A program made the position numbers and the translations under genes. Below the pieces are notes generated by a model, which had not been told where the DNA came from, made no database searches, and saw only the letters and a program-made list of their open reading frames with translations. This document shows positions 1 through 64,000 of a DNA stretch of 64,000 bases, piece after piece (the stretch's first letter is position 1; the number at the start of each line of letters is the position of its first letter). The stretch covers positions 2,418,001 through 2,482,000 of the forward strand of contig NZ_CP109467.1 of assembly GCF_036227325.1 (NCBI RefSeq), in the 5' to 3' direction. Source of the DNA: Streptomyces sp. NBC_01465. GTDB lineage: Bacteria; Actinomycetota; Actinomycetes; Streptomycetales; Streptomycetaceae.

Positions 1-170
1 CGGAGCTCACGCTCACCGATCTCCACCCGGGGATCACGGTGGAGCAGGTACGGAAGGCGACGGGCTGGGAGCTGCGGACGGCAGCGGAACTCCGTACGAC
101 ACCCTCACCGACGGAAGCCGAACTGACGGCACTCCGCACCCTCAAGTCAGCGGGAAAGAAAGCCTCATGA
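1..170 (+). CDS. pcaJ: 3-oxoadipate CoA-transferase subunit B, 3' end (partial)
   Basis: A frame open from the left edge ends in TGA at 168-170, giving the last 55 residues (ELTLTDLHPGITVEQVRKAT...). This C-terminus resembles subunit B of 3-oxoacid/3-oxoadipate CoA-transferases, which move CoA from succinyl-CoA to 3-oxoadipate. The stop overlaps the pcaH start (ATGA), and the downstream genes are the protocatechuate branch in order, so PcaJ is the natural assignment. The name rests mainly on context because only the tail is visible. If the call is right, the whole pathway from protocatechuate to succinyl-CoA and acetyl-CoA is encoded in this operon plus what lies to the left. Confidence 0.7.
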   Translation, partial: ELTLTDLHPGITVEQVRKATGWELRTAAELRTTPSPTEAELTALRTLKSAGKKAS

Positions 171-937
171 CGCTCAATCAATCAGACATCGACACGGAAG
201 TGTCGGCGATACGCGAGGCGTACGAGAAGGCGCGGGCGGGCGGCGCCCCGGTCGCGCACCACCCGCCGCGCGACTACGCCCCGTACCGCAGCAGCGTCCT
301 GCGCCACCCCAAGCAGCCCCTGGTGGCGATCGCGGGCGACCCGGAGGCGATGGAACTGACGGGCCCGGTCTTCGGCGCAACGGACGTCGGGGACCTGGAC
401 AACGACCTGACGCGCCGGCACACCGGCGAACCGCTCGGCGAACGCATCACCGTCAGCGGCCGCCTCCTGGACAGCGCAGGACGCCCGGTGCGCGGCCAGC
501 TGATCGAGGTGTGGCAGGCGAACGCCTCGGGCCGCTACCCGCACCAACGCGACCAGCACCAGGCCCCGTTGGACCCCAACTTCACGGGGACGGGCCGGAT
601 GCTGACGTCGGAGGCGGACGGCTCGTACAGCTTCACGACGATCAAGCCGGGTGCGTACCCGTGGCGCAACCACGAGAACGCCTGGCGCCCGGCGCACATC
701 CACTTCTCGCTCTTCGGGACGGCGTTCACGCAGCGTCTGATCACGCAGATGTACTTCCCCGGCGACCCGCTCTTCGCGTACGACCCGATCCTTCAGTCGG
801 TGACGGACGAAGCGGCGCGCGCCCGCCTGGTGGCCACGTACGACCACGCGCTCTCGCGACCCGAATTCTCACTCGGCTACCGCTGGGACATCGTCCTGGA
901 CGGCCCGTCCGCGACCTGGATCGAGGAAGGCCGATGA
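167..937 (+). CDS. pcaH: Protocatechuate 3,4-dioxygenase beta subunit
   Basis: 256 aa, usual length for the beta chain. With PcaG it makes the non-haem Fe(III) intradiol dioxygenase that opens protocatechuate to 3-carboxy-cis,cis-muconate in the cytoplasm. The four iron ligands of the family are visible: Tyr124 (NASGRYPH), Tyr164 (GAYPWRN), His177 and His179 (RPAHIHFSLFG). The N-terminal region and the GRLLDSAGRPVRGQLIEVWQAN beta-sandwich start are also typical. The ATG at 167 overlaps the preceding stop, and the gene overlaps pcaG by 4 nt, so the chains are translationally coupled. Pca operons of Streptomyces are usually controlled by a PcaV/MarR or IclR-type regulator; none lies in this window. 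Confidence 0.97.
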   Translation: MTLNQSDIDTEVSAIREAYEKARAGGAPVAHHPPRDYAPYRSSVLRHPKQPLVAIAGDPEAMELTGPVFGATDVGDLDNDLTRRHTGEPLGERITVSGRLLDSAGRPVRGQLIEVWQANASGRYPHQRDQHQAPLDPNFTGTGRMLTSEADGSYSFTTIKPGAYPWRNHENAWRPAHIHFSLFGTAFTQRLITQMYFPGDPLFAYDPILQSVTDEAARARLVATYDHALSRPEFSLGYRWDIVLDGPSATWIEEGR

Positions 938-1437
938 CCTCTCAACTTCCCACGCCTTCGCACACGGTGGGCCCGTTCTACGGCTACGCGCTGCCCTTCG
1001 AGGGCGGCGGCGAGATGGCACCGCCCGGCCACGCGTCGGCGATCACGCTGCACGGCTGCGTGTACGACGGAGAGGGCGAGCCGGTGCCGGACGCGCTGCT
1101 GGAGTTCTGGCAGGGCGAAGGACTGCCGGGCTCGCTGCACAGGAACGGCGTGGACTTCACGGGCTTCGGCCGGGTGGCGACGGACGCGGCGGGCCACTGG
1201 ACGGTGCACACGCTCGCGCCGAGGACGCCGTACATCAGCGTGTGCGTCTTCGCGCGGGGGCTCACGCACCACCTGTTCACGCGGGCGTACGTGAACGACG
1301 GCCCGGACACGCTGCTGGACGCGCTGCCGCCGGAGAGGCGGGAGACGCTGCTCGCGCAGGGCGGCGAGGGTCGTACGTACCGCTTCGACATCCGCCTGCA
1401 GGGCGAGGGAGAGACGGTGTTCCTTGACTTCCGCTGA
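934..1437 (+). CDS. pcaG: Protocatechuate 3,4-dioxygenase alpha subunit
   Basis: 167 aa beginning MTSQLPTPSHTVGPFYGYAL, the standard start of PcaG chains. Alpha and beta chains share the intradiol dioxygenase fold, but alpha lacks the iron ligands and completes the active-site pocket, as seen here where the Tyr/His ligand motifs of PcaH are absent. The end (YRFDIRLQGEGETVFLDF) is typical. The ATG at 934 overlaps the pcaH stop as ATGA. The following pcaB start lies inside the 3' end of pcaG, so the operon continues without a gap. Confidence 0.96.
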   Translation: MTSQLPTPSHTVGPFYGYALPFEGGGEMAPPGHASAITLHGCVYDGEGEPVPDALLEFWQGEGLPGSLHRNGVDFTGFGRVATDAAGHWTVHTLAPRTPYISVCVFARGLTHHLFTRAYVNDGPDTLLDALPPERRETLLAQGGEGRTYRFDIRLQGEGETVFLDFR

Positions 1438-2824
1438 GGAGACGGCAGATGTGGGCCTGCTGTCGCCGGTGAGCGCGGGGACGCGGGTGGAGGCGGCGAC
1501 GGGGGACGCGGCGTATCTGCAGGCGATGGTGGATGCGGAGGTGGCGCTGCTGAGGGCGCGGGGTTTGGCGGCGGACGGGGTGGACGCGGGGGATCTGGAC
1601 GTACGGGCTCTGGCGTTGAAGGCGCGGGCGGGAGGGAACCCGGTGATCCCGCTGGTGGAGGAGTTGCGCGTACGACTGGGCCCGGAGACGCACAGGGGCG
1701 CGACGAGCCAGGACATCCTGGACACGGCGACGATGCTGGTGGCGCGGGAGTCGGTGGCGCTGATCGTGGAGGACCTGCAACGGGCGGCGAAGGCGCTGGA
1801 GGGCCTGGCGAGGGAGCACAGGAACACCCCGATGCCGGCCCGCACGCTGACGCAGCACGCGGTGCCGACGACGTTCGGCCTGAAGGCGGCGGGCTGGAGG
1901 TCTTTGGTGCTGGACGCCAGAGACCGCCTGCAGAGACTGGCGTACCCGGCCCAACTTGGCGGCGCAGCAGGCACCTTGGCAGCACTGTCGACGCTGCTGC
2001 ACCTGCCGCCCACCTGTGGGCAATCGTTCCGCAGGGCGGAACGGGTGGGCACAGCCACGACGCTGACTGCCGAATCCACCCCCGTAACGGGGTCTGGGGC
2101 GGAGCCCCAGTTTCGGGAAGGGGTGGGTCCGGGGCCCCAGCCCGCCGCAGGCGCACCCCCGACCCCGTACACACCCCTGACCCTGGTCAACGCCTACGCG
2201 GACAACCTCAACCTCACACCCCCGCCCCTCCCCTGGCACACCCTCCGCACCCCCATCACAGACCTGGCAACGACCCTCGCATTCACGACAACAGCCCTAG
2301 GAAAACTGGCCGCAGACGTCCTCACCCTCACCCGCACAGAAGTAGCCGAACTCTCCGAGGGCGAAGGCGGAACCTCCTCCGCCATGCCCCACAAACAGAA
2401 CCCCGTCCACGCCACCCTCATCACCTCCGCAGCCCGCCAGGCCCCCCACCTGGCAGCCACCCTCCTCACCGCACTCCTCGCAGAGGACGAACGCCCCCCA
2501 GGCGCCTGGCACGCGGAGTGGCACCCCCTCCGCACGCTCCTCCGCCTCACGGCGGGCGCAGCCGAACACGCAGCCGCCCTCACCGCCACCCTCCGCGTGG
2601 ACCCCGCCCGGATGCGAGCGAACCTGGACCTCACAGGCGGCCTGATCATCAGCGAACGCCTGACGGCAACACTGGGCCGAGCCCGCACAGAAGAACTCAT
2701 CGCCGAATCAACAGCCAAGAACATCCCTCTCAAGGACCTGATCCCCGACAAGACCCTCACCGATCCGGCCCAATACACAGGCGCAGCAGCCGAGTTGGTG
2801 GACAGAGCCCTGGAGCGCCAGTGA
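1424..2824 (+). CDS. pcaB: 3-carboxy-cis,cis-muconate cycloisomerase with in-frame repeat insertion
   Basis: 466 aa member of the fumarase/aspartase superfamily; it lactonises 3-carboxymuconate to 4-carboxymuconolactone. Seen: HRGATSQDILDTA near residue 90, and the superfamily signature EGGTSSAMPHKQNPV around residue 320. The first codon is TTG at 1424, overlapping pcaG by 14 nt; GTG at 1451, nine bases after a GAGGAG, is a good alternative start. Residues about 192-248 (LPPTCGQSF... to ...PPTPYTP) do not look like the family: their DNA is two genome-wide Streptomyces intergenic repeats read in frame, between ALSTLL and LVNAYAD where family members are contiguous. Codon choice also changes here, from G-ending codons before to C/A-ending ones after. 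The product may be active with a surface loop of about 55 residues, or be impaired; the sequence cannot decide. Confidence 0.9.
   Translation: MTSAEETADVGLLSPVSAGTRVEAATGDAAYLQAMVDAEVALLRARGLAADGVDAGDLDVRALALKARAGGNPVIPLVEELRVRLGPETHRGATSQDILDTATMLVARESVALIVEDLQRAAKALEGLAREHRNTPMPARTLTQHAVPTTFGLKAAGWRSLVLDARDRLQRLAYPAQLGGAAGTLAALSTLLHLPPTCGQSFRRAERVGTATTLTAESTPVTGSGAEPQFREGVGPGPQPAAGAPPTPYTPLTLVNAYADNLNLTPPPLPWHTLRTPITDLATTLAFTTTALGKLAADVLTLTRTEVAELSEGEGGTSSAMPHKQNPVHATLITSAARQAPHLAATLLTALLAEDERPPGAWHAEWHPLRTLLRLTAGAAEHAAALTATLRVDPARMRANLDLTGGLIISERLTATLGRARTEELIAESTAKNIPLKDLIPDKTLTDPAQYTGAAAELVDRALERQ
2014..2054. repeat. Streptomyces dispersed repeat (gttccgc/gcggaac stem) inside pcaB
   Basis: The stretch from ctgtgggcaatc to gggtgggcacag contains gttccgc-agg-gcggaac, an inverted repeat with three-base loop, flanked by tgtggg and gggcaca. 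I recognise it as a frequent short repeat of Streptomyces intergenic regions. Here it is translated as part of pcaB (residues about 197-210). Recognition is from memory, not from a search. Confidence 0.6.
2089..2127. repeat. GC-rich dispersed repeat inside pcaB, also at 39.1 kb and 60.9 kb
   Basis: The 22 bases 2089-2110 are the exact reverse complement of 39093-39114 and 60877-60898 (core ctggggctccgccccag). The following 17 bases tttcgggaaggggtggg differ at one position from those at 61030-61046, and in reverse complement from 39049-39065. In this window the other two copies are intergenic; this one is in the pcaB reading frame, coding for residues about 222-234. Confidence 0.85.
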
Positions 2825-3966
2825 AGAACAACCTCCCCCACCACACCCTCCAGGGCCCCGCCTCCGGCACCCCCCTGATCCTGGGCCCCTCCCTCGGCAC
2901 AAGCCTCCACGTCTGGGACCCCCAACTCCCCGCCCTCACCCGAACCCACCGCACCCTCCGCTGGGACCTCCCGGGCCACGGCGGCTCCCCGGCGTCGCTC
3001 CTCGACCCCACCCACCCGCCCCGCGTAGCCGACCTGGCGACGCTCGTCCTGCGCCTGGCGGACGCCCAGGGCTGGGAGCGCTTCTCGTACGCCGGCATCT
3101 CCCTGGGCGGCGCGGTCGGTCTCCGTCTCGCGGCGGATCACCCGGACCGCATCGACCGCCTGGCGGTCGTCTGTTCCGCGGCAAGGTTCGGCACTCCGGA
3201 GTCATGGCGGGAACGCGCAGATCTGGTCCGCGCAAAGGGCACGGCCACGATGGCGGACAGCCGCCCCGGGACCTGGTTCTCCCCCGCCTTCGCGAAAACC
3301 CAAGCAGGCCAACGCCTGATCGAGGACCTGATCGCCACGGACCGCACCGCCTACGCCGCCGCCTGCGAAGCCCTCGCAGCCTTCGACATCCGCGCCGAGC
3401 TCCCCACCATCAAGGCCCCCACCCTGGTGATCGCAGGCCGCAACGACCCGGCAACGCCCCCCGCCTCGGCCCGAGAACTGGCCGACTCAATCCCCCACGC
3501 AACACTCCTCGAGATCCCAGAAGCAGCCCACCTGGCCAACGCAGAACGCCCCGAGCCGGTAACAGCAGCCCTGCTCCAGCACTTCACGCGCACACCCACC
3601 GGCGAAACAGTCCGCAGAGCAGTCCTGGGCGACGCCCACGTGGACCGCGCAACCACCACAACAACCCCCTTCACAGCCCCGTTCCAGGACTTCATCACCC
3701 GCTACGCCTGGGGCGAGATCTGGACCGACCCGACCCTCGACCACCGCACCCGCAGCTGCATCACGCTCACCGCACTGACCGCGCACGGCCACCACACCGA
3801 GCTGGCCCTGCACGTCAGGGCGGCCCTCACCAACGGTCTGTCCCGTACCGAGATCGGCGCGGTTCTCCTCCAGACGGCGGTCTACTGCGGTGTCCCGGCG
3901 GCCAATTCGGCATTCGCAGTGGCCCAACGTGTCTTCGACGAACTGGACGGAACGAACAACGGCTGA
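2821..3966 (+). CDS. pcaL: Fused 3-oxoadipate enol-lactonase / 4-carboxymuconolactone decarboxylase
   Basis: 381 aa from a GTG that overlaps the pcaB stop (GTGA). Residues 1-255 or so are an alpha/beta hydrolase (PcaD): nucleophile elbow AGISLGG with Ser94, acid GRNDPATP, and His in EAAHLAN. Residues from about 280 are a carboxymuconolactone decarboxylase domain (PcaC): FQDFITRYAWGEIWTDP, then AHGHHTELALHVRAALTNGLS and a C-terminal helix. The fusion thus performs two consecutive steps, decarboxylation of carboxymuconolactone and hydrolysis of the enol-lactone to 3-oxoadipate. Such fusions are known in actinobacteria as PcaL. It is the last gene of the operon, followed by a hairpin facing ppdK. 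Confidence 0.95.
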   Translation: MKNNLPHHTLQGPASGTPLILGPSLGTSLHVWDPQLPALTRTHRTLRWDLPGHGGSPASLLDPTHPPRVADLATLVLRLADAQGWERFSYAGISLGGAVGLRLAADHPDRIDRLAVVCSAARFGTPESWRERADLVRAKGTATMADSRPGTWFSPAFAKTQAGQRLIEDLIATDRTAYAAACEALAAFDIRAELPTIKAPTLVIAGRNDPATPPASARELADSIPHATLLEIPEAAHLANAERPEPVTAALLQHFTRTPTGETVRRAVLGDAHVDRATTTTTPFTAPFQDFITRYAWGEIWTDPTLDHRTRSCITLTALTAHGHHTELALHVRAALTNGLSRTEIGAVLLQTAVYCGVPAANSAFAVAQRVFDELDGTNNG

Positions 3967-4020
3967 GGGACGGGTCCATCTCCGCACAAGATGGTGGTCC
4001 CGCCCCTCAGCCGTGGGGAA

Positions 4021-4078
4021 TCCGGAGCCGCCGCCGGCCGGTGAGGGTGGGGTTTCCCGTCCCGGCGGCAGCTCCGGA
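4021..4078. terminator. Hairpin between convergent pcaL and ppdK
   Basis: Arms tccggagccgccgcc (4021-4035) and ggcggcagctccgga (4064-4078) pair with one G-T mismatch around a 28-base loop. It fills the 132-base gap between two convergent genes, so it probably terminates both. There is no T-tract, as usual in Streptomyces. Confidence 0.55.
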
Positions 4079-4098
4079 GTTGAGTCGGTCAGGTCAGG

Positions 4099-6819
4099 TC
4101 AGCGGCTGTCGCTGCCCTTCGACTCCGCGGCCGCGCGCCCCGCTTCGAGGCGGGCGACGGGGATCCGGAACGGCGAGCAGGACACGTAGTCGAGCCCGAC
4201 CTCGTGGAAGAAGTGCACCGACTCCGGGTCGCCGCCGTGCTCGCCGCAGACGCCGAGCTTGAGGTCGGGCCGCGTCGCGCGCCCGGCCTCGCAGGCGCTG
4301 CGCACCAGCGCGCCGACGCCGTCGCGGTCGATCGTCTCGAACGGGGAGACTCCGAAGATGCCCTTCTCCAGGTACGCGGTGAAGAAGGAGGCCTCCACGT
4401 CGTCGCGGCTGAAGCCCCACACGGTCTGGGTGAGGTCGTTCGTCCCGAACGAGAAGAACTGAGCCGCCTCCGCGATCTGCCCGGCGGTCAGCGCGGCCCG
4501 GGGAAGCTCGATCATCGTCCCGATGGTGAGCTTCAGCCGGGTCCCCGTAGCGGCCTCGACCTCGGCGATGACCTGGTCGGCCTCGTCCCGTACGATCTCC
4601 AGCTCCTGCACCGTCCCCACGAGCGGAATCATGATCTCCGCACGCGGGTCGCCCTTGGCGTTCTTGCGCTCGGCGGCGGCCTCCGCGATGGCTCGTACCT
4701 GCATGGCGAACAGTCCAGGAATCACCAGCCCCAGCCGCACACCGCGCAGCCCCAGCATGGGGTTCTGCTCATGCAGCTTGTGGACGGCCTGCAGCAACCG
4801 CAGATCGTTCTCATTCGCATCCTTGCGGGACTCCGCAAGTGCCACCCGTACGGACAACTCCGTGATGTCGGGCAGGAATTCGTGCAGCGGCGGGTCGAGC
4901 AGCCGCACGGTCACCGGCAGTCCGTCCATCGCCTCGAAGAGCTCGATGAAGTCGGCCTTCTGCAACGGCAGCAAGGCACCCAGTGCCACCTCGCGCTCGT
5001 TGTCGGTGTCGGCGAGGATCAGCCGCTCGACGAGCTCGCGCCGCTCGCCGAGGAACATGTGCTCGGTACGGCAGAGCCCGATGCCCTGCGCTCCGAACCG
5101 CCGCGCGCGCAGCGCGTCCTCGGCGTTGTCGGCGTTGGCGCGTACGCGCAGCCGGCGCACCCGGTCCGCGTACGCCATGATCCGGTGGACGGCGGCGACC
5201 AGTTCGTCGGCGTCGTCGGCGCCTGCGTGCATGCGCCCCTCGAAGTACTCGACGACCGGCGAGGGAACGACAGGCACCTCACCTGCGTACACCTTGCCCG
5301 TGGAGCCGTCGATCGAGACGACGTCGCCCTCCTCGATGACGACCCCGCCCGCGGCGGTGAGCCGCCGCCGCTTGGTGTCGACCTCGATCTCCTCGGCGCC
5401 GCAGACACAGGTCTTGCCCATGCCGCGTGCGACGACGGCGGCGTGCGAGGTCTTGCCGCCGCGCGAGGTCAGGATGCCTTCGGCGGCGATCATGCCGTCG
5501 AGGTCGTCCGGATTGGTCTCCCTCCGAATGAGGATGACCTTCTCGCCGGACCGCGACCACTTGATCGCGGTGTACGAGTCGAAGACCGCCTTGCCGACCG
5601 CCGCACCGGGCGATGCGGCGATGCCGCGCCCGATCAGATCGACCTTGGCGTCCTCGTCGAAGCGCGGGAACATCAGCTGCGCGAGCTGAGCACCGTTGAC
5701 GCGCTGCAGCGCCTCGGCCTCGTCGATGAGCCCCTGGTCGACGAGCTGGGTGGCGATACGGAAGGCGGCGCCCGCCGTCCGCTTGCCGACGCGTGTCTGC
5801 AGCATCCACAACTGGCCGCGCTCGATGGTGAATTCGATGTCGCAGAGATCCTTGTAGTGGTTCTCAAGGGTCTTCATGATCTGCATGAGCTGGTCGTACG
5901 AGGCCTTGTCGATGGCCTCCAGCTCGGCGAGCGGCACGGTGTTGCGGATACCGGCGACGACGTCTTCGCCCTGCGCGTTCTGCAGGTAGTCGCCGTAGAC
6001 GCCGGCGTGCCCGGAGGCGGGATCGCGGGTGAAGGCAACCCCTGTCCCCGAGTCGGGCCCGAGGTTCCCGAAGACCATGGAACACACGTTGACGGCCGTC
6101 CCGAGGTCCCCCGGGATGCGCTCCTGGCGCCGGTAGAGCTTGGCGCGATCGGTGTTCCACGAGTCGAAGACGGCGTGGATCGCAAGATCCATCTGCTCGC
6201 GCGGGTCCTGCGGGAACGTCCGCCCCGCCTCGCGCTCGACGATCTTCTTGAAGTGCTTGACGAGCTTCTTCAGCTCACCGGCAGGAAGATCGACGTCGCT
6301 GACGACACCCTTGGCGTCCTTGGCCTCTTCGAGCGCCTCCTCGAAGAGGTCCCCGTCGACGCCGAGCACGGTCTTGCCGAACATCTGGATGAGCCGCCGG
6401 TAGGAGTCCCACGCGAAGCGCTCGTCGCCGGCCTGCGCGGCGAGCCCGACCACGGACTCGTCGGAGAGGCCGATGTTGAGGACGGTGTCCATCATCCCGG
6501 GCATGGAGAACTTGGCCCCGGAGCGGACGGAGACGAGCAGCGGGTCGTCGGCCTGACCGAGCCGCTTGCCCATCTTCTTCTCGAGGGCGTCGAGGTGCGC
6601 ACTCACCTCGTCACGGAGCTCGGCCGGTTCGTCGCCGCTGTCGAGGTAGACCTTGCAGGCGTCGGTGGTGATGGTGAAGCCCGGAGGGACGGGCAGACCG
6701 AGGTTGGTCATCTCGGCGAGGTTCGCACCCTTCCCGCCGAGCAGGTCCTTCAAATCCTTGTTGCCCTCGGTGAAGTCGTAGACGAACTTCGTTACGTGAG
6801 GATCTTTGTTTTCCGACAC
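4099..6819 (-). CDS. ppdK: Pyruvate, phosphate dikinase
   Basis: 906 aa from GTG at 6819 (SENKDPHVTKFVYDFTEG), usual size for PPDK. It interconverts ATP + Pi + pyruvate and AMP + PPi + phosphoenolpyruvate. Domains in order: ATP-grasp nucleotide domain starting KDLLGGKGANLAEMTNLGLPVPPGFTI; the swivelling phosphohistidine domain with the catalytic His in GGKTSHAAVVARGMGKTCVCG; and the PEP/pyruvate TIM-barrel with GIGLCRTEHMF and the catalytic Cys in LGVCGEHGGDP. The open frame runs on upstream to 6981, but that extension is not family-like; the GTG with GAGGAG about nine bases upstream fits better. It is monocistronic, separated by 589 bases from dus. Likely gluconeogenic in this setting. Confidence 0.96.
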   Translation of the reverse strand: MSENKDPHVTKFVYDFTEGNKDLKDLLGGKGANLAEMTNLGLPVPPGFTITTDACKVYLDSGDEPAELRDEVSAHLDALEKKMGKRLGQADDPLLVSVRSGAKFSMPGMMDTVLNIGLSDESVVGLAAQAGDERFAWDSYRRLIQMFGKTVLGVDGDLFEEALEEAKDAKGVVSDVDLPAGELKKLVKHFKKIVEREAGRTFPQDPREQMDLAIHAVFDSWNTDRAKLYRRQERIPGDLGTAVNVCSMVFGNLGPDSGTGVAFTRDPASGHAGVYGDYLQNAQGEDVVAGIRNTVPLAELEAIDKASYDQLMQIMKTLENHYKDLCDIEFTIERGQLWMLQTRVGKRTAGAAFRIATQLVDQGLIDEAEALQRVNGAQLAQLMFPRFDEDAKVDLIGRGIAASPGAAVGKAVFDSYTAIKWSRSGEKVILIRRETNPDDLDGMIAAEGILTSRGGKTSHAAVVARGMGKTCVCGAEEIEVDTKRRRLTAAGGVVIEEGDVVSIDGSTGKVYAGEVPVVPSPVVEYFEGRMHAGADDADELVAAVHRIMAYADRVRRLRVRANADNAEDALRARRFGAQGIGLCRTEHMFLGERRELVERLILADTDNEREVALGALLPLQKADFIELFEAMDGLPVTVRLLDPPLHEFLPDITELSVRVALAESRKDANENDLRLLQAVHKLHEQNPMLGLRGVRLGLVIPGLFAMQVRAIAEAAAERKNAKGDPRAEIMIPLVGTVQELEIVRDEADQVIAEVEAATGTRLKLTIGTMIELPRAALTAGQIAEAAQFFSFGTNDLTQTVWGFSRDDVEASFFTAYLEKGIFGVSPFETIDRDGVGALVRSACEAGRATRPDLKLGVCGEHGGDPESVHFFHEVGLDYVSCSPFRIPVARLEAGRAAAESKGSDSR

Positions 6820-6868
6820 GGGTCTCGACTCCTCGACGACGCGGTGGCTGCCCTGACGGCGAGGAACA

Positions 6869-6893
6869 TACCCAGATCGAAGGCGTCTGGGTA
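6869..6893. promoter_or_regulatory. Inverted repeat in the ppdK leader
   Basis: tacccaga (6869-6876) and tctgggta (6886-6893) are perfect 8-base arms with a 9-base spacer, 50 bases before the ppdK start. It could be a regulator site or a leader hairpin; no known consensus was matched. Confidence 0.4.
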
Positions 6894-7075
6894 CGTCCAC
6901 TTGCCCGTCATACGGCCTTAACCACTCGTCCGCCAGCAGATCGAAAGTGACGGACGGGTAGCGAAAGCCGACCCCGTGCATTCACTTCTCGAACGGAACA
7001 CCACACAGCGCAACAGGAGTTCCGCATTCCGCTCACACAGAGCAAGGACGGTCCGATCCATCGAACACAAAGAGG

Positions 7076-7092
7076 GTGGCACTGAGTGCCAC
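7076..7092. promoter_or_regulatory. Perfect 17-bp dyad gtggcac-tga-gtgccac
   Basis: Perfect 7-base arms around tga, about 260 bases upstream of the ppdK start in a relatively AT-rich part of the gap. Size and symmetry fit a dimeric regulator (TetR, GntR or IclR size class). I cannot name the regulator. Confidence 0.45.
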
Positions 7093-7265
7093 TCCTTGGA
7101 GAGATGCAACCACGCAAGATCCGCTCACCTGAGCGCACCCCCTATCAAGCGTGGCGAGAATCACGCGCTCCAGACGCCCGGATCCCAGATCCCGGACCCC
7201 CAAATGGACACCCCGCACCCGCCGACGGCGCTCAGCGCCTCACAGGAAAACCCGCACCCAACCCA

Positions 7266-7292
7266 CCCACCCGCACGGGTGGTGCGGGTGGG
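7266..7292 (-). terminator. Hairpin downstream of dus
   Basis: cccacccgca (7266-7275) and tgcgggtggg (7283-7292) are perfect 10-base arms with a 7-base loop, about 115 bases beyond the dus stop. Likely rho-independent-like terminator of the dus transcript. Confidence 0.55.
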
Positions 7293-7408
7293 AACCCCGC
7301 ACGGCCGCCAGGCCGTGCGCACCACAACAGACCCGCACCCGCACAACAACTCCGAGCCCACCCCGAGCAGCCCGCGCCGCGCCCGCCCACCGGACCCGCG
7401 CCGACCGG

Positions 7409-8536
7409 TCACCCCCCAGACGTGTCGAGCTCCGCCTCCGCGCTGACCCCCGAGCAGTCGTACGGGTCCTTGAGCCACCCGTCCGGCAGCACGACCCGCC
7501 CGTTCCCCGACGTACGCCCGCGCGGCCCGTCCGCACCCACCGGCCACGGCTGATCGAGGTCCAGGACCCCGAGGTGGTCGTCCATCTCGGCCAGGGACGA
7601 GGTCACGGCAAGCTTCTTGCGCAGGTCGGAGCCGACCGCGAAGCCCTTGAGGTACCAGGCGACATGCTTACGGAAGTCGACAACACCCCGCTTCTCGTCG
7701 CCGATCCACTCGCCGAGCAGCTGCGCGTGACGCCGCATGGCCGCGGCGACCTGGCGCAGCTGAGGCGTCTCACGGTCCTCCCGGCCCTCGAAGGCGGCCA
7801 CGAGATCCCCGAACAGCCAAGGCCGCCCCAGGCACCCGCGCCCGACCACAACCCCGTCGCACCCGGTCTCCCGCACCATCCGCAGCGCATCGTCGGCGGA
7901 CCAGATATCGCCGTTCCCCAGCACCGGGATCTCGGGCACATGCTCCTTCAGCCGCGCGATCGCGTCCCAGTCCGCGGTGCCCCCGTAGTGCTGGGCAGCG
8001 GTCCGCCCGTGCAGCGCGATGGCGGTGACACCCTCGTCGACCGCGATCCGCCCGGCGTCCAGATACGTCATGTGGTCGTCGTCGATGCCCTTGCGCATCT
8101 TCATCGTGACGGGCAGATCACCCGCGTTGCCGACGGCCTCGTTCAGGATCGCCCGCAGCAGGGGCCGCTTGTACGGAAGCGCCGACCCGCCGCCCTTCCG
8201 GGTCACCTTCGGCACGGGGCACCCGAAGTTCAGGTCAATATGATCGGCGAGATCCTCGTCCACGATCATCCGCACGGCCTTGCCCACCGTGACGGGATCC
8301 ACTCCGTAGAGCTGGATCGACCGAGGCGTCTCCGTCTCGTCGAAGTGGATGAGATGCATGGTCTTCTCGTTGCGTTCGACCAGCGCCCGCGTCGTGATCA
8401 TCTCGCTGACGAACAGCCCCTTCCCGCCGCTGTATTCGCGGCAGAGGGTACGGAACGGAGCATTGGTGATGCCCGCCATGGGGGCAAGCACGACGGGCGG
8501 CTGCACCTGGTGCGGGCCGATGTTGAGCGTGGTCAT
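7409..8536 (-). CDS. dusB: tRNA-dihydrouridine synthase
   Basis: 375 aa from ATG at 8536 (MTTLNIGPHQ). FMN enzyme that reduces specific uridines in the tRNA D-loop. Seen: the FMN-binding start VVLAPMAGITNAPFRTLCREY; NFGCPVPKV with catalytic Cys106, followed by RKGGGSAL; VTMKMRKG; ALHGRTAAQHYGG; and VLGNGDIWSADDALRMV plus DGVVVGRGCLGRPWLF. All are the conserved Dus barrel motifs. The C-terminal FRKHVAWYLKGF is also typical of DusB-like proteins. It is divergent from an MFS gene with only 52 bases between starts. The symbol is by family; actinobacteria usually have one Dus. Confidence 0.93.
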   Translation of the reverse strand: MTTLNIGPHQVQPPVVLAPMAGITNAPFRTLCREYSGGKGLFVSEMITTRALVERNEKTMHLIHFDETETPRSIQLYGVDPVTVGKAVRMIVDEDLADHIDLNFGCPVPKVTRKGGGSALPYKRPLLRAILNEAVGNAGDLPVTMKMRKGIDDDHMTYLDAGRIAVDEGVTAIALHGRTAAQHYGGTADWDAIARLKEHVPEIPVLGNGDIWSADDALRMVRETGCDGVVVGRGCLGRPWLFGDLVAAFEGREDRETPQLRQVAAAMRRHAQLLGEWIGDEKRGVVDFRKHVAWYLKGFAVGSDLRKKLAVTSSLAEMDDHLGVLDLDQPWPVGADGPRGRTSGNGRVVLPDGWLKDPYDCSGVSAEAELDTSGG

Positions 8537-8588
8537 TCCCCCATTGTCGCGTACGCGAGCACTCATTAGTTAGCCGTACTATCGACAC

Positions 8589-10043
8589 ATGCCCGAGCTC
8601 AGCCACCGTCGACGCATGCTCGTCCTTGCCATCTGCTGCATGAGCCTGCTGATCGTCAGCCTCGACAACACCATCCTCAACGTCGCGCTCCCCTCCATGC
8701 AGAAGGACCTGAACGCGAGCCTCGCGGGGATGCAGTGGACCATCGACGCGTACACCCTGGTCCTGGCCTCGCTCCTGATGCTCGCGGGCTCCACCGCCGA
8801 CCGCATCGGCCGCCGCAGGGTCTTCAAGGCCGGGCTCGTCATCTTCACCATCGGCTCGCTGCTCTGCTCGGTCGCGCCCAACCTCGAATCGCTGGTCGCC
8901 TTCCGGATGGTCCAGGCGGTCGGCGGCTCGATGCTCAACCCGGTCGCGATGTCGATCATCACCAACACCTTCACGGAACCCCGTGAGCGCGCCCGCGCCA
9001 TCGGCGTCTGGGGCGGTGTGGTCGGTGTCTCGATGGCCGCGGGCCCCATCGTCGGCGGTCTGCTCGTCGACTCGGTGGGCTGGCGCTCGATCTTCTGGGT
9101 CAACCTCCCCGTCGGCCTCGCGGCCCTCTTCCTCACCTGGCGCTATATCCCCGAGTCCCGCGCCCCCAAGGGCCGCCGCCCCGATCCGGTCGGCCAGCTG
9201 CTGGTCATCGCGCTGCTCGGCTCCCTCACGTACGCGATCATCGAGGCGCCCAGCGCCGGCTGGACCTCCCCGGAGATCCTGGCCTTCGCCGCGCTCGCCG
9301 CGGCCGCGCTCATCGGCCTGCTCGTCTACGAACCGCGCCGGACCGAACCCCTCATCGACCTGCGCTTCTTCCGCAGCGCACCGTTCAGCGGCGCCACGGT
9401 CATCGCGATCTGCGCCTTCGCCGCGCTCGGTGGCTTCCTCTTCCTCAACACCCTCTATCTGCAGGATGTCCGCGGCCTGTCCGCTCTCCACGCGGGCCTC
9501 TACATGCTCCCGATGGCCGCCATGACGCTGGTCTGCGCGCCGATCTCGGGACGCATCGTCGGCAGCCGCGGCCCGCGCATCTCGCTCTTCGTCGCGGGCG
9601 TCGCGATGGCGGCGAGCGGCCTGCTGTTCGCGGCCTTCGAGGCGGAGACCTCCACCCCGCTGCTCTTCACCGGGTACGTCCTCTTCGGCCTCGGCTTCGG
9701 CGTCGTCAACGCCCCCATCACCAACACCGCCGTGTCCGGCATGCCCCGCACCCAGGCGGGCGTCGCATCCGCCGTCGCATCGACCAGCCGGCAGTTCGGC
9801 CAGACGCTGGGCGTGGCCGTGATCGGGGCGGTGCTGGCCTCGGGCGTCAGCGCGTCCTCGTACGCGGACAGCTTCGTCGGGGCGAGCCGTCCGGCCTGGT
9901 GGATCATCACCGGCTGCGGTGTGGCCGTACTCGCCATAGGGCTGCTGACCAGCGGGAAGTGGGCCCGCGGAACGGCCCTCCGTACGGCGGAGAGGCTGGA
10001 GGCCCCGGAGACCTCTCAGGCCGCGACGGGCGCCAACGCGTAG
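8589..10043 (+). CDS. MFS transporter, DHA2 (EmrB/QacA) type
   Basis: 484 aa, about 14 membrane segments. N-terminal features of drug:H+ antiporters of the DHA2 family are plain: SLDNTILNVALPSMQKDLNAS in the first helix, then the loop GSTADRIGRRRVF and motif C-like GVWGGVVGVSMAAGPIVGGLLVDSVGWRSIFWVNLPVG. The substrate is unknown; proton-driven export of small toxic or hydrophobic compounds is the family role. It is divergent from dus and convergent with an MmyB-like regulator, whose 3' end it overlaps by 28 nt. That regulator also faces a second MFS gene, so it could control either. Confidence 0.9.
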   Translation: MPELSHRRRMLVLAICCMSLLIVSLDNTILNVALPSMQKDLNASLAGMQWTIDAYTLVLASLLMLAGSTADRIGRRRVFKAGLVIFTIGSLLCSVAPNLESLVAFRMVQAVGGSMLNPVAMSIITNTFTEPRERARAIGVWGGVVGVSMAAGPIVGGLLVDSVGWRSIFWVNLPVGLAALFLTWRYIPESRAPKGRRPDPVGQLLVIALLGSLTYAIIEAPSAGWTSPEILAFAALAAAALIGLLVYEPRRTEPLIDLRFFRSAPFSGATVIAICAFAALGGFLFLNTLYLQDVRGLSALHAGLYMLPMAAMTLVCAPISGRIVGSRGPRISLFVAGVAMAASGLLFAAFEAETSTPLLFTGYVLFGLGFGVVNAPITNTAVSGMPRTQAGVASAVASTSRQFGQTLGVAVIGAVLASGVSASSYADSFVGASRPAWWIITGCGVAVLAIGLLTSGKWARGTALRTAERLEAPETSQAATGANA

Positions 10044-10870
10044 AGCTGCTCCAGGCGCATCCGTGAGTCGGCGTTGAGCGGGACGTAGGAGACGAGTCGC
10101 GGTCCGGACGAGGGGCCCAGCCAGAGGTTGGTGTGCTCCAGGTGCATCAGGCCCACGTGCGGGTTGCGTATGTACTTCACGCGGCTGCCCTGGTCGACGA
10201 TCTCGTGCTTCGCCCACACCTCCCGGAACTCCGGCGAGGTCGTCTCCAGCCGCTTGAGCAGTGCCTTCCAGGCGGGCTCGGCGAGGTGCGAGGCCATGGA
10301 GGCGCGGAACTTGGCGGCCATCGTGCGGTTGGCCTCGGTGATGTCGACGAGCGAGGACCTGAACTCCTCGTTGCAGAACGCCAGCCACATGCAGTTGCGG
10401 TCCGCCGGGCTCAGCGCGTCCATGTCGCAGAGGAGACGGCCGTAGGTGACGTTGTACGCCAGGATGTCGTACCGGCTGTTCATGACACAGGCCGGTATCG
10501 GGTCGAGCTGTTCCAGCATGAGCCGCAGGGACGGCGTGACGCTCGGACAGTCGGCGTTCGGAGCGGGGTCGCTGGCGCCGGCGAGCGAGAAGAGATGCGT
10601 GCGCTCGCTCGAGTCGAGAAGCAGGGCGCGGGCTATGGCGTCCAGGACCTGGGGCGAGACCTGTATCTCCCTCGCCTGCTCCAGCCACGTGTACCAGGTG
10701 ACCCCGACCGCGGCGAGAGACGCGACCTCCTCGCGGCGGAGCCCCGGCGTGCGACGGCGGGCGCCGCGGGGCAGTCCCACCTGCTCAGGGGTGATGCGCT
10801 CGCGGCGGCTGCGCAGAAAGGCCGCCAGCTCGTGCCTGCGTACATCGGTCTCCGGCGCCATCGTGGTCAT
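10016..10870 (-). CDS. Helix-turn-helix regulator, MmyB-like (XRE family)
   Basis: 284 aa from ATG at 10870 (MTTMAPETDVRRHELAAFLRSRR); an ATG six codons earlier is possible. N-terminal XRE HTH with the subfamily hallmark GARRRTPGLRREEVASLAAVGVTWYTWLEQ, followed by a C-terminal MmyB-type ligand-binding (PAS-like) domain, in which a fatty acid ligand has been described for some members. Such regulators in actinomycetes commonly neighbour a divergent dehydrogenase or MFS gene and repress it. Here the divergent neighbour is the MFS gene at 10972, with a palindromic site in the 101-base gap, so autoregulation plus MFS control is the likely arrangement. Confidence 0.92.
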   Translation of the reverse strand: MTTMAPETDVRRHELAAFLRSRRERITPEQVGLPRGARRRTPGLRREEVASLAAVGVTWYTWLEQAREIQVSPQVLDAIARALLLDSSERTHLFSLAGASDPAPNADCPSVTPSLRLMLEQLDPIPACVMNSRYDILAYNVTYGRLLCDMDALSPADRNCMWLAFCNEEFRSSLVDITEANRTMAAKFRASMASHLAEPAWKALLKRLETTSPEFREVWAKHEIVDQGSRVKYIRNPHVGLMHLEHTNLWLGPSSGPRLVSYVPLNADSRMRLEQLYALAPVAA

Positions 10871-10902
10871 GCATCCAGAGTGCCGCACACCTCAGCCCGT
10901 TG

Positions 10903-10945
10903 CCAGGTACTGCTACTACCAGGATAAGGAGACTCTGGTACCAGG
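10903..10945. promoter_or_regulatory. Operator candidate between MmyB-like regulator and MFS gene
   Basis: The gap contains ccaggta (10904-10909 region), taccagg (10917-10923) and the perfect 10-base palindrome ctggtaccag (10935-10944). Three clustered copies of the ACCAG half-site upstream of both starts suggest the binding region of the divergent XRE regulator. Confidence 0.55.
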
Positions 10946-10971
10946 CTGAGCGCCGGAGGAGTCTCGATGTC

Positions 10972-12420
10972 GTGAGTACTGCATCTGTGACCACCTCGCC
11001 CACCGCCACTCCCACCGTCCCACGCCACGACCACCCCACGCCGGTGCTCGGAGCGCTCGGGCTCTTCACCGTGCTGCTCGGCGCGGCCCTCCCCCTGATC
11101 GACTTCTTCATCGTCAACGTCGCACTGCCGACCATCGCGCACGATCTGGCCGCGAGCAGCGCGATGCTGGAGCTCGTCGTCGCCGGGTACGGCGTCGCGT
11201 ACGCGGTCCTGCTCGTCCTGGGCGGCCGGCTCGGCGACATGGTCGGCCGCAGGCGGCTCTTCATGATCGGCATGGCGGCTTTCGGCCTCACCTCGCTGGC
11301 CTGCGGTCTCGCCCCGAGCGCCTGGGCGCTGGTCGGTGCCCGTGTGGCGCAGGGCGCGGCTGCCGCGCTGATGATGCCGCAGGTGCTCGCCACGGTGCAG
11401 GCCACCACCACCGGTCCCCGCAGGGCGCGGGCGATGAGCCTGTTCGGTGCGACGGCCGGACTCTCCATGGTCGCCGGGCAGATCCTGGGCGGCGTCCTGG
11501 TCGCGGCCGACATCGCGGGCTCCGGCTGGCGGGCGATCTTCCTGGTCAACGTCCCTGTGGCGATCGTCGGTCTGGTCCTGGCCGGCCGGTTCGTCCCGGA
11601 GACCCGTTCCGAGAAGCCCGCGCCCGTCGACGTACCGGGAACGCTGCTTCTGGGGCTCTCCCTGGTGACTCTGCTCGCCCCGCTGACCGAGGGCAGGGCG
11701 GCCGGCTGGCCCGTGTGGACCTGGGTCTCGCTGGCCCTCTTCCCCTTCGCTGCGACGGCCTTCTTCCTGACCGAGCGGGCCGCCGACCGGCGCGGTGAGG
11801 TGCCGCTGGTGCCGCCGAGCCTGCTGCGGCTGCACTCGCTGCGCAGCGGTCTGACGCTGGTGCTGCCCTTCTCGATCGGCTTCGGCGGATTCATGTTCGT
11901 GATCGCGGTCGCTCTGCAGCAGGGGCTGCGGATGGGGCCCGTCAGTGCCGGCCTCGCCCTGGTCCCGATGGCGGCCGCGTTCTTCGCCGCATCGCTCGCC
12001 GGGCCGCGGCTCGTCGGCAAGTACGGCAGCAGGGTGGTCACCGCGGGCGGGCTCATTCAGGCCGTGGGCGTCGTGACCATCGCGGCGACCGTGTGGTGGG
12101 GCTGGGACGGCCTCGGCATCGCGGGCCTGGCGCCCGGAACAGCGCTGGCCGGCTTCGGCCAGGGGCTCCAACTCCCCGTCCTCATGCGGATCGTGCTCTC
12201 GGACGTCCCCGCGGAGCGGGCGGGTGTGGGCAGCGGCGTGATGACGACCACGCAGCAGTCCGCGCTGGCGCTCGGGGTCGCGACGCTGGGCAGCCTCTTC
12301 CTGACCCTGATCCCCTCGGTGGGCATGCGGGAGGCCCTCGCCGTCACGCTGCTCGTGCAGCTCGCGGCGGTCGCGGTCACCGTGCTGCTGAGCCTCAGGC
12401 TGCCGCGCACCGTGAGGTAG
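10972..12420 (+). CDS. MFS transporter, DHA2-like
   Basis: 482 aa from GTG at 10972 (VSTASVTTSP), which has ggagga 11 bases upstream; the open frame extends to 10900 but would run through the operator. Membrane protein with about 14 helices: PLIDFFIVNVALPTIAHDL in helix 1, GRLGDMVGRRRLFMIG loop, and a C-terminal half with GVGSGVMTTTQQSALALG. Probable proton-driven efflux pump, substrate unknown. It is divergent from the MmyB-like regulator and closes with a strong bidirectional hairpin. The two flanking MFS genes of this regulator are not close copies of each other. Confidence 0.9.
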   Translation: MSTASVTTSPTATPTVPRHDHPTPVLGALGLFTVLLGAALPLIDFFIVNVALPTIAHDLAASSAMLELVVAGYGVAYAVLLVLGGRLGDMVGRRRLFMIGMAAFGLTSLACGLAPSAWALVGARVAQGAAAALMMPQVLATVQATTTGPRRARAMSLFGATAGLSMVAGQILGGVLVAADIAGSGWRAIFLVNVPVAIVGLVLAGRFVPETRSEKPAPVDVPGTLLLGLSLVTLLAPLTEGRAAGWPVWTWVSLALFPFAATAFFLTERAADRRGEVPLVPPSLLRLHSLRSGLTLVLPFSIGFGGFMFVIAVALQQGLRMGPVSAGLALVPMAAAFFAASLAGPRLVGKYGSRVVTAGGLIQAVGVVTIAATVWWGWDGLGIAGLAPGTALAGFGQGLQLPVLMRIVLSDVPAERAGVGSGVMTTTQQSALALGVATLGSLFLTLIPSVGMREALAVTLLVQLAAVAVTVLLSLRLPRTVR

Positions 12421-12440
12421 CCCGCCTCAGATGCGTACCG

Positions 12441-12486
12441 ACGACTGCGGGCCCGGAACACCTTGGTGTTCCGGGCCCGCAGTCGT
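12441..12486. terminator. Strong bidirectional terminator
   Basis: Perfect 22-base arms (12441-12462 and 12465-12486) with a 2-base gap at the tip; arm begins acgactgcgggcccgg. It separates the convergent MFS gene and the DUF6243-like gene. Confidence 0.9.
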
Positions 12487-12509
12487 GTCTCTGTTCCAGG
12501 ACAGTCAGG

Positions 12510-12725
12510 TCAGCCCTGCTGCTCCGCACCCTCGGTGTTCTCGGTGCTCTCCGCGGCCTCGGTGCCCGCCGCGCGCTCGCGCATCTTGCGCGCCAGCTCC
12601 TGCTTCGCGTCCGCAGAGGTCCTGCGGTCATCGGCGCTCGCACCGGCCTGGCTCTGCGAGCCCGACCGGGACATCTTCGTGCGCTGTCCGCCCACGCCGA
12701 GAAGGTTGTTTCGACTCTTAGCCAT
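12510..12725 (-). CDS. Small DUF6243-like protein
   Basis: 71 aa from ATG at 12725, starting MAKSRNNLLGVGGQRTKMSR, a start I recognise from a short protein family conserved in Streptomyces and listed as DUF6243. The rest is hydrophilic and glutamine/glutamate-rich (KQELARKMRERA then a low-complexity acidic tail). No membrane segment or catalytic motif. Function unknown. An upstream in-frame ATG at 12749 is less likely because the family begins at MAKS. It is the only gene on its strand between two + strand genes, so it has its own promoter in the 113 bases shared with the aldo/keto reductase. Confidence 0.75.
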   Translation of the reverse strand: MAKSRNNLLGVGGQRTKMSRSGSQSQAGASADDRRTSADAKQELARKMRERAAGTEAAESTENTEGAEQQG

Positions 12726-12789
12726 GCAGGTCACAGTACCGGGCAGCACGGCGGGCAGGGCACCATTTCACAGAACGGCTGACAAATCT

Positions 12790-12819
12790 CAGCTGACAGA
12801 TATTGATATCTGTCAGCTG
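12790..12819. promoter_or_regulatory. TetR-type operator upstream of aldo/keto reductase
   Basis: Perfect inverted repeat: cagctgacagatat (12790-12803), tg, atatctgtcagctg (12806-12819). It ends 19 bases before the aldo/keto reductase ATG, in an AT-rich island of otherwise very GC-rich DNA. Length and symmetry are typical of TetR-family operators, and a TetR gene lies directly downstream. Confidence 0.85.
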
Positions 12820-12838
12820 TCATGTCATAGTTGCCGTC

Positions 12839-13846
12839 ATGAACACCACTCGCACCCTCGGCTCCACCGGTCCTCAGGTCTCCGCCCTCGGGCTCGGCTG
12901 CATGGGCATGTCCGCGTTGTACGGAGAGGCGGACCGCGCCGAGTCGATCGCCACGATCCACGCCGCCCTGGAGGCGGGCATCACGCTGCTGGACACCGGC
13001 GACTTCTACGGCATGGGCCACAACGAACTGCTGATCAACGAAGCACTGCGCACCGCCCCGGCCGCCCTGCGCGAACAGGCCCTCACCAGCGTCAAGTTCG
13101 GCGCCCTGCGCACCGTCGAGGGCGGCTTCACCGGATACGACGGCCGGCCGAACGCGGTGAAGAACTTCGCGGCGTATTCGTTGCAGCGCCTGGGCACCGA
13201 CCACATCGACGTCTACCGGATCGCCCGTGTCGACCCGGACGTCCCGATCGAGGAGACCGTCGGCGCCATCGCCGAGCTGGTCGAGGCCGGCCACGTCCGG
13301 CACATCGGACTCTCCGAGGTCGGCGCCGACACCATCCGCCGGGCCGCCGCGACCGCCCCCATCGCGGACCTGCAGATCGAGTACTCCCTGATCTCCCGCT
13401 CCATCGAGGCCGAGATCCTGCCGACCCTGCGCGAACTGGGCATCGGCGTCACGGCGTACGGGGTCCTGTCCCGCGGCCTGATCAGCGGCCACTTCACCCG
13501 TGACCGCGAGCTGGCCCCGGGCGACTTCCGCGGGATGAGCCCGCGCTTCCAGGGCGAGAACCTCCAGCACAACCTCGACCTGGTCGACGCCCTGCGCAAG
13601 ATCGCCGAGCAGAAGGGGGTGTCCGTGGCGCAGATCGCCATCGCCTGGGTGGCCTCCCGGGGCGACGACATCGTCCCGCTGGTCGGAGCCCGCCGCCGCG
13701 ACCGCCTCACGGAGGCCCTCGGCGCACTCGACGTGACCCTCACCGCGGACGACCTCGCGGCCATCGAGCAGGCCGTCCCCGCGGGCGCGGCAGCCGGCGA
13801 CCGCTACCCGTCGAACCAGATGGCCCACCTCGACAGCGAACGCTGA
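12839..13846 (+). CDS. Aldo/keto reductase
   Basis: 335 aa from ATG at 12839 ([25 protein letters not shown]). NADPH-dependent (alpha/beta)8 barrel oxidoreductase of the AKR superfamily. Catalytic Asp and Tyr are in [14 protein letters not shown] and Lys in ALTSVKFGA. The position that holds the tetrad His in most members (LHRxD) reads IARVD here, as in a pyridoxal-reductase-like subgroup, so the His is absent. Cofactor region near the C-terminus: [20 protein letters not shown]. Substrate unknown. It sits behind a perfect TetR-type palindrome and 55 bases upstream of a TetR gene, suggesting induction by a substrate or toxic aldehyde. Confidence 0.9.
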
Positions 13847-13901
13847 CCTGCCGGTACGGTCGGACAGCGCAGACCCACCCCCGAGAGACGGTGCAGCCAC
13901 C

Positions 13902-14486
13902 ATGACGCCCGAAGCCCTGACCCCCGAGCGCATCCTCGAAGCGACCGAGGACGTGCTGCGCCGCCACGGCCCGGCCAAGGCGACGGTCGTGGACGTGGCA
14001 CGCGTGCTCGGGGTGAGCCACGGCAGCGTCTACCGCCATTTCCGTACGAAGGCCGCGCTCCGCGAGGCCGTCACGGAGCGCTGGCTCGGGCGTACGGAAG
14101 CGGCTCTGGCGAAGATCACTGCTGATGCGGGCGAGCCGGCCCCGAGCAAGCTGGAGCACTGGCTGACCACGCTGTTCGAGGCCAAGCGGCACAAGGCGGG
14201 GGACGACCCCGAGCTGTTCGCCACGTACACCGTGCTGCTCGACGAGAGCAGCGGGGTGGTCGACCGGCATCTGACCGAGCTGGTGAGTCAGGTGACGGAG
14301 ATCATCGAACAGGGCACGCGCGAAGGGGAGTTCGCGGTGGACGATGCCGGGTCTGCCGCCCAGGCGGTGTTCGCCGCCACGGCCCGCTTCCACGACCCGG
14401 GGTATGCGGCGGAGTGGCGGAGGCCCACCATCGAGGCGGAGTTCAGCGCGGTGTCGGGTCTGCTGATGCGCGGGCTGCGCGCGTAA
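13902..14486 (+). CDS. TetR family transcriptional regulator
   Basis: 194 aa. N-terminal HTH: ILEATEDVLRRHGPAKATVVDVARVLGVSHGSVYRHFRTKAALREAV (residues 8-55) is a classic TetR domain. The C-terminal ligand domain resembles the TetR_C group found next to short oxidoreductases. It follows the aldo/keto reductase in the same direction; the palindrome before that gene is the obvious target, giving control of reductase and regulator together. Ligand unknown. Confidence 0.93.
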   Translation: MTPEALTPERILEATEDVLRRHGPAKATVVDVARVLGVSHGSVYRHFRTKAALREAVTERWLGRTEAALAKITADAGEPAPSKLEHWLTTLFEAKRHKAGDDPELFATYTVLLDESSGVVDRHLTELVSQVTEIIEQGTREGEFAVDDAGSAAQAVFAATARFHDPGYAAEWRRPTIEAEFSAVSGLLMRGLRA

Positions 14487-14495
14487 CGGCGCGCG

Positions 14496-14720
14496 TCACC
14501 GCTCGCCGCCGCCCGTACCCGCACCGGGGTCGACGGTCGCCTGGTGGGCGTCGGCCAGATGTTCCTCCGCCTTCAGCCACGGCAGGAACTGGGTGGCCTT
14601 GCGCCAGCCGCAGGTGTCACAGGTCAACGCCCGCTGGATACCGGCCTTCTGGACGTGTACGACATGTTCGCGTCCGTGCTGGTCCCATCTGCTGACCTTG
14701 CTGGTGGTCATGGACGGCAT
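14496..14720 (-). CDS. Small conserved protein with a CxxC/HxxxxH zinc-finger-like pattern
   Basis: 74 aa from ATG at 14720, with AAGGGGGC about seven bases upstream; ATG 14711 is in frame too. The sequence VSRWDQHGREHVVHVQKAGIQRALTCDTCGWRKATQFLPWLKAEEHLADAHQATV has a Cys-x2-Cys and a His-x4-His (HLADAH), compatible with one bound zinc. I recall similar small proteins in many Streptomyces genomes without assigned function. It is convergent with the TetR gene (9 bases apart) and its start lies 61 bases beyond the end of the DUF4097 gene on the same strand, so it is transcribed after that operon or from its own promoter. Confidence 0.7.
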   Translation of the reverse strand: MPSMTTSKVSRWDQHGREHVVHVQKAGIQRALTCDTCGWRKATQFLPWLKAEEHLADAHQATVDPGAGTGGGER

Positions 14721-14781
14721 GGGTGCCCCCTTGCTCGGAGGCGGCCCAGTCTGCCGTACCCATGAGATCAGCAGCAGGCGG

Positions 14782-15585
14782 TCACCACCCCGGATATCCG
14801 ATCCTTACGGTCCCCGCACCGGACGACGCGTCGATGAGCCGGTCCGCGGCCGGGTCGGCGAGGGCGCTGTCGATCTCCCTGCTGCCCGAGCGGGTCGAGC
14901 CCTCGACCCGATAGCGGCTGCCCGGCGGGACGGTCGCACGGAACTCGCCCGAGCCGACCGAGCCCGTCAACTCGCGGGGCGGGGCGGCGAAACCGAGCTC
15001 CACCTCCCCCGATCCGGCACGCGCCTCCACCTGCTGCGAACCGAGCGCCACACCGTCCACCGAACCTGACCCCACCCGGACCTTCACCGGCCCCCGCACC
15101 CCGTACAACTGCACGGACCCCGAGCCGGTCTTCAGGTCGATCGCGCCGGTGAGCCCGCTGACGCGCACGGGGCCCGACTGGTTCACCACCTTCACGGAGA
15201 TGCCCGCGGGCACGGCCAGTTCGAGCTTCACCGAGCAGCCCAGACCGGTCAGGGCGAGCATGCCGTCGCAGGCGGTGGAAACCTTCAGGGTGTCGCCGTC
15301 CCAGCTCCTGTTCACGACCGGCCGCCGCACCGACCAGCTCAGCTCCTGGTGGATCTTCACCTCGGTGTCCGTCCCCGCGCTCACCGACACCTCGGAGCTC
15401 CCGCCGTGCACCTCGACCGCCCGCACCGGATGCTGCTCGGTCGTCTCGGTGGAGGTGGACGAGCGGTTCTGGCGGGCGGCTTGGGCCCAGACCTCGGCCC
15501 CCGCCGGTACCACGATGAACAGCGCGCTGAGCACGGCGACGGTGATCCACAGGCCGCGGAGGCGCCGGCCGGGCATCTCGCTCAT
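14782..15585 (-). CDS. DUF4097-type beta-helix membrane/surface protein
   Basis: 267 aa from ATG at 15585, overlapping the response-regulator stop (ATGA). One N-terminal membrane anchor (LWITVAVLSALFIVVPAGAEVWA) is followed by an outside domain rich in short beta repeats: GPVRVSGLTGAIDLKTGSGSVQLYGVRGPVKVRVGSGSVDG, as in DUF4097 'adhesin-like' proteins. DUF4097/LiaF-like proteins often accompany two-component systems that sense envelope stress; here it is the last gene of a kinase-regulator operon, so it may be the output or an accessory sensor. Exact role unknown. Confidence 0.8.
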   Translation of the reverse strand: MSEMPGRRLRGLWITVAVLSALFIVVPAGAEVWAQAARQNRSSTSTETTEQHPVRAVEVHGGSSEVSVSAGTDTEVKIHQELSWSVRRPVVNRSWDGDTLKVSTACDGMLALTGLGCSVKLELAVPAGISVKVVNQSGPVRVSGLTGAIDLKTGSGSVQLYGVRGPVKVRVGSGSVDGVALGSQQVEARAGSGEVELGFAAPPRELTGSVGSGEFRATVPPGSRYRVEGSTRSGSREIDSALADPAADRLIDASSGAGTVRIGYPGW

Positions 15586-16232
15586 GCGGCGCCGTCGAGG
15601 AAGCGCAGTACGGCGAGGACCCGGCGGTGGTCGGCGTCCGCCTGCCCCAGATCCAGCTTCGCGAAGATGCTGTTGATGTGTTTGGCGACGGCACTCTCGC
15701 CGACCACCAGCTCCTTGGCGACCCCGGCGTTGGACCGCCCCTCCGCCATGAGCGCGAGCACCTCGCGCTCGCGCGGGGTGAGCCGTTCCAGCGGGTCGGG
15801 GCCGCCGCGCCGCAACAGCAGTTGCGCGACGACCTGCGGGTCGAGCGCGGTGCCGCCGCCCGCCACGCGCCGTACCGCGTCGATGAACTCCTCGACGTCC
15901 GCGACCCGTTGCTTGAGCAGATAGCCGAAGCCGCCCGCCTGGGAGGTGAGCAGATCGGCGGCGTACCGCTCCTCGACGTACTGGGAGAGCAGCAGCACCG
16001 CGGTGTCCGGCCACTGCCGCCGGATCACCAGCGCGGCCCGTACGCCCTCGTCCGTGAAGCCGGGCGGCATCCGTACGTCCACCAGCGCCAGCTGCGGCCG
16101 GTGCTCCTCCACTGCCGCGAGCAGCCCCTCCGCATCGCCCATTTCGGCGGCGACGTCGAACCCGGCCATCTCCAGCACCTTGACGAGTCCGATCCTCAGC
16201 AGGACCGAGTCCTCGGCGATCACAGCCCGCAC
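15582..16232 (-). CDS. NarL/LuxR-type response regulator
   Basis: 216 aa. Receiver domain with acidic E7/D8, phospho-acceptor Asp52 (LALVDVRMPP) and Lys107 (YLLKQ); C-terminal LuxR-type HTH: LTPREREVLALMAEGRSNAGVAKELVVGESAVAKHINSIFAKLDL. It is the partner of the histidine kinase upstream, which it overlaps by 13 nt, and its stop overlaps the DUF4097 gene. Target genes are not visible; autoregulation of the operon promoter before 17458 is likely by family habit. Confidence 0.93.
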   Translation of the reverse strand: MRAVIAEDSVLLRIGLVKVLEMAGFDVAAEMGDAEGLLAAVEEHRPQLALVDVRMPPGFTDEGVRAALVIRRQWPDTAVLLLSQYVEERYAADLLTSQAGGFGYLLKQRVADVEEFIDAVRRVAGGGTALDPQVVAQLLLRRGGPDPLERLTPREREVLALMAEGRSNAGVAKELVVGESAVAKHINSIFAKLDLGQADADHRRVLAVLRFLDGAA

Positions 16233-17458
16233 GGCAACTCCACGGTGATGACAGTCGGGCCCCCGCGGGGGCTGTTGATCCGGATCGATCCGTCGACCGA
16301 CCCTACGCGTTTGGCGAGCCCGGCCAGTCCGGTCCCGCGCGAGGCGTCCGCGCCGCCCGCCCCGTCGTCGGTGACGGTGACCCGCAGCAGGTCACCCACC
16401 CTCTTCAGCTGTACGGAAACCCGGTCCGCCCGGGCGTGCTTGGCGACATTGGCGAGCGCCTCCGACACCACGAAGTACGCCACGGCCTCCACGGTCGGCG
16501 AGGGCCGCACCGCGATGTCGACGCCCAGTTCCACGGGCAGGGGCGCCCGGGCCGCGATCCCCGAGAGCGCCGCATCGAGCCCGCGGTCCTCCAGGACGGC
16601 CGGATGCAGCCCGCGCACCAGGTTGTTGAGCTCCTCGATGGCTTCCTTGGCCTCGCGGTGCGCCTCGTCGATGACCGCCCTCGCCTCCGGCGGCAGATCG
16701 GTCAGGGTGGCCCGTGCGATGCCCAGGTTCATGGCCAGGGACACCAGCCGCTGCTGTGCCCCGTCGTGCAAGTCCCGCTCGATGCGCCGCCGTTCGAGGT
16801 CGGCTGCGTCCAGGACGCCGGCCCGGCTCTCCGCCAGGTCCTCGACGCGCTGCTCCAACACCTTGGCCCGGTTGGGTCCCAGGAGCGCTGCGGCGGCGTT
16901 CGCGTCGATCCGGGCAATCGCGGCTGCCAGCCAAGGGGTGGCGAAAAGGAGGAGCACCCCGCCGACGGTGATCCCGGCGTACGCCATGGTCCACCCCTTC
17001 GACTGGTCGACCGGCGGCAGCGCCCACGCCCAGGAGAAGACCAGCGCGAAGGCGACCCCCGTGGCCCAGGCACAGACGACCAGCGCCCCTCCGAGCGCGG
17101 CGAGCGGCGAGACGACCAGGTGGTAGCCGAACTGCCGCCAGGTCGACTCGGCGCGCAGCCGGTGGAAGACGCCGCGCGGGGCGTAGCGCGGGTGGGGCCA
17201 GTGGACCTTCGGGATGTCGAGGCCGAGCAGCGACCGGAAGCGGCTGCGCTGCACCGCGGTGAGCAGCGGGTTGAGCAGCAGCATGAAGGCCAGGGTGGAG
17301 GCGATGTGCTGGGCGCTCGGGTCGGAGAAGGTGTACGCGAGGGCCAGCCCGGTCAGTGCCGCCATGGGCAGCGCGGCGACGGCGAAGGCGGTGTTGCGCC
17401 ACGCCCAGGCCGACCACGGTGCGTGCCCGGCGGCCCAGGAGATGAAGCGCTTTGGCAT
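16220..17458 (-). CDS. Sensor histidine kinase, HisKA_3 type
   Basis: 412 aa from ATG at 17458 (MPKRFISWAAG); an in-frame start at 17497 exists. N-terminal half has about four membrane helices and a sensor-like YdfH/DUF1707-neighbour architecture (LAYTFSDPSAQHIASTLAFMLLLNPLLTAV; GALVVCAWATGVAFALVFSWAWALP). The phospho-acceptor His is in ERRRIERDLHDGAQQRLVSLAMNLG; N box SEALANVAKHARAD; G boxes VTDDGAGGA and GTGLAGLAKRV. Signal unknown. Head gene of the kinase-regulator-DUF4097 operon, divergent from a small membrane protein with a 176-base shared promoter region. Confidence 0.92.
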   Translation of the reverse strand: MPKRFISWAAGHAPWSAWAWRNTAFAVAALPMAALTGLALAYTFSDPSAQHIASTLAFMLLLNPLLTAVQRSRFRSLLGLDIPKVHWPHPRYAPRGVFHRLRAESTWRQFGYHLVVSPLAALGGALVVCAWATGVAFALVFSWAWALPPVDQSKGWTMAYAGITVGGVLLLFATPWLAAAIARIDANAAAALLGPNRAKVLEQRVEDLAESRAGVLDAADLERRRIERDLHDGAQQRLVSLAMNLGIARATLTDLPPEARAVIDEAHREAKEAIEELNNLVRGLHPAVLEDRGLDAALSGIAARAPLPVELGVDIAVRPSPTVEAVAYFVVSEALANVAKHARADRVSVQLKRVGDLLRVTVTDDGAGGADASRGTGLAGLAKRVGSVDGSIRINSPRGGPTVITVELPCGL

Positions 17459-17634
17459 GCCCACACCGTAGATGGCCTGCTCAGGCGGTGCCATCACCCT
17501 GTTGCCCGGATCGGGGGTAGTGCTGGTGCCACCCCAAGTCGGACAGCAGCGTTACTGACGGTGAAGGGCGGAAAAGGGACGGTTGATCGTGAGCCCGGGA
17601 GCCGGGTCCACGACCCCGAAAGGCAGACCGCGCC

Positions 17635-18027
17635 ATGGCCGTCACCGCCCTCAACACCCGTGATGCACATGTCCTGTTGACGGGCCGGCTGCTGACCGGC
17701 GCCGGTCTGGCCCTGCTTCCCTGGATGGGGTACATGGCGGCGACGATGCCGCCCGCGAAGGCCGCGGCCTGGATAGCCCTGGACGCGCTGGAGGCGAGCT
17801 GTCTGATCCTCGCGGGCACCCGGCTGGCCCGTGGGAGCGGCCGTCATCACACGGCCGCCGCCGCAGCGGCCGCCCTGCTGCTGGCGGACGCCACGACCGA
17901 TCTGCTGACCGCGGCCCCGGGTGCGGAGCTGGCGCTCGCGGTGGCGATGGCGGTGGGTGCGGAGCTGCCGCTGGCTGCGCTCTGTGCCGTACTGGCACGG
18001 CGGCCGGTTGTCAGTGGCGCCAGGTAG
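17635..18027 (+). CDS. Small integral membrane protein
   Basis: 130 aa, with four predicted hydrophobic segments: LTGRLLTGAGLALLPWMGYMAA, AAWIALDALEASCLILAGTRLA, AAAAAAALLLADATTDLLTA and LALAVAMAVGAELPLAALCAVLA. No recognised motif. The layout resembles short uncharacterised Streptomyces membrane proteins. It is divergent from the histidine-kinase operon and precedes the AAC(3)-like gene by 49 bases on the same strand, so co-transcription is possible. Confidence 0.7.
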   Translation: MAVTALNTRDAHVLLTGRLLTGAGLALLPWMGYMAATMPPAKAAAWIALDALEASCLILAGTRLARGSGRHHTAAAAAAALLLADATTDLLTAAPGAELALAVAMAVGAELPLAALCAVLARRPVVSGAR

Positions 18028-18076
18028 CTTCGGCAGAGTACGGAAACGCCTGATCGAGACCGCGCCGGAGACACGT

Positions 18077-18895
18077 ATGAGCACCACAGGGCTGACCGCT
18101 GCCGACCTCGTCGAGGGCTGGGGCAAGGCGGGTGTGGAGGAGGGCATGACGCTGATCGTGCACGCCTCGCTCTCCAGTCTCGGCCCCGTGGCGGGCGGCG
18201 CCGCGACCGTGGTCGAGAGCCTGCGCACGGCGGTCGGTCCGGCGGGGACGCTGGTGATGCCCGCCTTCACCTGGCAGGTGACCGACCCGGCCCCCGACCA
18301 CAAGGGCGTCCCCGACGCCGCGACGGCCGGACTCCGCGCCGCGGTCCCCGCCTTCCACCCCGATCTGCCCTCCACGGAGATGGGCGCGATATCGGAGACC
18401 CTCCGGACCCTCCCGGACAGTGTGCGCAGCTCCCATCCGCAGGCTTCGGTCGCCGCCGTGGGCGCCCGCGCCGCCGAGATCACCGCCGCGCAGCCTCTCG
18501 GTTTCGCGATCGGCCCCGCCTCGCCCTTCGGCCGGATCCACGAGCTCGGCGGTCACATCCTGCTGATCGGCGTGGGCCACAACCGCAACACCTTCCTGCA
18601 CTACGCGGAGACGCTCACCCCGCGCCCCCGCCTCAAGCTCCGCCGCTTCCCGCTGGTGGTCGACGGCGAGCGCGTCTGGGCCGAGACGGTGGACGTGGGC
18701 AACGACAACGGCAGGCACTTCCCCACGGTGGGGCGGGAGTTCGAGGAGTTCGCGGGCCTGGCGGAGACGACCGTGGGCGGCGCCCCCTGCCGTCTCGTCC
18801 CGCTGGAGCCGTTCGTCCCGTTCGCGGTGCGCCGCCTGACCGAACTGCTCGCCCAGGACGAGGATCAGGCCTCGGCCGGACCCGACGCCACCTGA
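18077..18895 (+). CDS. AAC(3)-type aminoglycoside N-acetyltransferase family protein
   Basis: 272 aa from ATG at 18077. Acetyl-CoA-dependent antibiotic N-acetyltransferase (Antibiotic_NAT) family: VHASLSSLGPVAGGAATVVESLRTAVGPAGTLVMPAFTWQ at the start; FHPDLPSTEMGAISETLRTLPDSVRSSHPQASVAAVG and GPASPFGRIHELGGHILLIGVGHNRNTFLHYAE, the family core around the catalytic His. Members modify the 3-amino group of aminoglycosides, but several (YokD, FrbF) have other or unknown substrates, so resistance should not be assumed. Overlaps the double-GNAT gene on the other strand by 31 nt at the 3' ends. Confidence 0.9.
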   Translation: MSTTGLTAADLVEGWGKAGVEEGMTLIVHASLSSLGPVAGGAATVVESLRTAVGPAGTLVMPAFTWQVTDPAPDHKGVPDAATAGLRAAVPAFHPDLPSTEMGAISETLRTLPDSVRSSHPQASVAAVGARAAEITAAQPLGFAIGPASPFGRIHELGGHILLIGVGHNRNTFLHYAETLTPRPRLKLRRFPLVVDGERVWAETVDVGNDNGRHFPTVGREFEEFAGLAETTVGGAPCRLVPLEPFVPFAVRRLTELLAQDEDQASAGPDAT

Positions 18896-19947
18896 TACAC
18901 CTGCAGCCCGATCCGTTGCGCATGGCGCTCGTACACGGCCTGCGCCCGGAAGTTGTCGTTCCCCGTGAGCCACCGCACGGCGGCCCACCCCTGTTCGGCG
19001 GCGATCCTGCGCACCTCGCGGATGAGGGCGTCGGCGACACCTTCTCCGCGGTGCGCCGGATCGACGAAGAGATCGTCGAGGAAGCAGCCGGTCGCGCCGC
19101 GCGTGGTCCAGTTCCAGGGCCGGTAGTGCGCAAGACCGATGGGCCGGTCGTCCTCGTCGCGCGCCACGACGCAGTACGCCGCGATCTCGGGGTCCTGGAT
19201 CCACGCCCACACCCGGTCGACGTGCGCCTGGTCGGCGTCGACGTCGTAGAACGCGCAGTACTGCTCGAAGAGCGGCTGCCACAGGGCCCGGTCCTCGGGC
19301 CGTACGGCACTGATCCGGACGCCTTCGCCCCGCACGCGCACCGCGCCCCGGCGGCCCTCGACCCGGGCGACGAGCCGCTCCTTGGCGACCGGCCACTCCT
19401 CGCCGAGCATCGAGAAGTACACGCTGTCGCGCCAACTCCCGTCCGGGCGCCGCCGCTCCCGCCGGTGCACCCCTTCGCGGTGGGCGCCGAGGGCTGCGAT
19501 GGCGCGCTGCGAACGGACGTTGAGGCAGTCGGTCTTCCACTGCACGCGCCCCATGCCGAGGTCCTCGAAGGCGTGGGTGAGCAGCAGCAGCTTGGCCTCG
19601 GCGTTGACCGCGGTCCCCCACCACTCACGCCCGTACCAGGTCCAGCCGATCTCGACGCGCTCGTCCTCGGCGTTCGGGTCCAGATAGGTGGTCCAGCCGA
19701 CGGTCCGGCCGCTCGCGATCTCCACCACGGCGAAGGGGGTGATGGGCCGGGCCCCGGGCGCGAGCAGCCACTCCACGACGGCCCGCATCTCGTCCTCGGT
19801 CCGCGGCGCATCGATCGGCAGCCAGCGCCAGACGTCGTCGTCGGCGCCGCCGGCGGCGAAGAGACCCGGCACATGAGCGAGGGTGAGCGGTTCCAGACGG
19901 ACGTGCTGCCCCTGGAGCACAACGGGGGCCGGGATCTTGGCTGTCAT
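18865..19947 (-). CDS. Two-domain GNAT acetyltransferase (RimJ/RimL-like + GNAT)
   Basis: 360 aa from ATG at 19947 (MTAKIPAPVVLQGQHVRLEPL). Residues about 1-200 are a RimJ/RimL-type GNAT domain (GWTTYLDPNAEDERVEIGWTWYGREWWGTAVNAEAKLLLLTHAF; NVRSQRAIAALGAHREG). Residues about 215-355 form a second, different GNAT domain (VRISAVRPEDRALWQPLFEQY; FLDDLFVDPAHRGEGVADALIREV with the acetyl-CoA loop; GNDNFRAQAVYERHA). The first domain is of the kind that acetylates protein N-termini or small molecules; the pair has no known joint substrate. It is divergent from an ArsR-like regulator with repeated half-sites between. Confidence 0.88.
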   Translation of the reverse strand: MTAKIPAPVVLQGQHVRLEPLTLAHVPGLFAAGGADDDVWRWLPIDAPRTEDEMRAVVEWLLAPGARPITPFAVVEIASGRTVGWTTYLDPNAEDERVEIGWTWYGREWWGTAVNAEAKLLLLTHAFEDLGMGRVQWKTDCLNVRSQRAIAALGAHREGVHRRERRRPDGSWRDSVYFSMLGEEWPVAKERLVARVEGRRGAVRVRGEGVRISAVRPEDRALWQPLFEQYCAFYDVDADQAHVDRVWAWIQDPEIAAYCVVARDEDDRPIGLAHYRPWNWTTRGATGCFLDDLFVDPAHRGEGVADALIREVRRIAAEQGWAAVRWLTGNDNFRAQAVYERHAQRIGLQVYQVASGPAEA

Positions 19948-19968
19948 GCTCTTGATCGTAGATTCCTT

Positions 19969-20005
19969 TTGCACTGTTCACAAGAGATAATTGCACTAGT
20001 TCAAA
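19969..20005. promoter_or_regulatory. Repeated ttgcact operator between double-GNAT and ArsR-like genes
   Basis: ttgcactgttca (19969-19980) is repeated as ttgcactagttca (19991-20003), starts 22 bases apart, i.e. about two DNA turns. Each unit is itself nearly symmetric (ttgcact/agttcaa). It lies in an AT-rich 87-base divergent promoter region next to an ArsR-like gene. Confidence 0.6.
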
Positions 20006-20034
20006 TGGACGGGGGGTGCGAGTAACCTGCGCAC

Positions 20035-20613
20035 ATGTCCAAAGACAAGCCCGTACGGACCATCGACGCGCGCAGCCTGCGCGCCCTCGCACACCCCCTT
20101 CGGGTGCGGATGCTGGACTCGTTGCGACTGGACGGGCCCGCCACCTCGTCCAGGCTGGCCGCGGAGTTCGGCGAGAACACCGGAACCGTGAGCTGGCACC
20201 TGCGGAATCTCGCCGAGCACGGGTTCATCGAGGAGGACGTGGACCGCGGTACGAAGCGGGAGCGGTGGTGGAAGGCCGTCAGCAGCACGCACGTGCTGCA
20301 CAGCTCCGACATGCGCAAGGACCCGGAGTCGCGCGGGGCCCTCGAGGTGTATCTGCAGGAGATGCTGCGGGAGTTGCACGCGAAGGTGGACGCCTACATC
20401 ACGGAGGACTGGTCCGAGGAGTGGGAGCGGGCCGGTCAGCTCGGGAACTGGGACGACCTGCGGCTGACTCCGGTCCAACTGCGGTCACTGAACGACGAGT
20501 TGATGGCCGCCATCGAGAGGTACTACCCGCCGGAGGGGACCGAGCCCGAGCCCGGGAGCCTGCCGGTGAGCGTGCAGATCCAGGCGTTCCCGCGCCGAGA
20601 GGGCCGGAACTGA
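20035..20613 (+). CDS. ArsR-like winged-helix regulator
   Basis: 192 aa. The N-terminal 85 residues are an ArsR/HTH_20 type winged helix: SLRALAHPLRVRMLDSLRLDGPATSSRLAAEFGENTGTVSWHLRNLAEHGFIEED. No cysteine metal-sensing pair is seen, so it is not a classical arsenic or zinc sensor. The C-terminal part (EVYLQEMLRELHAKVDAYI...; PVSVQIQAFPRRE) is typical of Streptomyces HTH proteins sited upstream of MFS genes. It is followed after 75 bases by such a gene, and it is divergent from the double-GNAT gene. Confidence 0.9.
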   Translation: MSKDKPVRTIDARSLRALAHPLRVRMLDSLRLDGPATSSRLAAEFGENTGTVSWHLRNLAEHGFIEEDVDRGTKRERWWKAVSSTHVLHSSDMRKDPESRGALEVYLQEMLRELHAKVDAYITEDWSEEWERAGQLGNWDDLRLTPVQLRSLNDELMAAIERYYPPEGTEPEPGSLPVSVQIQAFPRREGRN

Positions 20614-20629
20614 CGCTTCCGGATAAAGA

Positions 20630-20673
20630 TGCAGAGAGTTCTCTGCAACCACTTTGCAGAGACTCCTCTGCAA
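20630..20673. promoter_or_regulatory. Double palindromic operator before MFS gene
   Basis: tgcagaga-gt-tctctgca (20630-20647) and ttgcagag-actc-ctctgcaa (20654-20673) are two perfect 8-base dyads spaced 25 bases centre to centre, ending 15 bases before the MFS start. The placement would block transcription or translation initiation. Likely target of the ArsR-like protein or of another regulator. Confidence 0.75.
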
Positions 20674-20688
20674 GGTAACTTCATAGGC

Positions 20689-21996
20689 ATGACGACGACA
20701 CAGGACGTCTCCGAGCGCACTTCCGTGCGCCGCAGCCTCCTCCTCCGCAACCGCGACTTCCGCAGCCTGTGGACCGGCACCACCACCGGCAAGTACGGCG
20801 CTTCGGTGACCTCGGTCGCCCTTCCCCTGGTCGCCGTCACCCTGCTCCACGCCTCGACCCTCCAGGTGGGCCTGCTCACCGCCGCCACCTGGCTGCCCTG
20901 GCTGCTCATCGGGCTGCCGGTCGGCGCCTGGGTGGACCGGCTGCCGCGGCGGCCGGTCATGCTCGCCGCCGACGCCGCCGCCTTCCTGCTCTTCGCATCG
21001 ATACCCGCCGCCGCCTGGCTGGGGCTGCTCTCGATGACGTATCTGCTGGCCACCGCCTTCCTCGTGGGAACCGCCACGGTGTTCTTCGAGACGGCCTACA
21101 CCGCCCTGCTCCCCCAACTCGTCGACACCGAGGACCAGGCCGAGGGGAACTCCAAGCTGCACGGCAGCGAGTCCGCGGCCCAGCTCGCCGGGTACGGGTC
21201 CGGAGGGTTCCTGGTGCAGGCGATGGGCGCCGCCAACGGGCTCCTCGTCAACGCCGCCACGTTCGCCGTCTCCTTCGCCTGCGTCCTGCGCATCCGGCAC
21301 CGCGAGCCCGCCAAGCCCGCCGTCGTCCGCCAACGCGGCGCGCTCACCAGGGAGATCGGCGAGGGGCTGAGGCTGACCTTCGGCGACGGGTATCTGCGGG
21401 CCCTCGCGATATCGGGCGCCACTTCCAACCTGGCGCTGATGGCCTACCAGTCGATCCTCGTGGTCTTCCTGGTCCGCGAGGTCCACCTGACCTCGGGCAC
21501 GATCGGCGCCCTGATGACCGGCAGCGGCATCGGCGGCATCCTCGGCTCGTTCGCGGCCCGCCGGCTCGCGAATCGGATCGGCACCGCCCGCGCCCTGCTC
21601 TTCTTCGAGATGGCCGTTCCGTCCCTGGCCCTGCTCATCCCGCTGACCACCGCCGGGTTCGGGCTGATCTTCTTCGCGATCGGCTACAGCGCGGTGTCCT
21701 TCGGAGTGATCGCAGGGAACATCCTCAACTCGACCTTCCGCCAGCAGTACTGCCCGAGCGAGATCCTCGGCCGCACCGCCACCTCCAGCCGGTTCCTCGC
21801 CTACGGAACGATCCCGCTCGGCGCCCTCCTCGGCGGTGCGCTCGGCGAGACCCTGGGCACCCGCCCCGCCCTGTGGATCGGCACCGCGGGCATCCCGCTC
21901 GCGGCCTCGCTGATGTTCTTCTCGCCGATCCGCGGCCGCCGCGACATGCCGACCGAGCCGCCGGCCGCCCTCACGAAGGCGCTCCAGTCCGCCTGA
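20689..21996 (+). CDS. MFS transporter (DHA3-like)
   Basis: 435 aa from ATG at 20689 (MTTTQDVSERTSVRRSLLLRNRDFRSLWTGTTTGKYG); the frame is open to 20629 but would run through the operator. About 12 helices. RNRDFRSLWTG and the loop PVGAWVDRLPRRPVMLAADA are characteristic of DHA3/enterobactin-exporter-like MFS pumps, as is AYTALLPQLVDTEDQAEGNSKLHGSESAAQLAGYGSGGFLV. Possible macrolide or siderophore exporter; substrate unknown. Its operator and the upstream winged-helix gene suggest a small self-contained efflux unit. A strong shared terminator follows. Confidence 0.9.
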   Translation: MTTTQDVSERTSVRRSLLLRNRDFRSLWTGTTTGKYGASVTSVALPLVAVTLLHASTLQVGLLTAATWLPWLLIGLPVGAWVDRLPRRPVMLAADAAAFLLFASIPAAAWLGLLSMTYLLATAFLVGTATVFFETAYTALLPQLVDTEDQAEGNSKLHGSESAAQLAGYGSGGFLVQAMGAANGLLVNAATFAVSFACVLRIRHREPAKPAVVRQRGALTREIGEGLRLTFGDGYLRALAISGATSNLALMAYQSILVVFLVREVHLTSGTIGALMTGSGIGGILGSFAARRLANRIGTARALLFFEMAVPSLALLIPLTTAGFGLIFFAIGYSAVSFGVIAGNILNSTFRQQYCPSEILGRTATSSRFLAYGTIPLGALLGGALGETLGTRPALWIGTAGIPLAASLMFFSPIRGRRDMPTEPPAALTKALQSA

Positions 21997-22021
21997 CCCT
22001 GCCCGACACCCCCGGGCAGCA

Positions 22022-22060
22022 CTGAGCCCCCGGTCCCAACTCCTGGGACCGGGGGCTCAG
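22022..22060. terminator. Bidirectional terminator between MFS gene and glyS
   Basis: Perfect 17-base arms ctgagcccccggtccca (22022-22038) and tgggaccgggggctcag (22044-22060), 5-base loop, between convergent genes. Confidence 0.92.
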
Positions 22061-22082
22061 TTGCGTACGTACGCGAAGAAGA

Positions 22083-23465
22083 TCAGCAGCCCAGCAGTCG
22101 GCTGCCCAGGTACCCCTGGATCTGGTCCAGCGAGACGCGCTCCTGCTTCATGGTGTCGCGCTCGCGCACGGTCACCGCGTTGTCGTCCAGGGTGTCGAAG
22201 TCGACGGTCACGCAGAACGGCGTGCCGATCTCGTCCTGGCGGCGGTAGCGGCGGCCGATGGCGCCCGCGTCGTCGAACTCGATGTTCCAGTTCTGCCGCA
22301 GGTCCGCGGCCAGGCCCTTGGCCTTCGGCGACAGCTGCGCGTTGCGCGACAGCGGCAGGACCGCGACCTTGACCGGCGCCAGGCGGTGGTCGAAGCGCAT
22401 CACGGTGCGCTTCTCCATGACGCCCTTGGCGTTGGGGGCCTCGTCCTCGTTGAACGCGTCCAGCATGAAGGCCAGCATCGAGCGGCCGACACCGGCTGCC
22501 GGCTCGATGACGTACGGCGTGTAGCGCTCGCCCTTCTCCTGGTCGAAGTAGGAGAGGTCGGTGCCGGACGCCTTGGCGTGCGCCGAGAGGTCGAAGTCGG
22601 TGCGGTTGGCGACACCCTCCAGCTCGCCCCACTCGCTGCCGCCGAAGCGGAAGCGGTACTCGATGTCCGCGGTGCGCTTCGAGTAGTGGGAGAGCTTCTC
22701 CGCCGGGTGCTCGTACCAGCGCATGTTCTCTTCACGCATGCCCAGGCCGCGGTACCAGTTCCAGCGCTGCTCCATCCAGTACTCCTGCCACTGCTCGTCC
22801 TCGCCCGGCTTGACGAAGAACTCCATCTCCATCTGCTCGAACTCGCGCGTGCGGAAGATGAAGTTGCCCGGAGTGATCTCGTTCCGGAAGGACTTGCCCA
22901 TCTGCGCGATGCCGAACGGCGGCTTCTTGCGCGAGGACTGCTGGACCTGGCCGAAGTTGGTGAAGATGCCCTGCGCCGTCTCGGGACGCAGGTAGGCGAC
23001 CGAGCCGCTGTCCTGGGTCGGGCCGAGGTGGGTGGAGAGCAGACCCGAGAAGTTCTTCGGCTCGGTGAAGGTGCCCTTGTTGCCGCAGTGGGGGCAGTTG
23101 ATGTCGGCGAGGCCGTTCGCGGGGGCGTGGCCGTGCTTCTCCTCGTACGCCTCCTCCAGGTGGTCAGCGCGGAAACGCTTGTGACAGGAGGTGCATTCGG
23201 TCAGCGGGTCGCTGAAGGTCGCGACATGGCCGGAGGCCTCCCAGACCTCGGGGGCCAGGATCACGGACGAGTCGAGACCGACCACGTCCTCGCGCGCGGT
23301 GACCATGTAACGCCACCACTGGCGCTTCAGGTTCTCCTTCAGCTCGACACCCAGCGGCCCGTAGTCCCAGGCAGCCCTCTGGCCGCCGTAGATCTCACTG
23401 CACTGGTAGACGAAGCCACGGCGCTTGCTCAGGCTGACGATGGTGTCGATCTTGTCGGCGGCCAC
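22083..23465 (-). CDS. glyS: Glycyl-tRNA synthetase (class II, dimeric type)
   Basis: 460 aa from GTG at 23465 ([28 protein letters not shown]), with GAAGAGAG just upstream; family length. Charges tRNA-Gly. Class II motifs: GYGPLG-like [18 protein letters not shown]; motif 2 region [33 protein letters not shown]; motif 3 toward the C-terminus with [11 protein letters not shown]. Two zinc-finger-like Cys pairs are present (CTSCHKRF and CPHCGNKG). The C-terminal anticodon domain begins at [14 protein letters not shown]. The single-chain alpha2 type is the norm for actinobacteria. Divergent from znuA. Confidence 0.97.
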
Positions 23466-23562
23466 GGTGCTCTCTTCATTACGACGATGGCGAACAGCGG
23501 AATGCTTCAGGTTACCGGCGGCCGCACCCCCTGGATCAAATCGGTATCCGGGAAGCTCCTTG

Positions 23563-23600
23563 TTGACAATCGTTTCCACTTTAGTTGAAAATGACTGTCA
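23563..23600 (+). promoter_or_regulatory. znuA promoter with two Zur-box-like sites
   Basis: tgacaatcgtttcca (23564-23578) and tgaaaatgactgtca (23586-23600) both resemble the Streptomyces Zur box (tgaaaatgattttca); the second matches at 13 of 15 positions. A consensus -35 TTGACA at 23563-23568 followed by a 17-base spacer gives tgaaaa (23586-23591) as -10, so transcription would begin close to the znuA ATG at 23600. Zur would thus cover both promoter elements in the presence of zinc. Confidence 0.8.
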
Positions 23601-24568
23601 TGAACGTACGCCGCCGCCTCATACCCGCGACCGCCACCGCCGGAGCCGTAGCCCTGGGCCTCGTGGTCCTCTCCGCCTGCTCCGGGTCCCCTGCCGCCTC
23701 GGCGAAGGCGGACGGCAAGCTGGACGTGGTGGCGTCCTTCTACCCCATGCAGTTCCTGGCCGAGGAGATCGGCGGCAGCCACGTCTCCGTCACCAACCTC
23801 ACCAAGCCGGGCGTCGAGCCGCACGACCTCGAGCTCAGCCCCCGCCAGACCGCCTCCCTCTCCGAGGCGGACGCGATCGTCTACCTCAAGGGCCTGCAGC
23901 CCGCCGTCGACGACGCCATCGCGCAGTCCGGCGTGAAGAACACCGCGGACGCGGCCTCGCTGACCTCGCTGGAGGACCACGGCACCGAGGTCGACGGCCA
24001 CGACCACTCCACCAGCGACAACCACTCGCACTCCGAGAGCGACGCCGGCGCCGACCCGCACATCTGGCTCGACCCCGTGAAGTACGCCGAGGTCGCCAAG
24101 GGCGTGAACAAGACGCTCGCCGCCGCCGACCCCGAGCACAAGGCCGAGTACCAGAAGAACACCGACGAGCTCGTCAAGGAGCTCGGCGCCCTCAACACCA
24201 AGTTCGAGGACGGCCTCAAGAACCGCACCTCCGACACCTTCATCACCACTCACGCCGCCTTCGGCTACCTCGCCGAGCGCTACGGCCTCACCGAGGAGGC
24301 CATCAGCGGCATCGACCCGGAGACCGAGCCGAGCGCGGCCCGCATCAAGGACCTGCACCACCTCGCCGAGGAGCACCACGTCTCCACGGTCTTCTTCGAG
24401 ACCATCGCCAGCCCGGACACCGCGAAGACCCTCGCGGGCGACCTCGGCGTCACGACCGACGTCCTGGACCCGCTGGAGGGGATCACCAAGAAGTCCAAGG
24501 GCGACAACTACTTCGAGGTCATGGAGTCGAACCTGGCGGCCCTGCAGAAGGCCCTGGGAGCGAAGTGA
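23600..24568 (+). CDS. znuA: Zinc ABC transporter substrate-binding lipoprotein
   Basis: 322 aa from ATG 23600; ATG 23591 is in frame, but the promoter geometry favours 23600 and a leaderless mRNA. N-terminal lipoprotein signal with lipobox LSAC (Cys27). TroA/ZnuA fold: VVASFYPMQFLAEEIGGSHVSVTNLTKPGVEPHDLELSP, the first metal His being in EPHD; HIWLDP; ITTHAAFGYLAERY; and an Asp/Glu in the C-lobe. A His/Asp-rich loop (DHGTEVDGHDHSTSDNHSHSESDAG, about residues 130-153) is the zinc-handling loop of ZnuA proteins. Captures Zn2+ outside the membrane and delivers it to ZnuB. First gene of a Zur-controlled operon. Confidence 0.94.
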   Translation: MNVRRRLIPATATAGAVALGLVVLSACSGSPAASAKADGKLDVVASFYPMQFLAEEIGGSHVSVTNLTKPGVEPHDLELSPRQTASLSEADAIVYLKGLQPAVDDAIAQSGVKNTADAASLTSLEDHGTEVDGHDHSTSDNHSHSESDAGADPHIWLDPVKYAEVAKGVNKTLAAADPEHKAEYQKNTDELVKELGALNTKFEDGLKNRTSDTFITTHAAFGYLAERYGLTEEAISGIDPETEPSAARIKDLHHLAEEHHVSTVFFETIASPDTAKTLAGDLGVTTDVLDPLEGITKKSKGDNYFEVMESNLAALQKALGAK

Positions 24569-24603
24569 CCCCACCACCCGCAGCAGCAACGGAGGCGCGC
24601 ACC

Positions 24604-25374
24604 GTGAAGGAACACGAACCCGTCATATCCCTGCGCGCGGCCACGGCCACGCTCGGCTCGCGCCCCGTGCTGCGCGGCATCGATCTCACTGTCCGCCGCG
24701 GCGAGGTCGTCGCCCTGCTCGGCGCCAACGGCTCGGGCAAGTCGACGGCCGTCCGCGCCGTGATCGGCCAAGTCCCGCTCACCGGCGGGGAGATCGAGCT
24801 CTTCGGCACGCCGAGGGCGCGGTTCCGGTCCTGGTCGCGCATCGGTTACGTACCGCAGCGCACGACGGCTGCGGGCGGTGTGCCCGCGACGATCCGCGAG
24901 ATCGTGGCGTCGGGCCGGCTCTCGCGTACGAAGCTCGGCATCCTCACCAAGGCGGACCGGGCCGCGATCTCCCGCGCCATCGAGACCGTCGGCCTCGCCG
25001 ACCGGGCGAACGACTCCGTCAACGCTCTCTCCGGCGGCCAGCACCAGCGCGTGCTGATCGCCCGCGCGCTGGCCTCCGAGCCCGAGCTGCTGATCATGGA
25101 CGAGCCGATGGCGGGCGTCGACCTGGCCAGCCAGGAGATCCTCGCCCGGACCCTGCACGCGCAGGTCGAAGCGGGCGCGACCGTCCTTCTCGTACTCCAT
25201 GAACTCGGCCCCCTGGAGCCGCTGATCGACCGCGCGGTGGTCCTGCGCGACGGCTGCGTCACCCACGACGGCCCGCCCCCGGAGTCGCTCGGCCAGCACG
25301 CGCTGCCCGGCCACGATCACGTACACCCGCACACCTCTTCCACCGAGCCGATCCGCACGGGGCTGCTGACATGA
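24604..25374 (+). CDS. znuC: Zinc ABC transporter ATP-binding protein
   Basis: 256 aa from GTG 24604 with GGAGG eight bases upstream; GTG 24565, overlapping the znuA stop, would add 13 residues. Walker A GANGSGKST, ABC signature NALSGGQHQRVLIARAL, Walker B LLIMDEP and the H-loop LLVLHELGPLE are all present. The C-terminus carries a His-rich tail (GQHALPGHDHVHPHT) consistent with zinc binding. Forms the cytoplasmic motor of ZnuABC. Stop overlaps znuB start (ATGA). Confidence 0.94.
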   Translation: MKEHEPVISLRAATATLGSRPVLRGIDLTVRRGEVVALLGANGSGKSTAVRAVIGQVPLTGGEIELFGTPRARFRSWSRIGYVPQRTTAAGGVPATIREIVASGRLSRTKLGILTKADRAAISRAIETVGLADRANDSVNALSGGQHQRVLIARALASEPELLIMDEPMAGVDLASQEILARTLHAQVEAGATVLLVLHELGPLEPLIDRAVVLRDGCVTHDGPPPESLGQHALPGHDHVHPHTSSTEPIRTGLLT

Positions 25375-26270
25375 TCACGGAAATGCTCCAGGCGCCCTTC
25401 ATGCAGCGGGCGCTCATCGCCGCCGTCCTGGTCGGCATCACGGCCCCCGCCATCGGCATCTACCTCGTCCAGCGCCGCCAGGCGCTCATGGGCGACGGCA
25501 TAGGCCACATCGCCATGACGGGCGTGGGCCTCGGCTTCCTGCTCAACACCAGCCCGGTCTGGATGGCGATGGCGGTCTCCGCGGTCGGCGCCGTGGCCAT
25601 GGAACTGGTGCGCAGCTACGGCAAGATGCGCGGCGACCTCGCGCTCGCGATGCTCTTCTACGGGGGCATGGCGGGCGGTGTCCTGCTGATCAACCTCTCC
25701 TCGACCGGCTCCAACGCCAACCTCTCCACGTACCTCTTCGGCTCCCTCTCCACGGTCTCGAACTCCGACGTCACGGCGATCGTGGTCCTCGCGGCCTTCG
25801 TGATCCTGGTGACGGTGGGTCTGCGCCGCCAGCTCTTCGCGGTCAGCCAGGACGAGGAGTTCGCGAGGGTCACGGGCCTCCCGGTCCGCGCCCTGAACCT
25901 CCTGATCGCGGTCACGGCTGCGGTCACGGTGACGGTCGCGATGCGCGTGGTGGGCCTGCTCCTGGTGTCCGCACTGATGGTGGTCCCGGTGGCCGCGGCC
26001 CAGCAGATCTCGAAGTCCTTCGCGGTGACGTTCACGCTGGCCGTGGTGATCGGCACGGCGGTGACGCTGACCGGCACGGTCACCTCGTACTACCAGGACG
26101 TCCCGCCGGGCGCGACGATCGTGCTCTGCGCGATCGCCGTCTTCATGATCCTCACGGCACTGGCCACGCCGCTGGCACGAAGGCGGGCGAGGACCGTCGT
26201 GGCCGCGGAGGCGTCATGCGCTGCTGAGATCCCGCTCGCGCGCGAGTCGACGGACTCGGTCAAGGTCTGA
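25371..26270 (+). CDS. znuB: Zinc ABC transporter permease
   Basis: 299 aa, about eight or nine membrane helices. ABC-3 family permease: FMQRALIAAVLVGITAPAIGIYLVQRRQALMGDGIGHIAMTGVGLGFL is the family start, followed by GDLALAMLFYGGMAGGVLLIN and RVVGLLLVSALMVVPVAAAQQIS. The charged C-terminal tail is unstructured. Start overlaps znuC by 4 nt. Imports zinc with ZnuA/ZnuC. Confidence 0.95.
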   Translation: MITEMLQAPFMQRALIAAVLVGITAPAIGIYLVQRRQALMGDGIGHIAMTGVGLGFLLNTSPVWMAMAVSAVGAVAMELVRSYGKMRGDLALAMLFYGGMAGGVLLINLSSTGSNANLSTYLFGSLSTVSNSDVTAIVVLAAFVILVTVGLRRQLFAVSQDEEFARVTGLPVRALNLLIAVTAAVTVTVAMRVVGLLLVSALMVVPVAAAQQISKSFAVTFTLAVVIGTAVTLTGTVTSYYQDVPPGATIVLCAIAVFMILTALATPLARRRARTVVAAEASCAAEIPLARESTDSVKV

Positions 26271-26329
26271 CCAAGCTGGCACAATGGGCGGACAATGCAC
26301 GCGGGCGGACTGACGGCGAGGAGGCACCT

Positions 26330-26749
26330 GTGAGCGCGGGAGCACCAGTACGAGGCCGGTCGACCCGGCAGCGAGCCGCGGTGGCGGCGGCACTCGACGA
26401 GGTGGACGAGTTCCGCAGCGCGCAGGAGCTGCACGACATGCTGAAGCACAAGGGCGACTCGGTGGGCCTGACGACGGTCTACCGCACGCTCCAGTCGCTG
26501 GCGGACGCGGGCGACGTGGACGTGCTGCGCACCAGCGACGGCGAATCGGTCTACCGCCGCTGCTCGACGGGCGACCACCACCACCACCTGGTCTGCCGCG
26601 TCTGCGGCAAGGCGGTGGAGGTGGAGGGCCCGGCGGTGGAGAAGTGGGCGGAGGCGATCGCCGCCCAGCACGGCTATGTGAACGTGGCCCACACAGTGGA
26701 GATCTTCGGCACGTGCGCGGACTGCGCGGGCGCCGTGCCGACCTCCTAG
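26330..26749 (+). CDS. zur: Zinc uptake regulator Zur (Fur family)
   Basis: 139 aa from GTG 26330, with AGGAGG five bases upstream. Fur-family N-terminal HTH (STRQRAAVAAALDEVDEFRSAQELHDMLKHKGDSVGLTTVYRTLQSLADAG) and metal sites: HHHHHLVCRVCGK and CADC supply the structural zinc, while the His cluster and downstream His/Glu form the sensory sites. In Streptomyces, Zur represses znuACB, zinc-free ribosomal protein genes and the coelibactin genes. It lies 59 bases downstream of znuB on the same strand, so it is probably also transcribed with the operon it represses. Confidence 0.95.
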   Translation: MSAGAPVRGRSTRQRAAVAAALDEVDEFRSAQELHDMLKHKGDSVGLTTVYRTLQSLADAGDVDVLRTSDGESVYRRCSTGDHHHHLVCRVCGKAVEVEGPAVEKWAEAIAAQHGYVNVAHTVEIFGTCADCAGAVPTS

Positions 26750-26769
26750 AGCGTGCGGGGCCGGCGGGC

Positions 26770-27612
26770 TCAGCGCGGGTCGTTCGCCTTGCTGAGCGCT
26801 TCGAGCTGCTCGTTGGGGATCGCGCCGCCGAACCGCCGGTCCCTGGACGCGTACTCCAGGCACGCGCGCCACAGGTCGCGCCGGTCGAAGTCCGGCCACA
26901 GGACGTCCTGGAAGACCATCTCCGCGTAACTGCTCTGCCAGATCAGGTAGTTGGACGTGCGCTGCTCGCCGCTCGGCCGCAGGAAGAGGTCCACGTCCGG
27001 CATGTCCGGGTAGTACATGTACTTGGCGAAGGTCTTCTCATTCACCTTCGACGGGTCCAGCTTGCCCGCTGCCACGTCGCGCGCGATGGCCTGCGCCGCG
27101 TCCGCGATCTCGGCCCGGCCCCCGTAATTGACACAGAAGTACAGGGTCATCGCGTCGTTGTCGACGGTCTGTTCCTGCGCGACCTGGAGCTCCTGGACGA
27201 CGGACTTCCACATCTTCGGCATACGGCCGACCCAGCGGATCCGGATGCCCAACTCGTCCATTTCATCCCGCCGGCGCCGGATGACATCGCGGTTGAAGTT
27301 CATGAGGAAGCGGACCTCCTCGGGCGACCGCTTCCAGTTCTCGGTGGAGAAGGCGTACAGGGAGAGGTTCTTGACGCCCATCTCCAGGCACCCCTTGAGG
27401 ACGTCGAGCACGACACCCTCGCCGACCTTGTGCCCCTCGGTGCGCGGCAGCCCGCGCTCCTTGGCCCACCGGCCGTTGCCGTCCATCACGCACGCCACGT
27501 GCTTCGGGACCAGCTCGCCGGGGATCTTCGGCGGTACGGCGCCCGAGGGGTGAGGCTCGGGGACCTTGTACTCGCGCTGCCCGCGCCCACCCAGAATTCC
27601 GCGTCGTGCCAT
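26770..27612 (-). CDS. uppS: Isoprenyl (undecaprenyl) diphosphate synthase
   Basis: 280 aa, typical of long-chain cis-prenyltransferases of actinobacteria. Conserved motifs: [25 protein letters not shown] with the catalytic Asp, [22 protein letters not shown], and [29 protein letters not shown] with the Mg-binding region. Makes the C50-C55 carrier lipid for cell-wall precursors at the cytoplasmic face of the membrane. Fifteen bases separate its start from the recO stop; the two are commonly coupled in Streptomyces. Confidence 0.96.
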
Positions 27613-27627
27613 GTTCGAAGTACTCCC

Positions 27628-28377
27628 TCAGTTCTTCTCTACGTACCGCAAGGACCGCAGCCCGCGCTCCAAATGCCAGTGCAGATAAGCCGATACGAGC
27701 CCGCTGCCCTCCCGCACATGCCGCGCCTCCGCCGCCTCGGCGCCCGCCCAGTCCCCCGTGAGCAGCGCACTGAGCAGCGCGACGGCCTCCGAGGAGGGTA
27801 CGACGCTCCCGGGCACCCGGCAGTCACCGCATATCACTCCGCCCGCAGCGACGGAGAAGAACCGGTTGGGGCCCGGCAGCCCGCACTTCGCGCAGTCCTC
27901 GAAGCTCGGGGCGTACCCGTTGACGGCGAGCGACCGCAGCAGAAAGGCGTCCAGGATCAGATTCGGCGCGTGCTCCCCGCGTGCGAGGGTCCGCAGCCCG
28001 CCGACGAGCAGCAGGTACTGCTGTACGGAGGGCTCGCCCTCGTGCTCGGTGAAGCGCTCGGCGGTCTCCAGCATGGCGGTGCCGGCGGTGTAGCGGGCGT
28101 AGTCGGTGACGATCCCGCCACCGTACGGAGCGATGGTTTCACTCTGCGTACAGAGTGGAAGACCGCGCCCGACGAGCTCGCTGCCGCGCGCGAAGAACTG
28201 CACGTCGACGTGGCTGAACGGCTCGAGCCGCGCCCCGAATTTGGACTTGGTCCGCCGCACCCCCCGGGCCACGGCGCGCACCCGCCCGTGCCCGCGGGTC
28301 AGAAGCGTGATGATGCGGTCGGCCTCACCGAGCTTCTGGGTCCGCAGCACGATGCCGTCGTCCCGGAACAGACTCAT
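27628..28377 (-). CDS. recO: DNA repair protein RecO
   Basis: 249 aa from ATG at 28377 (MSLFRDDGIVLRTQKLGEADRIITLLTRGHG), the standard start. An N-terminal OB fold is followed by a helical region and a zinc finger: CAKCGLPGPNRFFSVAAGGVICGDC. RecO loads RecA onto SSB-coated single-stranded DNA with RecR and assists strand annealing. Upstream gene of uppS in the same transcript. Confidence 0.96.
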   Translation of the reverse strand: MSLFRDDGIVLRTQKLGEADRIITLLTRGHGRVRAVARGVRRTKSKFGARLEPFSHVDVQFFARGSELVGRGLPLCTQSETIAPYGGGIVTDYARYTAGTAMLETAERFTEHEGEPSVQQYLLLVGGLRTLARGEHAPNLILDAFLLRSLAVNGYAPSFEDCAKCGLPGPNRFFSVAAGGVICGDCRVPGSVVPSSEAVALLSALLTGDWAGAEAAEARHVREGSGLVSAYLHWHLERGLRSLRYVEKN

Positions 28378-28444
28378 GCGCCCATTGTCGCCCAGTGCGG
28401 GACCGGCTCCTCCGGTCGGGCCGAAATGTGATGCTTGCCCCGCT

Positions 28445-29191
28445 TCACTGCCAGGCGTCCGGCGACCGGTGGTGATTGACGTGGCCCGCTTCCAGTACGG
28501 CGCGGAGCTTTCCGAGGTGCTCCGTGTCGGCGGGAAGGTCGAGGCCCTGGAGGAGCTCCAGCGCGGGGCCGGGCTCGAGGTCTCCGTACACATCGCGATA
28601 ACTGGTGAGGATCCCGCGGAAGAGCGCGCCCTGGAGCTCAGGGATGCCCGCCGCGATCCGGTAGACGGGGTGCTTGAGCGCCCAAGGCACAGGCCCGGAC
28701 ACTTCAAGGACGCGCCGGGCCCGCCGGAGCAGCGGCTCGTCGCCGCCCTTCAGCTGCCCTGCACTGTCTCCCAGTACTTGGGCGAAGGCGGCGTCCACCG
28801 TGGCCCGGTCCTCGAACCAGTCGACCCAGAGCGAGTACGTCACCGCCTCGACGACCCCGGTCGACTCGACCGCTTCGAGCCGCTCGCGGTACCCCGCCCA
28901 GAACGCGTCGACCGGGAGGGGGTTGTCCTCCCCCATGAGCACAAAGCGCATCTCGACGGTGACCCACCACAGCCCGAACAGATCCAGGAGCCCGAAGCCC
29001 AGCCGCAACCGCTCCGCAGGATCCAGATCGGCGTCCTCCAACGCGGGTCCGGCCCAGGTCTGCACGAGATCCAGCTCGGCCAGCGCATCGCCCGGCGCAT
29101 CCCGGTCCACCCACCCGTCACCGACCCGGGTCACTCCGCACTCGCCCAGCCACTGCTCGGCCCATGTCCGGCCGTCGCCCCCATTGCTCAC
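28445..29191 (-). CDS. Protein of unknown function
   Basis: 248 aa from GTG at 29191 (VSNGGDGRTWAEQWLGECGVTR). The sequence is acidic, Leu/Trp-rich and mostly helical (LDLVQTWAGPALEDADLDPAERLRLGFGLLDLFGLWWVTVEMRFVLMGEDNPLP). No signal peptide, membrane helix or recognised motif. I do not recognise a family. Codon use is normal for the window. It is the same direction as recO, 67 bases upstream, so it could feed into the recO-uppS transcript. Confidence 0.75.
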   Translation of the reverse strand: MSNGGDGRTWAEQWLGECGVTRVGDGWVDRDAPGDALAELDLVQTWAGPALEDADLDPAERLRLGFGLLDLFGLWWVTVEMRFVLMGEDNPLPVDAFWAGYRERLEAVESTGVVEAVTYSLWVDWFEDRATVDAAFAQVLGDSAGQLKGGDEPLLRRARRVLEVSGPVPWALKHPVYRIAAGIPELQGALFRGILTSYRDVYGDLEPGPALELLQGLDLPADTEHLGKLRAVLEAGHVNHHRSPDAWQ

Positions 29192-29210
29192 GGCGCCAGT
29201 ATGGGCCCGC

Positions 29211-29426
29211 TCACGGGACCTCGCCCCGGCTTCTGGCATTGGCGTACGCGGTCGCCGCACTCACCCGCTCGTACGCCGTCGCCGCCCGCACGTCCCCCGC
29301 CGCACAGACCCGGACGCGCCCGCCGCCGACGGGCCGGAGCCGCAGCCCGGCCCCCTCGCTCCCCACCACGAGCCACACCTTCCCCGTACGCACATCGACG
29401 ACGTACGTCCCGACCTTCACGCTCAC
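29211..29426 (-). CDS. Small conserved partner of XRE/DUF397 locus
   Basis: 71 aa from GTG 29426, whose first bases overlap the stop of the upstream small gene (GTGA). The start VSVKVGTYVVDVRTGKVWLVVG resembles a short Streptomyces family with the pattern GTYVxDxRTGxVG...LRPxGGGxEW, usually sited next to XRE-DUF397 regulators. It ends AYANARSRG, also typical. Role unknown. Confidence 0.75.
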   Translation of the reverse strand: MSVKVGTYVVDVRTGKVWLVVGSEGAGLRLRPVGGGRVRVCAAGDVRAATAYERVSAATAYANARSRGEVP

Positions 29427-29656
29427 CGCTCCCGCCCCGCTTCCCGCAGCGCGGCGGCCAGCCGCCTGGCCCCGTCGACCGAGCAGTACCCGAGGTCGAG
29501 CGCCGGACAGGGCGATTCCCGGGCGTAGGAAAGGGGGTCGATCCGCAATGACGGAAGTACGACACCGATTCCCACCAGCGCGGCCCGCAATTCGGCAACC
29601 GCCTCGTCCGCCTCTTCCATGCACACCATCGAGTGCCTCACTTTCCGCGTCTCCAT
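29423..29656 (-). CDS. Small conserved partner of XRE/DUF397 locus
   Basis: 77 aa starting METRKVRHSMVCMEEADEAVAELRAALVGIGVVLPSLRIDPL, a start that recurs in Streptomyces next to XRE-DUF5753 regulators. Small acidic helical protein followed by LDLGYCSVDGARRLAAALRE. No catalytic motif. Divergent from the XRE gene, and coupled to the 71-aa gene. Confidence 0.75.
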   Translation of the reverse strand: METRKVRHSMVCMEEADEAVAELRAALVGIGVVLPSLRIDPLSYARESPCPALDLGYCSVDGARRLAAALREAGRER

Positions 29657-29773
29657 CGCGGCTCCCCTTCCTGATCGGAATTCATGCTTCGCTTCATCAA
29701 GATGGCGTCACCGGGCTACGATCGGCAGAGGTATGCGCACTACAACCCCTGGGCAGGACAAGGGAGTTCAGCC

Positions 29774-30607
29774 ATGGCCAACGTTTCCCGGCAGGCGGCA
29801 TGGGAGTTCTTCGGAGCGGAACTGAAGCGGTTGCGGGAGGCGGCGGACCTGACACAGGCGGAACTCGGGGTCCGGGTCTTCGTATCCGGCGGCTACATCG
29901 GCCAATTCGAACAGGCAATTCGGAAGCCGCAGTTGGACGTGGCACAGAGAATCGATGCGACGCTGCAAACCGACGGTATTTTCGAGCGGATGTGGCGCAA
30001 GCTGATCAATGACACCCGCTATGCGGAGTACTTCGCGCATGTCGTGGACCTGGAGCGGACAGCGACGAAGATCTGCGAGTTCGCGCCCACGGTCGTCCCC
30101 GGCCTGTTGCAGACGGCGGAGTACGCGCGGGCGGTCACGATCGCGGCCAACCCGTTCGTCACGGACGAGTACGTGGAGGAGAAGGTGTCAGCCCGCCTGG
30201 AGCGCGCGGTCATCCTCCAGGACGCTACAAGGCCCGAGTATTGGGCCGTACTGCACGAGTCGGCCCTCCGTATCGCTGTGGGCGGTCCGGCCGCGATGGC
30301 CCGGCAACTCGACCACATCACGGAGCTGATGCGGGACCGTACGGCGATGGTGATGGTGATCCCGTTCGCGGCGGGCGCACACGCGTCCATGCTCGGAGAC
30401 CTGCGACTCATGGAGTTCGAGGACGCACCGCCAACTGCCTATACAGAGACGTCGTTTTCGGGAACGCTGCTCGACGATCCGGCAGTGGTGAAGCGGGCCC
30501 ACCGCGCCTACGATCTGATCGGGGCCGTCGCACTGTCGCCGAAGGCGTCCCTGACCCTGATCGAATCGGCGGCGGAGGACTTCAGACGATGCACACGTAC
30601 GACCTGA
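29774..30607 (+). CDS. XRE-family regulator with DUF5753/Scr1 domain
   Basis: 277 aa from ATG 29774 (MANVSRQAAWEFFGAELKRLREAAD), with agggag upstream; the frame extends to 29684 without family support. HTH: LTQAELGVRVFVSGGYIGQFEQAIRKPQLDVAQRID. The C-terminal domain starting YAEYFAHVVDLERTATKICEFAPTVVPGLLQTAEYARAV is the DUF5753 effector domain of WhiJ/Scr1-like proteins, which act with small DUF397 partners in Streptomyces development and antibiotic regulation. Overlaps the DUF397 gene by 19 nt. Confidence 0.93.
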   Translation: MANVSRQAAWEFFGAELKRLREAADLTQAELGVRVFVSGGYIGQFEQAIRKPQLDVAQRIDATLQTDGIFERMWRKLINDTRYAEYFAHVVDLERTATKICEFAPTVVPGLLQTAEYARAVTIAANPFVTDEYVEEKVSARLERAVILQDATRPEYWAVLHESALRIAVGGPAAMARQLDHITELMRDRTAMVMVIPFAAGAHASMLGDLRLMEFEDAPPTAYTETSFSGTLLDDPAVVKRAHRAYDLIGAVALSPKASLTLIESAAEDFRRCTRTT

Positions 30608-30777
30608 GGAACGCCCGCTGGCGCAAGAGCACGCACAGCAACGGCGAGGGCGGCAACTGCGTCGAGGTCTCCGACGGCCACCCCTCCCTCGTCCCCGTCC
30701 GCGACAGCAAGCGCCCCGAGGGCCCCGCCCTCCTGATCCCCGCCGAGAGCTGGACGGCGTTCGTGGCCACGCTCTGA
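30589..30777 (+). CDS. DUF397 domain protein (partner of XRE regulator)
   Basis: 62 aa: DLRNARWRKSTHSNGEGGNCVEVSDGHPSLVPVRDSKRPEGPALLIPAESWTAFVATL is the complete DUF397 consensus (W-K-S-S-x-S-N-G..NCVEV..V.VRDSK). DUF397 proteins bind and inhibit, or tune, the paired XRE-DUF5753 regulator, resembling an antidote-type arrangement (Scr2/AbaAD). Start ATG 30589 lies inside the regulator gene. Confidence 0.95.
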   Translation: MHTYDLRNARWRKSTHSNGEGGNCVEVSDGHPSLVPVRDSKRPEGPALLIPAESWTAFVATL

Positions 30778-30782
30778 ACCGG

Positions 30783-31163
30783 TCAGGCGCGCGGAACCGG
30801 CGTGCCCTGGTGATAGAGCAGCCGCCAGTCCGAACTCCCCTGCTCCCTGCGCCAGATCGAACTCCGGCGGGCTCGCTCCTCCCCGAAGGCGGTCTCGTAC
30901 GTCAGGTGCACCAGCCCGGGCGCAAGCAGCACCCCAGCCATGCCGGAGACCTCGGCGCGGGGCCCGTCCTGCGCTGCGCCCCGCATCCCGGGAAGCGCGG
31001 CAAGCATCTCCTCGTACGTCCACCGCCGCCCCGAGGCACCAACCTCTACGAACTCGGGGTCCAGCAACTGCGCGGCGAGCGCACGCGAGGACCGCACACT
31101 GGGGTCCAAGAGCCGCAGCTCGCCCGCGATCGCCGCCGCCACTTGATCCGATGCGCTGGCCAC
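30783..31163 (-). CDS. NTF2-like (DUF4440) protein
   Basis: 126 aa from GTG at 31163, which shares a base with the preceding TAG (TAGTG). NTF2/SnoaL-like fold: ELRLLDPSVRSSRALAAQLLDPEFVEVGASGRRWTYEEMLAALPG... and WRREQGSSDWRLLYHQGTPVPRA, as in DUF4440 proteins, which range from enzymes to inert binding domains. The terminal position in the six-gene overlapping operon suggests a soluble partner, possibly an immunity or chaperone-like protein; this is inference only. Start alternatives do not exist within a few codons. Confidence 0.8.
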   Translation of the reverse strand: MASASDQVAAAIAGELRLLDPSVRSSRALAAQLLDPEFVEVGASGRRWTYEEMLAALPGMRGAAQDGPRAEVSGMAGVLLAPGLVHLTYETAFGEERARRSSIWRREQGSSDWRLLYHQGTPVPRA

Positions 31164-31804
31164 TACCGATAGCCCCCGCTCACGTTCCTGGCGATCCCCG
31201 CACCCTTGGCCTGCGCCATGCGCTCGCGCTGCCGCACGAGGGCCACGCGATCGTCGACGCTGAGCCGGTAGCGGACGCTCAGCAGCATGAAGCCGCTCCC
31301 ACCGGGCATTGCGATGACCCCTCCCAGGGGGAGGTCACCCGCGAACCACGCTCCGCGCTCCATCTCCGGATTCCAGCGGTTCCACTTCAACGGGTCGCGC
31401 GCCACCACCCCGCGCGTCCAGCCGTCCTGGCCATCGCCGGGCTTGAGCTGCACGGTGACGCCCGCGGGCTCCTTGGCGGTCTTGCGGGCCGACTCCCGGT
31501 ACTCCCACGGATAACTCCGCAGCACCTTGCGGACCTTGTGCAGGCGCCGCAGCGAGCCGTAGCTCGCCCCCACGAAGAAGAGCAGAACCAGAAACACCAA
31601 GACCCAGAGCGTGGCCAAGGGGTTCTCCTTCCGCCCATAGGTATCTTCGTGCTGCATTCCGGCCATCGCCAGCGATGCCACCGTGAGAACCGACCAGATG
31701 AGCAGCCGAATCCTCACTCTCCAACGGGCCCGCTCCCATCCTGCGCGGGTCTCCGCATGGTCGAAAGCGTGCTTGTCCAGCGGGACTTGAACTCCGTACG
31801 TCAC
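31163..31804 (-). CDS. Membrane protein, paralogue of the next gene upstream
   Basis: 213 aa from GTG 31804 (VTYGVQVPLDKHAFDHAETR), overlapping the upstream stop (GTGA). Two hydrophobic helices (LLIWSVLTVASLAMAGM and LATLWVLVFLVLLFFVGASYG) are followed by a cytoplasmic or extracellular domain with GAWFAGDLPLGGVIAMPGGSGFMLLSV. The same WFAGDxxxGGVIxxPG pattern occurs in the 197-aa neighbour, so the two are duplicates of one unknown fold. No database family recognised. Fifth gene of the six-gene operon. Confidence 0.8.
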   Translation of the reverse strand: MTYGVQVPLDKHAFDHAETRAGWERARWRVRIRLLIWSVLTVASLAMAGMQHEDTYGRKENPLATLWVLVFLVLLFFVGASYGSLRRLHKVRKVLRSYPWEYRESARKTAKEPAGVTVQLKPGDGQDGWTRGVVARDPLKWNRWNPEMERGAWFAGDLPLGGVIAMPGGSGFMLLSVRYRLSVDDRVALVRQRERMAQAKGAGIARNVSGGYR

Positions 31805-32394
31805 TTCCGTCCTCCCCTGAGTCCTGCCTGCTTCGCCGTCTCCCGCCTGGCTCTGCCCGCCGCTTCCCTGGCGGGGGCCAGTTCGTCCCACTCGCGAGGC
31901 TCTGCGAGGAGAAGCTCATCCGTGCCGGGCAGCAGAATGACGCCCCCGAAGAGATCGTCTCCCGCGAACCACGCCTCAGCACCCTCCGCCGGAATCTCCC
32001 GACGCTGCCCAAGTACCGCAGTCGCCGCCATCTCTGGCGAACGGTCAACGCCCTCCCGTCCGAGCAGCACAACCATCTTCCAGCCCTTGCTGCTGGTCAT
32101 GCGCTGCTGTCCGGCCATCGGCGACCTCGGTACCGACGGATAGGCGGCCAGCACCCGCTTGCACGTACCAAGCCAGATCAGTGACCGCGGAAGGATTTTG
32201 AACGTGTAGATGAGGCCGCAGATTCCCAGGAACGAGAGCGGGAACAAGAAGCCGCTGTGGAACAGCGGCGCCGGTACAACGAGCAGCAACGACACCAGCA
32301 CAATCGTGGCGAAGCGCCTGAATACGAGAGCGCGCGATCTTTTCAGAGCTCTCTGCACGTCCACGCCACTCACCACTGCCTCTCCATCGATCAT
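31801..32394 (-). CDS. Membrane protein of unknown function
   Basis: 197 aa. Two hydrophobic helices (FATIVLVSLLLVVPAPLFHSG and FLFPLSFLGICGLIYTFKIL), a basic patch, LAAYPSVPRS, then a domain with WFAGDDLFGGVILLPGTDELLLA that is repeated in the following gene. The RxLxxYP segment after the helices is shared by both (LAAYPSVPRS / LRSYPWEYRE). Overlaps its neighbours on both sides by 4 nt. Fourth gene of the operon. Confidence 0.8.
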   Translation of the reverse strand: MIDGEAVVSGVDVQRALKRSRALVFRRFATIVLVSLLLVVPAPLFHSGFLFPLSFLGICGLIYTFKILPRSLIWLGTCKRVLAAYPSVPRSPMAGQQRMTSSKGWKMVVLLGREGVDRSPEMAATAVLGQRREIPAEGAEAWFAGDDLFGGVILLPGTDELLLAEPREWDELAPAREAAGRARRETAKQAGLRGGRK

Positions 32395-33053
32395 CCGAAG
32401 TCGCTCCTCATGGAATCGGCCACGCCGCTCGTCGGCGATGGGACGGGGGCAGGGTCGCTGAACGTCACGGTGTGGGCGACACCGAGAAGCACCCGCAGAT
32501 AGTCGTCGGCCTGATCAACGGCTGCTGTCACCAGCTGAACCAGAACAATCTCCGACGATCCGGCGTCCGGAACCGCCACTGTCCCTTGCCAGACGTCGCC
32601 TTCAGCACGTTGCCGTCCCGGCGCCACCACGCGTCGCTTCGTCTCGGCCAACAGGCCGGTTCCACAGGGAAGTTCCACGGGCCGCACACCCTCGCCCGAA
32701 TCAGATGCCGCAGCCGACCTCACCATGTCGGCGAGCACAAGCTTCGGGTCAATTCCGGCCGAGGAGACGCTGGCGACGGTGAGGACGGACATCGCGTATC
32801 CGCCGGCCTCATCGGGATGCACGCCGATCGCACAGCCCTGCACCTTCTGCGCGTTCAGCAGCGTTACCGCGCCGGCGTAGAACTGGAGCGCCTGAGACGC
32901 TCGCTCGCGCACCCCGTCGGGCAGGCCCTGGACCTGCCGCATCATCGCCTCGACATGGTCGGTCGACGGCGCGAGATCCAGCTGCGCGTACCCGTGGGGG
33001 ATTCCGTACCAGAAGGAGGGACGCACCCCCGCCTCCGCGAGAGTTGTCACCAC
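32391..33053 (-). CDS. Unknown protein of the WXG100 operon
   Basis: 220 aa. Starts MVTTLAEAGVRPSFWYGIPHGYAQLDLAPSTDHVEAMMRQVQGLPDGVRERASQALQFYAGAVTLLNAQ. Alternating helices and strands with VLVQLVTAAVDQADDYLRVLLGVAHTVTFSDP near the end. No signal peptide or membrane helix. The end of the pattern (SDPAPV) and overall layout resemble short proteins found beside WXG100 genes in streptomycetes, but I cannot name a family. Overlaps the upstream gene by 7 nt. Confidence 0.75.
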   Translation of the reverse strand: MVTTLAEAGVRPSFWYGIPHGYAQLDLAPSTDHVEAMMRQVQGLPDGVRERASQALQFYAGAVTLLNAQKVQGCAIGVHPDEAGGYAMSVLTVASVSSAGIDPKLVLADMVRSAAASDSGEGVRPVELPCGTGLLAETKRRVVAPGRQRAEGDVWQGTVAVPDAGSSEIVLVQLVTAAVDQADDYLRVLLGVAHTVTFSDPAPVPSPTSGVADSMRSDFG

Positions 33054-34336
33054 GCCGACACCAGCCCTGCGATGTCGAAGAGGGTCGCAGCAGCCTTGGT
33101 CGTCTCCGCGCTGTTGTGTGCAGCACCCTGACCCGGAATCAGGTCGAGGCTTTCGCCGGAGGACACCAGGTTCGCTGACACATTCACACCGCTGACGCTG
33201 ACCTCAGCGACTCGTAGTGCCGCCTTTCTGCCACCTTCAGCAAATGCTTCTGCGCCTTCACGCGCATCAGAAGCGGCCTTTGTGGAGAATGCAGGCACAA
33301 TATCCTTCACGAATTTCGATGCGTGCGGCGCCGACTGGGCAAGCGTTTCCCCGCCTTCGCGAGCCACCCGCGCGGCATCGATGGCTTCGCTCCCTGCTTT
33401 ACCGAGAGCTCCAGCGCCTGGAACCATCCCGACCAGGTCACCCGCGAAAGACGCATAGGCGCTGAAGGTGTCCATGTTCCAGCCGGTCTTGTCGCCCCAC
33501 AGAGCATCTCTGAACTCCGGGTCGGTGAGGTTCTTCGTCATGGAAGCCGCACTCGCCACGACCGCGATCCCCGCGAACAGCGGCGCAAGCGGCGTCGGGA
33601 AGAGTGCCAGCATTCCTGCGATGGCGCCGATCGTGCCCGCGTGCTCGTACAGGAACTCGCCGACCGCCTTGATGCCGCCCCAGATGGCATCAACTGCCGT
33701 GCTCAGCCAGCCGGGTTCGCGCGGTGCGAGCTTGTCCGTCGCGTCGTCGAGCGCCCTGGCGACACCCTCCGCCTGGTCCGTATGCTGGATTTCCAGCGCC
33801 TCGGCCTTGCGGATGACGTCGTTGTACGCCGCATTCGCACTGTCCAGCGCCGTCGTAGCCTCGCCCAGGCTCTTCTCCGCCGCCCGCAGCCGTGCCGTCG
33901 CCGCGTCCGCCTCGTCCTGGGAGGGGAACGTCCGGCCCGCCAGCTTGAGGTCCGGGTGTTCCGCCGCCGCGTCGTGGCGCTGCTGCGCCGAACTCGCCGC
34001 CGCCTTCTTCTCGGCTGCCGCCTCGTCGTACTTCTTCGCCAGGTCCCGGTTGGACGTGAGGTCGCCGTCCCAGATCTTCAGTTGGGCCGACGCCTTCTCC
34101 AGGGAGCGGGCCGCGTTCTTGATGTACGTCGGCAACTCGCCGTCGATCGCCTCGCGGAACGCCGTCGCCGCGTCGCCCTCCCAGTAGCTGCTCTCACCGA
34201 TCAGCTTCTGCAGCTGGGTGTGGCAGTTGCGGAGCGCCGTGGCTGCCGAAGTGACCTTTGACCGGAGGGCGTTGACCTCGGTGGGGATGCCGGGTGCCGG
34301 GTTCCAGCCGAGGTCCGGATAGGGGTTCGCCGCCAT
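33047..34336 (-). CDS. Putative type VII secretion substrate (WXG/LXG-like N-terminus)
   Basis: 429 aa. N-terminal 100 residues form a long helical hairpin with YWEGDAATAFREAIDGELPTYIKNAARSLEKASAQL; the WEGDAA turn replaces the W-x-G of WXG100 proteins. Residues 100-210 are Ala/Glu/Lys-rich coiled coil. Around 230-275 is a hydrophobic Gly/Ala stretch (TIGAIAGMLALFPTPLAPLFAGIAVVASAASM), then a pore- or linker-like domain (DTFSAYASFAGDLVGMVPGAGALGKAGSEAIDAARVA). This is the plan of polymorphic-toxin-type T7SS proteins, but it stops without a recognisable C-terminal toxin. Its ATG overlaps the stop of the small WXG100 gene by one base. Confidence 0.85.
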   Translation of the reverse strand: MAANPYPDLGWNPAPGIPTEVNALRSKVTSAATALRNCHTQLQKLIGESSYWEGDAATAFREAIDGELPTYIKNAARSLEKASAQLKIWDGDLTSNRDLAKKYDEAAAEKKAAASSAQQRHDAAAEHPDLKLAGRTFPSQDEADAATARLRAAEKSLGEATTALDSANAAYNDVIRKAEALEIQHTDQAEGVARALDDATDKLAPREPGWLSTAVDAIWGGIKAVGEFLYEHAGTIGAIAGMLALFPTPLAPLFAGIAVVASAASMTKNLTDPEFRDALWGDKTGWNMDTFSAYASFAGDLVGMVPGAGALGKAGSEAIDAARVAREGGETLAQSAPHASKFVKDIVPAFSTKAASDAREGAEAFAEGGRKAALRVAEVSVSGVNVSANLVSSGESLDLIPGQGAAHNSAETTKAAATLFDIAGLVSAW

Positions 34337-34656
34337 CAGTTCGTGCCGCCCGACGTCGACTCCGCCGCCATCTTCTTGAACGCCTGCTCCAGCGCCTTCT
34401 CGACCTCTTCGTAGGCCTGCTTGTTCGTCTTCACGCCTGCGCCGACCGCGTCGATCATCTTCTTCGTCTGCTCGGACCCGTACTTCCAGCGCTCCTGGAA
34501 TCCGTCGCAGGCCTCGTCCAGGCGGGGTGTCCCGATCTGGTCGGCCCGGACGTGCCCGAGCGCCGTACGCGCCTCGTTCAGGTCCCGGATGCAGCCTTCC
34601 AGGGTCGTCAGGAACGAACCGAGCTGGTCGGTGTCCGTCGCAAAGTGATCCCCCAT
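34336..34656 (-). CDS. WXG100-like small protein
   Basis: 106 aa from ATG 34656 (MGDHFATDTDQLGSFLTTLEGCIRDLNEARTALGHVR), with GGAGG eight bases upstream. All-helical, about 100 residues: DEACDGFQERWKYGSEQTKKMIDAVGAGVKTNKQAYEEVEKALEQAFKKM. There is no canonical WxG, but the size, helical hairpin and FxxRWxYG turn fit the ESAT-6/CFP-10-like or DUF2580-like group. Heads the six-gene operon and is the probable partner of the 429-aa protein. Confidence 0.85.
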   Translation of the reverse strand: MGDHFATDTDQLGSFLTTLEGCIRDLNEARTALGHVRADQIGTPRLDEACDGFQERWKYGSEQTKKMIDAVGAGVKTNKQAYEEVEKALEQAFKKMAAESTSGGTN

Positions 34657-34676
34657 GCCAAGCGCCTCCGTCGTGC

Positions 34677-34703
34677 TGGAACAGACCGGAATCGAGTGTT
34701 CCA
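34677..34703. promoter_or_regulatory. Inverted repeat before the WXG100 operon
   Basis: tggaaca (34677-34683) and tgttcca (34697-34703) are perfect 7-base arms with a 13-base spacer, 21 bases upstream of the first start of the operon. A candidate regulator site in the only gap that can hold its promoter. Confidence 0.5.
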
Positions 34704-34771
34704 TCAGCAGTGGCGGTCGATTGTACGGAGCAAGCGGAGGAGGGGATTCCGGTGGGGTGCGAGGCGTACGG

Positions 34772-35458
34772 CTACACGCCGTGCGCCCCCGGCACCACCA
34801 AGCCCGATTCGTACGCAATGATCACCAGTTGCGCCCGGTCCCTTGCGCCCAGTTTGCCCATGATCCGGCTGACATGCGTCTTTGCCGTGAGAGGTGAGAG
34901 GCCCAGGCTCTCCGCGATCTCCGCATTGTTCAGACCCCTCCCCACCAGGCCCAACACCTGGCACTCACGTTCAGAGAGGCCGTCCGGGCCGCCCGTTGAC
35001 GGGGCTTCGCGCACCCTCAGGACGCGGGCGATCAGGCGTGACGTCGGGCCCGGGGAGAGCAGGGAGTCGCCCGCCGCCACCAAGCGGATCGCGGCCAGCA
35101 GGTCCGCCGGCTTCGTGTCCTTCACCAGGAAGCCCGACGCCCCCGCGCGCAGCGCCTCCACCACGTGCTCGTCCGTGTCGTACGTCGTGAGGACCAGGAC
35201 CTTCACCCCTGCCAGGTCCTCGTCCGCCGCGATCAGGCGCGTCGCCGTGATGCCGTCCATGTCCGGCATCCGGATGTCCATCACGACCAGGTCCGCGCGC
35301 GACGCACGGGCCAGCTCCACCGCCTCCCGGCCGTTCGCCGCCTGGGCGACCACCTCCATGCCGGGCGCCGAGTCCACCAGCATCGCGAACGCCGCCCGGA
35401 CCAGGGTCTGGTCGTCCGCCAGCAGGACGCGGATCACAGGGGTCTGGTTCTCCGTCAT
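34772..35458 (-). CDS. NarL/LuxR-type response regulator
   Basis: 228 aa from ATG 35458 (MTENQTPVIRVLLADDQTLVRAAF). Receiver with Asp61 (LVVMDIRMPDMDG) and Lys (FLVKDTKP), and LuxR HTH: LSERECQVLGLVGRGLNNAEIAESLGLSPLTAKTHVSRIMGKLGARDRAQLV. ATGA overlap with the kinase gene. Partner of that kinase; the MMPL exporter upstream in the same operon is the likely output. Confidence 0.95.
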   Translation of the reverse strand: MTENQTPVIRVLLADDQTLVRAAFAMLVDSAPGMEVVAQAANGREAVELARASRADLVVMDIRMPDMDGITATRLIAADEDLAGVKVLVLTTYDTDEHVVEALRAGASGFLVKDTKPADLLAAIRLVAAGDSLLSPGPTSRLIARVLRVREAPSTGGPDGLSERECQVLGLVGRGLNNAEIAESLGLSPLTAKTHVSRIMGKLGARDRAQLVIIAYESGLVVPGAHGV

Positions 35459-36678
35459 TCGGGCAACCGCCTTTCGTTCAGCGGGAGTTCCGCCCTCACC
35501 TCGAAGCCGCCGTCCTGTCGCGGCCCCGCCGTCAACAGCCCGCCCACACTCCGCGCCCGCTCCCGCATCCCGATGATTCCGTACCCCGATCCCGATGTAC
35601 CGCCCGGCGCCTTCCCGTCGTCCACGATCCTCACCTGCAGCGTCTCCCCCTCCCCGTACACCGAGACCCGGACGCGCGCGCCCGCGCCCGCATGGCGCAC
35701 CGCGTTCGTCAGGGACTCCTGGACGATGCGGTACGCCGCCGCCTCCGTCGCCGGCGCCATCGCCAACCCCTCGCTCCGCAGGTCGAGTTCGGCCGACGAC
35801 GCCTTCACCAGGCCCGGGAGCGCCGCCAGGTCGGGGAGCGGCTCCGAGACTCCCCCGGCGCCGTCCGCCCGCAGCACCTCCAGCGTCGTACGCAGCTCGC
35901 CCCGCGCCGTACGGCACGTCTCCGCGATCCCGTCCAGTGCCTTCGCAATCGTCGCCCGGTCCAGGCGGTCCGGGTCCACGGTGAGGATGTGCGACGCCAC
36001 CGACGTCTGCACGCCGATCAGCGTGATCGAGTGGGCCAGGAGGTCGTGCAGGTCGCGGGCGATGCGCATCCGTTCGTCCGTCACCCGCTGCTCCGCCTCC
36101 TTCTCGGCCCGGGCCTTGAGCGAGGCCACGTACTGGCGGTAGACCCGGACGTCCACCCCGCAGAACAGCACGGCGATGTTCCAGCCCGAAGTCCTCAGCA
36201 GCTCAATGCCGTTGTGGCGGTTGAGGGTCGTCACCGTCGCGATCATGATGGTGAGGGCCATGGCGCCGAAGGCCAGCGTCCGCAGCGGCCTGCCCGTCGA
36301 CGCCACCGTGTAGAGCACGATCATCGACATCGGGATCGCCGCGCTGTGCGCGTTGTCGAGCGCGTGGTACGGAAAGACGAAGGCCACCATGGCGAGGAAC
36401 GCCCGCACCGGGTTCCGGCGCCGGAACGCCACCGTCAGCACGGCGCCGAGCAGCAGCGCCCAGCCGAGCGCGTCCGGGCGCAGCGCCGGATCGGAATACA
36501 GCCCGAGGAGCAGCGACAGCACACCGACGCCCACCGCGAGGAGGGCGTCGTTGCGCTGCCGGTGCGGCGCGTCCATCGGGTCGCGGTTGACGACCACGAG
36601 GATGCGCTCGCTCAGCGACGGAGACGGCGGAGGTGAGAGTGCGGGCACGCCCACCATCTTCCGGTACGGGAACCTCAA
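35455..36678 (-). CDS. Sensor histidine kinase, HisKA_3 type
   Basis: 407 aa from TTG 36678, whose codon overlaps the MMPL stop (TTGA); ATG 36657 (MVGVPALSPP) is an alternative. Four or five membrane helices in the first 190 residues (ALLAVGVGVLSLLLGLYS; ALGWALLLGAVLTVAF). Phospho-acceptor His in RIARDLHDLLAHSITLIGVQ; N box QESLTNAVRHAGAGA; G boxes VDDGKAPGG and GSGYGIIGMRERA. Closely resembles the DesK-like kinases next to MMPL or ABC exporters. Signal unknown. Confidence 0.93.
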   Translation of the reverse strand: MRFPYRKMVGVPALSPPPSPSLSERILVVVNRDPMDAPHRQRNDALLAVGVGVLSLLLGLYSDPALRPDALGWALLLGAVLTVAFRRRNPVRAFLAMVAFVFPYHALDNAHSAAIPMSMIVLYTVASTGRPLRTLAFGAMALTIMIATVTTLNRHNGIELLRTSGWNIAVLFCGVDVRVYRQYVASLKARAEKEAEQRVTDERMRIARDLHDLLAHSITLIGVQTSVASHILTVDPDRLDRATIAKALDGIAETCRTARGELRTTLEVLRADGAGGVSEPLPDLAALPGLVKASSAELDLRSEGLAMAPATEAAAYRIVQESLTNAVRHAGAGARVRVSVYGEGETLQVRIVDDGKAPGGTSGSGYGIIGMRERARSVGGLLTAGPRQDGGFEVRAELPLNERRLPE

Positions 36679-38780
36679 CGGGAGCCGATCAGCTCATGCT
36701 CGGGTGACGCGGCGGGCGGTTCGGCCGGCGTACGGCTCAGCGCGCCCGGCCACCACACCTTGCGGCCGAGGGCCACGCTGGCCGACGTCACCAGGTACGT
36801 ACGGACCAGGAAGGTGTCCAGGAGCACTCCGACCGCGATCACGAACCCCAGTTCGGCCAGCATCGCGAGCGGCATGTTGATCAGGACCGCGAACGTCGCC
36901 GCCAGGACCAGACCCGCCGAGGCGATGACACCGCCCGTCGTACGGAGCGCGGTGAGCGCGGCCGCCGCCGGCTCGGCGCCCGACTGGGACTCCTCGCGCA
37001 TCCGGTGCATCAGGAAGATGCCGTAGTCGACGCCGAGCGCCACCAGGAAGACGAAGGAGAGGAGGGGCAGGCCGGGGTCGGTGCCCTCGAAGCCGAAGAG
37101 CGGTTCGAAGACCAGGCCCGCGATGCCGAGCGACGCGCCCCAGACCGCGACCACCGCCGCGATCAGCATCAGCGGGGCGACGAGGCTGCGCAGCAGCACG
37201 ATCAGGATCAGAAGGACGGAGACCAGCACCAGCGGCACGATGACCTTCAAGTCCCTTGCGCTGGTGGCCTCCAGGTCCATCTGCTGGGCGCTCGGCCCGC
37301 CGACGTACGCACCGAGCGAACCGTCGAGGCCCGACCGCAGCGCGTGGATGGTCGCCTGCTCGCCCGCCGACTCCGGCTTGGACGTGGCGATCACCGAGAT
37401 CTCCGTCCAACCGCTGCCGCTGCGGCCCTGGGTCACGGAGGCGACGCCCTCGGTCGTACGGGCCTTCGCGACCGCCTCCGTCGCCTTGTCGGTGGGGGCG
37501 AGCACCGTGATCGGCTGGGTGGAGCGCTCGGGGAAGGCGGCGGTGAGGGTCTTCGCCGCGGTGATCGACTCGGGTTTGGTGGTGAAGGAGTCCTCCTGCT
37601 TGAGGTCGCCGGGGAGGCTGAACGCGCCGAGCGCCAGGGCCCCGAGGACCACCGCGCCGGTGAGCAGGACCGCGATCGGGCGGCGGCCCGCGGAGGCGCC
37701 CATCGCGGAGAAGAGCGAACGGCCCTGCTTGGGCTCGCTTCCGTACGCGGGGACGAGCGGCCAGAACACCCTGCGGCCGAGGAGGACGAGGATCGCGGGC
37801 AGCAGCGTCATCATCGCGAGCAGCGCGCAGAGCACGCCGACGGCGGCGATCGGGCCCATGCCGCGGCTGGAGTTGAGGTCGGCGGCCATCAGGCAGAGGA
37901 GTCCGGCCGCGACCGTGCCGGACGAGGCGAGGATGGCGGGGCCGCTGCCTCGGAGGGCGGCGGCCATGGCGTCGTACGGGCGGGCGATGCGGCGGAGTTC
38001 CTCGCGGTAGCGGGCGACGAGGAGGAGGGCGTAGTCGGTGCCCGCGCCGAAGACGAGGATGGTCATCACGCCCTGGCTCTGGCCGGTGACGGTGATGTCG
38101 AAGCCGCGGTTGAGGCCGTAGACGGTGGCCATGGCGAGCGCGTCGGCGACGCCCGCGCAGACGAGGGGGACGAGCCAGAGCATCGGGCTGCGGTAGATGA
38201 TGATCAGCAGGATCGCGACGACGGCGACGGTGGTGTAGAGCAGCGGTCCGTCGAGGGAGGAGAAGACCTCCTGCGCGTCGACGTTCATCGCGCCGGGCCC
38301 GCCCACTTCGGCGCTCAACCCGCCGCTGCCGTCGGCGACTTGGCGTACCTCGGTGACGAACGTCTTCTTGAGGTCGTCGTCCTGCCCCGGCTCGGTGGTG
38401 GAGACCGGGTACATGAGGGTCGCGCCGTCCTTGGACGGTACGGCGTGGGGGGTGGAGGTGAGGCGGTGGGCGCCGGCGATCTGGTCGATCTGGTGGGCCG
38501 CGGTGGTGCGGTCGGCGGCGGTGAGGCCGCCGTCGCGGTGGTAGACGAGGACGAGGTCGGTGGACTCGCCGCCGGGGAGCCGGTCCTGGATCTTGGCGGC
38601 CTGGGTGGAGTCGGCGCCCGCGGGGAGGTAGTCGACGGCGCGGTTCTGCTGTACGTCGGCGAGCTTGCCCGCGAGGGGGCCTGCGACGGCTATGACGGCG
38701 ATCCAGAACGCGAGCATGCTCCAGGGGAGCCAGCGGCGTGGTCGGCGTACGGGTGTCGGTGTCTGCTGTGCGGCCCTCAT
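36675..38780 (-). CDS. MMPL family RND-type transporter
   Basis: 701 aa, single-gene MMPL exporter with 11-12 membrane helices in two halves. First half: WLPWSMLAFWIAVIAVAGPLAG, a large outer loop, then VVAILLIIIYRSPMLWLVPLVCAGVADALAMATVYGLNR and FGAGTDYALLLVARYREELRR; second half repeats the pattern with FLVALGVDYGIFLMHRMREES, each with the Asp-Tyr pair of proton-coupled RND pumps. Actinobacterial MMPL proteins export lipids, pigments or drugs; the substrate here is unknown. Its stop overlaps the kinase gene start, so exporter, kinase and regulator form one transcript. Confidence 0.94.
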   Translation of the reverse strand: MRAAQQTPTPVRRPRRWLPWSMLAFWIAVIAVAGPLAGKLADVQQNRAVDYLPAGADSTQAAKIQDRLPGGESTDLVLVYHRDGGLTAADRTTAAHQIDQIAGAHRLTSTPHAVPSKDGATLMYPVSTTEPGQDDDLKKTFVTEVRQVADGSGGLSAEVGGPGAMNVDAQEVFSSLDGPLLYTTVAVVAILLIIIYRSPMLWLVPLVCAGVADALAMATVYGLNRGFDITVTGQSQGVMTILVFGAGTDYALLLVARYREELRRIARPYDAMAAALRGSGPAILASSGTVAAGLLCLMAADLNSSRGMGPIAAVGVLCALLAMMTLLPAILVLLGRRVFWPLVPAYGSEPKQGRSLFSAMGASAGRRPIAVLLTGAVVLGALALGAFSLPGDLKQEDSFTTKPESITAAKTLTAAFPERSTQPITVLAPTDKATEAVAKARTTEGVASVTQGRSGSGWTEISVIATSKPESAGEQATIHALRSGLDGSLGAYVGGPSAQQMDLEATSARDLKVIVPLVLVSVLLILIVLLRSLVAPLMLIAAVVAVWGASLGIAGLVFEPLFGFEGTDPGLPLLSFVFLVALGVDYGIFLMHRMREESQSGAEPAAAALTALRTTGGVIASAGLVLAATFAVLINMPLAMLAELGFVIAVGVLLDTFLVRTYLVTSASVALGRKVWWPGALSRTPAEPPAASPEHELIGSR

Positions 38781-38900
38781 GTGGGCCTCCCCTCCAGGGC
38801 GGATGTCCGGTCCTCACCAGACTCCCGTCGGGGGCGGCGCGAATCGTCGCACCGGTGGCGGAGTTGGGCGGTACTGCCGGGGGTGGCGGGAGCGGAGGGT

Positions 38901-38916
38901 TACTCCCGCGGGAGTA
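38901..38916. promoter_or_regulatory. Perfect 16-bp palindrome tactcccgcgggagta
   Basis: Perfect self-complementary sequence 121 bases upstream of the MMPL start. NarL-type regulators often bind such short GC palindromes; the response regulator of the same operon is the first candidate to bind here. Confidence 0.6.
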
Positions 38917-39045
38917 CGGGTGGGGCAAGGTGGGGGGGAAGCGCTCGAGAGGAGACGGCATGTTCGCGGTCCGCGGTCGCGTTATGCGGAGTTCGCGGAG
39001 CGGCCGCTCCGGAGCCGCCAGCTCCACCGCGTACAAGGCTTCCCC

Positions 39046-39228
39046 AATCCCGCCCCTTCCCGAAACCGGGGGCTCTGCCCCGCGGACCCCCACTGGGGCT
39101 CCGCCCCAGACCCCGCTCCTCAAGCGCCGGAGGGGCTGGGGGTGGGCATTTCCAGCCCGTCGAGGGGGTCCCCCCTGCTCGAGCGAAGCCGAGAGCTTGG
39201 GGGAGATTGAGGACAAGCGGCCGAAGGT
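39046..39228. repeat. GC-rich dispersed repeat, intergenic copy
   Basis: Contains cccgccccttcccgaaa (39049-39065), ctggggctccgccccag (39093-39109), ctcctcaagcgccggaggggctgg and a further ctcgagcgaagccgag hairpin. Shares exact 22-base and near-exact 17-base blocks with 2089-2127 (reverse) and 60877-61051. Confidence 0.85.
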
Positions 39229-39267
39229 CGCTTACCGGCGGGGCCGCGGGCCCGACCCCATCACCCG

Positions 39268-39942
39268 CTAAGAAGGGGTCCGCGCCGCAGCCGCCAGGAG
39301 CCGCACCGTGTCCTCGTCGCACAGCGCAAGCGCCCCGCCCACCGCCGTCAGCACTTCTCGCTCCGCCGGGCTGTACGGGCCGTCCGCCAAAGCGATCCGC
39401 GCACCCTGCAGCAGGATCGACTCCCGGCCAGCCGGGGCCAGGTGCGGGGCCAGCGGCTCCAGCGCCTCGTGGAGTTCGATCGCGAGCGCCACCCCGCAGG
39501 GGTCCGCGTCCGCCGTCAGTGCCTCCGCCAGGATCCCCAACTGCTCCTCGCTGCAGTCGTCGTAGCCGGCCGCCCGCAGGGCGGACGCCGCCACCGCCGT
39601 TGCCGTACGCGAGGACGCTCCGCCCGCGGCGAGTACCGCGAGCGCGACCGTGTGCACCGCGTCCCGCAGCATCGCGGAGAAGCGGGTCGTCGTGGGGTGG
39701 TCGAGGGCGTCCAGGCCGAAGTGCGTCTGGCAGGCAGCGCATTCGACGACCGGGCCTTCGGTCCCTCGCTTGAGCAGCGGTACACCCAGGACCGTCAGCC
39801 GGCGGCGCCCGGTGCGGCGGCGGTAGTTGCGGTCGCCTCCGCAGTCGGCGCAGAAGAACTCGCCGTCGCCGACGGTTTCCCAGGAGGTACGGACTGCCCA
39901 GATGATCGACTTCTTGCCACTGTGACCTCGGGCTGGCAGCAC
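39268..39942 (-). CDS. TerB-like protein with zinc ribbon
   Basis: 224 aa from GTG 39942 (VLPARGHSGKKSIIWAVRTSWET), with a perfect GGAGGT five bases upstream. Residues 25-75 form a zinc ribbon: [52 protein letters not shown] (CxxC...CxxC). Residues 90-220 are a TerB-type helical bundle (DPCGVALAIELHEALEPLAPHLAPAGRESILLQGARIALADGPYSPAEREVLTAVGGALAL). TerB domains occur in tellurite resistance and stress systems; zinc-ribbon TerB proteins of Streptomyces are generally orphans, as here. Function unknown. Confidence 0.88.
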   Translation of the reverse strand: MLPARGHSGKKSIIWAVRTSWETVGDGEFFCADCGGDRNYRRRTGRRRLTVLGVPLLKRGTEGPVVECAACQTHFGLDALDHPTTTRFSAMLRDAVHTVALAVLAAGGASSRTATAVAASALRAAGYDDCSEEQLGILAEALTADADPCGVALAIELHEALEPLAPHLAPAGRESILLQGARIALADGPYSPAEREVLTAVGGALALCDEDTVRLLAAAARTPS

Positions 39943-40034
39943 GTCGCACCTCCGTAACGCCTCGGCAACATTGCCGCGTTGACGTGATGTTAGCCACATC
40001 GATGATGCGGCGTCAGCACCTCGGCAGGAGATGG

Positions 40035-40072
40035 CTTGGTCCCGCCTGCCTCAACAGGCAGACGGGACCAAG
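40035..40072 (-). terminator. leuA terminator
   Basis: cttggtcccgcctgcct (40035-40051), loop caac, aggcagacgggaccaag (40056-40072), one mismatch. Located about 80 bases downstream of the leuA stop. Confidence 0.88.
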
Positions 40073-40150
40073 GAAGTGCGAGGTCAGGAGGGGTGCGTAC
40101 CGATTCGCAAGCGGGCCTGCATCGAAAATGCGATCAGGCCGAGGAAGTGC

Positions 40151-42036
<1,886 letters not shown>

Positions 42037-42185
42037 GATGTCCAGCAGAGTAGCCCAGCAGCCCCACGAGCGCCGTACCCGTATCAGTATGCGGGATCGC
42101 CTATACGTAACGCCTAAACGGCGAAGCTTCACTCCATTTCGGGAAATCATGGTGGCATCTAGTGACAGTGGCATGACCCAGTGCC

Positions 42186-43262
42186 ATGTTGCGGAGCATG
42201 GAAGCAACACATCCCGTCTTCTGCACCATCGTGCCGCCCCATGCCCTCGACAAGCTCGTCCAGGCCGAGGACCCCGCCATCGCGAAGGCCGCCCGCCGCA
42301 CTCTCATCGCGGACTCCGCGCAGCGCACCAGCCGCCGTCTGACCACCGTGCTCGGCGCACCGACCGTCGCCCCGCCCAAGGGCGCCGCGGCCGACGCCGT
42401 CCACCGCACCATCTACGACGCCCGCCACACCCAGGACCTGCCCGGGCGCAAGGTCCGCGGCGAGGGTGACAAGCCGGGCAAGGACGCCACGGTGAACCGT
42501 GCGTACGCCGGCCTCGGCGCCACCTTCGATCTCTATCTGAAGGCGTACGCGCGCAACTCCATCGACGGCGACGGCATGCCGCTGGACGCCACCGTCCACT
42601 TCGACCGCGAGTACAACAACGCGTTCTGGGACGGCGAGCGGATGGTGTTCGGCGACGGTGACGGGGAGATCTTCCTCGACTTCACCCTCCCGATCGACGT
42701 CATCGGCCACGAGCTGACCCACGGCGTCACGCAGCACACCGCGAACCTGACCTACTTCGGTCAGCCGGGCGCGCTGAACGAGTCGATGTCGGACGTCTTC
42801 GGCTCCCTCATCAAGCAGTACTCGCTCGACCAGGACGCCAACCAGGCCGACTGGCTGATCGGCGCCGGACTGCTCGCCCCGCGCGTGCACGGGGTCGCGC
42901 TGCGCTCCATGAAGGAGCCCGGGTCGGCGTACGACGACACGGTCCTCGGCAAGGACCCGCAGCCCGCGACGATGGAGCACTACGTCACCACCGGCCGCGA
43001 CAACGGCGGCGTCCACATCAACTCGGGCATCCCCAACCACGCCTTCTTCCTCCTGGCCACAGCGCTGGGCGGCAAGGCCTGGGAGAAGGCCGGGCAGATC
43101 TGGTTCGACGTCCTGACCGGCGGCGAGCTCGGCAAGCAGGCCATGTTCGCGGACTTCGCCCGCCTCACGGTCAAGGCCGCGCACACGCGCTTCGGCGACG
43201 GCGACGAGCAGCAGTCCGTGCTCAAGGCCTGGTCCCAGGTGGGTGTCCCGACCGGCTCGTAG
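42186..43262 (+). CDS. Intracellular M4 metallopeptidase (protealysin-like)
   Basis: 358 aa from ATG 42186; ATG 42198 (MEATHPVFCTIVPPH) is equally plausible and starts nearer the family consensus. Thermolysin-family zinc peptidase: HELTH with His175, Glu176, His179; third ligand Glu199 in GALNESMSDVFGS; catalytic His in NGGVHINSGIPNHAFF. There is no signal peptide; instead a short protealysin-type propeptide (CTIVPPHALDKLV, PP motif). Such enzymes act inside the cell or exit by unknown routes. It is followed after 17 bases by an emfourin-type inhibitor gene. Divergent from leuA, with 149 bases to the leader. Confidence 0.94.
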   Translation: MLRSMEATHPVFCTIVPPHALDKLVQAEDPAIAKAARRTLIADSAQRTSRRLTTVLGAPTVAPPKGAAADAVHRTIYDARHTQDLPGRKVRGEGDKPGKDATVNRAYAGLGATFDLYLKAYARNSIDGDGMPLDATVHFDREYNNAFWDGERMVFGDGDGEIFLDFTLPIDVIGHELTHGVTQHTANLTYFGQPGALNESMSDVFGSLIKQYSLDQDANQADWLIGAGLLAPRVHGVALRSMKEPGSAYDDTVLGKDPQPATMEHYVTTGRDNGGVHINSGIPNHAFFLLATALGGKAWEKAGQIWFDVLTGGELGKQAMFADFARLTVKAAHTRFGDGDEQQSVLKAWSQVGVPTGS

Positions 43263-43279
43263 CGACTAGAAAAGGACCC

Positions 43280-43546
43280 ATGCGTATTCAGGTACGACAG
43301 ACGGGCGGCTTCGCCGGACTCGACCGCCGGGCGGCGGTCGACACGGCGGGCCGCCCCGACGCGAACGCGTGGCAGGCCCTGGCGGACCAGGCTCTGGCGG
43401 GCGGGCGGGCAGCGCCGCCCGCCGGCGTCCCGGACGGCTTCCAGTACGAGATCACGGTCGACGGCCGTACGGTCCACTGCGCGGATCCGCATCTGACGGA
43501 GGCGCAGCGCGAGTTGATTGCGCGGGTCCTAAAAGAGGGTGCCTGA
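43280..43546 (+). CDS. Emfourin-type protealysin inhibitor
   Basis: 88 aa: MRIQVRQTGGFAGLDRRAAVDTAG...GFQYEITVDGRTVHCADPHLTEAQRELIARVL. This matches the pattern of emfourin/protealysin inhibitor proteins (RIxVxRxGGFAGxxR...D...Y.I.VDG). They bind M4 peptidases stoichiometrically and are encoded directly next to them, as seen here (17-base gap, one transcript). No cysteine pair, no signal. It probably restrains the intracellular peptidase encoded upstream. Confidence 0.92.
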   Translation: MRIQVRQTGGFAGLDRRAAVDTAGRPDANAWQALADQALAGGRAAPPAGVPDGFQYEITVDGRTVHCADPHLTEAQRELIARVLKEGA

Positions 43547-43574
43547 GCTGCGGAAACAGGCTTGACTGCACCAC

Positions 43575-44378
43575 ATGACCCTGAACGCTCTGGAGCAGTA
43601 CTACGACGGTGTGCCCCGACTCGGCGCCCGCACCGAGGACTTCGGCGCGCTGACCCTGTTCGTACGGGAGGGTGCAGGCTGGCCGTTCTACGCGCGCCCC
43701 ACGCTGGGCTGGACGGGGCCGGCCGCGACGGCTGCGGACGTGGACCGGGTGCGGGCGCGGCAGCGGGAGCTGGGGGTGCCGGAGGCGTTCGAGTGGGTGG
43801 AGGAGACAACTCCCGCCCTGCGTACGGCGGTTGAGGCATCGGGCATACGGGTCCTCGCCCACCCCCTGATGGTCCAGGACCCCTCCGCACCGCGCCCCGC
43901 CGCGCACGAGTCGGTCCGTATCCTCACGGCGGACGACCCCCTGCTCTCGGCGGCCCTGGCCGTCCCGCACGTCGCGTTCGCGGCGCCGGGCACGGCGGTG
44001 GGCGAGGCGGGCCCGGCGGAGCTGGCCAAGGAGATCGAGGCGCGCCTGGGGGACGGCCGCGCGGAGGCGGTGGCGGCCCGTATCCGCGAAGGCCGCACGG
44101 TGGTGGCCGCGGCGGTAGCGGAGGGCACGGTGCTCGGCTCGGGCCTGCACAACCCCCTGAACGGCGTCACGGAGGTGGCAGCGGTGGGCACGCTCCCGTC
44201 GGCCCGCCGCCGGGGCCTGGGGCTGGCGGTGACGGCGGCGCTGGTGGCGGAGGCGCGTACGCGGGGCGTGGAGACGGTGTTTCTGTCCGCGGACAACGAG
44301 GATGTGGCACGGCTGTACGGACGCCTGGGCTTCACCCGGGTGGCGACAGCGCTGATCGCGGAGGCTGACGCCTCCTAG
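43575..44378 (+). CDS. GNAT family N-acetyltransferase
   Basis: 267 aa from ATG 43575. The N-terminal half (LEQYYDGVPRLGARTEDFGALTLFVREGAGWPFYARPTLGW) is a substrate-side domain of the FR47/DUF-linked GNAT class; the C-terminal 110 residues are the GNAT core: EVAAVGTLPSARRRGLGLAVTAALVAEARTRGVETVFLSADNEDVARLYGRLGFTRVATALIAE, with the acetyl-CoA loop RRRGLG. Substrate unknown. Convergent with era; their stop codons share four bases (ctag), so no terminator separates them. Confidence 0.9.
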   Translation: MTLNALEQYYDGVPRLGARTEDFGALTLFVREGAGWPFYARPTLGWTGPAATAADVDRVRARQRELGVPEAFEWVEETTPALRTAVEASGIRVLAHPLMVQDPSAPRPAAHESVRILTADDPLLSAALAVPHVAFAAPGTAVGEAGPAELAKEIEARLGDGRAEAVAARIREGRTVVAAAVAEGTVLGSGLHNPLNGVTEVAAVGTLPSARRRGLGLAVTAALVAEARTRGVETVFLSADNEDVARLYGRLGFTRVATALIAEADAS

Positions 44379-45316
44379 AACCCCAGCTTGCGCAGCTGCT
44401 TGGGGTCCCGCTGCCAGTCCTTGGCCACCTTCACGTGCAGGTCCAGGAAGACCGGGGTCCCCAGCAGCGCCTCGATCTGCTTCCGCGACTTCATCCCGAC
44501 GTCCTTCAGGCGCGCGCCCTTCGGGCCGATGATGATGCCCTTCTGGCTGGGGCGCTCGATGTAGACGTTCGCGTGGATGTCGAGCAGCGGCTTGTCCGCC
44601 GGGCGGCCCTCGCGGGGGATCATCTCCTCGACGACCACCGCGATGGAGTGGGGCAGCTCGTCCCGTACGCCTTCGAGCGCCGCCTCGCGGATCAGCTCCG
44701 CCACCATGACCTGCTCGGGCTCGTCCGTGAGGTCGCCCTCCGGGTAGAGCGGCGGGCTCAGGGGCAGCAGCGGGGCGATGAGGTCGGCCAGCAGGGAGAC
44801 CTGGTCGCCGGCGACCGCCGAGACCGGGACGATCTCCGCCCACTCGAAGCCGAGCTCCACCGCGAGCTGGTCGATCGCGATGAGCTGCTCGGCCAGGGCC
44901 TTGCCCTCGACCAGGTCCGTCTTCGTGACGATCGCGATCTTCGGGGTCTTCTTGATCCCGGCGAGCTCCTTGGCGATGAACTTGTCGCCGGGGCCGAGCT
45001 TCTGGTCGGCGGGCAGGCAGAAGCCGATGACGTCGACCTCGGACCACGTCGTACGGACGATGTCGTTGAGCCGCTCGCCCAGCAGCGTGCGCGGCTTGTG
45101 GAGCCCGGGGGTGTCCACCAGGATCAGCTGCGCGTCGGGGCGGTGCACGATGCCGCGCACCGTGTGGCGCGTGGTCTGCGGCCGGTTCGAGGTGATCGCC
45201 ACCTTCTGGCCGACCAGAGCGTTCGTGAGGGTGGACTTGCCCGCATTGGGACGGCCGACGAAGCAGGCGAAGCCGGCCCGGTGAGGGGCTTCGGTCTCAG
45301 GGGTGTGAACGCTCAT
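44375..45316 (-). CDS. era: GTPase Era
   Basis: 313 aa from ATG 45316 (MSVHTPETEAPHRAGFACFVGRPNAGKSTLTNAL). G1 GRPNAGKST, G2 region RQTTRHTVRG-like PQTTRHTVRGIV, G3 DTPG, G4 TKTD, and the C-terminal KH domain GIIIGPKGARLKDVGMKSRKQIEALL. Essential GTPase that binds 16S rRNA 3' end and aids 30S maturation. The frame extends upstream to 45520, but the ATG at 45316 matches the family. Convergent with the GNAT gene. Confidence 0.97.
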   Translation of the reverse strand: MSVHTPETEAPHRAGFACFVGRPNAGKSTLTNALVGQKVAITSNRPQTTRHTVRGIVHRPDAQLILVDTPGLHKPRTLLGERLNDIVRTTWSEVDVIGFCLPADQKLGPGDKFIAKELAGIKKTPKIAIVTKTDLVEGKALAEQLIAIDQLAVELGFEWAEIVPVSAVAGDQVSLLADLIAPLLPLSPPLYPEGDLTDEPEQVMVAELIREAALEGVRDELPHSIAVVVEEMIPREGRPADKPLLDIHANVYIERPSQKGIIIGPKGARLKDVGMKSRKQIEALLGTPVFLDLHVKVAKDWQRDPKQLRKLGF

Positions 45317-45389
45317 GCGCCCTATTCTCCCCGATCGGGCGGGGAGCGCCGACCAAGCCGGACGACGAGACCGGCATCGTGAGGTTCCG

Positions 45390-45423
45390 GTAACCCCTCC
45401 GCAACACGAAATCCGTACGAAAC
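45390..45423 (+). promoter_or_regulatory. GlnR-like box upstream of amtB
   Basis: gtaac-n6-gcaac (45390-45405) followed by gaaat-n6-gaaac (45408-45423) resembles the GlnR a/b half-site arrangement (gTnAC-n6-GaAAC) known in front of Streptomyces amtB, although the spacing between the two pairs (2 bases) is shorter than the usual 6. About 70 bases upstream of the amtB start. Confidence 0.55.
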
Positions 45424-45494
45424 ACGCGTGCAGCGGATGCGAAACGCGGAGGAGCGAGCCTCTACCGGACCCCGACCCGGAGAGGTGCCCCTCC

Positions 45495-48023
<2,529 letters not shown>

Positions 48024-48080
48024 GGTGCGGAACCCCCGGGTTGGGGTGGGCCGACGGGTGCGCCCCGGCCCACCGGACGG

Positions 48081-49421
48081 TCAGCTGAGGGTCAGGGTGA
48101 GCGTGCCGGAGTACGCGCCGGGTGCGGTGAACGCCGGGACGTTCAGCGAGACCTTGGCGTTGGCAGTGAACTCACCACCGGTGAGGGCCCCGTTGGGCGT
48201 CGAGGCGAGGGTCGCCCCTGCGCTTCCGACCGTGCCCGCCGAACCGGCGGCGCAGGTGCTGGGGCTGCCGGTCTTGGTGGCGCAGGCCGGAGTCCAGGAG
48301 AGCTGGTCGGCTCCGATGGACGCGCCCGAAGGACCGGAGAACGCGGTGACCTTGCCGGTCAGCGACCAGCCGGCCGGACCGCCGCGGAAGTCCTTCACGG
48401 TCACCGTCTGCAGGTCGCCGGTGGATGCGCCGCCCTGTCCGAAGTCGACGGACGACATCGCGACGGTGTCACCGGCCTGGGACATCGACAACGTCCCTGC
48501 CTTGACCGAGGAGTTGAGCTTCTGGGTGAGATCCCCGGGGTTCACCACGGGAATGACGCTGTACGCGGCAGGTCCCGCGCCCTTCGCCGGATCCCAGGTG
48601 GCCCCCTCGAAGACGACGATTCCCGTAGTGGCCGGGTCCGTGACCTTCAGGTTGACACCGATCGTGCCGGACGCGGGGACCGTGAAGGCCTGGGTGTCCG
48701 AGGTGACCGAGGTGCCGTTCCAGCCCGCAGCGATCGCTGCGGAGCCGCCGGTGAACTTCGTACCCGAGACGACCACACGGTCGCCGGGTGCACCGGAAGC
48801 CTTGCTGAGCGAGATGGTGCGCTCGTTGACCGGACCGCCGCCGTCCGTCGCGGTGACCGTCTCGGAGACGGGCGCGGGACCGTTGGTCACGGTGCAGGGG
48901 GTGTCCAGCTCCATGATGTAGCTGGTGTGGATGTTGTAGTCACTGGGCGAGAGCGTGATCGCGCCGGGCGCGGTCACCTTGAACGTCCCGGTCATGGAGA
49001 ACTGCGGGAAGGCACCCTTGGCGGGCACCGGGTCGTTCTTCTTGGGCCCTGCGACGGTGACGCTGCCGGTCTGAGCGCCGCCGAGGGCGACCTTGCCGGT
49101 GGGCGTCATGATGTCGGCGGGGAGCGCCAGGTCGACCGGGTTGCTCGCGGCGGGCTTGATCACGGTGTACGTCACGGTGACCGTGTCGCCCACCTTGGGG
49201 GCCGCGTTGTCGACGGTGATCTGCGCGGTCGTGGTGCCGTCGATCGGCGGGATCCCGGCGATGGCGGGCGGAATGCAGTGGGTGGCGAAGTCGACCGCCG
49301 TGGAAGCGGCGGCCGTGGCCTCGGCATGCGCCGACCCGGCGAGGACCCCTCCCCCACCGACGGCGAGCGCGGCCACTCCTAATGCTGCGGCCCAGCGACG
49401 TCTTCGTGTTCCTCTTGCCAT
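48081..49421 (-). CDS. WxL-like secreted surface protein
   Basis: 446 aa from ATG 49421 (MARGTRRRRWAAALGVAALAVGGGGVLAGSAHAEA), with AGGAGGGG upstream. After the signal peptide come Ig-like beta domains (VGDTVTVTYTVIKPAAS; PGDRVVVSGTKFTGGSAAIAAGWNG). The last 170 residues look like a WxL domain: GDLQTVTVKDFRGGPAGWSLTGKVTAF and LSWTPACATKTG with C-terminal YSGTLTLTLS; a Cys pair is present. It probably assembles on the cell wall with the DUF916-type protein. No enzyme motif. A shared imperfect palindrome lies upstream. Confidence 0.85.
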   Translation of the reverse strand: MARGTRRRRWAAALGVAALAVGGGGVLAGSAHAEATAAASTAVDFATHCIPPAIAGIPPIDGTTTAQITVDNAAPKVGDTVTVTYTVIKPAASNPVDLALPADIMTPTGKVALGGAQTGSVTVAGPKKNDPVPAKGAFPQFSMTGTFKVTAPGAITLSPSDYNIHTSYIMELDTPCTVTNGPAPVSETVTATDGGGPVNERTISLSKASGAPGDRVVVSGTKFTGGSAAIAAGWNGTSVTSDTQAFTVPASGTIGVNLKVTDPATTGIVVFEGATWDPAKGAGPAAYSVIPVVNPGDLTQKLNSSVKAGTLSMSQAGDTVAMSSVDFGQGGASTGDLQTVTVKDFRGGPAGWSLTGKVTAFSGPSGASIGADQLSWTPACATKTGSPSTCAAGSAGTVGSAGATLASTPNGALTGGEFTANAKVSLNVPAFTAPGAYSGTLTLTLS

Positions 49422-49526
49422 GGTTGGCCCCTCCTGAGGGACAAGGGCGCAGCGGCTCTTCTGCGCCGGCAGAGGGCCATTGACGAGCGATGGCCGAAAG
49501 AAGTCAATGGAACCGAAATGCACTGA

Positions 49527-49541
49527 CTGATGGGACGTCAG
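49527..49541. promoter_or_regulatory. Imperfect palindrome upstream of the WxL-like gene
   Basis: ctgatg-gga-cgtcag (49527-49541) about 106 bases before the start. Read on the minus strand, catctgacgtcccatcag matches the site at 50757-50774 (catccgacggaccgtcag) at 14 of 18 positions. Confidence 0.5.
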
Positions 49542-49590
49542 ATGCTGTCAAGATCCCTGTGCGCGCAGGTCAGGAGGAGGGGCCGTTCGC

Positions 49591-49944
49591 TCAGCCTGCG
49601 GTGACGGTGGCCCGCAGGGCTCCGTCGGGGCCCGCGAGCAGCACCGGGGTACCGGCCCCGCCCAGGTCACGTACGGCGGCACGGTCCTCGTCGGAGGCGG
49701 CCTCCGCCTCGCTGACGACCGCCGCGGCCTCCAGGGACTGCGCCCCCGACGCCACCGCCATCGCGACCGCGGTCTGCAGCGCGGAGAGTTTGAGGGAGTC
49801 CAGGGAGACGGTCCCCGCGACGTACGTCCGTCCGGTCTCGTCGCGTACGGCAGCCCCTTCGGGCACTCCGTTGCGGGCCCGCGCACTGCGCGCCAACGTG
49901 ATGATCTTGCGGTCCTCGGGGCCGAGGTCGGTGCTCTCAGTCAT
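49591..49944 (-). CDS. Cytidine-deaminase-like protein lacking the zinc motifs
   Basis: 117 aa from ATG 49944. Starts MTESTDLGPEDRKIITLARSARARNGVPEGAAVRDETGRTYVAGTV, the pattern of a Streptomyces protein often labelled cytidine deaminase. The fold pattern (NGVPEGAAVRDxTGxxY, then a helix LSALQTAVAMAVASGAQS) agrees, but the catalytic H/C-A-E and PCxxC motifs are replaced (SALQTAVAM; no later Cys). It is therefore unlikely to deaminate cytidine by the known mechanism. Located between two secreted-protein genes on the same strand. Confidence 0.8.
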   Translation of the reverse strand: MTESTDLGPEDRKIITLARSARARNGVPEGAAVRDETGRTYVAGTVSLDSLKLSALQTAVAMAVASGAQSLEAAAVVSEAEAASDEDRAAVRDLGGAGTPVLLAGPDGALRATVTAG

Positions 49945-50041
49945 ACGGTGAGCATAGGGAAACCGTCCGGGGGCGGCGCACCTGGGCGACCCCTGGAACC
50001 GATGCCGCGGGCCGGGCGGCACCGGTTCGTCGCGCTGGGGA

Positions 50042-50527
50042 TCAGTCGGCCACGAACGCACCCGGGTCCTGTGCGGTCACCGCATCGCACGAAACCGTCG
50101 TACCGAAGATCGAGAGAGTGAGCGCCGTACCACCGAAGTACGAGTCGAGCGAGTCACCGGTGGCAAAGCTGGTGGCGCTGGTCAGCGGTCCGCTCTTGTA
50201 GGGGGTGCCGGACGGCATGAGCGGGTTGCTGCTGCCCGTGAACACGGCGGTGCCCGAGCCGTTCAGGGCGAGGGTGAGCGAGGTGGTCGCGTCGCCCGGG
50301 TTGATCTGGAGCGGCGTGGTGACGGCCGTCTCCACGGAGACGACGATGCCGCTGCCGGTCTGCGCGGCGGTCAGCTGAGCAGTGCCACCGCCGAAGATGC
50401 CGCAGTCGTACTCCGCGGTGGCGACCGTCGGGGTCACCGCCGCAGCGGCCGGAGCGAACGCGAGACCGCCCAGGGCGAGAGCTCCCGCCGCGACGGCCGT
50501 GCCGATGCCTAATCTTGCGCGTCCCAT
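50042..50527 (-). CDS. Small secreted beta-rich protein
   Basis: 161 aa. Signal peptide MGRARLGIGTAVAAGALALGGLAFAPAAAA, then a mature beta-rich chain with two Cys (YDCGIFGGG and TVSCDAV) likely disulfide-bonded. Thr/Ser/Gly-rich: GSGIVVSVETAVTTPLQINPGDATTSLTLALNGSGTAVFTGSSNPLMPSG. No family recognised. Its promoter region carries a palindrome similar to the one upstream of the WxL-like gene, suggesting co-regulated surface proteins. Confidence 0.85.
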   Translation of the reverse strand: MGRARLGIGTAVAAGALALGGLAFAPAAAAVTPTVATAEYDCGIFGGGTAQLTAAQTGSGIVVSVETAVTTPLQINPGDATTSLTLALNGSGTAVFTGSSNPLMPSGTPYKSGPLTSATSFATGDSLDSYFGGTALTLSIFGTTVSCDAVTAQDPGAFVAD

Positions 50528-50860
50528 GAAATTCCCCTTCCCTTGTCAGGGAGTTGGGCCTGGCCGCACGAGGGCGCACGAGATCCACGCGGTGGACTCC
50601 CACCGGATGCCCGTCGCCGGGCACGGCGCTGCAGGGGTGCGTGAAAGGCGTACGCGAACCTTCCGCGGGTGGGGCGGGCGCGGCACGGAAGGAGGGGCGG
50701 CCGAACGCGGGTAAAGGACTGCGGCTCTGCGTCCTGTACCCGGCCGTCCCTTGAATCTGACGGTCCGTCGGATGTGCGAGCCTGCCCATTGAGACGCAAG
50801 TGGCCAATGATTACAAGGGGAACTCCCTTGATTCTTCCGGCTGTTCGGTTTTGGCGGGAT
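50528..50860. other. Promoter gap between secreted protein and XRE gene
   Basis: 333 bases; no trusted gene. Read on the minus strand it contains the promoter of the secreted protein, a palindrome at 50757-50774, and gc-rich leader sequence. Nothing else of note was seen. Confidence 0.5.
50757..50774. promoter_or_regulatory. Imperfect palindrome upstream of the secreted-protein gene
   Basis: ctgacggt-ccgtcgg with half-sites gacgg/ccgtc; minus-strand reading catccgacggaccgtcag. Similar to 49527-49544; see there. Confidence 0.5.
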
Positions 50861-51754
50861 TCAGCCCGCGACCGGGTACATCGACCCGCGCCGCCCCTCG
50901 GGCGAGGCCAGCCACTGCAGCTTGGCCTCCGTGCCGGTGTCCGGCAGCGGGGTGTGGAGCACGATCGAGAGGTCGGGGCGGGCCGGGACCCTGAGGTTGG
51001 TGGACTCGACGTACAGCGTGCCGACCACCGGGTTCTCCAGCTCCTTGCGCACCTGGCCGCTGGGGGCGATGTCGCGGCGGGCCCACAACTCGGCGAATTC
51101 CGGGCTGAGTTCCTGCGCCTCCTCGATCACCGCCTGGAATCCCTCGTCGTCCGGGTGCTCCGAGCAGGCTGCGCGGTACTGGGCGACGACATGGTGGGCG
51201 ATCGCCTCCCAGCCCTTGTTGCGGGAGCGGTAGATCGGGTCGGTGAAGAAGGCGATCAGGCAGTTCTGCACGATCTCGGGGCGCATGGCGAGGACCATCG
51301 CGGCCGCGTCGTTGTAGCGCACCGTGTTCCAGTAGCGGTCCATGATGTGCGCCGGGAACGGCATCCAGGCGTTGATCAGCCGCTGCAGCCCCTCGCACAT
51401 GTCCGCGTTGGCCGGATCGACCTCGGGGGGCGGCGGGTTGAGCCCGGCCAGTACGTACAGATGCCGGCGCTCGGCGCTGCTCAGCTTCAGCACGCGGCCG
51501 ACCGAGTCCAGGACCTGCGGCGAGACGGTGATGTCGCGGCCCTGCTCCAACCACTGGTACCAGGAGACGCCGACGCCCGCGAGGACGGCGACCTCCTCGC
51601 GCCGCAGCCCCGGCGTACGGCGCCTGGCCCCGCCGTCGGGGAGGCCCGCCTCGGCCGGGCTGACCCTGGCGCGGCGGCTCATCAGGAACTCGCGGAGCTC
51701 GCTGAGCCGGTGCGATTTGGGGTCATGTGCGGTGTTCTGTACCGGGCTGGCCAC
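50861..51754 (-). CDS. Helix-turn-helix regulator, MmyB-like (XRE family)
   Basis: 297 aa from GTG 51754 (VASPVQNTAHDPKSHRLSELREFLMSRRARVSPAEAGLP), with GGGGAG five bases upstream. HTH with GARRRTPGLRREEVAVLAGVGVSWYQWLEQGRDITVSPQVLDSVGRVL; C-terminal MmyB ligand domain (WMPFPAHIMDRYWNTVRYNDAAAMVLAM...PVVGTLYVESTNLRVPARPDLSIVLHTPLPDTGTEAKLQWL). It shares domain plan with the regulator at 10016. Divergent from an MFS gene; likely its repressor. Confidence 0.93.
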   Translation of the reverse strand: MASPVQNTAHDPKSHRLSELREFLMSRRARVSPAEAGLPDGGARRRTPGLRREEVAVLAGVGVSWYQWLEQGRDITVSPQVLDSVGRVLKLSSAERRHLYVLAGLNPPPPEVDPANADMCEGLQRLINAWMPFPAHIMDRYWNTVRYNDAAAMVLAMRPEIVQNCLIAFFTDPIYRSRNKGWEAIAHHVVAQYRAACSEHPDDEGFQAVIEEAQELSPEFAELWARRDIAPSGQVRKELENPVVGTLYVESTNLRVPARPDLSIVLHTPLPDTGTEAKLQWLASPEGRRGSMYPVAG

Positions 51755-51845
51755 GTCGACTCCCCCTGTGATGCTGGCTGGTGGTACGAACACCAGCATA
51801 AGTTGCCGCTCCCCACGCCCGTCCGGGAAGCCCGAGGGTGAGGTC

Positions 51846-53279
51846 ATGGCGATCGACTCCGCACCCTCAACCACCACCCCACAGGCCCCCGCTCCGGAAG
51901 CACCGGCAGCCCCGGCGGCCCCAGAGCGGCTCTCCCCCCGGGCCAAGCTCATCCTCTTCGTCCTGTGCGCCGCCCAGTTCATGGTCGCGCTCGACTTCTC
52001 CGTACTGAACGTGGCGCTGCCCGTCCTGGGCAAGGACCTCGGCATGACCCAGTCAGGACTGCAGTGGGCGGTCACCGCCTTCGCCCTCCCGTCCGGCGGC
52101 TTCCTGTTGCTCTTCGGCCGGATCGCCGACCTCTTCGGCCGCCGCAAGCTCTTCCTGACGGGCCTCGCCGTCTTCGGCTCGGCGTCCCTGCTCGCCACCC
52201 TCGCCTGGAACCCCGAGGTCTTCCTCGCCGGGCGTGCGCTCCAGGGCCTCGGCGCGGCCGTGATCGTCCCCACCGGGATGTCCCTGCTGACCACCACCTT
52301 CCCCGAAGGCCCGCAGCGCGACCGGGCGCTGGGCATCAGCGGCACCCTGCTCTCGCTGGGCTTCACCGTCGGCATGGTGCTGGGCGGCGTACTGACCGAC
52401 ACGCTCGGCTGGCGCTCGACCATGGGTCTGCTCGGTGTGGCCTCGGCGGTCGTGCTGGCGTTCGCCCCCGGTCTGCTGACCGAGTCGCGCAACCCGGTCC
52501 GCCCCCGTCTGGACGTCCCCGGCGCGGTGACCGTCACCGGCGGCCTGCTCGCCCTGATCTACTCCCTGTCGACGGCCGCCCAGAACGGTTTCGGCCACAC
52601 CGACGTCATCGCCACCCTGATCGCCGGAATCGCCCTGCTGACCGCCTTCGTGGTCGTCGAGTCGAGGGCGGAGGCCCCGCTGGTCTCGCTCCCGATGCTG
52701 AAGCGACGCACCGTGGCCTGGGGCAACTTCGGTGGTCTGATCACCTTCTCGATGATGTCGACGGTCGTCTTCGTCCTCACCCTCTACTTGCAGGAGGTCC
52801 TGAAGCTCTCGTCCTTCGAGACCGGCCTCGTCTTCGGAGTGCAGGGTGTGATGTCGGCCGTGGCCGGTACGTACGCGGCGAAGGTCATCGGCCGGTTCGG
52901 CGTCCGCCGCGTCCTGGTCGGATCGCTGCTCGGCCAGGGCCTGTTCGTCGGCGCCCTGCTGTTCATCGGCTCCTCGGCCGGCGCCCTGGTCGCGACGGTC
53001 GCTGTCTCGCTGGCCAGCATGTGCCACCTCGGCGCGATCATCTCGTACGGACTGACCGTCACCTCGGGGGTCCCCGACGAGGAGCAGGGGCTGGCGACCG
53101 GACTGGTCACCACCACCCAGCAGATCGGCCTCACCATCGGCATCCCGCTGCTGGGCGTGCTGGCCACCACGCAGGGCGACCTGTTCACCGGGGTGCGGAC
53201 GGTGCTCGCCATCGACGCGGCGATCGTGGTGGCTGCGGCGGTCCTGGTGGCCGTGGGCCTCGGCCGCAGGAAGGCGTGA
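51846..53279 (+). CDS. MFS transporter, DHA2-like
   Basis: 477 aa from ATG 51846 (MAIDSAPSTTTPQAPAPEAPAAP), preceded by gaggtc. About 14 helices: CAAQFMVALDFSVLNVALPVLGKDLGM, the loop GRIADLFGRRKLFLTGLAVF, a motif-C-like LSLGFTVGMVLGGVLTDTLGWRSTM. Typical proton-driven drug exporter; substrate unknown. The divergent MmyB-like regulator probably controls it; the 91-base gap holds both promoters. Convergent with the MmcQ-like gene, three bases apart. Confidence 0.92.
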   Translation: MAIDSAPSTTTPQAPAPEAPAAPAAPERLSPRAKLILFVLCAAQFMVALDFSVLNVALPVLGKDLGMTQSGLQWAVTAFALPSGGFLLLFGRIADLFGRRKLFLTGLAVFGSASLLATLAWNPEVFLAGRALQGLGAAVIVPTGMSLLTTTFPEGPQRDRALGISGTLLSLGFTVGMVLGGVLTDTLGWRSTMGLLGVASAVVLAFAPGLLTESRNPVRPRLDVPGAVTVTGGLLALIYSLSTAAQNGFGHTDVIATLIAGIALLTAFVVVESRAEAPLVSLPMLKRRTVAWGNFGGLITFSMMSTVVFVLTLYLQEVLKLSSFETGLVFGVQGVMSAVAGTYAAKVIGRFGVRRVLVGSLLGQGLFVGALLFIGSSAGALVATVAVSLASMCHLGAIISYGLTVTSGVPDEEQGLATGLVTTTQQIGLTIGIPLLGVLATTQGDLFTGVRTVLAIDAAIVVAAAVLVAVGLGRRKA

Positions 53280-53282
53280 GCG

Positions 53283-53639
53283 TCAGGGCCGGTCGAGCCG
53301 CAGGCGCTCCGCCTTCGGCAGACCCGCCACCACCAGGTCGTACGAATCCTCGATGAGCTCCCGGACCATGCGGTCCGGGAGCTCTCCCACGGTCACGGTG
53401 TTCCAGTGGCGCTTGTTCATGTGCCAGCCGGGGATGATCGCCGGGTGCTCCTCGCGGAGCTGGATCGCGATCTCGGGCTCGCACTTGAGGTTGACGGTGA
53501 GCGGGTCGCCGTCGAGGTGGGAGAGCGCGAAGAGTTTGCCGAGGACCTTGAAGACGGAGGTCTCGGGCCCGAACGGGAACTCCTCGACGCTCGCGTTGAA
53601 TTCCAGGCAGAACGCCCTGAGTTCCTGCGCGGTCTTCAT
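53283..53639 (-). CDS. MmcQ/YjbR family protein
   Basis: 118 aa: [39 protein letters not shown]...[59 protein letters not shown] is the complete YjbR/MmcQ pattern, a small 'double-wing' DNA-binding-like fold. Role uncertain in all bacteria. It lies 17 bases downstream of the CNNM gene on the same strand, so it ends that transcript. Confidence 0.92.
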
Positions 53640-53656
53640 GTCCCACTCCCCATGTC

Positions 53657-54952
53657 TCAGTCCCCTTCGGCCGGTTCCACCGGCCGGACCGGCTCTGCCA
53701 GTACGGTCACGATCTTGTTCCTGCGTCCGGCCGGGGACTCCGCGGTGAGCCGCAGCCGCCGACCGTCCGGGAGGTCGACCAGCGCCGTGGCGCCCGCGAT
53801 GGGGACCCGGCCGAGTGCCTTCGCGAGGAGGCCGCCGACGGTCTCCACGTCCTCGTCGTCGTACTCGTCGATGCCGTACAGCTCACCGAGGTCGTCGATG
53901 TCCAGACGCGCGGTGACCCGGAACCGGTCTTCGCCGAGCTCCTCGACCTGCGCGGCCTCCTGGTCGTACTCGTCGGTGATCTCGCCGACGATCTCCTCCA
54001 GGATGTCCTCGATGGTGACGATGCCGGCCGTGCCGCCGTACTCGTCGATGACGACGGCGACGTGGTTGCGCTCCAGCTGCATCTCGCGCAGCAGATCGTC
54101 CGCGTTCTTGGTGTCGGGCACGAAGGTCGCGGGCCGCATCGCGGTCGAGACCAGGTCGGCCTCGGCCTCGCGGTTGATGTGGGTCTTGCGGGCCAGGTCC
54201 TTCAGATAGACGATCCCGACGATGTCGTCCTCGTTCTCACCGGTCACCGGGATCCGGGAGAAACCGGAGCGCAGGGCGAGGGTGAGTGCCTGGCGTACGG
54301 TCTTGTGCCGCTCGATGCAGACCAAGTCGGTGCGCGGGACCATGACTTCGCGCACCAGGGTGTCGCCGAGCTCGAAGACGGAGTGCACCATGCGGCGCTC
54401 GTCGTCCTCGATCAGCGACTCCGCCTCGGCCAGGTCGACCATGGCGCGCAGCTCGGCCTCGGAGGCGAACGGCCCCTTGCGGAAGCCCTTTCCGGGGGTG
54501 AGCGCGTTGCCGATGAGGATCAGCAGCTGCGGGATCGGCCCCATGATGCGGGCGAGCGGCAGCAGGACGTACGCGGCCGCGGTGGCGGTGTTGAGCGGGT
54601 GCTGGCGTCCGATGGTGCGCGGGGAGACGCCCACCGCGACGTAACTCACGAGGACCATCACCCCGATGGCGATGGCGAGGGCCTGCCAGGTGACGGTGAA
54701 TTCGCGCAGGCAGACGTACGTGACGAGGGCGCCCGCCGCCATCTCGCAGGCGACGCGCACCAGCAGCGCCACATTGAGATAGCGGGTCGGGTCCTCGGCG
54801 ATCTGGGCGAGCTTCGCGCTGCCGCGCCGCCCGGAGCGCGCGGCCTCGGCGGCCCGGAAGCTGGAGGTGCGGGCGATGCCCGTCTCCGCGCAGGCCGCGA
54901 GCCAGGCGACGACGACCAGTGCGACGGCGCCGACGATCAGCTGTGCGGTCAT
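53657..54952 (-). CDS. CNNM/CorC-type membrane protein with CBS pair
   Basis: 431 aa. CNNM (DUF21) membrane domain in residues 1-180 ([75 protein letters not shown]), then two CBS domains with [22 protein letters not shown] and [17 protein letters not shown]; and a C-terminal CorC_HlyC domain ([18 protein letters not shown]...[16 protein letters not shown]). Such proteins are linked to Mg2+/Co2+ transport. Overlaps ybeY by 4 nt; part of the phoH-ybeY-CNNM unit conserved in actinobacteria. Confidence 0.94.
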
Positions 54953-55446
54953 GAGACGGTCGGCGCGGGGGAAGGCCCGGTCATGCCCTTCTCCGACCGC
55001 CAGCCGTCGACGATCGCCGCCTGGAGGCCGAACATCTCGGCCTTCTCGTCGGGCTCCTCGTGGTCGTACCCGAGCAGGTGCAGCACCCCGTGGACGGTGA
55101 GCAGCTGGAGCTCCTCGTCCATGGTGTGCTCGGTGGGCGCGTCCTTGCCCTGCTGCTCGGCGACCTCGGGGCAGAGCACGATGTCGCCGAGGAGCCCCTG
55201 CGGGGGCTCCTCGTCGTCCTTGGCCGGCGGACGCAGTTCGTCCATCGGGAAGGACATGACATCAGTCGGACCTGGGAGGTCCATCCACTGGATGTGCAGC
55301 TGCTCCATGGCGTCGGCGTCCACGACGATCACCGAGAGTTCGGAGAGCGGGTGGATGCGCATCCGCGCGAGGGCGTAGCGGGCGATGTCGAGAATCGCCT
55401 GCTCGTCGACCTCGGTTCCGGACTCGTTGTTGACGTCGATCGACAT
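54949..55446 (-). CDS. ybeY: rRNA maturation endonuclease YbeY
   Basis: 165 aa. Zinc-dependent single-strand RNase of the UPF0054 family: [16 protein letters not shown] provides the three metal histidines; [10 protein letters not shown] and [14 protein letters not shown] are the family motifs. Functions in 16S rRNA 3' end processing and ribosome quality control. ATG 55446 lies 12 bases downstream of the phoH stop. Co-transcribed with phoH and the CNNM gene. Confidence 0.97.
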
Positions 55447-55458
55447 GGTGCGTGTTCG

Positions 55459-56466
55459 CTACTTCCCGGTTTCGCTGGAGCTGTCGTACTTCTCGTACGC
55501 GTCGACGATACGGCCGACGAGCTTGTGCCGGACGACATCGTTGCTCGTGAGCCGCGAGAAGTGCACGTCCTCGATGCCGTCGAGGATCTTCTGCACCTGG
55601 CGCAGGCCGCTGGTCGTGCCGCCGGGCAGGTCGACCTGGGTGGCGTCACCGGTGACGACCATCTTCGAGTCGAAGCCGAGCCGCGTCAGGAACATCTTCA
55701 TCTGCTCGGCGCTGGTGTTCTGCGCCTCGTCGAGGATGATGAACGACTTGTTGAGGCTGCGGCCGCGCATGAAGGCGAGCGGTGCGACCTCGATCGTGCC
55801 CGCCTCCATGAGACGCGGGATGGTGTCCGGGTCGAGCATGTCGTGCAGGGCGTCGTAGAGCGGCCGCAGATACGGGTCGATCTTCTCCGTGAGCGTGCCC
55901 GGCAGGAAGCCGAGGCGCTCGCCCGCCTCGACGGCGGGGCGGGTGAGGATGATCCGGTCGACCTGCTTGGCCTGCAGCGCCTGGACCGCCTTGGCCATGG
56001 CGAGGTACGTCTTGCCGGTACCGGCCGGGCCGATCCCGAACACGATCGTGTTCTGGTCGATCGCGTCGACGTACCGCTTCTGGTTGAGCGTCTTGGGGCG
56101 GATGGTGCGGCCGCGCGAGGTGAGGATGGGGTGCGTGAGCACCTCGGCCGGCGTCTCCGCCGACCCCCCGCCGTTGCCGTTCGCCCTCAGCATCGCGATC
56201 GAGCGTTCCACTGCGTCCTCCGTCATCGGCGCACCCGTACGGAGCACCAGCATCATCTCGTCGAACAGTCGCTGGATGACGGCGATGTCGGCCGGTTCCC
56301 CCGTGGCGCTGATCCGATTGCCCCGGACATGGATGTCGGCCGCCGGGAAGGCCTTCTCGATCACGCGCAGCAGCGAGTCGCCGGATCCCAGGAGCAGCAC
56401 CATGGGGTGCGCGGCCGGGATGCTGATCTGGGCGCTTGCCTGCGGCTGTGTGGGTGTCTGGGTCAT
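55459..56466 (-). CDS. phoH: PhoH-like ATPase
   Basis: 335 aa. Single-domain P-loop ATPase: Walker A GIGPAGTGKTYLAMA, Walker B SFIILDEAQNTSAEQMKMFLTRLG, and TGDATQVDLP. The first 100 residues form a KH-like N-terminal part (VLLGSGDSLLRVIEKAFPAADIHVRGNRISATGEPADIAVIQRLFDEM). PhoH2-like RNA-related ATPases are nearly always adjacent to ybeY, as here. Its promoter lies in the 108 bases to the PfkB stop, which are relatively AT-rich. Confidence 0.96.
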   Translation of the reverse strand: MTQTPTQPQASAQISIPAAHPMVLLLGSGDSLLRVIEKAFPAADIHVRGNRISATGEPADIAVIQRLFDEMMLVLRTGAPMTEDAVERSIAMLRANGNGGGSAETPAEVLTHPILTSRGRTIRPKTLNQKRYVDAIDQNTIVFGIGPAGTGKTYLAMAKAVQALQAKQVDRIILTRPAVEAGERLGFLPGTLTEKIDPYLRPLYDALHDMLDPDTIPRLMEAGTIEVAPLAFMRGRSLNKSFIILDEAQNTSAEQMKMFLTRLGFDSKMVVTGDATQVDLPGGTTSGLRQVQKILDGIEDVHFSRLTSNDVVRHKLVGRIVDAYEKYDSSSETGK

Positions 56467-56574
56467 GGGCCGGGCCCTCGGGCCTGCACATACCTCCCAT
56501 TACAGGGTTCTCGCTGCTCGACAACCTCTGGATTACCAAGCCTACGACCCACCACTGACATCACCGAGGGGTTT

Positions 56575-57678
56575 TCAGGAGGCCTTGAAACCAATAGTCG
56601 GTACCGCCCGGCGCAGCGGCCACGGCCGGGAGGCGGCGGGCAGCAGCTCCTCCAGGAAGGCGTAGCGCCGCAGCGCCGCCGGGTCCTGGTCGTCGTACGC
56701 GTTCACGTGCTGCCACCAGGCGGCCACTTCGACCCAGCCGGGCGCGGACAGCGACCCGCCGAACTCCTGCACGGAGAGGGCCGCGGTGAGCCCGGCGAAC
56801 GCGAGGCGGTCGGCGAGCGGCCAGCCCGCGAGGGTGCCGGTGACAAAGCCCGCGACGAAGACGTCGCCGGCGCCCGTGGGGTCCATGGCCTCGACGGCGA
56901 TGGCGGGGACCTCGGCGCTCTCCCCCGTGGATCCGTCCACGGCGTACGCACCGTCCGCGCCCAGCGTCACCACGGCGAGGGGCACCTTCTCGGCCAGGGC
57001 GTGGGCGGCGGCGCGCGGGCAGTCGGTGCGCGTGTAGCGCATCGCCTCCTCGGCGTTGGGCAGGAACGCCTCGCAGTGGCCGAGGTCTTCGAGCGCGGCC
57101 AGGTCCCAGCGCCCGGTCTCGTCCCAGCCGACGTCGGCGAAGACCCGGGTCCCGTGCCCGGCCGCGTGCGCCACCCAGTCCTCGCGCTTCCCGGGCCCGA
57201 GCGAGGCGATCGCGGCGCGGGCGAGCGGCGGGCAGCTGGGGACGGACCCTTCGGGGACGGGGGCCTCGTGGCCGTGCGACACCATCGTGCGCTCGCCCTC
57301 GTACGCCATGGAGACCGTGACCGGGGAGTGCCAGCCGGGGACGGTGCGCGATCTGCTCAGGTCGATGTGCTCGCCCTGCTCCAGGGCGTCCCAGCAGTAC
57401 TCCCCGTAGTGGTCGTCGCCGAAGGCGGCGGAGAGGGACGTCCGCAGCCCGAGGCGGGCCAGCGCGGTCGCCATGTTGGCCACCCCGCCCGGGCTCGATC
57501 CCATGCCGCGCGCCCAGGATTCGGTGCCGCGGACGGGGGCGGAGTCGAGCCCGGTGAAGATGATGTCGAGGAACACGGTGCCGGTGAGATAGACGTCGCA
57601 GGCCGGATCCTCGGGGGCGCGCAGGGCGCCCAGGGGGTCGAGGGTGTTCTGGTGTTTGCGGTCGTCGTCGGTCGTCAC
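56575..57678 (-). CDS. PfkB family carbohydrate kinase
   Basis: 367 aa. Ribokinase-like fold: YLTGTVFLDIIFTGLDSAPVRGTESWARGMGSSPGGVANMATALARLG near the start (Gly-Gly substrate pattern) and the signature DPTGAGDVFVAGFVTG with the catalytic Asp. The exact sugar is not evident. It sits upstream of phoH and downstream of the glucarate operon in the same direction; a hairpin separates it from gudD. Could be 2-keto-3-deoxygluconate or another sugar kinase; glucarate breakdown by KdgD does not require it. Confidence 0.88.
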   Translation of the reverse strand: MTTDDDRKHQNTLDPLGALRAPEDPACDVYLTGTVFLDIIFTGLDSAPVRGTESWARGMGSSPGGVANMATALARLGLRTSLSAAFGDDHYGEYCWDALEQGEHIDLSRSRTVPGWHSPVTVSMAYEGERTMVSHGHEAPVPEGSVPSCPPLARAAIASLGPGKREDWVAHAAGHGTRVFADVGWDETGRWDLAALEDLGHCEAFLPNAEEAMRYTRTDCPRAAAHALAEKVPLAVVTLGADGAYAVDGSTGESAEVPAIAVEAMDPTGAGDVFVAGFVTGTLAGWPLADRLAFAGLTAALSVQEFGGSLSAPGWVEVAAWWQHVNAYDDQDPAALRRYAFLEELLPAASRPWPLRRAVPTIGFKAS

Positions 57679-57703
57679 CGTGGGCTCCCCGTACTCAGCT
57701 GCA

Positions 57704-57746
57704 GGTCACGCCAGTGTGCCGTACGCCTCTGACACACGGCGTGACC
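57704..57746 (-). terminator. Terminator of the glucarate operon
   Basis: ggtcacgcc (57704-57712) and ggcgtgacc (57738-57746) form a perfect 9-base stem, extended by tgtg/caca after a bulge; follows the gudD stop at 57754. Confidence 0.75.
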
Positions 57747-57753
57747 TCGCCCT

Positions 57754-59055
57754 TTACCAGCGGGGCAGCGCCGGGGTCTCCCAGTCCTCGTAGCCCTTCG
57801 CCTTGCGCATGGCGGCCGCGTCGTCGCGGTCGCGCATCGTGCCGTCGTCGTCCAGCCAGCGCTGGTGGAGACGGGCGAGGGTGTCGCGGTCGAGTTCGAT
57901 GCCGAGGCCCGGGACGTCGGAGACCGTGAGGCGGCCCTCGGTGAACTCGTGGCGGGTCGTGATGACGTCGTCCGTCTGCCACGGGTAGTGGCTGTCGCAG
58001 GCGTAGTCGAGGTTGGGGACGGTCGCCGCGACGTGGGTCATCGCGGCGAGGCTGATGCCCATGTGGGTGTTGGAGTGCATGGACAGGCCGACGCCGAAGG
58101 TGCGGCAGATCGCGGCCAGTTCGCGCGTCGCGCGCAGTCCGCCCCAGTAGTGGTGGTCGGAGAGGACGACCTGGACGGCGTCGGTGAGGAACGCCTCGCG
58201 GATCTCGGGGATCGTCGTCACGCACATGTTGGTGGCGAGGGGGACGTCCGTGCCGGCCGACACCTTGGCCATGTTCGGGGTGCCGGGGGCGGGGTCCTCC
58301 AGGTATTCGAGTACGTCCGCGAGCTCGGCCGCGACCTCAAGGGAGGTCTCCGGCGTCCAGCCGCCGTTGGGGTCGAGGCGCAGGGGGTGGCCGGGGAACG
58401 CCTCGGCGAGCGCCTTGACCGCGGCGATCTCCTGGTCGGGCGGGAAAACGCCGCCCTTGAGCTTGAAGGAGGTGAAGCCGTAGTCGTCGACGAAGCGGCG
58501 GGCCTGGGCGACGATGCCCGCCGGGTCGACCGCCTCGCCCCAGGTGTCGGCCTCGCCCGCGCCGCCCGGGTGCTCGGCCCAGCGGTAGAAGAGATACGCG
58601 CTGTACTCGACGGTGTCGCGGATCTTGCCGCCGAGCAGCTCGTGCACGGGCACCCCGTACGCCTTGCCGAGCGCGTCCAGGCAGGCGACCTCGAAGCCCG
58701 AGATGATGGAAAGCCGCAGCTTGTCGGCGGTCTGGACGCCGCGCAGGCCGCCGACGTCGACCGCGTTGTCGACGCGTGCCTCGTCCACTCCGACCTGCTC
58801 GGCAAGGGTGTTGAGCCCGTTGAGGTCGGCGATCGAGTGGCCGACGAGGAGGTCCGCGTACGGGCGCGCCAGCTCCAGGTACTTGGAGTCCCCGTACGTC
58901 TCGCCGATCCCGGTGATCCCGTCCGCCGTGACGACCTCGATGACCAGCCGCGGGGTGTACGGCTGGTGCACGCCCTGGACGTTGAGCAGCGGCGGGTCGG
59001 AGATCAGGACGGGGGTGAGACGGACCTCGGTGATGGTCAGGTCGGCGGCGGTCAT
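57754..59055 (-). CDS. gudD: Glucarate dehydratase
   Basis: 433 aa enolase-superfamily protein. Dehydrates D-glucarate to 5-dehydro-4-deoxy-D-glucarate. Motifs: SFKLKGG with the KxK pair, LRLDPNGGW and EYLEDP metal ligands, and SMHSNTHMGISLAAMTHVAA with the catalytic His. N-terminal capping domain begins ITEVRLTPVLISDPPLLNVQGVHQPYTPRLVIEVVT, a gudD-type start. ATGA overlap with kdgD, so the two enzymes are made together. Confidence 0.95.
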   Translation of the reverse strand: MTAADLTITEVRLTPVLISDPPLLNVQGVHQPYTPRLVIEVVTADGITGIGETYGDSKYLELARPYADLLVGHSIADLNGLNTLAEQVGVDEARVDNAVDVGGLRGVQTADKLRLSIISGFEVACLDALGKAYGVPVHELLGGKIRDTVEYSAYLFYRWAEHPGGAGEADTWGEAVDPAGIVAQARRFVDDYGFTSFKLKGGVFPPDQEIAAVKALAEAFPGHPLRLDPNGGWTPETSLEVAAELADVLEYLEDPAPGTPNMAKVSAGTDVPLATNMCVTTIPEIREAFLTDAVQVVLSDHHYWGGLRATRELAAICRTFGVGLSMHSNTHMGISLAAMTHVAATVPNLDYACDSHYPWQTDDVITTRHEFTEGRLTVSDVPGLGIELDRDTLARLHQRWLDDDGTMRDRDDAAAMRKAKGYEDWETPALPRW

Positions 59056-60005
59056 ACGGCGGCTCCTACGAGGTCGAGTCCGGTGGCGAGCAGCTTCTCA
59101 AGTACGGCGAGGTCGTCGGCGCCGGGGTCGGTGAGCGGTGCGCGGACCCGCCCGACGCGCTCGCCGCGCAGGCGGGCGGCGGCCTTGACCAGGGACACGG
59201 CGTATCCGGGGACGCGGTCGCGGAGCTCGACGAGGGGGACGTAGAAGCCGCGGAGGAGCTCATCCACGCGCGCGTTGTCGCCGTCGCGCAGGGCGGCGAA
59301 GAAGGCGCCGGCGATCTCGGGGGCGAAGGCGTGGACGGCGGAGGAGTAGGCGGGGATGCCGACGGTGGCGTAGGCGCGGGCCTGGATCTCGGCGGTGGAC
59401 GCCCCGTTGAAGAACAGGAAGCCCTCGGGGGCGGCGAGGGTGAGCCGCTGCAGCCGGTCGAGGTCGCTGTGCCCGTCCTTGAGGCCGACGACGCCGGGGA
59501 TCGCGGCGATGCAGCGGAGGCTGTCGGCGGTGAAGGAGACCTGTCCGCGCTGGTACGCGATGAGGGGCAGCCGGGTGCGGGCGGCGATCTGTTCCAGCTG
59601 CGCGACGAGGCCGTCCTGCGGGGCGGAGACGAGGTAGTGCGGCAGGACGAGGGCGGCGTCGGCCCCGGCCTCCTCGGCGATACGGGCGAACCGGGCGGCC
59701 TGCGCCCAGCCGTAGCCGATGCCCGCGACGACGGGGACGCGCCCGTCGGTGACCTCGACGGTGGCGGTGACGACCGCGCGGTACTCGTCCTCGTCGAGCG
59801 AGAAGAACTCGCCGGTGCCGCAGGCGGGGAAGACGGCGCCGGGCCCCGCCGCCAACTGGCGCTCCAGGTAGGCCCGGTATCCGTCCAGGTCGAGCTCGCC
59901 GCCCGCGCCGAAGCTGGTGAGCGGGAAGGAGAGGACCCCGCGTCCCATCCCCTCCCGCAGCCGCTCCACCGTCTCTGTCTCCGTATGTAGATGCTGTCCA
60001 CGCAT
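59052..60005 (-). CDS. kdgD: 5-dehydro-4-deoxyglucarate dehydratase
   Basis: 317 aa as read from ATG 60005. Class I aldolase-like (DHDPS superfamily); decarboxylates and dehydrates the GudD product to 2-oxoglutarate semialdehyde. ACGTGEFFSL; Tyr in IAYQRGQ; Schiff-base Lys in VVGLKDGHSD. The start is doubtful: GTG 59969 (VERLREGMGRGVLSFPLTSF), with GGAG 10 bases upstream, agrees better with the family and would leave the palindrome at 59996-60030 in the promoter. Divergent from the IclR gene. Confidence 0.93.
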   Translation of the reverse strand: MRGQHLHTETETVERLREGMGRGVLSFPLTSFGAGGELDLDGYRAYLERQLAAGPGAVFPACGTGEFFSLDEDEYRAVVTATVEVTDGRVPVVAGIGYGWAQAARFARIAEEAGADAALVLPHYLVSAPQDGLVAQLEQIAARTRLPLIAYQRGQVSFTADSLRCIAAIPGVVGLKDGHSDLDRLQRLTLAAPEGFLFFNGASTAEIQARAYATVGIPAYSSAVHAFAPEIAGAFFAALRDGDNARVDELLRGFYVPLVELRDRVPGYAVSLVKAAARLRGERVGRVRAPLTDPGADDLAVLEKLLATGLDLVGAAV

Positions 60006-60030
60006 AAGAATGGAGGGTAGGTATGTGGAC
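59996..60030. promoter_or_regulatory. Candidate IclR operator between kdgD and regulator
   Basis: gtccacgcata (59996-60006) and tatgtggac (60022-60030) form an interrupted inverted repeat; tatgtaga (59983-59990) repeats one arm. It lies in the divergent promoter region of the glucarate genes and the IclR gene, if kdgD begins at the GTG. Confidence 0.5.
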
Positions 60031-60068
60031 GGGGATGGTCAAGGGGGTGCGTCGCCGGCTTACGTACG

Positions 60069-60854
60069 ATGCACCCCATGCCAGAGACCGGAGGCGTACG
60101 CGAGGTGAAGTCGGCGGGCCGCACCGTCGAACTGCTCGAAGTGCTGGCCGCACGCGGCGACCGCCCCGCCCGCCTGCGCGAACTCGCGGAGGAGCTGGGC
60201 GTACCGCGCAGCTCCATGTACGCCCTCCTCCAGACCCTGATCGACCGCGGCTGGGTGCGGACGGACGCGACGGGTTCGCTGTACGGCATCGGCATCCGCG
60301 CCCTCCTCACGGGCACGAGCTACCTGGACACGGACCCCCGGGTGCGCGCCGCCCGCCCCCACCTGGACGAGGCGTCGACGGCGCTGGGCGAGACGGTGCA
60401 CCTGGGCCGGATAGACCGGGACGACGTGGTGTACCTGGCGACGCGGGAGTCGCACGAATACGTCCGCACGATCAGCAGGGTGGGCCGACGGCTCCCGGCG
60501 CATGTGGGCGCGCTGGGGAAGGCGTTGCTGGCGGAACGGGACACGCTCCCCCAGGGCGACCTGGAGCGCTTCACCCCGAACACGCACGTGGACGGGGCGT
60601 CACTGGCGGCGGACCTTGAGCAGGTCCGCGAGCGCGGCTACTCGATCGACCGCGAGGAGGGCGTGACGGGGATCGTCGGCTTCGGTTTCGTACTGCGGTA
60701 CGAGGTGCCGGCGGTGGACGCGATCAGCTGCTCGGTGCCGGTGGCACGGCTGACGGAAGCGCACGAGAAGGAGATCGTGACGGTGATGCGGGAGGCGCGG
60801 GCGCGGATCGAGGCGGCGGCGGTGCCGTTGCCGGGGGCCCCGGACTGGCGCTGA
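60069..60854 (+). CDS. IclR family transcriptional regulator
   Basis: 261 aa from ATG 60069; ATG 60078 (MPETGGVREV) is in frame. Winged helix: VKSAGRTVELLEVLAARGDRPARLRELAEELGVPRSSMYALLQTLIDRGW; C-terminal effector domain with LGRIDRDDVVYLATRESHEYVRTISRVGRRLPAHVGALGKALLAE and the Cys/Ser-containing VDAISCSVPVARL. Divergent from kdgD; the natural repressor of the glucarate operon, with glucarate or an intermediate as likely inducer. Confidence 0.93.
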   Translation: MHPMPETGGVREVKSAGRTVELLEVLAARGDRPARLRELAEELGVPRSSMYALLQTLIDRGWVRTDATGSLYGIGIRALLTGTSYLDTDPRVRAARPHLDEASTALGETVHLGRIDRDDVVYLATRESHEYVRTISRVGRRLPAHVGALGKALLAERDTLPQGDLERFTPNTHVDGASLAADLEQVRERGYSIDREEGVTGIVGFGFVLRYEVPAVDAISCSVPVARLTEAHEKEIVTVMREARARIEAAAVPLPGAPDWR

Positions 60855-61289
60855 ACCCCCGCCCTGAACCCCCGCCCTGGGGCTCCGCCCCAGACCCCGC
60901 TCCTCAATCGCCGGAGGGGCTGGATTTTGCTGCACTTGAATCGCACATGCAGCAAAATCCAGCCCGTCCGGCGATTGAGGACACGTGGCCGAAGGCCGCG
61001 TCCAGGGGGTCCGGGGGCAACGCCCCCGGTTTCGGGAAGGGGCGGGTTCGGGGACGCGCTCCGCGCAGCGGCGGCGCAGGCCACACCTGACCCGGACCAG
61101 CGCAAACACCCCCGCCTACCCGCCAAACCCCGCCACAAACCAACCGTGTTACAGATCACACAGCCACGGCTTTTCCGCAGCCCTCCCACTTGATACAAAT
61201 TGGCCGCGAGCTCCTGACCCACGGGTCAGTCGAGTCGCACCCCTCCCCGCAGTACCCTCCTTTGCCGCGCCCTCATTCAGGAACAGCCC
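60855..61289. other. Repeat-rich intergenic stretch
   Basis: 435 bases. The first 200 bases are the GC-rich dispersed repeat with the long hairpin listed below. From about 61130 a less GC-rich part follows that can hold the promoter of the MFS gene (start 61290, aggaa upstream). No gene seen. Confidence 0.6.
60877..61051. repeat. GC-rich dispersed repeat with 34-bp-arm hairpin
   Basis: Arms 60901-60934 (tcctcaatcgccggaggggc...) and 60948-60981 pair with one mismatch around a 13-base loop, one of the longest hairpins of the window. Flanked by ctggggctccgccccag (60877-60893) and tttcgggaaggggcggg (61030-61046), blocks shared with 39.1 kb and with pcaB. It follows the IclR stop by 22 bases and probably also terminates it. 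Confidence 0.9.
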
Positions 61290-62642
61290 GTGCCTCCGCG
61301 CCCGCGCGCAGCCGCCACCCCCGTATGGCCGCTCGTCGCTCTCTTCACCGCCGGCTACCTCGCCGCGTACCTCCTCCCCACGACCGTGGCCCGCCTCGGC
61401 ACGTCACTCCAACTCGGCGCCGCCCAGGCCGGATTGATGGGCAGCTCCCTCCTGCTCGCCTCCGCGACCGCCGGCTTCGTGCTCGCCTCCCGCGTGGAGC
61501 GCATCGGCCCCCACCGCCTGGCCCGCACCGGCCTGCTCCTGATGTTCGTCGGGTACGGAACCGCCGCGGCCACCGCCACCACCCCGCTCGTCCTGCTCGG
61601 CGCGGTCGTCGGCGGTTTCGGCTCCGGTACGGCAACGACCGTCGCCGCCTCCTCCATCGCCGCCCAGCGCGACCCCCACCGCGCCTCCGCCCTCGGCTTG
61701 CTCTCCGTCTCGGCCACCGCAGGCGCCCTCTACCTGACGATCCCCCACCTCGGCGGCGGCCACCGCACCCCGCTCCTCGCCCTGGCCGCGCTCGCGGTCT
61801 GCGCCTGGCCCGCGGCAGGCCGCATCCCCGCAGCGCCCGCCACCCACACGAGCCAGACCCCCCGCACCCCGCTCCCCTACCTCCGCGCCGGACTGGTCCT
61901 CGCCGGCGCCATCGCGCTCTGGTCGCTCGCCCAGAACTCCCTCTGGGGCGTCAGCAGCCGCATCGGTCTCGACCAGGCGGGCCTCTCCGAGGTCACCGTC
62001 GGCGCCGTCTTCGCAGCCGGCCTCGGCGCGGGCCTCCTCGGGGTGACGGCCGCGACCGCGCTCGGCGCGCGCCTCGGCCGCGCGCTCCCGATCGGCGCGG
62101 GCACGGCCGTCATCGCCGTGTGCATCGCGACGGCCGCCTCCGCCGACGGCCTGACGTCCTTCGCGACGGGCGAGATCGCCTGGAACGCGATCTACCCGGT
62201 GGTCCTCTCGTACCTCATCGGACTGGCCGCATCCCTGGACCCGCGCGGCCGTTGGGCGGTCCTCGTCGGCTCCGCGTCCTCGCTCGGCACGGCGTGCGGC
62301 CCGGTCACGGGGTCGACGCTCGCCGCGCACACGGGTTTCCCCGCGATGGGCCAGATCCTCTGCGTACTGCTCCTGCTCCTCGCCGTCCCCATGACGGCGG
62401 TCGCCCTGCACACCGCGGGCCGCCCGCTGGTCCCCGGCGCGGTGCGACGCAGGGGCGGTGCCCCGGCGGCGCTGCTCTCGGCGACCGCGGGCGCGACGCC
62501 CGGTACGGTCCCGCAGTTGGGCGCCCCCGAGCAGCCGGTGGCCGAGATCGAGGTCGCCGCACTGCCGCCCCGGCCGCTCAGGATCCGTACGACAACCAAG
62601 CGGACTCAGCCGAAGTCGTACGCCTCGACCTCGGCCAAGTAG
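61290..62642 (+). CDS. MFS-like membrane transporter
   Basis: 450 aa from GTG 61290 (MPPRPRAAATPVWPLVALFTAGYLAAYLLPTTVARLG), with agga eight bases upstream. About 12 helices, GLMGSSLLLASATAGFVLASRVERIGPHRLARTGLLLMF being the MFS loop between helices 2 and 3. Diverges from the classic DHA drug pumps; the subfamily is unknown. The C-terminal 45 residues are hydrophilic. Overlaps the adenosine deaminase gene on the other strand by 37 nt at the 3' ends. Confidence 0.85.
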   Translation: MPPRPRAAATPVWPLVALFTAGYLAAYLLPTTVARLGTSLQLGAAQAGLMGSSLLLASATAGFVLASRVERIGPHRLARTGLLLMFVGYGTAAATATTPLVLLGAVVGGFGSGTATTVAASSIAAQRDPHRASALGLLSVSATAGALYLTIPHLGGGHRTPLLALAALAVCAWPAAGRIPAAPATHTSQTPRTPLPYLRAGLVLAGAIALWSLAQNSLWGVSSRIGLDQAGLSEVTVGAVFAAGLGAGLLGVTAATALGARLGRALPIGAGTAVIAVCIATAASADGLTSFATGEIAWNAIYPVVLSYLIGLAASLDPRGRWAVLVGSASSLGTACGPVTGSTLAAHTGFPAMGQILCVLLLLLAVPMTAVALHTAGRPLVPGAVRRRGGAPAALLSATAGATPGTVPQLGAPEQPVAEIEVAALPPRPLRIRTTTKRTQPKSYASTSAK

Positions 62643-63610
62643 CGCGCCCGCAGCTCTTCGTCGTCGTCCAGGAAGCTGGCCAGGAAGGAGTTCCTGGCCA
62701 GCTCGCGCAGCTGCTCGTCGCCGACGTCGAGCGCGGTGCGCACCGCGTCGAAGGTGTCGCCCGCGTAGCCCCCGAAGTACGCGGGGTCGTCCGAGTTGAG
62801 GGTGCACATCAGCCCGGCTTCGATCATCTTGGGCAGCGGGTGCTCCTCCAGGACGTCGATGGTCCGCAGCCGTACGTTGGACAGCGGGCACAGCGTCAGC
62901 GGAATCCGCCCGAGCACCAGCCGCTCGATGAGCTCCGGGTCCTCCATGCAGCGCAACCCGTGGTCGATGCGCTCGACGCCGAGGACATCGAGGGCCTCCC
63001 AGATGTACGACGGGTCGCCCTCCTCGCCCGCGTGCGCGACGCGCCGCAGCCCGAGCGCGGACGCCTCGTCGTACACGTCGGCGAACTTCGACGCCGGGTT
63101 GCCGACCTCCGCCGAGTCCAGCCCGACCGCGACGATCTTGTCCAGGTACGGGACGGCCGAGTGCAGCGTCTCCATCGCGGACTCGACCGGCTGGTCGCGC
63201 AGGAAGCAGAGGATGAGCCGGGTCGAGACCCCGTGCCGCTCCTGGCTGCGGTCAAGCGCCCGCGAGAGACCCTCGACGACCGTACCGATCTCGACTCCGC
63301 GCGCGGTGTGCGCCTGCGGGTCGAAGAAGATCTCCGCGTGGCGGACGCCCTGGGCGGCGGCCCGGGCGAGATAGGCGTCGGCGAGCTCCTCGAAGTCCTG
63401 CTCGGTCCGCAGCACGGCCATCAGCGCGTAGTACAGATCCAGGAACGACTGGAGGTCGTCGAAGGCGTACGCGCGCCGCAGCTCGTCGGCGGTCGCGTAC
63501 GGCAGCTCGACGCCATTGCGTGCGGCGAGCGCGAAGGCCAGCTCGGGCTCCAGGGTGCCCTCGATGTGCAGGTGCAGTTCGGCCTTGGGGAGGGGTGCGG
63601 GGTTCGGCAT
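62606..63610 (-). CDS. add: Adenosine deaminase
   Basis: 334 aa from ATG 63610 (MPNPAPLPKAELHLHIEGTLEPELAFALAARNGVELPY). Zinc TIM-barrel: HLHIEG supplies two zinc His and the first catalytic region, VAHAGEEGDPSYIWEAL the third His and Glu, LNSDDPAYFGG the Asp pair, and HGLRCMEDPELI the second catalytic His. Converts adenosine to inosine or, in related members, adenine to hypoxanthine. The EGTLEPE and DHGLRC pattern would also fit adenine deaminase (AMDH-like), so the substrate (adenosine versus adenine) is open. The rnz gene precedes it on the same strand, 14 bases upstream. Confidence 0.9.
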   Translation of the reverse strand: MPNPAPLPKAELHLHIEGTLEPELAFALAARNGVELPYATADELRRAYAFDDLQSFLDLYYALMAVLRTEQDFEELADAYLARAAAQGVRHAEIFFDPQAHTARGVEIGTVVEGLSRALDRSQERHGVSTRLILCFLRDQPVESAMETLHSAVPYLDKIVAVGLDSAEVGNPASKFADVYDEASALGLRRVAHAGEEGDPSYIWEALDVLGVERIDHGLRCMEDPELIERLVLGRIPLTLCPLSNVRLRTIDVLEEHPLPKMIEAGLMCTLNSDDPAYFGGYAGDTFDAVRTALDVGDEQLRELARNSFLASFLDDDEELRARYLAEVEAYDFG

Positions 63611-63624
63611 CCCGAAAGCGTAGG

Positions 63625-64000
63625 TCAGAGGCGCTTGGGAAGCGGAATCCTGTCGAGGTCGCGGGCGACGGTCAGCTCGCCCTCGTACCCGGCCGCCCTG
63701 GCCTCCCGCTCGAACTCCTCCGGGTCGGAGTAGCGCTGCGAGAAGTGCGTCAGTACGAGATGCCGCACACCCGCGTCCCTGGCCACCGCCGCCGCCTGCC
63801 CGGCGGTGAGGTGACCGTGGTCCTCGGCCAGCCGCACGTCCGCGTCGAGGAACGTCGACTCGATGACGAGGAGATCGCACCCCTCAGCCAGTGCCAGCAC
63901 CCCGTCACACATCCGCGTATCCATCACGAAGGCGAACCGCTGCCCGCGCCGCACCTCGCTGACCTGCTCCAGCGTCACGTCACCGACCGCGCCCTCGCGC
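63625..64000 (-). CDS. rnz: Ribonuclease Z, 3' part (cut by window edge)
   Basis: The last 125 residues of a metallo-beta-lactamase-fold RNase [107 protein letters not shown] and LTHFSQRY are the standard RNase Z motifs, with the Asp, His and His that bind zinc. It processes 3' ends of tRNA precursors. The N-terminus lies beyond 64000. Fourteen bases upstream of add, likely co-transcribed. Confidence 0.95.

Follow-up and report, generated by a model that had tools for sequence, protein, structure and literature searches.

The DNA analysed here, the window, is a 64,000-nucleotide stretch of the Streptomyces sp. NBC_01465 genome. On its minus strand, between positions 30783 and 34656, lie six open reading frames encoding proteins of 106, 429, 220, 197, 213 and 126 aa. 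Read in that order, neighbouring frames overlap by 1, 7, 4, 4 and 1 bp. The original prediction had described six fully overlapping genes forming one machine or effector-partner set; the reading frames, coordinates and overlaps are real, but comparison with related loci supports a unit of four genes. Three of the genes, those for the 220-, 213- and 126-aa proteins, have putative GTG starts, and for the 213-aa gene there is a 242-aa alternative. No promoter was found at the locus, and the terminator search gave one candidate against 1.9 expected. As predicted, no toxin domain was recognised in any of the six proteins with Pfam or NCBIfam. A defence system was considered and rejected; the only PADLOC result was a weak match to DndD, of coiled-coil type, at E = 5e-4.

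To follow the gene set across genomes, we fetched 48 loci with a profile of the 220-aa protein. The 106-429-220-197 set was co-located in 44/48 of these loci. They are not independent, since several share a genome or belong to near-identical strains, and some fall within the 81 Streptomyces genomes surveyed. A 197-type gene stood near the 220-type gene in 47/48 loci, a second membrane-type gene occurred in 19/48, and a DUF4440 gene of the 126 type in none. Synteny is conserved for four genes, with the 213-aa gene optional and the 126-aa gene absent. Separate occurrence, which would count against a common unit, is seen for the 126-aa gene and in part for the 213- and 197-aa genes; the 106-, 429- and 220-aa genes stay together. 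Conserved synteny is a stronger test than unbroken overlaps, and at the level of gene order the conserved unit is 106-429-220-197. Within the 81 genomes the 429 type is present in 28 and the 106-aa family in 27, and the NBC_01465 genome carries five related loci.

The first two genes form a linked pair: 44/48 small-partner matches, with the window copy left out, lay within 3 kb of a 429-type match on the same strand. The 106-aa protein (34336..34656) is a small helical protein resembling WXG100 or EspC, with a WxxG turn and a YxxxE motif, and its role is probably Lap- or PE-like. Its match to WXG100 (E = 0.027) falls under the Pfam cut-off. The 429-aa protein (33047..34336), a putative LXG-like type VII secretion (T7SS) substrate, matches WXG100 more strongly (E = 3.6e-4), again under the cut-off. 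It has no match of its own to PF21725 (T7SS_signal), and its assignment to that family comes from its relatives. In an alignment of the window protein with 52 of 120 listed homologues, 46 of the 53 members matched PF21725 and 44 matched WXG100 at E <= 0.001; all three paralogues scanned from the same genome exceeded the cut-off for a T7SS domain model. A Pfam search with the 429-aa protein gave no LXG family at E <= 1, and its profile retrieved nothing credible from solved structures by sequence (best E 0.011).

The prediction that the locus begins like one for a type VII secretion substrate was supported. Each of the two partners carries a motif. The LXG-like partner carries W-x-G in 38/38 pairs (pairs repeating the same gene being left out); in the window protein this turn is W52-E53-G54 (34175..34183), and W52 and G54 are kept in 43/43 aligned sequences. 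On the small partner, the candidate export motif Y-x-x-x-D/E corresponds to YEEVE, residues 82-86 (34399..34413). The aligned column holds Y and D/E in 33/38 pairs, and Y or F with D/E in 36/38. The motif was observed in 34 small partners, against a mean of 7.65 and a maximum of 15 when the last 45 residues were shuffled.

Toward its centre the 429-aa protein has a hydrophobic, glycine-rich hairpin (about residues 232-263; 33548..33643), in which G237xxxG241 is kept in 43/43 aligned sequences. A hydrophobic segment was present in 80/80 LXG-like relatives. When conservation was computed in 30-aa bins over loci with all four genes and no stop in the matched stretch, residues 241-270 were the most conserved (0.84) and the C-terminal bins lower (0.35-0.65). 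A correlation of the hairpin with the 220-aa protein found no variation to work with. The close family is nearly constant in length (400-431 aa, median 427, in the best 120 of 274 scored relatives, from a search that admitted 0.55-1.75 times the query length), and neither length nor Pfam and NCBIfam toxin families revealed a variable C-terminal toxin domain in it. More distant relatives have differing C-termini, and Rhs proteins share the same head.

The third gene (32391..33053) encodes the 220-aa protein. Its AlphaFold2 model (pLDDT 85.8) has Mog1/PsbP-like structural matches, predicting that fold. A hydropathy scan found no hydrophobic segment, and the protein is probably cytosolic. Neither Pfam nor NCBIfam gave a match for it at E <= 1, DUF1795 included, and a sequence search of solved structures with its profile returned nothing credible (best E 1.7). 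Forty of 44 matches to the 220 type lay near a 429 match. The protein ends in R-S-D-F-G (32394..32408), a tail modelled at low confidence, as if disordered. All 85 listed homologues, its own sequence included, end in F-G, as do the 220-type proteins of 47/48 loci; the alignment of this family comprised the window protein and 62 of the 85. The tail could have been a by-product of an ATGA start-stop overlap; we rejected this explanation on the grounds that 16/47 loci have the tail without the overlap and that the glycine codon varies (36 GGA, 11 others).

The 197-aa (31801..32394) and 213-aa (31163..31804) products are, as predicted, paralogous membrane proteins, homologous and with two hydrophobic segments each. 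In a tree of rows of at least 120 aa without a stop, an m2 side of 29/83 rows separated with split support of 100/98. The 197-aa protein, a candidate immunity protein, falls on the m1 side and the 213-aa protein is of the m2 type, an optional second membrane paralogue as judged from tree and synteny.

Also in line with the prediction, ESX core genes are absent from the neighbourhood of the window cassette; the only EccD match in the genome is about 3.9 Mb away (contig position 6372391). Related loci do show a genetic link: in 8/48 the ~12 kb fetched contains eccC or eccD, and a full ESX locus is present in G008:C301, from another genome.

To our knowledge, how T7SS machines recognise membrane-active substrates and keep them soluble is an open question, and little is known of Streptomyces ESX substrates. 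We propose that the locus is an ESX substrate cassette comprising a substrate pair, a chaperone for the hairpin and membrane proteins that protect the producer, with putative EccC-dependent export; to this scheme as a whole we assign a probability of about 0.55. First, the 429-aa protein would pair, through its helical N-terminal part, with the 106-aa protein. The resulting bundle would display one motif per partner, the W-x-G turn and Y-x-x-x-E, as a two-part signal that EccC may read. In the cytosol the 220-aa protein would bind the GxxxG hairpin, as Eag does with type VI effectors, keeping the 429-aa protein soluble and out of the producer's membrane; the R-x-x-F-G tail of the 220-aa protein may assist in delivering the complex to the machine. 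Export of the pair would fall to an ESX machine whose genes lie elsewhere in the genome. Once exported, the hairpin would insert into the membrane of a target, where it would act as a depolarising toxin or carry the C-terminal part across, and the 197- and 213-aa proteins would protect the producer. Of all this, the sequences themselves establish the gene set and its conservation, the two motifs and the link to ESX genes in relatives, and the fold of the 220-aa protein is a prediction. Pairing, chaperoning, export, insertion and protection are biochemical events that we infer, and insertion into the target membrane and protection by the membrane proteins are the weakest steps.

The cassette resembles several known systems. 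Eag chaperones (DUF1795, Mog1/PsbP-like fold) bind the transmembrane helices of their effectors as a dimer. Like the partners of Tse6 and Rhs1, the 220-aa protein has this fold by prediction and is encoded next to a substrate whose hydrophobic GxxxG segment is conserved; it differs in lacking a family match, in its Gram-positive T7SS context and in its C-terminal FG tail. If the proposal holds, two different secretion machines have reached the same solution with the same fold. For LXG effectors, passages in PMC9600955 describe small helical partners bearing FxxxD (Lap1/Lap2) adjoining a large substrate whose N-terminus is helical, and an export signal thought to be spread across the complex. 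The cassette likewise places a small helical partner gene beside a large helical-headed substrate; unlike that T7SSb system of Bacillota, it belongs to an Actinomycete ESX context, lacks an LXG Pfam match, has one small partner, is near-constant in length in the close 429 family and includes the 220-aa protein.

The mycobacterial T7SSa PE-PPE-EspG system also combines a partner pair with a globular protein in a single cassette, and passages in PMC11217815 assign EspG a chaperone role. The 220-aa model is instead Mog1/PsbP-like, and EspG was rejected by sequence for want of a PF14011 match; none of the 81 genomes scored over the PF14011 cut-off, one matching weakly below it, in a scan that had no positive control, its 14 control genomes being matchless too. 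The 50 structural matches listed for the model do not include EspG, though the protein may yet have an EspG fold. TspA and TelE are T7SSb substrates acting on membranes. According to passages in PMC7456083 and PMC10434224, the gene for TspA is distant from the secretion locus and is followed downstream by clustered membrane immunity genes, and a glycine zipper is essential to TelE. Toxicity of the present cassette is putative; it shows no sequence relation to the TspA-TsaI and TelE-TipE systems, and neither the 197- nor the 213-aa protein matches DUF443 in Pfam at E <= 1. NCBI already names many listed 429 relatives 'putative T7SS-secreted protein', a label that, like PF21725, covers a single protein, with no cassette, chaperone or tail. 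'Undescribed system' was therefore too strong; only the presence in one cassette of a Mog1/PsbP-fold protein, ending in a conserved C-terminal tail, seems not to have been described.

Three other readings were weighed. One keeps the T7SS cassette but casts the 220-aa protein either as the immunity protein or as a component working outside the cell, in the manner of Tsi3 or LpqN, with the membrane proteins as accessories in export or anchoring. Immunity proteins usually vary, and the 220-aa protein varies less than the membrane protein (mean pairwise identity 51% vs 37%, over loci with all four genes and no stop in the matched stretch); together with the missing hydrophobic segment and the F-G tail kept by all listed homologues, this makes the reading unlikely. 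About equally improbable is a part for the cassette in development of the producer itself rather than in antagonism, with the 429-aa protein exported for a structural or signalling purpose and no toxin involved. The close family's lack of a variable tip or toxin domain favours this, as does a developmental role for Streptomyces ESX suggested in passages of PMC8401907. Conflict fits better the patchy distribution of the 429 type, the several divergent paralogues in NBC_01465, the multiple and stray membrane genes, and the differing C-termini and Rhs relatives. A six-gene machine with the 126-aa protein as antitoxin, for which the unbroken overlaps speak, is highly improbable and was rejected on synteny. 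The 126-aa gene (30783..31163) does encode the predicted NTF2-like protein (DUF4440, PF14534, E = 3.3e-11) but lies beside the conserved cassette without belonging to it; it is a poor antitoxin candidate because it is a common DUF4440 gene (53/81 genomes, vs 28/81 for the 429 type) whose relatives sit elsewhere, none of 63 being near a 429 homologue in linkage counts that set aside, for 429, eleven rows showing a second stretch of one gene and, for 126, six rows that were short or a second stretch.

Within the proposed substrate-and-chaperone scheme, a broader generalisation is more tentative: Streptomyces ESX systems may rely on chaperones of one Mog1/PsbP-fold family, the type VII equivalent of the type VI Eag proteins. 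These would cover the membrane hairpin in LXG-like substrates and dock on the machine by means of a C-terminal R-x-x-F-G tag, which WXG100-type secreted proteins also bear. The F-G tail would then offer an easy way to find T7SS proteins in Streptomyces. We scanned 26 genomes at the DNA level with narrow codon patterns. The first scan gave 10 matches vs 40 in the reversed control and the second 19 vs 8; such frequencies are uninformative, and only the genes behind the matches are informative. Five matches of the first scan ended in a stop, three of them in open reading frames of at least 60 aa, and all three were T7SS-type (two WXG100_2 proteins and one 220-type paralogue). In the second, 9/19 matches were judged real genes, two of which (L177, L181) were not T7SS-type. 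The other seven were, although L174 counts as such only because its tail looks alike; three of the seven come from NBC_01465, and three are the same as in the first scan.

The six overlapping minus-strand genes of the original prediction (window 30783..34656; named here by product length as 106, 429, 220, 197, 213 and 126) are present as stated, with overlaps of 1, 7, 4, 4 and 1 bp; the window itself (G000:C1:2418001-2482000) belongs to a 9.14 Mb genome assembled as one contig. A gene caller based on codon usage missed 220, 197 and 126 and shortened 213, and homologues elsewhere were found for all six genes, including those it missed. Convergent with the cluster lies a plus-strand pair common in Streptomyces, an XRE-type regulator with DUF5753 followed by a 62-aa DUF397 protein (PF04149, E 2e-22; 29774-30777). 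Directly upstream, and likewise on the minus strand, are genes for a LuxR-type response regulator, a histidine kinase and an MMPL transporter (34772-38780), separated by 115 bp from the small-partner gene 106. Because no terminator-like site was found between these genes and the small-partner gene, co-transcription is possible.

Across a panel of 81 Streptomyces genomes (the host and 80 others), the 429, 106 and 220 types are present in 28, 27 and 25 genomes, and the 213, 197 and 126 queries match in 15, 12 and 53. Linkage was defined as a match within 3 kb of a 429 match on the same strand, with the window copy excluded. It was found for 44 of 48 matches to 106, 40 of 44 to 220, 8 of 17 to 197, 11 of 28 to 213 (15 of the 28 when both strands are allowed), and none of the 63 relatives of 126, a DUF4440/NTF2-like gene. 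Scanning GTDB genomes with a 220 profile yielded 48 loci, in which 220 is present by construction; 46 come from named Streptomyces, one from a Streptomycetaceae bacterium and one from an 'Actinobacteria bacterium'. All four of the 106, 429, 220 and 197-type genes occur in 44 of these loci, a 197-type gene lies near 220 in 47, and a DUF4440 gene appears in none of the 48. At least two 197-type genes share the cassette strand in 12 loci and one is on the opposite strand in 9; counted either way, 19 loci have a second copy, which in L141 is part of a second cassette. The original prediction identified the kind of locus correctly, a type VII secretion (T7SS) substrate locus, and got its extent wrong, the conserved cassette being 106-429-220-197.

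We regard this locus as a T7SS substrate cassette with a probability of about 0.9. In 38 adjacent pairs of LXG-like and small-partner genes, window pair included, W-x-G is found in every LXG-like protein, and aligned columns of the small partner hold Y and D/E in 33 pairs, a number that rises to 36 if F is accepted in place of Y; the exceptions are L017, where the reading frame differs after W, and L022, which has YxxxN. When the last 45 residues were shuffled in 1000 runs the mean was 7.65 and the maximum 15, against 34 observed. Judged by sequence, W-x-G and Y-x-x-x-D/E appear to be the two-part signal described for T7SS pairs (PMC9600955). EccD scores over cut-off in 75/81 genomes, and genomes without an EccD match house 6 of 45 cassettes. 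In the host, EccD adjoins an EccC over cut-off, and 3.9 Mb separate it from the window copy; this distance is no objection, since S. aureus TspA is likewise encoded far from its secretion locus (PMC7456083). Ten of 39 cassettes, in six genomes, are within 40 kb of EccD (a distance picked after the data were seen), with 0.53 expected under uniform placement, and eccC or eccD is present in 8 of the 48 fetched loci. One contig (G008:C301) has the order eccB, two WXG100 genes, mycosin, a paralogous cassette, a relative of the window cassette whose LXG-like protein is 40% identical, eccC and eccD, and all six core genes exceed their model cut-offs.

Four more LXG-like genes are found in the host genome (62%, 32%, 34% and 28% identity), and every one of them is accompanied by a small partner and a 220-type gene. 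The three of these paralogues that were scanned all pass the PF21725 cut-off; we found no paper naming this family in the open-licence literature. A mycosin-like subtilase at one paralogue locus falls, as called, below the mycosin cut-off. At L007 (10644-10931) it is the small partner of a paralogue that ends in DFG, and the neighbouring 220-type protein ends without it. Downstream of the host genome's eccC (L060 1603-5975), a 128-aa gene that matches no Pfam family is found together with a 1314-aa gene that combines a WXG100_2 head with a Gln_amidase (papain-fold toxin) domain and is likely a T7SS polymorphic toxin.

Conservation along 429, computed in 30-residue bins over 43 cassettes including the window's, is highest at residues 241-270 (0.84), the hydrophobic hairpin, and ranges from 0.35 to 0.65 in bins after 300; G234, G237, G241, P252, G303 and G307 are invariant in 43/43. 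Two Rhs/YD-repeat proteins, of 1528 aa (L091 921-5507) and 1509 aa (L092 7229-11758), begin with the N-terminal type of 429, which is why it looks like a delivery head, with 429 a short form without a recognised tip. The T7SSb substrate TelE, whose C-terminal glycine zipper is required for membrane damage (PMC10434224), and TspA, which causes membrane depolarisation and which the membrane protein TsaI neutralises (PMC7456083), are parallels to 429, not kin.

The AlphaFold2 model of 220 (63 sequences, pLDDT 85.8, pTM 0.81) is confident over approximately residues 10-200, with a low-confidence tail from 207. VIA-align scores of 12.7 for 3hlz, 12.0 for 3lyd, 11.5 for LpqN, 11.0 for EagT6-Tse6, 11.0 for Tsi3, 10.6 for PsbP and 10.3 for SciW-Rhs1 place the predicted structure in a Mog1/PsbP-like fold, of which no single user stands out. 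By analogy, Eag chaperones fit best among these users: they are encoded beside their substrate and, in the cytoplasm, bind TM helices of the GxxxG type (PMC7773334). A possible adaptor role has been noted for PsbP/MOG1 genes that neighbour T6SS toxins (PMC3482391); among the open-licence matches listed, none reports a Mog1/PsbP-fold protein in a T7SS. Canonical EspG passed its cut-off in 0/81 genomes, with one weak match below it, in a scan run without a positive control. A putative chaperone role for 220 is modestly favoured.

An F-G ending is shared by all 85 listed homologues of 220, the host's own among them, and by the 220 proteins of 47 of the 48 loci, mostly as R-S/N-D/P-F-G; in the exception, L140, the 220 frame is split. 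A start-stop overlap able to force F-G is absent in 16 of the 47. Over 20 evenly spaced stretches of the host genome 2 of 366 proteins end so, one being a 220-type paralogue. Of 1255 proteins encoded at the fetched loci, the tail is carried by 48/64 of 220 type, 3/94 of 106 type, 1/84 of 429 type, 0/88 of 197 type and 16/925 others; ten of the 20 non-220 carriers were scanned, and seven exceed the cut-off for WXG100, WXG100_2, EspC or T7SS_signal. Whole-genome tail-pattern scans of 26 genomes returned T7SS-type genes in 3/3 and then 7/9 cases, by our own reading, the two sets having three genes in common; matches to the first pattern were fewer than those to its control. The tail parallels the C-terminus of mycobacterial EsxB and is a candidate docking tag.

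Placed in a tree, 83 membrane proteins form two sides of 54 and 29 members (split support 100/98). Window 197 falls on the first side (m1) with most copies that follow 220, and 213 on the second (m2) with most second or opposite-strand copies; the exceptions are second copies in m1 (L112, L126, L127) and 220-following copies in m2 (L087, L088). Mean pairwise identity is 37% for the membrane proteins versus 51-61% for the other cassette proteins, and the membrane protein is the least conserved in 877/903 pairs. Two near-identical loci of related strains (L113, L140) hold 220 and four membrane genes without 106 or 429, and genome G061 has a membrane gene without a 106, 429 or 220 match. Such variable, stray and multiple genes resemble the strings of immunity genes that occur in S. 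aureus (PMC9484751); against this likeness, other relatives sit in settled contexts without an LXG-like gene. Tentatively, and as a reasonable guess, the cassette may pair a putative toxin with membrane immunity. Separately, stray m1-type genes at L079, L081 and L085 are flanked by a protein of 317-324 aa, judged by eye to be secreted and to have a TM segment at its C-terminus, and by one of 183 aa, an uncharacterised trio recurring in three genomes.
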